Virus record (IMG/VR): IMGVR_UViG_3300050821_005869
Location: 1 to 28,855 of that record
Source of the DNA: a virus
Length of the DNA stretch: 28,855 nt
Strand: one strand, 5' to 3'
A program made the translations under genes and the position numbers. The notes under the pieces are model-generated. The model was not told the DNA's origin. It made no database searches and worked only from the letters and a program-made list of their open reading frames with translations. Below, piece by piece: positions 1 through 28,855 of the stretch (position 1 is its first letter; each line of letters begins with the position of its first letter).

Positions 1-2
1 TA

Positions 3-707
3 GACGTAAATGGGAATATTGTACAGCAAGACGGTGACGGGGGCGACACGGCTCAAAGAACGGGCTTCGTAGAAACGGGGCTCAGGCTCAGAGACCACCT
101 GGGGATTAGCAACGATTCATTTCTAAACTCAACTCCTTGGCGCTTTGAGAAACAATGGCCGACACTTATCGTAGGTGGAAGTCATTTGATCAGAAATCCT
201 ATCAGTTATAATAATCCAAACGATACGTCACGCGATCAAACGACACCAATGATTTCGGCCTTCGGTTTAAATCAGGATTTTGGTTTAGTTAGAGGTATAA
301 TGCCTAAAGGGTTTTTTCACAAATATCCGAACGCTGATATCGCAAGCCCAGGTGACATGGCTCACATTGACAGGGCTTTAGATCTTAAACCGTCTTGGCT
401 AGGTGACGTGTGGAACTTCTTCGGGATAAAAGTTAGGTGCTATCAGGCTTCAAAAGATCCAAACGACGTGGGTGATGACATGAATTGTTTTCTCTCAGCA
501 GCCTACGCTTTTGTAGTCAGCCCGACTTATCAGTCAAAAAAGAATCTCAAATATTATTTGGTGAATCGTCCTAAGAGTGCTAGCTCCGATCCCGATAACG
601 TCATGGGCGCTCTCGTCTGGTACAACCGTATTGAAGCAGGCGGCAATCCCGATATCGCAGAACTTTGGCGACCGATTGTTGAAGCATTAAGATCTAGAGT
701 TTGCTAA
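3..707 (+). CDS. conserved phage-type hypothetical protein, 5' truncated
   Basis: The frame is open from base 3, so the true start lies left of the window; the TTG at 186 is only an internal codon. At least 234 residues are visible. The visible N-terminus carries DGDGGDTAQRTG, and there is a later DPNDVGDDMN segment. Many aromatic residues and paired Arg/Asp motifs (NPNDTSRDQTTP) give the look of a soluble globular protein with no signal peptide or membrane span. I recognise the overall pattern as one seen in phage hypothetical proteins but cannot assign a function. It precedes nine small genes on the same strand, 22 bases before the next start. Confidence 0.85.
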   Translation, partial: DVNGNIVQQDGDGGDTAQRTGFVETGLRLRDHLGISNDSFLNSTPWRFEKQWPTLIVGGSHLIRNPISYNNPNDTSRDQTTPMISAFGLNQDFGLVRGIMPKGFFHKYPNADIASPGDMAHIDRALDLKPSWLGDVWNFFGIKVRCYQASKDPNDVGDDMNCFLSAAYAFVVSPTYQSKKNLKYYLVNRPKSASSDPDNVMGALVWYNRIEAGGNPDIAELWRPIVEALRSRVC

Positions 708-729
708 GTAAAACATAGTAGGGGGTATC

Positions 730-912
730 ATGACTGTAAAGGCTTTAAGAGATTGGCTTGCTGATAAACCAGATGACGCGAAAGTGCGCGTTATGATTGA
801 GAGTAAAGTGTGCCAGTATGATTTTCCGGCCACCGATGTCGCTATTTCTAAAAAGATGGACGGCTCAATTCCTAGTATCATTATCATGCATGAAAACGAA
901 AAGAATGAATAA
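730..912 (+). CDS. small phage hypothetical protein, 60 aa
   Basis: The ATG at 730 follows a purine-rich Shine-Dalgarno (tagggggtatc), which settles the start. The N-terminus (MTVKALRDWLADKPDDAKVR) resembles small phage and plasmid proteins that open with a TV-x-x-L-x-x-x-L pattern followed by a P-x-D-A-x-V turn. I take this as a compact alpha/beta fold of unknown role. It has no membrane segment. Its last 8 bases overlap the next gene, so the two are probably translationally coupled. The function is not recognised. Confidence 0.75.
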   Translation: MTVKALRDWLADKPDDAKVRVMIESKVCQYDFPATDVAISKKMDGSIPSIIIMHENEKNE

Positions 913-1030
913 CACTACTCTTTACTTTCTGAAGAAGATCATTCAAATTTTAGATGACGCCATAAATTCATTTAAGAAAGTGCAAACTGAAATAAAAACC
1001 GTGATCGAAAAAGAAGAGAAGAATGGCTAA
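905..1030 (+). CDS. small helical hypothetical protein, 41 aa
   Basis: The gene starts at ATG 905 inside the end of the preceding gene (8-nt overlap ATGAATAA). An in-frame ATG at 890 lacks any ribosome binding site, whereas 905 is preceded by a purine stretch (acgaaaag). The product is short, charged and predicted fully helical, with heptad-like Leu/Ile spacing (LYFLKKIIQILDDAINSFKK). It could be a small coiled-coil peptide. It overlaps the following ATG at 1023 by another 8 bases. Coupling on both sides is the main reason for calling it real. Confidence 0.55.
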   Translation: MNNTTLYFLKKIIQILDDAINSFKKVQTEIKTVIEKEEKNG

Positions 1031-1280
1031 TATCACCGATGAGTTTGATGAGTTTCTTCAGAAGCAAAGACGAGAAGATGAATTTTCTCCGAAAGAACAG
1101 TTTCTAATTGAGCAGCTTGATATAGCGCTCACTTTTTTAAAGCAATCAAATGTTTTTTTAGAAACGTGGTACAAGGAAAGTCACGCGGGAACCGGCTATG
1201 GAGCTAAGGCATTGAAGGATAGAATTGATCTTTTTATTAGGAGTTTTGAAAGTGAAGAAAACAAAAAGCGTTCGCCCTAA
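1023..1280 (+). CDS. hypothetical protein, 85 aa
   Basis: The ATG at 1023 is preceded by an A/G-rich stretch (gaaaaagaagagaa). The product is acidic at the N-terminus (DEFDEFLQKQRREDEF) and then carries a hydrophobic helical stretch (FLIEQLDIALTFLKQSNVF). No signal peptide or known domain is evident. It overlaps the upstream gene by 8 bases and the downstream gene by 29 bases. The function is not recognised. Confidence 0.7.
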   Translation: MANITDEFDEFLQKQRREDEFSPKEQFLIEQLDIALTFLKQSNVFLETWYKESHAGTGYGAKALKDRIDLFIRSFESEENKKRSP

Positions 1281-1572
1281 GTTCAGTGAGAAATCAAACA
1301 CCAACATAAAAATCTTAGCGGAGAAAACCGCTCAAGAATTACGAGGGCAAGAAGAAATGAAGGGCGTTGAGAATTTTATTCCAACAGCGGCCCCGATACC
1401 TGAACCGATTAAAGAACAAGAAAAGGACACCGTGATTAATGTCTCTCTACGCGAAGTTCCTAGCCTACATAACCCACCTCTATTCTCAGGTGGATTTTGG
1501 GACAGTGTTATGGCTCTATCTTTTGTCGGCGGTTTTATTAGTTTGGGCATTTGTATCGGATTGAGTCTATGA
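1252..1572 (+). CDS. small C-terminally anchored membrane protein, 106 aa
   Basis: The GTG at 1252 is chosen because AGGAG at 1239-1243 lies 8 bases upstream. The in-frame TTG codons at 1225 and 1246 are badly spaced for that site. Residues 1-85 are polar and Lys/Pro-rich. The last ~20 residues form one hydrophobic segment (SVMALSFVGGFISLGICIGL), giving a tail-anchored topology with a cytoplasmic N-terminus. The stop overlaps the next start as ATGA. A holin-like or membrane-regulatory role is possible but nothing beyond the membrane segment supports it. Confidence 0.7.
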   Translation: MKKTKSVRPKFSEKSNTNIKILAEKTAQELRGQEEMKGVENFIPTAAPIPEPIKEQEKDTVINVSLREVPSLHNPPLFSGGFWDSVMALSFVGGFISLGICIGLSL

Positions 1573-1877
1573 AACCATGTCAACATGCGAAAACTATAAT
1601 TTGGGAGCCACATTTAGCTGGTGCTAGAAAGTGCACTGATTGCCATATGGTTTATAACCCAAATCACACGCCTTCTTGGTTTGTAGAAGGGCCTTCTGAA
1701 TCAGAGCAAATAAAAATTCTCCAAGCACGTGTGGATAAACTCACTGAGGCTTTGGAAAAAATTAGTGCTGAAAATAAATCAGTTGGATCTTTCAGCGGTG
1801 ATTTAGAACAAAACTATTGGCGACATCAAGAACTATTGAGTCGAGAAATAGCATGCAAAGCTTTGGATGAAGAGTGA
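1569..1877 (+). CDS. zinc-binding coiled-coil protein, 102 aa
   Basis: The ATG at 1569 overlaps the previous stop (ATGA) and is preferred to an upstream in-frame TTG. The N-terminus carries C4, H6 and then KCTDCH about 20 residues later, a plausible treble C/H plus CxxC zinc-ribbon. Residues ~48-75 (IKILQARVDKLTEALEKISA) are a heptad-patterned helix. This layout of a metal knuckle followed by a coil is common among small phage proteins of unknown role. It is coupled by GTGA to the next gene. Confidence 0.7.
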   Translation: MKPCQHAKTIIWEPHLAGARKCTDCHMVYNPNHTPSWFVEGPSESEQIKILQARVDKLTEALEKISAENKSVGSFSGDLEQNYWRHQELLSREIACKALDEE

Positions 1878-2068
1878 AAGACTTTAACCTCAATGATCTT
1901 TTAAAAGAGAATGACCGTCTCTATAAAAAACTTGATCGGCACCGTGAACTAATTCAGCTTTACCGAACAGCTCTCAAAACTTTCGCTAGAAAATATCCTG
2001 AGCTTCAGAACATGAACGAAGCCGAAAAAGCCCTTGAAGAAGGTAAAAAACTAGAAAAGCTTTTGTGA
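1874..2068 (+). CDS. small coiled-coil protein, 64 aa
   Basis: The GTG start at 1874 overlaps the previous stop as GTGA. The product is highly charged and helical throughout (NDLLKENDRLYKKLDRHREL), with Leu/Ile at heptad spacing, so it is probably a short coiled coil. It has no cysteine, signal peptide or membrane span. The next gene again begins inside its stop codon (GTGA at 2065). The function is not recognised. Confidence 0.6.
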   Translation: MKDFNLNDLLKENDRLYKKLDRHRELIQLYRTALKTFARKYPELQNMNEAEKALEEGKKLEKLL

Positions 2069-2235
2069 TCAAAGTTAACATGTTAAACCAAAATCGGTTG
2101 ACTGAGTACCCTACCCGCGTGAAGTCTGACTACTCCGAAGATATCCAATTTTTTAAAGATTGTTTTCTTTATTTGATCGCTGCTACCATGGGCTGCGTTG
2201 ACGCATATTTTATAATGAGAGGGGTTTACAAATGA
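2065..2235 (+). CDS. very small hypothetical protein with hydrophobic C-terminal half, 56 aa
   Basis: The GTG at 2065 overlaps the preceding TGA, and its own stop overlaps the ATG of the next gene at 2232 (ATGA). Residues ~32-50 (CFLYLIAATMGCVDAYFIM) are hydrophobic enough for one membrane segment; the first 30 residues are polar. Exact stop-start coupling on both sides supports a real gene although it is below usual length cut-offs. No family is recognised. Confidence 0.55.
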   Translation: MIKVNMLNQNRLTEYPTRVKSDYSEDIQFFKDCFLYLIAATMGCVDAYFIMRGVYK

Positions 2236-2327
2236 AGGTGAAGAAATCAAAAACGAGAAGATCAGGTAACGGCTCAAAAATTAAAAGACCGAAACGAAAA
2301 CCAAAAATGAGAAGATCCTCTAAATGA
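2232..2327 (+). CDS. highly basic mini-protein, 31 aa
   Basis: The ATG at 2232 and the TGA at 2325 overlap both neighbours by 4 bases. Roughly half of the product is Lys or Arg, with the tract KIKRPKRKPKMRRSSK and an earlier KSKTRRSG. The DNA contains a near-repeat of a(a)acgagaagatc and atgagaagatcc, so it may have grown by duplication. Such composition suggests nucleic-acid or membrane binding, but this is inference. The chance that it is only a translational coupling spacer cannot be excluded. Confidence 0.45.
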   Translation: MKVKKSKTRRSGNGSKIKRPKRKPKMRRSSK

Positions 2328-2500
2328 GTTTTGAATCAAAAGCGGGTGCAATTCTTGGGACCATCGTAAGTCTGATAAAAGCCAGTATCTTTGTCGGATT
2401 ATTTATCTGTTTCTTAAAAGATGGATGGATCTTTGAGAGCCACGAAACTGCCTTTGAATACTTGGTTTTATTTTTACTCTTTGAAAACCAAGCTAAGTAA
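2324..2500 (+). CDS. small membrane protein, 58 aa
   Basis: The ATG at 2324 overlaps the previous stop (ATGA). Residues ~8-33 are hydrophobic (AILGTIVSLIKASIFVGLFI), and residues ~47-54 form a second shorter hydrophobic patch (YLVLFLLF). One or two membrane passes are therefore likely. It is the last gene of the + strand unit. Its stop at 2498-2500 overlaps the stop of the facing - strand gene by 8 bp. A holin-like role is conceivable but unproven. Confidence 0.55.
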   Translation: MSFESKAGAILGTIVSLIKASIFVGLFICFLKDGWIFESHETAFEYLVLFLLFENQAK

Positions 2501-2609
2501 CCTTCGGTCTACAGAATCCGCAGGAAGGGCATTTAAGCCAGAGCTTTTTTGTTGGATGGTCAACTAAGAAAGCTCCGCAATCGGGGCACGCGTAGTGAGT
2601 TAAGGACAT
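2493..2609 (-). CDS. zinc-ribbon mini-protein, 38 aa
   Basis: The ATG at 2609 lies inside the end of the upstream - strand gene (10-nt overlap). The product has two perfect knuckles, CPDCG at residues 8-12 and CPSCG about 18 residues later, with a further Cys just after: the signature of a rubredoxin-type zinc ribbon. No good Shine-Dalgarno is visible, so coupling would be needed for translation. The two spaced CPxCG motifs make a chance ORF unlikely. Its role in the phage is unknown. Confidence 0.6.
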   Translation of the reverse strand: MSLTHYACPDCGAFLVDHPTKKLWLKCPSCGFCRPKVT

Positions 2610-3031
2610 AGGCCAAAACACTTTGACGCTACAAATAGAGCGCCGAGTCCTACTCCCACAGTAAACTCACCCACCACAAACGTAGGTGTTTGCCAGAATT
2701 GAAGTGGTGGGTGAGTTTCATTTAACAACACTTCATAAGCGTCAGTTCTATCTTTAAGATCAAGTTGGCATTTTTGACAAACCTTTTCGCGCTCGGCTAA
2801 AAAATGAAGCCCTGGAGGTGTAAGGCAAGTTTTTTGAGTTTTCTTAACTGACTCAGGGAGCTTTTTTTGTTGATTCGACTTGTCCCAATCCGTTTCCGGT
2901 AGTGGAACCGTCTGCTCCGTCAGGGGCATTATCGGTTTCAAGTTGTCCTGTAGGTCCCCCGCCATTGAGTATGGCGTCGTTAACAATGTCAGCATCAGAA
3001 GAATCAGCATATTTAGAATCAATAGCCTCAT
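2600..3031 (-). CDS. small exported or membrane protein, possible lysis (spanin-like) protein
   Basis: The ATG at 3031 is preceded by GGAG at ideal distance (ggagaaaaaccatg). Residues 1-22 form a strong signal or anchor sequence (MRLLILNMLILLMLTLLTTP) ending in a plausible signal peptidase I site (SMA-GD). The middle is polar with a cysteine pair (CQKCQ), and the C-terminus contains a second hydrophobic stretch (TFVVGEFTVGVGLGALFVA). An N-terminal export signal plus a C-terminal membrane span fits a periplasm-spanning lysis protein, but there is no lipobox cysteine, so it is not a classical o-spanin. It starts out of frame within the preceding gene with a 179-nt overlap. Confidence 0.6.
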   Translation of the reverse strand: MRLLILNMLILLMLTLLTTPYSMAGDLQDNLKPIMPLTEQTVPLPETDWDKSNQQKKLPESVKKTQKTCLTPPGLHFLAEREKVCQKCQLDLKDRTDAYEVLLNETHPPLQFWQTPTFVVGEFTVGVGLGALFVASKCFGLCP

Positions 3032-3182
3032 GGTTTTTCTCCAATTTTAATTCTAGTTGAGCATCAGCTTTCGCGTTATCGGCCTGCTCAACTTTTGTTT
3101 CTTCGTAGTTCCAAAGCATGACAGCTAAAGCGGGCGCTAGAGTTTCGATCAATTTTTGTAAGGCGTTTAAAAAAGCGTCCAT
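2853..3182 (-). CDS. membrane-associated protein overlapping the next gene, possible i-spanin-like
   Basis: The ATG at 3182 follows a weak purine stretch (aagaaagaa). The N-terminal ~25 residues are amphipathic to hydrophobic (LIETLAPALAVMLWNY). A charged helical stretch follows (DAQLELKLEKNHEAID), then a Gly/Asp-rich tail. The short membrane segment plus coiled helix and the out-of-frame overlap with a signal-bearing gene resemble the nested Rz/Rz1 arrangement. The families themselves are not recognisable, so the spanin call is inference. Confidence 0.5.
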   Translation of the reverse strand: MDAFLNALQKLIETLAPALAVMLWNYEETKVEQADNAKADAQLELKLEKNHEAIDSKYADSSDADIVNDAILNGGGPTGQLETDNAPDGADGSTTGNGLGQVESTKKAP

Positions 3183-3192
3183 TTATTCTTTC

Positions 3193-3636
3193 TTAGCTAA
3201 GGGTAGCTTGACCCGCAATGAAACAATAGTCAACAGGTGTACCTTGAGGCATCGGTGCGGGCGCGCTATTTCCAGTACGGCCCTCGAAGTAAATACCATT
3301 CACCAAGTAAGGAAGGCCCGCAGGCATGATCAGAGACCACGCTTTAAAGATTGGCATTGCAGCGCAAAGATAGCCTGCGCCAGCTGAAATTGTTAAATTT
3401 ATAACGCCTGACGTGAAGAGAAATATAAAGTTCGGAGCTTGTTCGGGTGGAATCCCTTGAGCTAAATAAAGATAGTCGTTGTTCGCGGTATAGGTGCCTT
3501 CTTTGATAATAAAATTTGTGACGTTTTGAAGTAGAGGTGCAGTACTTAATTTAAAAGAAGTTTGAGTGCCTGGGTAAACAGGGGGTGTGACAGTCACCCC
3601 CATAACGAAATTTTGGATCTGCGCCGCTGTCAACAT
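3193..3636 (-). CDS. probable virion-associated hypothetical protein, 147 aa
   Basis: I choose ATG 3636 (MLTAAQIQNFVMG), which follows the previous stop by a few bases. A GTG at 3666 would add ten residues and overlap the upstream gene, and it lacks a ribosome binding site. The sequence is rich in beta-type residues, Gly, Pro and Thr, with no signal peptide. The C-terminus (GTPVDYCFIAGQATLS) looks like a beta strand. The composition suggests a structural beta-sandwich, possibly fibre- or baseplate-associated. No family is recognised. Confidence 0.6.
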   Translation of the reverse strand: MLTAAQIQNFVMGVTVTPPVYPGTQTSFKLSTAPLLQNVTNFIIKEGTYTANNDYLYLAQGIPPEQAPNFIFLFTSGVINLTISAGAGYLCAAMPIFKAWSLIMPAGLPYLVNGIYFEGRTGNSAPAPMPQGTPVDYCFIAGQATLS

Positions 3637-3640
3637 GGGC

Positions 3641-3937
3641 TTACGATGCAGTCGGAGTTTGACCACCGAGCTTGCCAGCAGTGATCATTATTTGGTGAAG
3701 GATACCATTACCTGCAAGACCAGGACTCACTAAAATTACGATATCAAGTAAAAAATAAACTGCTGAAGCAAGCACCACTAAGTTCGCTTTTACAAACCCG
3801 ATAAACCCAACAGGTTGCACGGGCGGTGCCGAGATAACTGCTACAGGGCCTGAGGCTACTGGAGCAGCCACTTGAGCCAACGCAAGAAAACCAAAACAAA
3901 CAATTGCTAAAATTAAAAGCCCTTGAAATTTTCTCAT
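3641..3937 (-). CDS. two-span membrane protein, holin candidate
   Basis: The ATG at 3937 has a good Shine-Dalgarno (aaaggagaaat). Residues 5-30 form a first hydrophobic segment (LLILAIVCFGFLALAQVAAP) and residues ~50-70 a second (ANLVVLASAVYFLLDIVILV), with a Pro/Ala-rich linker. At 98 residues with two spans next to other lysis-type genes it fits a class II or class III-like holin. The first segment could instead be a cleaved signal peptide, leaving one span. The function is inferred from topology and position only. Confidence 0.6.
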   Translation of the reverse strand: MRKFQGLLILAIVCFGFLALAQVAAPVASGPVAVISAPPVQPVGFIGFVKANLVVLASAVYFLLDIVILVSPGLAGNGILHQIMITAGKLGGQTPTAS

Positions 3938-3946
3938 ATTTCTCCT

Positions 3947-4351
3947 TTAGACAACGGTTAATACGAATGAATCAATACCTTCATTGTGAGCCATAAACTC
4001 GTCAAACGCCACTCGGGATTGGAGTATGTCACTCGTCCCGTCGCGAACTAGACCTAAGAGCACACATCCCGCGCTATCAGCATTAAAATTTCCAGAGTGA
4101 AATAGGATATTCGTATGACCTGGGACGTCTGTAATTTGAAAAGTTTCAAAGGGTTGGACCATTCCCTCTAGTTGATGCATGCCCCGTACGCAAGTGTAAG
4201 CACCTGCTGGGAGCTTTGGAACGTAAGCTAAAATTGGGTTTGATTCATCGAGGTAAGCATGCTCTAAAGTCTGGCAAAGGACTTTACCATTCTCGTCGAG
4301 AAGTAGGCCAAAAATGCCCGACACTAAGTAAGTGTCTCTTAGAAGTTTCAT
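3947..4351 (-). CDS. DUF5675-family protein, candidate peptidoglycan-active enzyme
   Basis: The 134 residues match the DUF5675 pattern. There is an N-terminal beta region with a TLE motif (CQTLEHAYLDE), a PAGAYTC turn, a VPGHTNILFHSGN core and an SAGCVLLG motif. The combination of His in ILFHSGN with the S-x-G-C motif eleven residues later resembles the His...S/T-x-G-C catalytic core of L,D-transpeptidase-type folds. That comparison is my inference, not an established activity. It overlaps by 4 nt with the coiled-coil membrane protein gene upstream and precedes the holin candidate. A lysis-associated role is therefore plausible, and no other endolysin is visible in the window. Confidence 0.75.
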   Translation of the reverse strand: MKLLRDTYLVSGIFGLLLDENGKVLCQTLEHAYLDESNPILAYVPKLPAGAYTCVRGMHQLEGMVQPFETFQITDVPGHTNILFHSGNFNADSAGCVLLGLVRDGTSDILQSRVAFDEFMAHNEGIDSFVLTVV

Positions 4352-4773
4352 TTTTTATCTCGAATCAAAATTAATTCGTCAGAGATTTTTTTAACTTCCG
4401 TCTCAAGATGCCTGTTCTTCTCACTGACTACTGTTGTAATCTTGACCATCTTATCGGCTACACTTTCTAAAACTGTAACTTTTTCTTGGGTCTTTTCAAA
4501 AAGCCTGGTCATTTCGGTTACTTCTTTGGTGACTGATTTTGAAAGGTCATTTTGGCTATTAATAATTTTAAAAAGAAAGCTATTGATTCGATCGCTAAAG
4601 CGTGTGAAGTCGTTTCGCATCTCGATATTTTTATTTTTTAAATCTTCAATGGCTTCTAAAACGTGGTCTTTGATCCACTCTTTTAGAAGCCAGAAAACCA
4701 AACCCCACGCAAAAGCGCCCCCGCAAATACCGAGGGCGATTTTTAACCATTCAGGGAGTTCAAGATTTTCCAT
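4348..4773 (-). CDS. single-span membrane protein with long coiled coil
   Basis: Residues 9-30 form one membrane segment (IALGICGGAFAWGLVFWLL). About 100 residues of charged heptad-patterned helix follow (DLKNKNIEMRNDFTRFSDR and VTVLESVADKMVKITTVV). An N-terminal anchor plus a periplasmic coil is the topology of inner-membrane spanins. The ATGA overlap with the DUF5675 gene and the nearby holin candidate support membership of a lysis cassette. It could alternatively be a generic phage membrane protein. Confidence 0.65.
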   Translation of the reverse strand: MENLELPEWLKIALGICGGAFAWGLVFWLLKEWIKDHVLEAIEDLKNKNIEMRNDFTRFSDRINSFLFKIINSQNDLSKSVTKEVTEMTRLFEKTQEKVTVLESVADKMVKITTVVSEKNRHLETEVKKISDELILIRDKK

Positions 4774-4783
4774 TTATCTCTTG

Positions 4784-5794
4784 TTATGCAACTCTATAAA
4801 TTTCAAATTGTAGAGGCGAGAATCTTAAGTCGATATTGATTCCTGTTCCTCCACCACTAGCCTCGCATATAAAAACTTCAAAAGTCTGATTGCCGTTTGA
4901 GCCATAAGTAAAAAGCCCGTCTAAGGTCATCAATAGAGTGGCTGAGTTAGTATTACCGATGAAAAATTGTTCCAAAGATGTTGTCGTACCATCGTTTATT
5001 GCAGCCGTAGGGACATAAGTGATAATAGCAGAGGTTGAAATCCAAGCTTTTATTCTGACTAGATAAGTGCCTGCTAGAAGACCGTTAACAGTAAAAGTAC
5101 AATGCTGTGCTGCTGTAGTTTGTATAACTCCAAAATCAGCCGGCCCCGCGACTGTAACTATTCTAGCAGGGGCAGTACCTAAAAAGGGATTACCGCAAGA
5201 AACTAAAGTTGACGAAGACGTTTGCCAAAAAGTTCCACTTGTTAAAGGCATATAAGCGGCACCAACTAGATAAGCGACTGGTGTCCAAACCGGTAAACCA
5301 GATTGAGGGATAAGCGCAGTACCGTTGGCTCCTATTGGAAGTCTTTTTGTGTTACCGTTTACATCACCATAAATTAAATCCCCTGATGCGGTCATGATTT
5401 CACCGCCGACTACTTTCCAGTTGGTGTTATCCCCCGCAGGCGGGTTGTTTAAATTAGTATCAACTCTCGACATGTAGATGACGCCGGAAACTTGTGCAAA
5501 ACTTCCAGTATAATAAGTGGTACCTGCGTTCCACTCAGCAGTCCCAGCTTGCATGATGTAAGCTATTTGATAAGCATAGAGGTAGCAAAGCGCGTTCATA
5601 TCTTCAATGGCTGGGCTGTTCCCGCCAAGCACCGCACTAAACCAGCCCTCTAAATAATTTGATAAAGATTGAATCACGTCGGGGTCAGTGGTGAAAAGGG
5701 GTGAAGCTGCTGCTAAACTCCCAAACTCTGCGATTTCTTGGAACCCAGATGTTGACCCGAAAATCTTTGCTGCTTTTCGTAATATCTTTGACAT
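4784..5794 (-). CDS. tail fibre or receptor-binding protein
   Basis: The protein has 336 residues. The N-terminus (GSLAAASPLFTTDPDVIQSL) resembles the baseplate-attachment segment of phage tail fibres. It is followed by a carbohydrate-binding-module-like stretch with paired aromatics (AEWNAGTTYYTGSFAQVSGV, then a TNWKVVG turn) typical of chitin-binding type 5/12 modules. The remainder is a Gly/Thr/Ser-rich beta region ending in a predicted jelly-roll-like tip (RFSPLQFEIYRVA). It is the first gene after the baseplate genes, the usual place for a fibre. A strong Shine-Dalgarno (aaaaaaggggtatta) precedes the ATG. Confidence 0.8.
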   Translation of the reverse strand: MSKILRKAAKIFGSTSGFQEIAEFGSLAAASPLFTTDPDVIQSLSNYLEGWFSAVLGGNSPAIEDMNALCYLYAYQIAYIMQAGTAEWNAGTTYYTGSFAQVSGVIYMSRVDTNLNNPPAGDNTNWKVVGGEIMTASGDLIYGDVNGNTKRLPIGANGTALIPQSGLPVWTPVAYLVGAAYMPLTSGTFWQTSSSTLVSCGNPFLGTAPARIVTVAGPADFGVIQTTAAQHCTFTVNGLLAGTYLVRIKAWISTSAIITYVPTAAINDGTTTSLEQFFIGNTNSATLLMTLDGLFTYGSNGNQTFEVFICEASGGGTGINIDLRFSPLQFEIYRVA

Positions 5795-5809
5795 GCTAAT
5801 ACCCCTTTT

Positions 5810-6742
5810 TTAATTAAGTGCGTCTTTATAAGATAACCACGGTGAAGCCATACTGTAGCTTGCGTAGTTGTTAAACCCAGTCACATTAAAACCAGCAACT
5901 TCATAAGATCTGAATCCAAAAAGTGACGTAATATTTGGCGCAAAAATAACGCTACCGAGTTGAACAGCCATCGGTTTCGGTAAAGTCCCGCTTGTAACAA
6001 ATATCTGAGCAAGTTGTTGACTACCAATATTTGAATTTAAAAAGTAACTCATTCTCATGTCTTTGTAATCAAACACCAAAACAGAGCCGTTAAAATACTG
6101 ATGTAAAAAGTCTTGGATAGTTGCAAGAGAGCTACCCGAACTATTTTTAATAATCGTCATGCGAATAAATTGAAGAAAGTCGGCGTCGTTAAGTGTGATC
6201 GGAGTGCCGTTTAGCCCGTATCCGTTTCTAGTGACGTTTGCGTATTTACCGAGAACATCTAATTGAACACCTTGGGCAAGTGAGCCGCCCAGCATGTTGA
6301 AAGCGTTTTGCACTGATAGAGGTAATTGAACGTCAGTCTCAGTGACTATAGGTGTCGTCGTAACTCCACTCGTGGTTAGAGTGTTATTTGAAATTAAAAG
6401 TAAAGTGGCTACAGGTGGAACACCCACGAAACTCACCACTAGAGCGCCGCTCGCGATGCTGCCAGAAACGGTCACACTTCCTAAGCCGGTTAATAACTGA
6501 AGTGCTGTTTGAATGGTAGAAGCTGAATCATTCCAGTTGAGTGTTCCGGTTGTGAAGGCCCCGTAAGTTAATTTGAAAGTTCCGGCTGTTGGGACGGGCG
6601 AGAAAGAAATAGTCTGCTGCGTAGTCTGAGGCATCAGAACATTTTTCACAACAGCTTGTATGTTTGCGTAAGCTCTCGGTTGTCCGATATACTGGAGAAT
6701 CAAAAGACCCGCGTAGTAATTAATTAATTCTTGGGTGGTCAT
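5810..6742 (-). CDS. DUF2612-like baseplate/tail protein with inserted beta domain
   Basis: The N-terminal ~42 residues and residues 138-310 match a baseplate wedge protein that follows baseplate J in Mu-like and related myoviruses (DUF2612-like, P2 gpI position). Motifs include LLILQYIGQPRAYANIQAVV, DVLGKYANVTRNGYGLNG and FLQFIRMTIIKNSS. Between them, residues ~43-137 are a separate domain (GTFKLTYG, LNWNDSASTIQTAL, VTVSGSIASG) that recurs in baseplate J and sheath of this phage. The inserted domain interrupts the family fold and probably protrudes from the baseplate. Confidence 0.75.
   Translation of the reverse strand: MTTQELINYYAGLLILQYIGQPRAYANIQAVVKNVLMPQTTQQTISFSPVPTAGTFKLTYGAFTTGTLNWNDSASTIQTALQLLTGLGSVTVSGSIASGALVVSFVGVPPVATLLLISNNTLTTSGVTTTPIVTETDVQLPLSVQNAFNMLGGSLAQGVQLDVLGKYANVTRNGYGLNGTPITLNDADFLQFIRMTIIKNSSGSSLATIQDFLHQYFNGSVLVFDYKDMRMSYFLNSNIGSQQLAQIFVTSGTLPKPMAVQLGSVIFAPNITSLFGFRSYEVAGFNVTGFNNYASYSMASPWLSYKDALN
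6332..6616 (-). repeat. shared beta domain A, copy in DUF2612-like protein
   Basis: Residues ~43-137 of the DUF2612-like protein. Shared positions are AGTFKLTY, LNWND, IQTAL, GL, VTVSGSI, VSFVGV and NNTL. This copy and the sheath copy both begin with a T-x-SF/TFS-x-x-P segment, so their boundaries agree. Confidence 0.75.
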
Positions 6743-6752
6743 ACGCTCCTTA

Positions 6753-8435
6753 TCAATTCACTGCCACTGCGGCAGTAGCAGAATTCCCCAAAACATCCAC
6801 GACGGTTAACTGATCAGTAGATGGTGTCGTCCCAGCGGTATATAAACCTGTTGAAGTATTTATGGACCCACCTGAGTTGTTTATCGAAATAGAATAAGTC
6901 AAAGTGCCATACCCACCTAAGCCAGTAAATTGTTTTGTGCCGGAAGTTGCAACGGTCGCGGTTGAAGGAGACAAAATCATTGGCACTATAACTATGTTCG
7001 CGGCTTCGATTGTAAACTGATTTTTCTTTGAAGTTGGTGTCAATGTCGGTTCATAGTCTTCATCGTAAGAAAAAGTAATGGCAACAGAGCCGCCAGTCTG
7101 AAGACTGTTATTCGTAACGTAGATAATCCCGAGTGCTGAAGTGAGTAAGGACAGATCGATAGTTAAGATTTTACTAGAAATACTGCCCGTAACATTCGCG
7201 ACACTAAGACCACTCACGGCCCTTATTTTTGTTTGAATTGTCCCGATAACGTCATTCCAGTTTATCGATGCGGAAAGATTCCCGTTATAACTAATCTTAA
7301 AAGATCCACTCGCCGCAACATCTGAAAGATTTAGAATTTGAGTTTTAGCTTCACTGAACCCAGCGTTTGTCACTAAACAGTTTGAATCTATATCCTGAAC
7401 TTGAGTCGCGAGGTGGTTAATATCAACTTCCTGGTTAACTCCAGGAGTGAAACTTGTTACCAGCCCTGCCCTCACAGCAGCAATATTTGGGGCATTAACA
7501 CCGTCAATGGAACTAGCTGTAAAAGTAATGAAGAGATTTTCAGGTACAACGAAATCCCACACCACTATGAAAGGACTTCCGTCTACTTGAGTTATAGTGA
7601 ACGAAGTTTGGCCAAATAACCCACAGCCAGCGTTTCGTTTCGTGTAGATGGCATTCGCTATATCTGAGCTAGACGCAGTCCCGTCAATGATAACCCAAAT
7701 TGAATGACCTGGGACCCCGTCACCGTTCGTAGAGCCAGTATTATTCTCATAGACAAAAGCTGAAATGACACCGTTTATGTTTTGAAGAGCAGCGAGAAGG
7801 CCAGCTAAATAACCTTGAGAAGCAAGCGAGACTGATTTTTGCCTTCTGACTTTTAGATTTGCGTCGCTTTCTTCATTTAGCCCTAATGTCGTATAAGTTG
7901 TCGGGTTATTAATTGAAGTTACTCCTAGAACTACAGTAACTGGCACCGTAATAGTGTTCGGCACCGTTAAGTTTGCCCCAGGTAAAGCGGCTTGAAAAGC
8001 GTAGGCTACAGTCCCAGGGCCTACACCTAATTGAGTAGTCTGAAGTTGCCAGTTATTTCCGGCGTTATCGGCGACGGTAAAGACTGGCTGAGCAGTTTGA
8101 TCTAAGCCGTAAAGGTTCACTGACTGAGATAAAACTAAAGTGACGTTTGTTATGGTGAACGTGCCAGCTTGTCTTTGAATACCGTTAATCGCTACACGTT
8201 GATCGAGTACGACGCCTATCGCGTTATCAGGGTCAAACGAGTTATAGATTTGTACGAGTAAATCTTGAAGGTCGAGGTTCGCTTGAATGAAAATATTTAT
8301 AAGTTGTCCGTCTGGAGAATCAGACGCTAAGTTAATATCAGCGCCATAAATTTGTTGAAGATCGGCGGTGTACTGAGCTAAAAGCTCGGCTTGTGTCGCA
8401 GTCGTTAATCCTGTAGGCCCAATCGCGTTTGGCAT
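6753..8435 (-). CDS. baseplate J-like protein with two extra C-terminal domains
   Basis: Residues 1-~370 are a baseplate J-like wedge protein (Mu gp47/P2 J type). It shows the N-terminal segment (LAQYTADLQQIYGADINLAS), SPDGQLINIF, and the central ESDANLKVRRQKSV motif shared by this family. Residues ~373-458 repeat the inserted domain seen in the DUF2612-like protein (SGSFKISYNG, INWNDVIGTIQ, NVTGSI). Residues 491-560 are an Ig-like domain (SINTSTGLYTAG, DQLTVVDVLG) also found at the N-terminus of the neck protein at 15141-15884. At 560 aa it is longer than typical J proteins because of these additions. Confidence 0.88.
   Translation of the reverse strand: MPNAIGPTGLTTATQAELLAQYTADLQQIYGADINLASDSPDGQLINIFIQANLDLQDLLVQIYNSFDPDNAIGVVLDQRVAINGIQRQAGTFTITNVTLVLSQSVNLYGLDQTAQPVFTVADNAGNNWQLQTTQLGVGPGTVAYAFQAALPGANLTVPNTITVPVTVVLGVTSINNPTTYTTLGLNEESDANLKVRRQKSVSLASQGYLAGLLAALQNINGVISAFVYENNTGSTNGDGVPGHSIWVIIDGTASSSDIANAIYTKRNAGCGLFGQTSFTITQVDGSPFIVVWDFVVPENLFITFTASSIDGVNAPNIAAVRAGLVTSFTPGVNQEVDINHLATQVQDIDSNCLVTNAGFSEAKTQILNLSDVAASGSFKISYNGNLSASINWNDVIGTIQTKIRAVSGLSVANVTGSISSKILTIDLSLLTSALGIIYVTNNSLQTGGSVAITFSYDEDYEPTLTPTSKKNQFTIEAANIVIVPMILSPSTATVATSGTKQFTGLGGYGTLTYSISINNSGGSINTSTGLYTAGTTPSTDQLTVVDVLGNSATAAVAVN
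7062..7319 (-). repeat. shared beta domain A, copy in baseplate J
   Basis: Residues ~373-458 of baseplate J. Shared positions are SGSFKISY, INWND followed by IQ, GL, NVTGSI, and NNSL near the end. It is homologous at protein level to the copies at 6332-6616 and 14570-14842; the DNA has diverged. Confidence 0.75.
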
Positions 8436-8444
8436 ATTTGCTCC

Positions 8445-8810
8445 TTAAACTAGTCCACCTAAATCGTACGTAAAAGTATCTGCGGTAGTTGAGTACGTCG
8501 TCTGCGCTCTATATTGAATTGAAAAAAGCCTTGTCACTTCATCAAGCTGAACCCGAATCATAAGAATGCCCGTGACGTTTTGAGTATTCAAGATGACCGC
8601 AGAAATAGCAAGCTGAAGTGCAACTTGATTCTTAGCACCTAAAAGATTAAACCAGTCTATACCATCGGTTGTCGCAAAAAAGCAATCGCCGAGAAAAGAC
8701 ATAAGCCTTGTTCTGATACTCTGGGCAATCGCTTGGTTATTTCTTTTATAGTCATTTTGGCCTTTACCGAAAAGCCAATCTCCACTTGCATCAATCGCTC
8801 GCACTATCAT
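8445..8810 (-). CDS. baseplate wedge protein, GpW/Gp25-like (Mu gp46 type)
   Basis: The 121 residues match small baseplate proteins that lie between the spike and baseplate J. There is an N-terminal DASGDWLFGKGQNDYKRN, then AIAQSIRTRLMSFLGDCFF as in Gp25-like folds, and a central DWFNLLG motif. Its position directly before baseplate J is the conserved order in Mu-like tails. It overlaps the upstream spike gene by 4 nt (ATGA). The product is a wedge component joining hub and J. Confidence 0.8.
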   Translation of the reverse strand: MIVRAIDASGDWLFGKGQNDYKRNNQAIAQSIRTRLMSFLGDCFFATTDGIDWFNLLGAKNQVALQLAISAVILNTQNVTGILMIRVQLDEVTRLFSIQYRAQTTYSTTADTFTYDLGGLV

Positions 8811-9499
8811 TCGAGTAAAGCCCCCAATTGAGTTCCAATGTTCTGAAGCGCCGTTATTACAGCTGGATCTAAAGTGCTAGGATTTCCTACCACCGCAGGA
8901 GTTGTCGTTAAAGTCTCAAGTGTAGTTAAAAGATTTTGGAGCAGAGTGCCTAGCGTGTAAGTGTCATTGAATATTTTTATAAGGGATGCTCCGACACCTA
9001 CACCCGCTGTACCATTACTTAGAAGTGCTCGAGTTCCGTCATAGTTTGCGATTAAAGAACCCATCGAATTAACACCCACCAAAGCGAAGCCGTCAGAGAG
9101 TGAGTGAAATCTAGCTATAGGCACCGCTCCGTTTGATGAGCCTTGGAACCAAGTATCAATCGCCCTATCATTGAAAAGTATTAAACAGTCATCACCTTTA
9201 GCTAGCGGAAAAGTAAGGTGTCCGTTCCCACCGCCCATGACTATGACGGGGCAATCGATCAAAACGGGGTAGTCGAGTAAGACCGGCCCGTAAAGACCAG
9301 TAGTCGCGTCTAACTGAAATTGAGTTTTCTTATAATTAATCGTGGCCGTTATGGTTTGTTTTGCTGAGTCAAAACTTTGGATTTTTGCAACGTGATGACA
9401 ATTCGTGCTAAGCGCAATATCTTTTTTTAGAAGATCAAGTAAGTCCTTTAGAGATGGGTCTGTAGGCGCAAAATTAAAAGGAATACTAGGCGTCGTCAT
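8807..9499 (-). CDS. Gp138-like baseplate spike protein
   Basis: The ATG at 9499 is chosen because it overlaps the upstream stop (ATGA) and gives MTTPSIPFNF; a longer frame to 9568 would overlap by 73 nt. The 230-residue product has an OB-fold-like N-terminal region (VAKIQSFDSAKQTITATINY, DCPVIVMGGGNGHLTFPLAK), GDDCLILFNDRAID, and HSLSDGFALVG, which match the Gp138 N-terminal domain. A hydrophobic C-terminal helix ends the protein. It forms the membrane-piercing spike at the baseplate centre. Confidence 0.82.
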   Translation of the reverse strand: MTTPSIPFNFAPTDPSLKDLLDLLKKDIALSTNCHHVAKIQSFDSAKQTITATINYKKTQFQLDATTGLYGPVLLDYPVLIDCPVIVMGGGNGHLTFPLAKGDDCLILFNDRAIDTWFQGSSNGAVPIARFHSLSDGFALVGVNSMGSLIANYDGTRALLSNGTAGVGVGASLIKIFNDTYTLGTLLQNLLTTLETLTTTPAVVGNPSTLDPAVITALQNIGTQLGALLE

Positions 9500-10359
9500 G
9501 AGATTGGCACCGTCTGTAAAGCCTCGGGTCCGTAGAACATACCGAGGGAAGTTATCGCATTTCCGCAAACAGCTTGAGAGATCATACCCCGATGTTTTAC
9601 CGAAATGATTTTATAGAATCCATTAAAATTAGCGTCAGTTATACTTTGAAGTTGGATCTTCTGGCCCACGACTACGCGAGGCTCAAAGAGCATATCAAAC
9701 GTCAAAAGGGTTTGTTCCCTTAGTGGTGTTCCGAGAAGCCCCGAAGAAGAGTTGATCAAATTAATACCAGCAGGAGTACACTCACTATTCCCTAAACAGT
9801 TTGCTTTACCGTTATCAATGAAAAAGCCGCCGTTGGTTAAATCTCTTAAGATATCCGCAGTGTTCCCGCTATAGGTATTCCCCCGCCCTATAACCCCAGG
9901 ATAGTTTCCGATTGAACCAACAGCGACCCCAGGTAAAGACGACGCGAGATTTGTGATAATATCTTTTTGGGGGGTACCCGATTGAAACTGAGTATTTGTC
10001 TGAGCGTTAGCGAAAGCAAAACCACCATCAAAGCACTCGATTTGTGTGATCATATTTGTACCTTCTCGTACTGACCACGCCTGAGTAATATTTCCTTCAA
10101 AGACCGTAGGCAGATTGGTGTCATAACCTGCTTTAAAAGATATCGGCCTGAAATCATTCGTGTCAAAGACGTTGAATCTAATTTGGTTTCGGTTCAGTAA
10201 AGACAAGTTGTAAATACGGATTTGGCAGACGTTCGCTGACGTTAAAATATTTCTAGTGATATCAAATTCAACGGTGAAAGGCGGCTCTATCACTAGGGTG
10301 CCGCCGTTTTGAAGGCCAATATTCAGGATATAACTTCGGCCAAATTTACCCTGTGCCAC
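9496..10359 (-). CDS. baseplate hub protein (gp27-like)
   Basis: The 287-residue protein starts at GTG 10359, overlapping the upstream stop by 14 bases. The beginning (FGRSYILNIGLQNGGTLVIE, PFTVEFDITRN) and the motif NVCQIRIYNLS match phage hub proteins that place beta barrels around the spike. NGFYKIISVKHRGM near the C-terminus is another hub-type segment. It lies between the plug and spike genes, as expected for a hub that seats the Gp138-like spike. Confidence 0.75.
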   Translation of the reverse strand: MAQGKFGRSYILNIGLQNGGTLVIEPPFTVEFDITRNILTSANVCQIRIYNLSLLNRNQIRFNVFDTNDFRPISFKAGYDTNLPTVFEGNITQAWSVREGTNMITQIECFDGGFAFANAQTNTQFQSGTPQKDIITNLASSLPGVAVGSIGNYPGVIGRGNTYSGNTADILRDLTNGGFFIDNGKANCLGNSECTPAGINLINSSSGLLGTPLREQTLLTFDMLFEPRVVVGQKIQLQSITDANFNGFYKIISVKHRGMISQAVCGNAITSLGMFYGPEALQTVPIS

Positions 10360-10693
10360 TTAAAAACTCTGAGTATTGAGCCACTTCGGCTTGAGTGAGA
10401 AGATAAAGAGTGGATGCGCCCGAAGAGAAATCTTGCTGCTGACTAGGTTCACGATTATTAGTCGAGAAGCACGCAAGCCCGAAAGGTATTTGATTTTTAA
10501 ATTGATTCAACATATTCGGGCTATTCGTAATTCTAAGCCCGTTCAATATGAAAGTTCCGTAAGTGAGATTCGTAATGAACCAACCAAACTGCATCGGGAC
10601 AAAATAAACCAGCATGTTGAGCGAACTTCCATCTGGCAGAATTAAAGTTTGTTGCTGTAAAGGGTCACTTGTAATTTGTTGGATTATGTTCAC
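10346..10693 (-). CDS. baseplate plug-like protein
   Basis: The 115-residue beta-rich protein (QQQTLILPDGSSLNMLVYFV, NLTYGTFILNGLRITNSPN) lies between the Dit-like and hub genes. In cyanophage-type simple contractile tails this position holds the small plug protein that inserts into the baseplate hub, and the strand pattern fits that family. It overlaps the Dit-like gene by 4 nt. The product is structural. Confidence 0.6.
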   Translation of the reverse strand: MNIIQQITSDPLQQQTLILPDGSSLNMLVYFVPMQFGWFITNLTYGTFILNGLRITNSPNMLNQFKNQIPFGLACFSTNNREPSQQQDFSSGASTLYLLTQAEVAQYSEFLSGTG

Positions 10694-11565
10694 GGTACCC
10701 CCGCTTGCTGGCTTAAACCTTGTCCGAGCCCGATGGATGCTGGGGGCGTTGAGGTGCCTAAGTTTGTCGGGCCCCCTGCTTGAAACGCTAAACGGCCCTG
10801 CTGATTAACGCCTATAGCGGGCACGATATTCGTGGACGCAAAACGCATTAATTTGAAACTGATTTCAAAGTCTGTGATCATTCTAGTTTCAGCGTCTTGA
10901 ATCGCTCTCAGAGATCTTATCGCCATGTTTTGAAAAATTGCCCAAGGCGTTTGAACGGTGAAGAGAGTTCGATTAACCCAGTAACCATAGAACTGTTGAA
11001 ACATAGTTTGTTGCTTATTCTGATTAGGTTCTAGTCCTATAGGGAAATTAAAGTTTCCACTGATAACGCTCTCACCTGTTCCGGCTTGGCCTGAAACTGA
11101 AGCCCACGCAGCAACAGCGGCGTGAGCAGCATTTTGCCCTATCTGATAAAGTTGAAACGCTTGGTTATAGGCAATGAGCGCAGTAGTCGATAGCGCAGGC
11201 GTGTAAGCCCCTACGATAGTCAACTTATCGGCGATGGTTTTCAGAGGCTGTAGAGCGGGTGGAGAAATATCGGTAAGCTCACCTATGAATCCGTGAGTCG
11301 TTACGACTTCGGGTCTTAGTGCTATCTGATCTTGAATCGCGGTATTATCTTCAACATAGTGATCGGTGATATCACTCTCTAAAGTGACGGTCTGCTCACC
11401 TTCGTAGTTGAACACTAAAGTAGGTGGCTGTTGAACGGGAGTGCCGTTTGTATTTGGTGGGTTCTGCGGTTGATATCCGATCGTCTGTTGAGGTGTCACC
11501 AAAACAAGGTTTGATAAGGCCCCCGCCGCAGTCGCAATAGGTGCTAATGAAGATAAGTTTGCCAT
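10690..11565 (-). CDS. Dit-like tail protein (DUF6046 / Gp41-like type)
   Basis: The 291-residue protein sits directly after the tape measure gene. The first ~60 residues are Pro/Asn-rich. The core has EGEQTVTLESDITDHYVEDN, IALRPEVVTTHGFIGELTDI, and PWAIFQNMAIRSLRAIQDAE followed by a DFEISFKLMRF strand. The SDITDHxVED...RPxxVTxxGFxGE arrangement matches Dit-like proteins of Mu-like and related myoviruses. It should cap the tube end and recruit the hub. Confidence 0.8.
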   Translation of the reverse strand: MANLSSLAPIATAAGALSNLVLVTPQQTIGYQPQNPPNTNGTPVQQPPTLVFNYEGEQTVTLESDITDHYVEDNTAIQDQIALRPEVVTTHGFIGELTDISPPALQPLKTIADKLTIVGAYTPALSTTALIAYNQAFQLYQIGQNAAHAAVAAWASVSGQAGTGESVISGNFNFPIGLEPNQNKQQTMFQQFYGYWVNRTLFTVQTPWAIFQNMAIRSLRAIQDAETRMITDFEISFKLMRFASTNIVPAIGVNQQGRLAFQAGGPTNLGTSTPPASIGLGQGLSQQAGVP

Positions 11566-11568
11566 TTC

Positions 11569-12663
11569 TTACGACCCCTGAGTTTGTGCAGCCATTTGGC
11601 GGTAAGAGTCTTGAATTGCTTTTTTAACTGAATCGCCCGTTTTCTTATGGTCTTTACCATCGTGCTGAAAGTTCAGGTTTTGATTTACGTTAACCGTTTG
11701 ATTTTTTGTTGTCGAGGGTGGAAGTCCCGTAGGTGGTCCAGAAATTTTATCACCTACCCAGTCACTAAGCATCGTCACTGGATCTTTCTTTAAGCCCTTC
11801 CATTCTTTACCTTTCTCGTCTTTACCACCTGTGAGAGCCTGAGCCCCTTTAGTGATACCATCAAAGATCAGGCCCCATCCTTCAAACACTTTTCCAAACA
11901 CCTGAAATATTTTTAACTTCTCAGCTAAAATGGTAAAAGAACTTATGAGTTTTAAGAGTGAAGTCGAAAGCTGATCAATATCTTTGATTATACTTAAGCC
12001 GTGCTTTGAAGTCATTCGCCCTATCGCCATCTCAAATTTTTCAGATAAATTTGACATCGCGACTTGAGTTTTGTTAAGGCCGCCGATTTCACCCTCGGAG
12101 TAGGTTGGAGCTTTCTTCAAAATCTCAGGCCTGAACACGTTCTTACGCATCGCAGCGATAGTGCCTTCAGAGAGCCCGAAAGATTTAAGAACCGTGTTCC
12201 CTACATCCGCAGGAACAGTTTTAGCGAATTTCTGAAGCTGTTCCATAACATAGAAGGTATCTCTGGCTTTCTTCGGGTCAAAGCCCACCTTATTTGCGAG
12301 TAGTCCTAAGCCCTCAGGCGCACCCTTGCCCATGAGCATATTTGTCATTCCAGTTTGAACGGCCTTTAAGGACCCTGTAAGCTCTTCGCTTGAAACTCCT
12401 GCCTGACGGGCGGCGAACTGCCATTGCTGCAGGGATTGGGTGGATAGGCCCGTTAAAGCGGCAAAATTTGATAGGCCTGTGCCCACCTTCGCTGAATTAG
12501 ACATGAGACGTTCCAAAGCGTAGACGGCACCAACGATTGCCGCTTTCGCTTCGAGAGACATACTAGAAACTTCACCGAGGCCCTTTTTTACATTTGACAG
12601 AGCCCCGACGGTTTTCTCGCTACCTTTAATCCCTAAATTTATAAAAAGTTCTGCTATATTCAC
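11569..12663 (-). CDS. tail tape measure protein, short
   Basis: The GTG at 12663 is preferred: GGAG lies 8 nt upstream (ggagttgaacaa) and the start overlaps the chaperone extension stop as GTGA. A TTG at 12681 is open but less likely. The 364 residues are largely helical with Ala/Gly/Leu-rich segments, including FAALTGLSTQSLQQWQFAAR and AIVGAVYALERL typical of the tape measure core. A Pro/Lys-rich region and VNVNQNLNFQHDG follow near the end. It lies after the tail chaperones, as usual. At roughly 1.5 A per helical residue it predicts a tail near 55 nm. Confidence 0.85.
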   Translation of the reverse strand: MNIAELFINLGIKGSEKTVGALSNVKKGLGEVSSMSLEAKAAIVGAVYALERLMSNSAKVGTGLSNFAALTGLSTQSLQQWQFAARQAGVSSEELTGSLKAVQTGMTNMLMGKGAPEGLGLLANKVGFDPKKARDTFYVMEQLQKFAKTVPADVGNTVLKSFGLSEGTIAAMRKNVFRPEILKKAPTYSEGEIGGLNKTQVAMSNLSEKFEMAIGRMTSKHGLSIIKDIDQLSTSLLKLISSFTILAEKLKIFQVFGKVFEGWGLIFDGITKGAQALTGGKDEKGKEWKGLKKDPVTMLSDWVGDKISGPPTGLPPSTTKNQTVNVNQNLNFQHDGKDHKKTGDSVKKAIQDSYRQMAAQTQGS

Positions 12664-12835
12664 TTGTTCAACTCCATCCAAGATCTTTCGTAGTCATCAC
12701 AAAAATCTTGATAATGAAAAGCTTGGATGACCGTGCGGGCATCAAGCTCTCTTGCCTCTTGGATCGACTTTACGTATCCAAGTTTGCAAAGCTTGAGGTA
12801 AATTAGCAGGTCATCGTTTTCAGCCTCTACGCGGG
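12660..12835 (-). CDS. tail assembly chaperone -1 frameshift extension
   Basis: This frame has no convincing start of its own and continues the upstream chaperone by about 57 residues after a -1 shift near 12835. The encoded segment (VEAENDDLLIYLKLCKLGYV, then YQDFCDDYERSWMELNK) is helical and ends in an acidic/Trp motif as seen in the T extension of lambda G/GT-type chaperones. It stops 4 nt into the tape measure start. The open frame extends upstream to 12926, but that part is just the shadow of the chaperone gene. Confidence 0.7.
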
Positions 12836-13225
12836 GGTGTTTTCTATCATCGCTAAAAGTGGGTGAAACTCTGCATAGAGGCTTTTCATAAAAGGGAGTA
12901 TGTTCTCTTTCGCAACCGCCATGCACACGGTAACGTAATCTTCGCGTGCTTCAACAGGTTCAAAAGTATCTTTGTCAATTTTTAAATCACCGTTGCCGCG
13001 ATTATATTGACAGCGTTTGAAACATTCCCATAGACAAGCCTCAACTTTTTTGCTTGAAAACCCGCTGCAAGCGAAATCTTTAAAGACGCTAGACATATCG
13101 GTTTTCGAGTCCACGTGAACACTTTTAAATTCTTCAAGCACCGCTTGATAGAGAGCCTTCGCATCTGCGAACGGGGCAACATTAATTTTCAAAACTGCCC
13201 CGCTCGGTAAAGTAATCTCTTTCAT
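12827..13225 (-). CDS. tail assembly chaperone (gpG-like)
   Basis: The 132-residue protein lies between tube and tape measure, the fixed place of the tail chaperone. It begins with a beta segment (ITLPSGAVLKINVAPFADAK) as in gp41/tail-chaperone families of Mu-like phages, then turns helical with several Cys. It ends at TAG 12827 just after a C-run. Most product would stop here; a minority is expected to shift into the -1 frame and gain about 57 residues. The two forms bind the tape measure and tube subunits during assembly and are absent from the virion. Confidence 0.75.
   Translation of the reverse strand: MKEITLPSGAVLKINVAPFADAKALYQAVLEEFKSVHVDSKTDMSSVFKDFACSGFSSKKVEACLWECFKRCQYNRGNGDLKIDKDTFEPVEAREDYVTVCMAVAKENILPFMKSLYAEFHPLLAMIENTPA
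12830..12840 (-). other. putative -1 ribosomal slip site in the tail chaperone gene
   Basis: On the - strand the sequence is gaaaacacccccgcgtag. The zero frame reads aac acc ccc gcg tag, and the -1 frame reads cac ccc cgc gta. The five-C run (12833-12837) lets a Pro-tRNA on ccc re-pair one base back, just before the zero-frame stop. It is not a canonical X-XXY-YYZ heptamer, so the exact slip codon is inferred. Confidence 0.5.
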
Positions 13226-13226
13226 A

Positions 13227-13682
13227 TTATGTCAATACCCTTGGTGCGTTAGAGAATTTCATCGTGTACATAGCGACCGATTGCTCAGTCTCACCTTCCA
13301 CGTTTGTCTTTGCTTCGGGTATCTTAGTAAAGACCCCGCCGCTCATTATATAGGTATCTGACGTAATATTGCCGGAACCATCACCAATCTTTTTGATGAA
13401 TTGACCTTGCATAAGCACCGTGCCCGCAAAGTTCGCTTGCTGTTGAGCTAAAAGATTATTTAAGAATTTATCGAAGCTAGATCCACGAATAACTCTGAAT
13501 TTAACTTCGCACTGTTTACCGCTCTCGTTTAAACCGTAGATAGAATTTCCATTCTTTCCGGTCTTTACGTTTGCAATATCGTTTGGGAAGGTAAGCTCTA
13601 TACAGTTACCGTCGGCTAGATCAGTCGCGACGGTATTGTTAATCGTCGCGGTATCGTCACCTGAGAGTGCTATTGTGCTCAT
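13227..13682 (-). CDS. tail tube protein
   Basis: The 151-residue protein follows the sheath gene and precedes the chaperone, so its position marks the tube. The sequence is beta-rich with LADGNCIELTFPNDIANVKT early, GKQCEVKFRVIRGSSFDKFL in the middle and TEQSVAMYTMKFSNAPRVL at the end, like short Mu-type tube proteins. Subunits stack as hexameric rings inside the sheath. One base separates it from the chaperone start. Confidence 0.82.
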   Translation of the reverse strand: MSTIALSGDDTATINNTVATDLADGNCIELTFPNDIANVKTGKNGNSIYGLNESGKQCEVKFRVIRGSSFDKFLNNLLAQQQANFAGTVLMQGQFIKKIGDGSGNITSDTYIMSGGVFTKIPEAKTNVEGETEQSVAMYTMKFSNAPRVLT

Positions 13683-13702
13683 GGTTTAATTTTCCTTTCA
13701 AG

Positions 13703-15124
13703 TTAAGCGTTAACGTACACGATGACCGAAGATTTCTGTATTGCGCCTGCTTCTTTAAAAGCGATTTGCACGAGTGGAGCTTTTCGGGCAGCCCTGTCAG
13801 TTTGGGATTGTTGCGAAATCGGTATCGAAAAAATGTAGTATCCACGTTGAGAAATATTCGCCAAGAAATCTTTTTGATTTCCGAAGGTGGTCGAACTATT
13901 CCACTGACCAGGCGCTCCGTATTGATTGGTGATACCTTGTTCACAAATATTTCTATAGGCACCTTTGAGCCCGTCAACACCTGATTCGGTCTGTGGGATC
14001 TTCGTTGAGCTTTCTGCTAAGTAGTTAAAGCCCGCAACTTGGAGAGCGCCAACAAACCATTGAAGATTATAAGCTTGATCGAAGAATTTATTTGCACCTG
14101 AACAGAATACTTTCGCGACACCTTGTAGAGACACGTAGGTATCAGCGCCCGCGAGAAGTGCTTCGTTCAAAATAGTTTGAGTCATAGTTGGATCAGGTTG
14201 AACACCGATCAGATCTTTTAGATGCATCGTTTGAGTGGTGTTACTTCCACTGAAGTCAGTTGATAAAGCCCGACCTGCGTAAGAAGCCATCATAACGATA
14301 TCGTTTAAAGCAACTGAATCACCGTAGTAAAGACCGCGCATCTGAGTGAAGTCACCCGTTCTTAACATATCGATCATGCCACCTGACTGAATATCGGCCT
14401 CAGTGTGAGAGACGGCAAAACCAATCTTATTAAGCGGTTGAATGATGGCGGCTGCGGCAAGAAGATCCGTTTGACCAATTTCAGCGCAGGTTTGGTTAAC
14501 CATGCAGCCGAAGTATTGAATAAGATCTTTTGTTCTCGTAACGGCTGCGCCCCAAGTTTCACCTGCGACGGATTGAGCGACGGTGATGGTGATACTTCCG
14601 TTAAGAGTGTTACTTGTGATGGTGGCTAAAGAAAGAAGCCCATAGACTCCTGCGAACTGAACTGTTAAAAGTTCACCCGCTATAGAACCAGTTACCAAAA
14701 CTTCACTGAGCCCAGGCATAGCTTGAAGTTTTGCTTGTACCATAGCTGCGGTATCATTCCAGTTAATCGCTGCGGAAGCATGTCCACCATAATTAAATAC
14801 GAAAGTTCCACTAGCAGGTGCAGCTGAGAATGTTAACGTTTGAGATTCAACCGTCAAAAGAATGACAGCTAAATACCCGCCACCGGCTAGAATGTTCGGC
14901 TGTTGAGAGAAGATAGCGTTTGCCATCGCGAAAGTTTTTGAGCTTGTTCCGAAGTCAACGCCTACTTGAGAAGGGTCAAGGTAAAGAGAATACCCTAAAC
15001 TTCCAAAACTCATTGCGGGAATTTCATCGGTAAATACCGCGAGATTACTTGTATTATAGTCTCCAATACCTGCTTGAGCCGCTGAGACTGAGATGTTGAT
15101 TACGTTTGTGAGTTCTAATTGCAT
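13703..15124 (-). CDS. contractile tail sheath protein with inserted beta domain
   Basis: The 473-residue protein starts with INISVSAAQAGIGDYNTSNL and SLYLDPSQVGVDFGTSSKTF, as in DUF3383-type tail sheaths. It ends with SQQSQTDRAARKAPLVQIAF and GAIQKSSVIVYVNA, the interlocking C-terminal strand. Between them, after NILAGGGYLAVILL, residues ~95-185 are domain A (SGTFVFNYGG, INWNDTAAMVQ, LVTGSI), followed by the sheath core (GETWGAAVTRTKDLIQYFGC). Similar insertions in sheaths project outward. It lies 20 nt from the tube gene. Confidence 0.88.
   Translation of the reverse strand: MQLELTNVINISVSAAQAGIGDYNTSNLAVFTDEIPAMSFGSLGYSLYLDPSQVGVDFGTSSKTFAMANAIFSQQPNILAGGGYLAVILLTVESQTLTFSAAPASGTFVFNYGGHASAAINWNDTAAMVQAKLQAMPGLSEVLVTGSIAGELLTVQFAGVYGLLSLATITSNTLNGSITITVAQSVAGETWGAAVTRTKDLIQYFGCMVNQTCAEIGQTDLLAAAAIIQPLNKIGFAVSHTEADIQSGGMIDMLRTGDFTQMRGLYYGDSVALNDIVMMASYAGRALSTDFSGSNTTQTMHLKDLIGVQPDPTMTQTILNEALLAGADTYVSLQGVAKVFCSGANKFFDQAYNLQWFVGALQVAGFNYLAESSTKIPQTESGVDGLKGAYRNICEQGITNQYGAPGQWNSSTTFGNQKDFLANISQRGYYIFSIPISQQSQTDRAARKAPLVQIAFKEAGAIQKSSVIVYVNA
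14570..14842 (-). repeat. shared beta domain A, copy in tail sheath
   Basis: Residues ~95-185 of the sheath protein. Shared positions with the copies in baseplate J and the DUF2612-like protein are SGTFVFNYGG, INWND, a Q-x-K-L helix, GL, VTGSI, VQFAGV and SNTL. The flanking sequence is ordinary sheath, so this is a domain insertion. Confidence 0.75.
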
Positions 15125-15140
15125 TTATCTAATCCTCCAA

Positions 15141-15884
15141 TTAAGGTTCTGTTGTAACAGCGACCGCCGAGAAGTCGTCATAGTACGGAACGGCTTTTGT
15201 TTTTACAAAGAAATACTGCAAAGCAACCGAGATGTTAAATCGGTAAGGTATCGCAGCCCCGTCTTGATTCGAGAGATTTACGAACTGAGACCCAGGTGGG
15301 AGCTTTCCGATATAAAAGCTATTTCCTTCTTGCTGCGACTGAGCGTAGTTACTTTCGAGAGCTAAAATAACTTCTTCTTTTCTATCCCTAGCTTCAGGTC
15401 CACGACTGATTATATCCACCTGCAAAAGCGCATACATATTCACGGATTGAATAGCGTCGCCGGTCGCTCCATTAAAACTATTGGTGTTAGCGAAAGGTTT
15501 ACATGAAAGAACGGATACGGCGACGTAAAGACCGCTATCGGTGGGCTGCATTATTTTCTGGTCCCATAAATAGACACGACCGTTCGCGAGCCCTAATTCT
15601 TTCTGAATGATATCACAGAAAAGTAAAAGCGGAGTGCCGACCATGATTTGTGAAGAAGCGATGGCACCTAGAGAATCAACCACTTGAATAGTATCAAAGA
15701 TTTGTTTTGGTGTATCGGTCACGGATAGGGGAGCAGTGTAAATGCCCGTTGAAGAATTGATCGTCCCGCCCGCGCCATTCGCTCTCACCGTGTAAACGTA
15801 AGGGGCAGTGCCACCAATCCCTAAGAATGAAGCCGTTAATCCTACACCTAAAGCCGTCTTAGTTTGAGTGAGAGATAAACTCAT
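15141..15884 (-). CDS. neck/tail terminator-type protein with N-terminal Ig-like domain
   Basis: Residues 1-83 are a beta domain (GGTINSSTGIYTAPL, TIQVVDSLGAIA) clearly related to the last domain of baseplate J in this phage. Residues ~84-247 (QKELGLANGRVYLWDQKIMQ, MYALLQVDIISRGPEARDRK, YRFNISVALQYFFVKTKAVP) resemble phage neck terminator proteins that cap the tail tube and join it to the head. It lies immediately upstream of the sheath gene in transcription order, as expected. Its ATG overlaps the previous stop. Confidence 0.7.
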   Translation of the reverse strand: MSLSLTQTKTALGVGLTASFLGIGGTAPYVYTVRANGAGGTINSSTGIYTAPLSVTDTPKQIFDTIQVVDSLGAIASSQIMVGTPLLLFCDIIQKELGLANGRVYLWDQKIMQPTDSGLYVAVSVLSCKPFANTNSFNGATGDAIQSVNMYALLQVDIISRGPEARDRKEEVILALESNYAQSQQEGNSFYIGKLPPGSQFVNLSNQDGAAIPYRFNISVALQYFFVKTKAVPYYDDFSAVAVTTEP

Positions 15885-16279
15885 GAAGGCCCTGAACCCG
15901 TCCAGTCTTGCACGAGTTGATACTCGACAAAACCGTATAGAGCTTGATCTTTACGAGCCATCACTCTCGTTTGCTTTCCATTCCACATAACTACGTCGTC
16001 AACTTGTAAAGTGAGCACTGGGTCTGAGTGAAGCCATAACCACGTCCATGCTCTTTGACCTTCTGGCTTAAGCGCAAGTTGTCTATCGGTGAAAGGCTGT
16101 ACGACTCCGCGAAAGTTAATCGGGTTTGAAGTTTCTGAAACTTGAAAGCCCTGAACAGTCTTTACTAACGGTTCAAAGACCATAGGTTGATAATAATCTT
16201 GTAAAGCACCGCTCACGTCCGGCACCGTTCCGGCTTTTGCAAAAAGTGGTTTGTTAGCAGCGTTGGCTATCGTGCTCAT
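15881..16279 (-). CDS. head-tail connector / head closure protein
   Basis: The 132-residue protein lies in the connector block between the gpG-like protein and the neck terminator, with ATGA overlaps on both sides. The C-terminal half is a small beta barrel (DPVLTLQVDDVVMWNGKQTR, YGFVEYQLVQDWTGSG) like head closure or stopper proteins. GQRAWTWLWLHSDP is a distinctive aromatic segment. The role is inferred mainly from order and fold pattern. Confidence 0.65.
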   Translation of the reverse strand: MSTIANAANKPLFAKAGTVPDVSGALQDYYQPMVFEPLVKTVQGFQVSETSNPINFRGVVQPFTDRQLALKPEGQRAWTWLWLHSDPVLTLQVDDVVMWNGKQTRVMARKDQALYGFVEYQLVQDWTGSGPS

Positions 16280-16740
16280 TTCACTTCACTCGTTATAGAA
16301 TTTCTTAATTGTTGAGTATCAACTAGAATCTGGCCCGTATTGTTTTCATAGCCTGGGGTTTTCCAAGCAGGCCATTTTCCGTAACCCCCCGAAGAGAAAG
16401 CACCGAGTACAATATTTTCAGCGAGGCCCGTTATCTTCTCAAGCCAGATCTTTACCGAACCTGATCTTACGACTTCGGCTAAAGCTTCTTTATCAAGCGC
16501 CCCTGACTTCTCAATCTCGCCTTGAAGATGTTCAGTAATAGGCACTCTGAGAAATGACCTGACTGGAAGTTTATCAGTACCAAACTCATGAGCTGCGCCG
16601 ACTGTTGCGTTGGTGACTGTATTTTTATTTCTATTTGTTTTTGACCCGAGTATTCCTACACGCGCTGTAGGCATTTCACCCTTGAGAGCTTTCAAGATAC
16701 TTTCTAAACCCTTGATGTTAAATTCGAGAGTTTCACTCAA
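16276..16740 (-). CDS. virion morphogenesis / tail completion protein (HK97 gp10 or Mu gpG-like)
   Basis: The best start is TTG 16740, which overlaps the upstream TGA as TTGA and has GGAG 9 nt upstream (gggagaactcaccc). An ATG at 16791 would overlap the upstream gene by 55 nt. The 154-residue product has KGLESILKALKGE near the N-terminus, then ATVGAAHEFGTDKLPVRSFL, the hallmark A-x-x-x-EFGT...PxRxFL motif of this connector family, and ends in LVDTQQLRNSIT, the conserved DTG/Q-LxxSI strand. It completes the tail-neck interface. Confidence 0.82.
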   Translation of the reverse strand: MSETLEFNIKGLESILKALKGEMPTARVGILGSKTNRNKNTVTNATVGAAHEFGTDKLPVRSFLRVPITEHLQGEIEKSGALDKEALAEVVRSGSVKIWLEKITGLAENIVLGAFSSGGYGKWPAWKTPGYENNTGQILVDTQQLRNSITSEVK

Positions 16741-17168
16741 GGGTGAGTTCTCCCATAGACTGAAAACATTTGGCCACAAAGTTGAGGCCAAACGAGATTA
16801 AGATACTGAGCGCCGTAATTGGTTTTCATGTAAGCCATGAAGTCAGGGTTATCAATAACCCTCTGAGGTATCGTAAACGACTCCGAAACTGAGCCGACTG
16901 ATTTAGAATTTTGAGCGAAATTCCATTGGCCGTTTAAACCTTGTGAGCTAGCACGAAGATTCAAAACTAGAAAGTGAGCGCCGAGGTATCCGTAAGCAAT
17001 TTGGTATGACGTCTGATTATCCCACATGGCTTGATTTATTGTTATATCCACCAAGTTAAACGCATTGATAATATCCCCGTCTAAGACTGAAACGTTCGGG
17101 TCTGTCCCGTAAGGGAAGTCTCGAATAAACTGCTGCTTAAATTGGGCAATCGTTGGGGCTGTGTACAT
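16737..17168 (-). CDS. DUF4054-family head-tail connector
   Basis: The protein (143 aa from ATG 17168; a GTG lies one codon upstream) has the DUF4054 pattern. It opens with AQFKQQFIRDFPYG, then VSVLDGDIINAFNLVDITIN, an AYGYLGAHFLVLNLRAS helix and VSESFTIPQRVIDNPDFMAY. It ends after the NYGAQYLNLVWPQ motif common to the family. These proteins form the adaptor ring below the portal. It is the first gene after the capsid terminator and continues into the next gene by a 4-nt overlap. Confidence 0.85.
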   Translation of the reverse strand: MYTAPTIAQFKQQFIRDFPYGTDPNVSVLDGDIINAFNLVDITINQAMWDNQTSYQIAYGYLGAHFLVLNLRASSQGLNGQWNFAQNSKSVGSVSESFTIPQRVIDNPDFMAYMKTNYGAQYLNLVWPQLCGQMFSVYGRTHP

Positions 17169-17185
17169 CACTATACCTTTTCAGT

Positions 17186-17220
17186 AAAAACGCCCGAGGG
17201 TAGTTTGTCCCTCGGGCGTT
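17186..17220 (-). terminator. intrinsic terminator after the capsid gene
   Basis: A perfect inverted repeat pairs 17189-17200 (aacgcccgaggg) with 17209-17220 (ccctcgggcgtt) around an 8-nt loop. On the - strand the GC-rich 3' arm runs straight into TTTTT (17186-17190). It lies 20 nt past the capsid stop and before the DUF4054 gene, so it should end or attenuate capsid transcripts and lower downstream tail-gene expression. Only ~18 nt follow before the next start, leaving no room for a new promoter. Confidence 0.9.
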
Positions 17221-17240
17221 GGAATAAACCGCAAAAGGGC

Positions 17241-18320
17241 TTAGAATCCTGCGTAGTACAATTCTGCTGGACGATACGCTAAGACGCCCGTGAACTGGCC
17301 GTAACCGGCGTTCTGGAACATGAAATTATCCAGAGAGTTCGCGAGAGTGTTGGTGTAATCCAATGGAATGTCCATTCTTACAGATTCTTCATCGTAGTTC
17401 AAAAATACATACTGACAGCTTGCGGCTGCGGCGGGCAATGCGCCCCCTGCGTTTGCAGCGTCGGCGTATGCGAGAGGCAAAATCTTGAAATTCTTATTTC
17501 GGCAGATCAATTGGAAGGCTTCTTCCAAAAGTGCCAAAACTGATTTCATTGGAAATTGCGGTGAAGATTGAACTGCGAGACCGTTGTAATCCGACTCAGG
17601 GATAATGAAGTGAGTAGGATAGGCGGTGTAATTACAATTCACACGATAGTTTGCGATGGCTGCTTGTTGGAAAGCTGCGAGTTGGGTATAGGTCATGAGG
17701 CTCAGTTTTGTGCTGATCAAACCTGTGTCGAATTTAACACCGGCTTGGTTAAGCAAACCTAAACATTGACCGCCTGCACCGTTCTGCCCTTGAGCGCCTA
17801 GGAAAGAAATTCTTTGAATCCCTAAATCCCAGTTACGTTTACGGGTTTTTTCTTTTGCAGCGACTAAATCCCAGTTACCAGATTTTGCAGCTTGCTCAAG
17901 ATCAAAAATACTCCAACCGCAATTCTTTGCCCAGTTGTTTACTTTGATGTTGAGAGCGTCAACGCCTGCGTCTCCAACGCTCATACGAGTATTACTTCCA
18001 CCCGTGTTAATGATACCAGACTCGAACACGTCAGCGATATCAAATGAACGATAGGTTGTCAGGTTCGATGACCATGTTCCTTCACCGACTCGAATTGGCA
18101 TATAGTCAGCGGGGGCAATTTCATAAAGCTTTTGCTCCGAGACTTTCTTTACGATGGTGGTAAGGGTAGTGATCGGAACTTCATAACCGAGAGCATTTCC
18201 GAATCTTTCGTTAACTAATTTTTGAGTCCAAGCGGCGTGATATCGTTCGTTTTTTGTAAGAACGATGGGTTTCCCCGCTGAGTTCAAGATGACTGGTTGT
18301 TTTACTTTTTTTAATCCCAT
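17241..18320 (-). CDS. major capsid protein (DUF2184-type)
   Basis: The 359-residue protein matches the DUF2184 major capsid family of HK97 fold. It has an N-terminal arm (RYHAAWTQKLVNERFGNALG), PADYMPIRVGEGTWSSNLTT (the E-loop region), NNWAKNCGWSIFDLEQAAKS, KTRKRNWDLGIQRISFLGAQ, and a C-terminal core (MDIPLDYTNTLANSLDNFMF, TGVLAYRPAELYYAG). It has a strong ribosome binding site (aaggaaaagggaaaattacc) and a terminator immediately after it, consistent with high expression. It follows the cement protein gene by 32 nt. Confidence 0.92.
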   Translation of the reverse strand: MGLKKVKQPVILNSAGKPIVLTKNERYHAAWTQKLVNERFGNALGYEVPITTLTTIVKKVSEQKLYEIAPADYMPIRVGEGTWSSNLTTYRSFDIADVFESGIINTGGSNTRMSVGDAGVDALNIKVNNWAKNCGWSIFDLEQAAKSGNWDLVAAKEKTRKRNWDLGIQRISFLGAQGQNGAGGQCLGLLNQAGVKFDTGLISTKLSLMTYTQLAAFQQAAIANYRVNCNYTAYPTHFIIPESDYNGLAVQSSPQFPMKSVLALLEEAFQLICRNKNFKILPLAYADAANAGGALPAAAASCQYVFLNYDEESVRMDIPLDYTNTLANSLDNFMFQNAGYGQFTGVLAYRPAELYYAGF

Positions 18321-18352
18321 GGTAATTTTCCCTTTTCCTTTCTAAGTTTTGA

Positions 18353-19114
18353 TTAAGCTGTTGCGTATGCGATATTTTGCATCAACATAACGCGAATCAT
18401 TCCAGCGGCAGCGGCCCCGTCGAAAGCCCAACCGATGAAGGTTGCAGTTGCTCCAGTAGCTTGAACACCACCGACGTAGGTGGGATCGATACAAACTTCG
18501 GCAAACTGAGTGATTGCGCCCGTTGCGAAAAGCCATACGACCGTTCCCCACATAGCAACTTCAAGATTTTGCCCAGCAACATACTGGATATCTTTGATGT
18601 TGAATGCTGCGAATCCGATGCAGTGATCAGACTTAACAGAACAGGGTGCGACTTTGGGAATACCACCGGAATTGTTCGCTACAATTTTAACAGCTTGTCC
18701 AGGGTAAATTTGGGTTGAAACAGAAACGTCAACTTGAGCAGCGATTAAGTTAGTAGGTCCAACTTTCATATCCACCAAACCGACTACGCTTTGTTGAGCG
18801 AATTGGTTTGGGCTCAGAGCTGGTTCGGTAAGAACAGTCAATTGACCTGATTGAGCGGTCACGTTTGAGTTTCCGGTATCGGTCGCAACAACTACATAGA
18901 AGTAGGTGTTATTTGCGAGCAAACCTGAGTCATTCAAAGTGAGAGCGGTTTGACCAGATAAAATATTTCCGGCCCCAGGAGTAAATCCCGTGGTTTGTGA
19001 ACGGTACCATTGATAGGTATAAGGACCAGTTCCACCCGTTGCTACGGCACTGGCAAGAACTGCTGTACTTTGTCCTACTAATGTCTTTGATAATGCGCCT
19101 GCTGCGTAAGTCAT
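18353..19114 (-). CDS. structural cement protein with N-terminal Ig/Fn3-like display domain
   Basis: Residues ~5-95 form an Ig/fibronectin-like domain with the motifs GGTGPYTYQWYRSQTTGFTP and GLLANNTYFYVVVATDTGNS. Residues ~100-253 (SVVGLVDMKVGPTNLIAAQV, IYPGQAVKIVAN, IGWAFDGAAAAGMIRVMLMQ) match capsid cement or decoration proteins of the Gp24 type. The gene lies directly before the major capsid gene, as usual. The Ig-like domain would be displayed on the capsid surface, where it may weakly bind glycans or cells. Confidence 0.8.
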   Translation of the reverse strand: MTYAAGALSKTLVGQSTAVLASAVATGGTGPYTYQWYRSQTTGFTPGAGNILSGQTALTLNDSGLLANNTYFYVVVATDTGNSNVTAQSGQLTVLTEPALSPNQFAQQSVVGLVDMKVGPTNLIAAQVDVSVSTQIYPGQAVKIVANNSGGIPKVAPCSVKSDHCIGFAAFNIKDIQYVAGQNLEVAMWGTVVWLFATGAITQFAEVCIDPTYVGGVQATGATATFIGWAFDGAAAAGMIRVMLMQNIAYATA

Positions 19115-19144
19115 TGTTTATTTTCCTTTCAGTTCAAAATTAAA

Positions 19145-19705
19145 TTAATTGCCAGACCCGTAACGAGCTTTACCGCGTGCGACTTGATCTTGAGGTAAAG
19201 AAATTATAGCCTCTTCTTCATCCTGTGCATTCAAGTGAGCATTCTTCAATCGCAAAGCTTTTTCTTTGGCGTTTTTCATTTTCTCTTTATCTTCTTTTTT
19301 CTTTTTCTCTTCATCGTCTTCTTCGTTGGCCAAAGACTGGTCGCCACCGTGGTCACCTAGGTCATCAATGCCAGCTTCTACGATTTTGGCTTCATCGTCA
19401 TTCTCAACGGCTGGATCTTTATCGTCGGCTTCATCGCCTTCGTTTTTCTTTGCTTCATATTCGGCCATCTTGTTAGAAAGTTCCATGTGTTTTTTCACAA
19501 GGTCGTTTACTGACATCTCGTCTTTTTCGCCCACTTTAACCATGTGATCACCGTTTGCGTAACCGTTCATGTTTAAGATGGTGTCGAAGTCAGTGATAAC
19601 TTTGACGAGGGACATTTCTTTTTTACTCTTTGGAAGTTCGACCACCAAGCCGTCGAGGTCTATTGAGTTCTCAACTTTAGTACGTTTGAAAATATTCAAT
19701 TTCAT
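19145..19705 (-). CDS. nested scaffold protein, in-frame internal start
   Basis: An in-frame ATG at 19705 (residue 189 of the protease) is preceded by a strong internal Shine-Dalgarno AGGAG (19718-19714) spaced 8 nt. Translation here would give a separate 186-residue scaffold (MKLNIFKRTKVENSIDLDGL...) lacking the protease, like lambda Nu3 inside gene C. The internal site is better than many gene starts in this window. The acidic coiled region and basic tail are typical of scaffolds. Confidence 0.7.
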   Translation of the reverse strand: MKLNIFKRTKVENSIDLDGLVVELPKSKKEMSLVKVITDFDTILNMNGYANGDHMVKVGEKDEMSVNDLVKKHMELSNKMAEYEAKKNEGDEADDKDPAVENDDEAKIVEAGIDDLGDHGGDQSLANEEDDEEKKKKEDKEKMKNAKEKALRLKNAHLNAQDEEEAIISLPQDQVARGKARYGSGN

Positions 19706-20269
19706 TTCTGGATCTCCTTTTTTGTCCTTTGAATTTGCAAGTCGTTTAAGTTCAACTGTTTTCTCGTCGTTATAAGCTTTGAATTGTTCCGAAGTCATAA
19801 TGACTGATTCTTCGTAACGCGGGTTACGAACAATCGCTAAGTGTTCAAATTCTCCGTCTGTGACCTCTTTCTGATAGGCGACACCATTCCAAAGGCCGCC
19901 GTTCCCAAAAGTTTTTGGCACGTAAGCGTTTGAAAGTTTAAAGCCTCGGCGAATCGCAGTTAACCCTCGGTCACTGACTACGATAAACTTTGCCCAGGTC
20001 TTTCCGTCGGCTGCATTGAAAAAGCTTTCAATGACCCATCCGTCAGCTTCATTTCGTAAAGAATTTATATCGTCATCAACTTCTTCAACATGCTCAACGA
20101 AGATGGGACGGCCTGAAAAAGATGGACCCATTTTCCTAATTGTATTTTCATTGATAAATATTCTGAAAGGTTCGCCGCCTGGTTCTTCGTACTCGGCTAC
20201 ACCTGGGTAGAAATGCATTCCGTAAAAGACTTCACCCTTTGAGTTTTCAAGTTTCTCTTTTCTCGTCAT
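19145..20269 (-). CDS. prohead protease (DUF2213-type) fused to scaffold domain
   Basis: The 374-residue protein has an N-terminal DUF2213-type protease (PGVAEYEEPGGEPFRIFINE, SGRPIFVEHVEE, NEADGWVIESFFN, GFKLSNAYVP and EFEHLAIVRNPRYEESVIM). The H of FVEH and the S of KLSNAY are the likely catalytic residues by family analogy. From residue 189 a scaffold-like part follows: charged, helical, Asp/Glu- and Lys-rich (EADDKDPAVENDDEAKIVEA). The C-terminal tail is basic and Gly-ending (QVARGKARYGSG), as expected for a capsid-binding scaffold tail. It begins with ATGA overlap. Confidence 0.85.
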   Translation of the reverse strand: MTRKEKLENSKGEVFYGMHFYPGVAEYEEPGGEPFRIFINENTIRKMGPSFSGRPIFVEHVEEVDDDINSLRNEADGWVIESFFNAADGKTWAKFIVVSDRGLTAIRRGFKLSNAYVPKTFGNGGLWNGVAYQKEVTDGEFEHLAIVRNPRYEESVIMTSEQFKAYNDEKTVELKRLANSKDKKGDPEMKLNIFKRTKVENSIDLDGLVVELPKSKKEMSLVKVITDFDTILNMNGYANGDHMVKVGEKDEMSVNDLVKKHMELSNKMAEYEAKKNEGDEADDKDPAVENDDEAKIVEAGIDDLGDHGGDQSLANEEDDEEKKKKEDKEKMKNAKEKALRLKNAHLNAQDEEEAIISLPQDQVARGKARYGSGN

Positions 20270-20619
20270 TGAAAGAAACTCACGCTTGCAAAACCTGTTG
20301 AAGCGGTCCCACTGATAGCTTTAAGAGAAATTCTAGTGCCTGCTGGGATAACTTGGGTGAGGTTGAATTGAAAGCAACTGCTTATCGGGTTTAATAAAAG
20401 ATCAACTTCAAAACCTGCGGCCCCGATTGCCATTTTTAAAAGAACAGCACTTGTATCGCAGACCACTATTTTTGTCGTAGGTATTGGTGTCGATGCTACG
20501 AAGGTGACGTAAGCGCTTGTCGTGACGTTGGTGCTTGCATATGCCAGTGAGGCGACGTTACTAGCGAAACTTGAAACAGAGAAGAGTAAAGACGTGATGA
20601 GCAGTAAAATCATTTTCAT
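20266..20619 (-). CDS. secreted small hypothetical protein, 117 aa
   Basis: A signal peptide is clear: MKMILLLITSLLFSVSSFAS followed by NVAS, with a signal peptidase I site near SFA-SN. The mature part is ~97 residues of beta-type sequence (TSAYVTFVASTPIPTTKIVV, TQVIPAGTRISLKAISGTAS) with two Cys that could pair. The gene is sandwiched by ATGA overlaps between the minor head protein and the protease, an odd place for an exported protein. A role at the cell envelope is inferred; no known family is recognised. Confidence 0.75.
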   Translation of the reverse strand: MKMILLLITSLLFSVSSFASNVASLAYASTNVTTSAYVTFVASTPIPTTKIVVCDTSAVLLKMAIGAAGFEVDLLLNPISSCFQFNLTQVIPAGTRISLKAISGTASTGFASVSFFQ

Positions 20620-21629
20620 TTCGTAGTCTCCTTAAATCTTATGATCGGTCGCGCAGAGCATCTGCAATTATAATCTTCACCTGGGTTATTATGTCTTGCG
20701 GCTTCACCTGGCTCTGCGGTATTCGGTGGATCGTCCCACCTGTATATTGTGCCACGTTTTGAAGCGTCTGCAAGTGCCTTATGCCTCGGTCTTACGGGAT
20801 GAGCTTTCGTGCCGGTAACTGCTTCCCATTTATATTCCATTACCCCAATTTTTTCATAACGAGTTTGCTTAAACTTCGCCATGAGTAACCCAGTCTCTTG
20901 TCTGGCTAAAAACTTCGCTTTACTACTTGAGACGCCATAAGAATCTTGAATCGTCTTTACTGCTGACTGATACCTATTCCCAGCAAATACCGACTTTTGC
21001 ATATTACTTCGGAGTTCGGCAATCTCTTTTTGAGTCCAGTCCTTAATCCAAAGCTTCATATTGTTCTGCCATTCAGCTGCAATTCGGTCTCGCTGCTCCT
21101 GCGTAAGCCTTGGAGTCACCGTGATATTCTTCACCGATTGATGGAAATCCTTATCAACTTTCCAAAGGGCAGAAGAAAATTGTTTCTCAATTTTAAGCTT
21201 GTCGGCCAATTCTTCCGGCAAAATTTGCGCGAGTTTGAGGTCAATCGCTTTAAGTTTCTGCTGAAAACGAGATTCGCTAGCTGAAATCGCATGTCTAACT
21301 TCTAGAGGTAACGACGATTGTGGAAGTTTGAACGTCCCTGTTTTACGTTCCCACGAGGCCCCCAAAGCTTTTAACTCTTTCGAGATAGAAGCGTTGAACC
21401 GTCCTGAAAATGTTCCTCTATAAAATTGAATCCGTCCAGATTTAATTGCGTTAAGAAGTTCATCTGCGGAGTTGGTGAGAACATGAGAAGGCTCTCCTAG
21501 TTCTTTGAGAATAGGTAGGTATATCTCTGTCTTGAAGAGAGCTTTTATTTTTCGCTCAATCTCTTCGTAATCCGAAGTTGATTCTTTAATCGGCTGGAGC
21601 ACTACGGTTTTTATTTGAGAAGATTTCAC
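20616..21629 (-). CDS. minor head protein (Mu gpF / SPP1 gp7 type)
   Basis: The GTG at 21629 is chosen: it overlaps the stop of the upstream mini-gene (GTGA) and has GGAG 6 nt before it. Candidate starts at 21641 and 21644 lack such a site. The 337-residue protein is helical in its first two thirds. It ends in the head-morphogenesis signature (SSSKAKFLARQETGLLMAKF, VTGTKAHPVRPRHKALAD, and NNPGEDYNCRCSARPI with the C-x-C pair). It is thought to enter the procapsid with the portal. No extra toxin domain is seen. Confidence 0.88.
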   Translation of the reverse strand: MKSSQIKTVVLQPIKESTSDYEEIERKIKALFKTEIYLPILKELGEPSHVLTNSADELLNAIKSGRIQFYRGTFSGRFNASISKELKALGASWERKTGTFKLPQSSLPLEVRHAISASESRFQQKLKAIDLKLAQILPEELADKLKIEKQFSSALWKVDKDFHQSVKNITVTPRLTQEQRDRIAAEWQNNMKLWIKDWTQKEIAELRSNMQKSVFAGNRYQSAVKTIQDSYGVSSSKAKFLARQETGLLMAKFKQTRYEKIGVMEYKWEAVTGTKAHPVRPRHKALADASKRGTIYRWDDPPNTAEPGEAARHNNPGEDYNCRCSARPIIRFKETTK

Positions 21630-21706
21630 GTTCGACTCCACCAAATTGAAAGAGATAAAATTATTAAAATCAGCACGGCTAAAAGGTCTTGATGCTCTAA
21701 GGACAT
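21626..21706 (-). CDS. 26-residue single-span membrane peptide
   Basis: The ATG at 21706 overlaps the upstream stop by 10 nt, and its TGA overlaps the GTG of the minor head gene (GTGA). Residues 8-23 are fully hydrophobic (LLAVLILIILSLSIWW), flanked by a polar N-terminus and SRT. Its exact fit between two genes in a tightly packed operon supports translation. It could act as a membrane peptide or merely couple translation. Confidence 0.5.
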   Translation of the reverse strand: MSLEHQDLLAVLILIILSLSIWWSRT

Positions 21707-22107
21707 AGTTCTAAGTCGGCCTTTACTTGATCGAGTAATAAATCATCGTTATGTTCTTTACCTTTTCCGATGCCTGGGCAAAATTCCTTTTGAGGCTTTT
21801 TCATTTGCTCAGGCCAGAAGGGATAAGTTCGGCACTGAGTTGGCCTAGCTTCGTAGACTGAGCATTTACCATCTTTAAGAAACTGGCAAGACTTCTCGCC
21901 GTCTTTTAGGTACCATTGAATACTTTTCTTGTCAGTAAACCGAGTTGAGTCGAATACGCCTTGCTGCGCGAAGTCCGAAACTTTCTTTCCTAAGAAGGCT
22001 GCTAATTTATTTCGATCTTCTGAAGTGAGAAATACAAAACCGGCTTTACCGTCCCAGCCCGCTGAACAGCATTTTCCACCGCATGACTCTTGACACTTAA
22101 ATTTCAT
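21697..22107 (-). CDS. YkgJ/FliB-type Cys-cluster metal-binding protein
   Basis: The 136-residue protein has the Cys-cluster signature of the YkgJ family (zinc/iron-chelating, PF03692): CQESCGGKCC at residues 5-14, then CQFLKDGKCSVYEARPTQCR and YPFWP, with a final CPG. Members include parts of flagellin lysine methylases, but most are uncharacterised. In a virion operon it is an accessory gene, flanked by a Cys/His mini-protein and a glycosyltransferase. It might take part in modifying a virion or host surface component; this is inference. Confidence 0.82.
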   Translation of the reverse strand: MKFKCQESCGGKCCSAGWDGKAGFVFLTSEDRNKLAAFLGKKVSDFAQQGVFDSTRFTDKKSIQWYLKDGEKSCQFLKDGKCSVYEARPTQCRTYPFWPEQMKKPQKEFCPGIGKGKEHNDDLLLDQVKADLELCP

Positions 22108-22280
22108 TTCTGCTTATACCCCTTACATTTAGAACAGCGATTTACAATTACTGAACCGCGTATCACTCCTAGTTGCTTCAACGTCTTTGGATCTTTAATT
22201 AATTTTTGAATCCAATTGTGTTTGCAGACCTTTACGGTTTTAGCTTTCAATCGTATAGCGTGCATCTCGTCTCGAATCAT
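22104..22280 (-). CDS. small Cys/His (possible zinc-binding) protein, 58 aa
   Basis: The ATG at 22280 and TGA at 22104 overlap both neighbours by 4 nt. The product is basic, with C19-K-H21 and later CSKCKG at residues 49-54, enough to hold one zinc ion. The middle (IQKLIKDPKTLKQLGVIRGS) looks helical and basic, so nucleic-acid binding is possible. Overlaps on both sides support it as a gene. The function is not recognised. Confidence 0.65.
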   Translation of the reverse strand: MIRDEMHAIRLKAKTVKVCKHNWIQKLIKDPKTLKQLGVIRGSVIVNRCSKCKGYKQK

Positions 22281-23026
22281 ATTCTTCTATAGCTCCACGT
22301 AAAGCCCGCGTCGTCATCCGACGGATTAAAAATAAAAGCTGATCTATCGTCCCAATGAGAAGAGTTTCTACAAACTTCGAGGGGCACCCAGTTTTGAAGT
22401 TGTTCAACATTTGGTGTGAGTCTGACTTTCTTAACTATTACGTCGGGGTAGCACTGAGCTACCCAGCTAGGCCCTGAATCGGGTCCGACAAAGATGCTGC
22501 ATTTAGAAACGACGTTCGCTAAATCCCAAGGCGATTCAGTTTTGATAAATGGTGGCGGGTCAATTGAATATCGCCAATCACTGGGGTCGCCTACGAACCT
22601 GACGGTTGAGCCATATTTCTTTAAGACGTGCTCAACTACGTGATGAGGTAAAGACCCGTGACTCTTTCCTTTAACGTGAAGGATAACAGTCTTTCGATCA
22701 AAGAAAGGAAACTCTTCAAACTTATAAAGCCTAGGCCGATTCATTACGATTTTATACTCAAAGCTTCTCGAATGAGATTCGGCGTTTGTTAAATAGACGC
22801 TTCTCTCACCATGACTCAAAGGTTGCTTCGCGCAATGCTGCGCCCAAAGATCTACGGCCTGAACCTTTTGAACATTTCTAATAACGTAAGGGTTATGATC
22901 GAGGCACCAATGACTTGTCACATCTGCTAATTTCTCACCCGTATGGCGAAAGAAGTTTTCAGGCACAGAAGTAAACTGAACAGCGTCACCCATTCCGATT
23001 GAGGGGTTTATAACTATCCCTCTCAT
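22277..23026 (-). CDS. glycosyltransferase family 9 (heptosyltransferase)-like protein
   Basis: The 249-residue product begins with INPSIGMGDAVQFTSVPENF, the GD-containing acceptor-domain motif of GT9. It has SPWDLANVVSKCSIFVGPDS followed by GPSWVAQ, the donor-binding D-S-G-P motif shared with ADP-heptose:LPS heptosyltransferases. It is shorter than typical cellular members (~320-350 aa). A phage copy may glycosylate virion protein or alter lipopolysaccharide. It is coupled to an Ig-like virion protein gene by ATGA, which makes virion decoration an attractive guess. Confidence 0.75.
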   Translation of the reverse strand: MRGIVINPSIGMGDAVQFTSVPENFFRHTGEKLADVTSHWCLDHNPYVIRNVQKVQAVDLWAQHCAKQPLSHGERSVYLTNAESHSRSFEYKIVMNRPRLYKFEEFPFFDRKTVILHVKGKSHGSLPHHVVEHVLKKYGSTVRFVGDPSDWRYSIDPPPFIKTESPWDLANVVSKCSIFVGPDSGPSWVAQCYPDVIVKKVRLTPNVEQLQNWVPLEVCRNSSHWDDRSAFIFNPSDDDAGFTWSYRRI

Positions 23027-23385
23027 TGAATAGGGACAGCCACGAAAACAGTTAATAGGTTCACTCCGCGATAAGTGGTGATAACGCCTGTGAGAGTTGA
23101 TTCAGTTAAAATTTGTTTGTGCGCACCATCTCCAGTCGCCATCGTATCAGCAGCTGCTAGAGCTAAAGCGAATTGGCCGCGATTTGTCGATTGATCAGCA
23201 ATAGTATGCTGCCCGTTTGGGAATGTAATAGGCCCTACACTGTTCGGTCCTAAAATTTGAGTCTCTAAAGAAACGCCTGTAAGATCTACGGGATTGCCTT
23301 GATCGTCGGTGGCGAGAAGTTCTAGTGTGACAACATCGCCTTGAGTGTAATTAAGGGGTTGGCCGTTCTGACTGGTTAAGAGCAT
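23023..23385 (-). CDS. Ig-like (BppU N-terminal-like) structural protein, 120 aa
   Basis: The ATG at 23385 has a clear GGAG 7 nt upstream. The sequence has the pattern NYTQGDVVTLELLATDDQGN, PVDLTGVSLETQILGP, then further strands, resembling the N-terminal domain of BppU-type baseplate proteins and other phage Ig-like domains (QGD...D..G.PVDLTG). It is probably a virion component, either accessory head decoration or a baseplate piece. It overlaps the SEC-C gene by 35 nt and the GT9 gene by 4 nt. Confidence 0.65.
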   Translation of the reverse strand: MLLTSQNGQPLNYTQGDVVTLELLATDDQGNPVDLTGVSLETQILGPNSVGPITFPNGQHTIADQSTNRGQFALALAAADTMATGDGAHKQILTESTLTGVITTYRGVNLLTVFVAVPIQ

Positions 23386-23560
23386 TTAGCTTCTCCATTT
23401 CTGATTTTACAAACTCTGAGTTTTCTTCAGTCTCAAAGAGTAAATACGGTTTGTCCATCTGATCACGATATTTTTTAGCGTCGGCCTCGCTGACCACTAG
23501 AGGCAGTTTGTCGAGGCAGCACGCTTTGAATTTCTTTTGGCTTAGACAAGGGCAGCTCAT
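23351..23560 (-). CDS. SEC-C motif mini-protein, 69 aa
   Basis: The ATG at 23560 gives MSCPCLSQKKFKACCLDKLP, the C-x-C...CC zinc knuckle of SEC-C motifs (CPCxSxKKFKxCC) placed exactly at the N-terminus. A charged helical tail follows. A longer frame exists upstream but is the shadow of the Fis-type gene. It overlaps that gene out of frame by 86 nt and the next gene by 35 nt. SEC-C motifs usually mediate zinc and protein binding; its target here is unknown. Confidence 0.65.
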   Translation of the reverse strand: MSCPCLSQKKFKACCLDKLPLVVSEADAKKYRDQMDKPYLLFETEENSEFVKSEMEKLNALNQSERPTP

Positions 23561-23915
23561 GTTTCTCGGCAGACTCCTGAGCGGGTTGTACGTGAACCCT
23601 GGGAGCGGTCTCCGCCATAGCCTGACCGTGGGTTTGGAGCGTTTCGGTTGGGATGATACCGCGCATTCGGTTGAGAGTGGCTTGTCGCTGAGCTTCGTAT
23701 CCTGCTTCTCTTTCTTCTCTTGCTTTTCCATCGGCCTCATATTTCTCCAGTTTGTTATCAAGCGTTCTTATGGCTATACCTAGCGCTTGAGCAGTTTGAG
23801 TTTTATTACTTCTATAAAAACGGTAGGCTTGAAGAATGGTTTGCTTTTCCATCTCTTCAAGCGTGATACCTGGCACCCAGTTCATATTGAAATTCGGCAC
23901 TAAGTTATTATTCAT
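23475..23915 (-). CDS. Fis-type helix-turn-helix protein
   Basis: Residues ~19-60 (ITLEEMEKQTILQAYRFYRS, NKTQTAQALGIAIRTLDNKL) match the Fis/NtrC-type helix-turn-helix. The pattern is LexxE..xI..AL followed by N-K-x-x-T-A-x-x-LGI-x-x-R-T-L-x-x-K-L. The remaining ~85 residues are Gln/Glu/Pro-rich and probably disordered. It lies in the late operon between hypothetical and SEC-C genes, with ATGA to its upstream neighbour. It may regulate late genes or bind phage DNA during packaging. Confidence 0.8.
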   Translation of the reverse strand: MNNNLVPNFNMNWVPGITLEEMEKQTILQAYRFYRSNKTQTAQALGIAIRTLDNKLEKYEADGKAREEREAGYEAQRQATLNRMRGIIPTETLQTHGQAMAETAPRVHVQPAQESAEKHELPLSKPKEIQSVLPRQTASSGQRGRR

Positions 23916-24148
23916 TGACGCCTTCTTTCTTCTCTGTTTAGTTTTTTAACTTCAGTAGTGCTCTTCAATCTCTCGTCAAGCATTTTAAGAACTTCAAGGC
24001 CCCAATACTCCGCAGCCGAATAAAGTGACGGAGCTATCTGAGGCATACTAAGCCTTTCGATATCGCCCTCAAGTCTGAAGTTGAACATCTCTGCCCCGTC
24101 ATCTTCGATGACGAGTGTGACTTTTCTAGGCACTCCGTCTGCGTTCAT
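23912..24148 (-). CDS. hypothetical protein, 78 aa
   Basis: The sequence opens with beta-strand character (RKVTLVIEDDGAEMFNFRLE), then a helical segment (SLYSAAEYWGLEVLKMLDER) and a basic tail (KKLNREERRR). It is joined by ATGA overlaps to both neighbours. It looks like a small alpha/beta phage accessory protein. No family is recognised. Confidence 0.7.
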   Translation of the reverse strand: MNADGVPRKVTLVIEDDGAEMFNFRLEGDIERLSMPQIAPSLYSAAEYWGLEVLKMLDERLKSTTEVKKLNREERRRQ

Positions 24149-24363
24149 TTCTTTACCTCATCCCATGCGCCTGCGTCTTTGCATTCTGTAACTTGAGCAT
24201 CGATTAGTTTTGTCGATTTTACTGGCTTTACCGCATCATACTCATTACGAAACGCCTTACATTTATTTTTCATATTAGCAATATCTTCTAAATCTTGGCT
24301 CGCAGAACACCCAATTATACTTATAAGGATAATTAGCAGTATATACGTATAGGTATATTTCAT
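24145..24363 (-). CDS. small lipoprotein, 72 aa
   Basis: Residues 1-18 form a lipoprotein signal (YTYILLIILISIIGC) with lipobox SIIG-C at residues 16-19. The mature part has ~54 residues, two further Cys (NKCKAFRNEY, TECKDAG) that could pair, and is helical. The position after Asp-free Ser at +2 predicts outer membrane sorting in Gram-negatives. Candidate roles are superinfection exclusion or o-spanin. It lies away from the lysis cassette, between the Acb2-like and a hypothetical gene. Confidence 0.8.
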   Translation of the reverse strand: MKYTYTYILLIILISIIGCSASQDLEDIANMKNKCKAFRNEYDAVKPVKSTKLIDAQVTECKDAGAWDEVKK

Positions 24364-24626
24364 GAGTCCATCCTTTCTTCTTGTAGGGCTGCTGTAGTTC
24401 TAGCACGCTGGTCGTCGCGAATACCTTTCCCGATCCACATATAAACTTCTTCAAGATGCATGAGGGCGATACCTTTAGCACGCTCAATATCGATATTTAC
24501 TTGATCGGGATTTTTACCAATACCTTCGATAAACTCTTCAAGCGTTGTTACTATTTCTTTTGCGATGCTCTGCTCATCAGCTGCCTGCTTATCGTATTTA
24601 ACGTAATCGAATCTACCGTTACTCAT
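24360..24626 (-). CDS. Acb2/Tad1-like candidate cyclic-nucleotide sponge
   Basis: The 88-residue protein is helical. It begins FDYVKYDKQAADEQSIAKEI and contains ERAKGIALMHLEEVYMWIGK followed by GIRDDQ. The A-x-x-x-LEEaxMW-x-xKaI-R-D-D-Q helix matches the hairpin of Acb2/Tad1-related phage proteins (DUF7681 type). Characterised members sequester cyclic di- or trinucleotide or gcADPR signals of CBASS and Thoeris defence. The family assignment rests on this motif only. It overlaps the portal stop by 4 nt, so it is made with late genes. Confidence 0.6.
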   Translation of the reverse strand: MSNGRFDYVKYDKQAADEQSIAKEIVTTLEEFIEGIGKNPDQVNIDIERAKGIALMHLEEVYMWIGKGIRDDQRARTTAALQEERMDS

Positions 24627-26440
24627 GTAAGTTGTCCCCCTTGTTTTTTATACCACCATGCTACAAATTGCCATTTCACTTCACCAAGTGCAGCTTTAGA
24701 GGCTTCTTTAGCTTTCTTCCAAAGATTCTCGTCAGCGCCTACGGGCTTTTCAAAAAACTCTGAACGCCTTGGATCTATCCACCCATCACCGCCATCAGCT
24801 GCGTAACTAGCTCTATCAAAAGCGCTTGAATTGAAAAATCGTTTCGCTTTCTCTACTGCTGTGAATGGAATTATTTTATTTTTAACTTTCGGTTTATTCT
24901 CAGGCTCTTCGTCTAAATGAACCCTACGAGTATCTTCGCGGTTTGCACCTGGGTCATCTATATCGCTTTGCTTCTCGGGATCTTTCAACCCGTCTTCAGC
25001 AGCTACGTCTAAGTCATCGGGATTTAGTCCATCTTCAGAAGTATCAAGCTGAATGTCGAAAAGATCGCCTTTATTACACGCGTCTCTAAATTCAGTGGTG
25101 GTCATTTCACCCGCAGCTTTAGCTTGAAGTACACGAGTAAACTTTTGAGTCTTTACCGTCTCAAGATCGGTAGCCGATAATTCTCTTAAAGGTTTAAACT
25201 CTAGTTCTAAGTCATCGGGTATCATTCCGAAAAGCTTTTGGCATTTGATTTCGCAAATACGAAGAAGGTCGTATTTTAGTTTGTTTCTTACTTCGGCCTC
25301 AACCATTGAGTTATAATTTTCCATCTCTTCGATAGAACTTGTACCCATTCCACCTGTTGAAACGGATTGACCAAAGAGTTTTAAAATTGGCATACGCATA
25401 TCAGATGCTACTTGCATCCTGATACCTGCCATAGCCTCAGCTAAGCCAGCGAACGAAAGTTGCTTATGATCGAAATCATCTTCGCTATCCATAACGATAG
25501 CGTTCTGGTAATTCTTCTGCCAGTTCGCAAGCTGAACACGTTCCTTAACTTTATTAGTTCCGTTTGGTGAGAGAAGAGTGTTGACCATGTTTTTGATTTT
25601 ATAAACGTCGAGTTTAAATTCATCTAGGACTTCAAAACCAAGATCTGTTGATTTTAAATACTGATTCATTGAGCGAACTAAAGCCTCAACAACTGATACG
25701 CCCCAACCTCGTAACCTCGGGCGAATGAAACTCGGTGACTCAATCCCTTTAAGTCTCATGACTCTCGACTTATGAACATTCTCAGAGTAATAACTATAAA
25801 ACTCAAAATCTTGAGCTTGCATTTCTGGGTCATAACCTTCAGTGTTCTGTTTATCCCAAAAGAGTTCCCACATATCAACGGCTCTAAATTCAAGATCAGT
25901 GTCTTTACCAATTGACTTAAGATCAAGCGGAGTCTCGGGGTCTTGATCACCAACTAAAATGAGAATACCTGCGCCGCCGTAGAGTCTGTTCCATTTCGCT
26001 GCCCAGCCCGCCGTATTAATATCGTTATCGCGGTCAAGACTAATTTGTAATTGTTTAATCTGATCTTCATCAAGTTGTTTTGATTTTAACATCACGCCGC
26101 CACGAAGCCCGTCGTCAACCGGAACGGTGACGATAGTTTGAACGAGACCTATCTCAACAAATAGCTGAGAGAGAAGCTGCCTCATATTTGAAACCATATA
26201 CCATCTTAAGTTTTCAAATAACGTGGTAGTCGATTCAACTTGCTGGAAAGTTGCACCGCCTGGAAAGCCCCCTTGCTGCCCGAAAGGTTGACCAAAGCCC
26301 ACGGCGTCAGCGAATCCGTTTTGAGTCGCTGGCATTTTATTTTGAATCGGTGGAATAGGTGGTTCGATAACTACTTCGGGTCCTGAAAGTGTCGTAACTA
26401 CTTTAGATTGTTTGTCTTTATACTTTGTTTTTCTACTCAC
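24623..26440 (-). CDS. portal protein (DUF1073-type) with C-terminal extension
   Basis: The 605-residue protein has the portal order: LFENLRWYMVSNMRQLLSQL, VDDGLRGGVMLKSKQLDEDQ, RLYGGAGILILVGDQDPETP, SRVMRLKGIE, then MRMPILKLFGQSVSTGGMGT and KLKYDLLRICEIKCQKLFGM. This matches DUF1073 portals (PF06381). A polar linker (~450-530) leads to a small C-terminal domain (NLWKKAKEASKAALGEVKWQ, WWYKKQGG) seen fused to other phage proteins. The RBS is gagggaaacta. No catalytic HxT motifs of Acb1 are present, although some portals of this family carry them. Confidence 0.9.
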   Translation of the reverse strand: MSRKTKYKDKQSKVVTTLSGPEVVIEPPIPPIQNKMPATQNGFADAVGFGQPFGQQGGFPGGATFQQVESTTTLFENLRWYMVSNMRQLLSQLFVEIGLVQTIVTVPVDDGLRGGVMLKSKQLDEDQIKQLQISLDRDNDINTAGWAAKWNRLYGGAGILILVGDQDPETPLDLKSIGKDTDLEFRAVDMWELFWDKQNTEGYDPEMQAQDFEFYSYYSENVHKSRVMRLKGIESPSFIRPRLRGWGVSVVEALVRSMNQYLKSTDLGFEVLDEFKLDVYKIKNMVNTLLSPNGTNKVKERVQLANWQKNYQNAIVMDSEDDFDHKQLSFAGLAEAMAGIRMQVASDMRMPILKLFGQSVSTGGMGTSSIEEMENYNSMVEAEVRNKLKYDLLRICEIKCQKLFGMIPDDLELEFKPLRELSATDLETVKTQKFTRVLQAKAAGEMTTTEFRDACNKGDLFDIQLDTSEDGLNPDDLDVAAEDGLKDPEKQSDIDDPGANREDTRRVHLDEEPENKPKVKNKIIPFTAVEKAKRFFNSSAFDRASYAADGGDGWIDPRRSEFFEKPVGADENLWKKAKEASKAALGEVKWQFVAWWYKKQGGQLT

Positions 26441-26452
26441 ATTAGTTTCCCT

Positions 26453-27826
26453 CTATAATACGTCAGCGAGTGACAACCCACCGCTGAGTTCGTTAAATGC
26501 GCCCGATAATACGTCTACGATGTCATCATGCGTGCCTTCGGGAAAGTTTTCAAGCTCCGTGAAAAACTCTTCGTTCCACGATGCTCTTAGCACTAAGACG
26601 TTACCCGCTTCGCACTGCGCCGAAACGGGTTTTGCTCTCGTAACTTTATCTTTAGAGTTCGGTGACGTATGAACGTCATAACCCGATAACATTCTTGTAA
26701 AGCTTTCAGCTTCTTTAACTCCTGCTGAACCTGGGTCCTGCTGACTCATGATCTTCACACCGTAAGAATCATGAGAAGCGCAAGCTTTAATTAAAGTTTC
26801 AACTTGCCCAGGAGTATCGCGAGTAGATTTTAAATCAACTACGCAAAATCTACCGTCGGCGTATTTATACATTTTAAGGCCACGTGTCCAGTCTGGATCT
26901 TTATTTGATTCATTAGGTTTTGTTGCGGCTCTATCCCAAAAGCGAATCGCTTGAATCCAACCCGACGGAACAGCATCAACGACGGTAAACCATTGACGTT
27001 GAAAGAGCATGCCCGCTGCTGCTCTGACGTTCCAATTTCCTTCTCGTAATCTCATACGAGTAACTCTGTCTTGAGCGAGAAGGTTTGCTAAATAACCTGG
27101 GTCTTTCTCCATTAAAATTTTATTATCTTCTAGCTTTGACGGGATAAACGTTACTGACTTCGGTTGAATCTCAGGACTGTTGCCGTAAATTTTAAAAATA
27201 TCTTCTTTCTTATCTGCCCATATGAATTTGTCATCGATACGAATAAACCAGCGAAGTTTACCTGAGCGTTCAGAAATTGCAAAGCCATCAGGAGCTATCC
27301 ACCAATCGATAAACTCTCTCACCCAAGAATCTGGGTCAGGGTTACAGGTTCCACGGATCTTCGGCTTTACTCCTGACGTGGACCGATTACGAGAGAGCAT
27401 GTAGAAGAATTGTTTTAATGTGAAATGGGTTAGCTCATCGAATCCGATCCACGGTATTTGTGAACCTTGCCAATCAAAAACGTCTTTATCGTACTCAAGG
27501 TGCGCAAAGCCCATACTCATGCCGCTCGGAAACTGCCACGATAAAAATGACTCACGCGGCTTCGCTCCGAATAGTGAATAGAGTTTCATTGACTCATCCC
27601 AGAGCCCACCCTCATTCCTAACCTGAACTGAAGTACGACGGAATATTGTGCCGCCAAATAATCTATTTTCTTTATGGCGTAATGGATCTAAAAGAAGCCC
27701 GTAGGTTTTGCCCCCGCCCGCAGCGCCGCCATAGATAGCGATATCAGCGGTTGTCGCTAAGAATCTCGTTTGAGGTCCTACTTGCGGTTGTAGATTGATT
27801 TCTTCTTCTATCTTTAACTCACTCAC
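26453..27826 (-). CDS. terminase large subunit
   Basis: The GTG at 27826 (VSELKIEEE) is chosen over an upstream TTG at 27886 because it overlaps the preceding stop by 8 nt (GTGAGTGA). The 457-residue protein has Walker A GGAAGGGKT at ~33-41, Walker B IGFDE near 127-131 and a coupling motif after it. The nuclease domain shows RFWDRAAT with its first Asp, VVDLKSTRDTPG, SQQDPGSAGV and a late HDDIVDVLSGA acidic pair. It packages the DNA concatemer using ATP. Confidence 0.93.
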   Translation of the reverse strand: MSELKIEEEINLQPQVGPQTRFLATTADIAIYGGAAGGGKTYGLLLDPLRHKENRLFGGTIFRRTSVQVRNEGGLWDESMKLYSLFGAKPRESFLSWQFPSGMSMGFAHLEYDKDVFDWQGSQIPWIGFDELTHFTLKQFFYMLSRNRSTSGVKPKIRGTCNPDPDSWVREFIDWWIAPDGFAISERSGKLRWFIRIDDKFIWADKKEDIFKIYGNSPEIQPKSVTFIPSKLEDNKILMEKDPGYLANLLAQDRVTRMRLREGNWNVRAAAGMLFQRQWFTVVDAVPSGWIQAIRFWDRAATKPNESNKDPDWTRGLKMYKYADGRFCVVDLKSTRDTPGQVETLIKACASHDSYGVKIMSQQDPGSAGVKEAESFTRMLSGYDVHTSPNSKDKVTRAKPVSAQCEAGNVLVLRASWNEEFFTELENFPEGTHDDIVDVLSGAFNELSGGLSLADVL

Positions 27827-27995
27827 GCTCAATCCAAATGTTGAAGGATTTACCGTTCCACTCAAATTTGTAATCAAGTAAACCAAACTTATAGATCTTT
27901 AAAGGCTCATCGTATTCGCATTCATAACTCTGATAGCAAAGAACGAGTTTAGGAAAAGGCCAGATTCTTTTTACAGTCACGATACCTTTATTCAT
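27819..27995 (-). CDS. small hypothetical protein between TerS and TerL, 58 aa
   Basis: I pick ATG 27995, which overlaps the TerS stop by 8 nt (ATGAATAA); a GTG at 28007 is an alternative. The product (GIVTVKRIWPFPKLVLCYQS, YECEYDEPLKIYKFGLLDYK, FEWNGKSFNIWI) is aromatic-rich and beta-type. It ends 8 nt inside the TerL start. Its position suggests a packaging accessory, but no family is recognised. Confidence 0.65.
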   Translation of the reverse strand: MNKGIVTVKRIWPFPKLVLCYQSYECEYDEPLKIYKFGLLDYKFEWNGKSFNIWIERE

Positions 27996-28374
27996 CTTCG
28001 GCTTCACTTCCGTTAGCTGGCATAGTGAGAATCACTTTTGACGTTCCACCGATCGAACCTGATAGATGAAAATTCTCTTTTACTTTTCCGAGTAATCTAT
28101 CCATGAGTGCGTTGAAAGCTGCGGCGTCGCCTTTGATCATAGCTTTGACCGCTAACCCCGCCACCATTGCTTGAAGCGTATTTGTCTCAGGATTCTTCAT
28201 CAAAGCTTTTAGCTCGCCGATTTTACCCTTCGCGACTACGGCCCCGACTTCAATTAGTTCAGCTTCAGTCAGTGCTTTTATTTTTTTGATTTCAGGATTA
28301 TGTAGCTTACCGCCGAGGGGATTTCCCGATTGACCCTTCTTAAATTGATTCTTCTTCGGTGGTATCTTAGGCAT
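27988..28374 (-). CDS. terminase small subunit (DUF5681-like)
   Basis: The 128-residue protein carries FKKGQSGNPLGGK at residues 11-23, the N-terminal motif of DUF5681-type terminase small subunits. Helical segments follow (KKIKALTEAELIEVGAVVAK, TNTLQAMVAGLAVKAMIKGD, FNALMDRLLGKVKE). The position just upstream of TerL supports the role in recognising the packaging start. The ATG at 28374 overlaps the mom-like stop by 8 nt and an AGGG site lies upstream. Confidence 0.85.
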   Translation of the reverse strand: MPKIPPKKNQFKKGQSGNPLGGKLHNPEIKKIKALTEAELIEVGAVVAKGKIGELKALMKNPETNTLQAMVAGLAVKAMIKGDAAAFNALMDRLLGKVKENFHLSGSIGGTSKVILTMPANGSEAEDE

Positions 28375-28855
28375 GTTTTACCCTGTTTTTTCCCTGCGGT
28401 ACAGGGGATTGATGGAGCGCCGAGGTCGGACTCGAACCGCCTACTTCTCCATCGGAGATGGAGCGCATTGACTCTTCTGCTTCCGGCGCATTACGTTTAG
28501 GATAGGGTCTAGCGAGTGCCAAAATCTTTAATCTCATTTCTTCATCAAAGGTCTTTACGTATCTGTATTTACCAGTTTTAGAGCGTTTACGCAATGTTTT
28601 AATCTGGGGTCTTGATAACCGTTTATAGACATCGGTGACGTGTCGCCAATCACCATTGAAATAATATTCTAAAGTTGCAGCACTTCTTCCAGTGTAGACC
28701 CAGCCCCCCGCTTGGTAAATACCGCCGTGATGTCCTTGAAGTGGATCGGCGAATGATACGCAGATCCTAAGTCCAGGATTCGCCTTTTTTAGAAACTTCA
28801 AACTTATCGCAATTATCCGTGAGACTGGACTTTCATGCTGAGTAAGAGCAACCCG
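28367..28855 (-). CDS. mom: Mom-like adenine modification protein, 5' truncated by window
   Basis: The frame is open to the window edge, so the 5' part is missing; 162 residues are visible (the TTG at 28801 is internal). Visible motifs, HESPVSRIIAISLKFLKKAN and then RICVSFADPLQGHHGGIYQA, GGWVYTGRS and the C-terminal LARPYPKRNAP, match phage Mu Mom, a GCN5-like-fold enzyme that converts adenine to methylcarbamoyl-type adenine and shields phage DNA from restriction. Residues from ~EESMRSIS onward cover a tRNA-like sequence. It heads the late operon, just before TerS. Confidence 0.85.
   Translation of the reverse strand, partial: RVALTQHESPVSRIIAISLKFLKKANPGLRICVSFADPLQGHHGGIYQAGGWVYTGRSAATLEYYFNGDWRHVTDVYKRLSRPQIKTLRKRSKTGKYRYVKTFDEEMRLKILALARPYPKRNAPEAEESMRSISDGEVGGSSPTSALHQSPVPQGKNRVKHA
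28413..28489 (-). tRNA. tRNA-Gly(UCC)-like element nested in the mom-like gene
   Basis: The 77-nt - strand sequence folds as a cloverleaf. The acceptor stem is GCGCCGG paired with TCGGCGC (7 pairs, one G-U), then T73 and an encoded CCA. The anticodon stem is CTCCA/TGGAG with loop TCTCCGA (anticodon UCC), and the T arm has the loop TTCGAGT. G1-C72, C2-G71, G3-C70, U73, C35 and C36 agree with bacterial glycine identity. Oddities: A at 8 instead of T, no GG in the D loop, C33 instead of T33, one mismatch in the T stem and one extra base. It may be degenerate, a mimic or chance. Confidence 0.45.

Follow-up and report, generated by a model that had tools for sequence, protein, structure and literature searches.

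Copies of one Bxb1-type domain interrupt the sheath and both baseplate wedge-triplex proteins of a contractile-tailed phage

Three tail proteins carry copies of one module

The window, a 28,855-base virus record, contains phage head and contractile-tail genes on the minus strand. Three of its tail proteins, a DUF2612-like baseplate wedge protein, baseplate J and a DUF3383 sheath, each contain one copy of the same module of ~90 residues. We read the module as a promiscuous, outward-facing accessory virion domain that most likely serves low-affinity binding to the host surface (probability of this reading as a whole about 0.6). The relevant features are as follows.

4784..5794, minus strand: tail fibre gene adjoining the DUF2612 gene (phrog_20878, tail fibre, E 7.9e-12)
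5810..6742, minus strand: DUF2612-like baseplate wedge protein, 310 aa, relative of XM1 gp17 (PF11041, E 4.7e-11)
6326..6616, minus strand: module copy D, residues 43-138 of the DUF2612-like wedge protein, between the N-terminal helices and the conserved core (HMM and alignment)
6753..8435, minus strand: baseplate J wedge protein, 560 aa, relative of XM1 gp16 and E217 gp44 (phrog_6, E 1.2e-33)
6756..6968, minus strand: a different Ig-like domain (GG-x-IN-x-STG-x-YTA) at the J C-terminus (sequence; alignment to phi1422 J)
7053..7343, minus strand: module copy in baseplate J, residues 365-461 (alignment and HMM)
13703..15124, minus strand: DUF3383 contractile tail sheath, 473 aa, relative of XM1 gp6 (PF11863, E 1e-35)
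14558..14845, minus strand: module copy S, sheath residues 94-189, in the slot of the external sheath extension domain (alignment and HMM)
15645..15884, minus strand: GG-x-IN-x-STG-x-YTA Ig-like motif at the N-terminus of a neck/terminator-like protein (sequence)

Structure comparison matched the DUF2612 core (residues 148-266) to the wedge protein XM1 gp17 (7kh1_A2, Z 10.6). Baseplate J matched 7kh1_A5 (E 1.7e-17) and 8env_J (E 7.3e-11) in the PDB. The best match of the sheath was the XM1 sheath gp6 (7kh1_A6, E 1e-39, structure Z 25.2).

The earlier note had claimed that a domain interrupts the DUF2612-like protein and that its pattern recurs in baseplate J and the sheath, so that homologous modules lie in three different tail parts. 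Alignment and HMM comparison bore this out. The pairwise alignment scores of the three copies were 150, 189 and 179, whereas 1000 shuffles gave means of 33-36 and maxima of 60-67; the scores exceeded the shuffles by 19-24 standard deviations, and no shuffle came near. Invariant columns of the three-copy alignment include G12, F14, NWND27-30, Q36, GL44-45, GSI52-54 and N78-x-L80. Separate profiles were built for the copies in each host protein, from 18 DUF2612, 20 J and 11 sheath sequences. All three profile-profile comparisons were significant, with E values of 1.1e-36, 3.6e-38 and 5.9e-41 over 88-90 columns; the non-significant comparison that the earlier note had named as refuting its claim thus did not occur. 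Together with the shuffles, they ruled out chance similarity of the three segments.

A search at E values up to 10 found no fourth copy in the 28.9-kb record, and the adjoining tail fibre gene carries none. Because the record is a virus fragment, more copies are possible in the missing part. The GG-x-IN-x-STG-x-YTA motif is unrelated to the module; it is common to two tail genes in the window and in Bdellovibrio phage phi1422. The window J matched the phi1422 neck/terminator-like protein at E 4e-7.

The module has an alpha/beta fold

The DUF2612-like protein was modelled with AlphaFold2 using 21 homologues, and a second model was made for the sheath; the J module was followed by its sequence. 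In the DUF2612-like model, pLDDT was mostly 77-91 over residues 41-130 and uneven in the rest (mean 67). The module consists of strands, one helix (residues 74-82) and further strands, so the term beta domain, used in the earlier note, has to be replaced by alpha/beta module. The sheath model had pLDDT of 87-97 throughout the module and low confidence beyond residue 400. Its module repeats the strand and helix order of the DUF2612 module.

Conserved residues in the DUF2612-like protein were G54, F56, N69-W70-N71-D72, Q78, V92, G94, N120 and L122. The NWND motif is placed at the strand-to-helix turn. Most conserved columns fall in the core or at turns, and variation is greatest in the loop 108-113. 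No catalytic signature was seen. The conserved residues look structural, suggesting a scaffold with a variable edge rather than an enzyme.

The module shares family and fold with Bxb1 surface domains

A profile search of the PDB found three stretches of the tail-tip cage protein gp23 of mycobacteriophage Bxb1 (E 2.7e-31), the Bxb1 major capsid protein (E 1.4e-10) and the Bxb1 tail tube (E 2.9e-6). Patience gp22 followed at E 0.02; outside tailed phages, no match was better than E 0.24. Structure comparison of the module region in the DUF2612-like model gave the same relatives: Bxb1 gp23 (Z 13.3, rmsd 2.3 Å, 101 residues), the Bxb1 capsid protein (Z 11.7, rmsd 2.0 Å, 87 residues), the Bxb1 tail tube (Z 11.0) and Patience gp22 (Z 10.0). 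With the sheath model, Foldseek also recovered the Bxb1 domains. Thus, the module and the Bxb1-type surface domains share a significant profile match and the same fold over the whole module.

Other comparisons gave weaker matches. Among 85 members scanned, Pfam and NCBIfam gave no convincing match to the module. The named domains that appeared were scattered and weak, for example Formyl_trans_C (10 members, best 0.009) and BclA_C (4 members, best 9e-4), and fell short of a level that we would accept. Ig-like Pfam families gave one weak Big_4 match (E 0.015) among the 85 modules and none that was significant, and immunoglobulin-type chains matched the module region at Z 4-5 only. We do not claim kinship with the outer domains of FliD and flagellin, which matched at Z 4-6 only.

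The sheath copy occupies the extension-domain slot

The window sheath was aligned with those of ten named phages and with a module-less sheath (L126). The position of the module coincides exactly with that of a domain inserted in long sheaths (487-502 aa), whereas the short sheaths of EKP1, SEN34 and ZCSE2 (379-383 aa) have nothing there. In Milano, the external sheath extension domain spans residues 91-203 (PMC10811340); in E217, the structural match lies at residues 91-208, and the window module spans 94-189. The second tier of structure matches comprised the sheath domains at ~91-208 of A-1(L), Mu, Milano and E217, with Z 5.8-7.0, a range (under 8) that may mean a common arrangement. The profile match of the module to ordinary extension-domain inserts was weak (hhalign probability 18%).

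Distribution and insertion sites

The earlier note had proposed looking for the module in other phages, and it turned out to be present in many. A first scan of viral contigs gave 77 loci, and a scan of genome contigs gave two. An iterated HMM search found the module more than 100 times, chiefly in J, DUF2612 and sheath families. Annotated phages carry it in mycobacteriophage major and minor tail proteins, in the sheath of phi1422 and in a Microcystis phage protein. The last is a 251-aa protein (L083, 7824-8576) whose gene lies between those of an SppA-like protease and the major capsid protein, where a head decoration protein is usually encoded. A large family of phage proteins of ~310-325 aa has the module near residues 62-156 (L044, L045, L047, L051-L053, L056-L062, L066, L072, L074-L077); the one member scanned, L058, had no Pfam match and had PHROG matches over the module only. 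A 2029-aa open frame of Sphingorhabdus rigui (L085, 2099-8185) contains three module copies and RTX calcium-binding repeats, indicating that the module also occurs in a bacterial surface-type protein.

We surveyed 19 related records, each with all three host genes. J and DUF2612 both had the module in 12 and both lacked it in six. In the remaining record, G021, DUF2612 had it at a site ~14 residues downstream of the usual one, and J lacked it despite a 68% identical core. Sheaths had two copies in seven records, one in nine and none in three. Where there were two, they were at two different sites, not in tandem. The three module-less sheaths (G005, G013, G022) had flanks of 67-70% identity and a sheath core 68-71% identical to that of the window. 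Close relatives thus lack the module exactly, which indicates that it interrupts its host proteins cleanly. Distinct insertion sites numbered two in the sheath, at least three in J-type proteins and two in DUF2612, and J-type proteins of other phages had the module at further sites (L027, L040, L050, L071).

The nearest isolated phage found was Bdellovibrio phage phi1422. Its tail genes are syntenic with those of the window, and its sheath, with 44% identity across the protein, has the module in the same place. Its J and DUF2612 (gp66) proteins cleanly lack the module, whereas the window phage has both copies.

History of the copies

In the module tree, copies from the same host protein and site fell together, whatever their genome. 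Support was 98/80 for the DUF2612 copies and 99/81 for most J copies. Recent gene conversion or fresh copying was rejected for this group: each window copy was closest to the same-site copy of another phage (58-71% identity), against ~30-44% to the other copies in its own genome. The earlier note had suggested domain copying within one genome. This is partly supported. The J and DUF2612 copies were sisters, together separated from the sheath copies with 90/93, a value that is not decisive; the grouping by host protein indicates that the transfers are old, so that any copying took place in an ancestor.

The J-core tree placed the records with J and DUF2612 modules in one clade (90/94), a clade that the less resolved DUF2612 and sheath trees did not recover. 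The J-core clade is consistent with one joint gain of the two copies. In the sheath tree, the three sheaths without the module grouped together with support (96/94), which fits a single loss. Most simply, an old sheath copy would have spread once to the neighbouring J and DUF2612 genes, with loss and a further gain in the sheath afterwards. The direction of copying among hosts, possibly from sheath to J and DUF2612, is read from only 90 columns, and AU tests did not favour one source of the J and DUF2612 copies. For the G021 DUF2612 copy, the tree position suggested an origin from its own sheath, and grouping with the other DUF2612 copies was not rejected (AU p 0.55); we claim for it only a different insertion site.

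Where the module came from admits two further accounts. It may be the lineage's own sheath extension domain, diverged and later copied into J and DUF2612. We regard this as a tentative but serious minority possibility. The slot and motif layout are as in the sheath inserts of PSTCR3, Ab105-1phi, Aaphi23, PP270 and BgManors32, and every record without J and DUF2612 copies, including phi1422, has a sheath copy. The structural similarity to the sheath domains of A-1(L), Mu, Milano and E217 is moderate and, as noted, in a range that may mean a common arrangement, and the Bxb1 domains match the module far better than the sheath inserts do. Such an origin would be compatible with either function, adhesion or stabilisation. 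Less probable, and in our view unlikely, is separate capture, in which the host proteins took their modules from different phages and none was copied inside the genome. Wide occurrence in unrelated phages fits such captures, as do the clearly separate sites in the G021 DUF2612 and in J of L027/L040/L050 and L071. In this phage group, however, the tree joins the J and DUF2612 copies as sisters and places them beside the sheath copies, away from most other hosts.

Proposed function

The module is present in three tail parts, in other combinations in relatives and, by precedent, on the capsid and tail of Bxb1; it is therefore best read as a reusable outer-surface domain. The three segments would be copies of one accessory, outward-facing domain of the Bxb1 capsid, tail-tube and tip-cage family. 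We infer the outward position from the sheath slot and from Bxb1, and by the same analogies a surface function shared by the copies is plausible. By analogy with the glycan-binding Ig-like domains of Douge, and from the slot, repeated low-affinity binding of host-surface polymers seems the module's most likely job, at about even odds.

With the sheath copy in the external extension slot, as the alignment places it, each sheath ring should bear six copies along the tail. The 370-aa tape measure corresponds, by a rule of thumb, to an estimated 14 rings or so and about 80 sheath copies. The remaining copies sit in the wedge-triplex proteins, J (expected at two per wedge) and DUF2612 (one per wedge). 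In E217, each of six triplexes has two gp44 and one gp45. With stoichiometry taken from other phages, the rim would hold an estimated 12 J and 6 DUF2612 copies. The wedge protein gp45 of E217 serves as the anchor of the tail fibre (PMC10329688), and BW3, the corresponding wedge protein, is where receptor-binding proteins are attached in the majority of baseplates studied (PMC10811340). The E217 fibre gene follows gp45 (PMC10329688), and likewise the window fibre gene follows the DUF2612 gene. The wedge copies are therefore probably near the fibre attachment. A weak grip by the modules would keep the particle on the cell while the fibres search. The insertion points are places where the host protein tolerates the exact absence of the module, as relatives show; after joint ancestral entry into J and DUF2612, possibly from an older sheath copy, vertical inheritance would have maintained it.

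The modules could instead act as structural cement, touching neighbouring subunits and so giving the extended tail stability or adjusting how it contracts, with contacts from sheath to sheath, J to DUF2612 and wedge to first sheath ring. The sheath copy could then brace neighbouring subunits instead of facing outward. The shared presence or absence in J and DUF2612 (12 and 6 of 19 records) is what partners would show, and the two are partners in the Milano (BW2)2-BW3 heterotrimer (PMC10811340). For extra domains on sheaths, roles in cementing or in modulating contraction have been put forward (PMC9230969, PMC10811340), and YSD1 tail-tube domain2 stabilises ring contacts (PMC8718954). But a single gain in adjacent genes accounts equally for the co-occurrence, sheath status is independent of J/DUF2612 status, and close relatives manage without the module in sheath, J or DUF2612. 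We consider cement a possible but less likely function. A special form, a homotypic lattice in which J, DUF2612 and sheath copies pair across subunits, link wedge and sheath and set the contraction threshold, would explain the joint gain by J and DUF2612; we hold it to be improbable.

Low-affinity surface binding, our preferred reading, has parallels in the literature. Mycobacteriophage Douge has Ig-like domains on its capsid and tube, and these bind mycobacterial cells and glycans of the cell wall (PMC13033339). For promiscuous phage Ig-like domains, weak carbohydrate binding was proposed (Fraser et al. 2006, as cited in PMC13033339). Outer domains of siphophage tubes were proposed to bind cells and glycans or to stabilise rings (PMC8718954), and a sheath survey placed additional domains away from the tube and suggested adhesion or stabilisation (PMC9230969).

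Annotation and significance

The isolated module matched PHROGs 10909, 2839, 792, 117 and 1260, families named for the major tail protein, the tail sheath and the minor tail protein, presumably since these include module-bearing proteins. Automatic annotation can thus name unrelated proteins after the module. Mycobacterium phage Sheen gp28 (entry with L082) is a "tail sheath" in RefSeq and a "minor tail protein" in GenBank. A profile model of the module (85 members, alignment A2) would make a domain without a Pfam or NCBIfam entry recognisable to annotators. The findings add the contractile sheath and baseplate wedge to the range of a surface-domain family whose known structures come from mycobacteriophages. 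Near relatives with zero, one or two sheath copies, with or without wedge copies, offer a natural experiment.

Comparison with known systems

The extension domain ("domain A") of Milano gp20, E217 gp31, Mu and A-1(L) shares the sheath slot, the outer position and a broadly similar arrangement (Z 5.8-7.0) with the module. For these four phages, we found no report of such a domain in J or DUF2612. Like the module, the Ig-like domains of phages (Big_2, FN3 and others) are small, exchangeable and scattered over unrelated structural proteins. The module differs from them in having no significant Ig-like Pfam match and a helix between its strand pairs. The glycan-binding domains of Douge are a functional analogue rather than a shown member of the sequence family. 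Mycobacterium phage Patience gp22 (PDB 8GIU) matches the whole module in structure (Z 10.0); it is a separate minor capsid protein, and its sequence match is weak (E 0.02).

Bxb1 (PDB 9D9W, 9D93) has the same family and fold, with the module on the capsid C-terminus, on the C-terminus of the tail-tube protein gp19 and three times in gp23. Like the window phage, it is one phage with the module on several virion proteins, and it repeats the module within one protein. Bxb1 is a non-contractile mycobacteriophage with C-terminal capsid and tube copies, whereas the window copies are inserted within their host proteins, a contractile sheath and both wedge-triplex proteins. The finding belongs to a known kind, the promiscuous virion-surface domains, and has a precise precedent in Bxb1.
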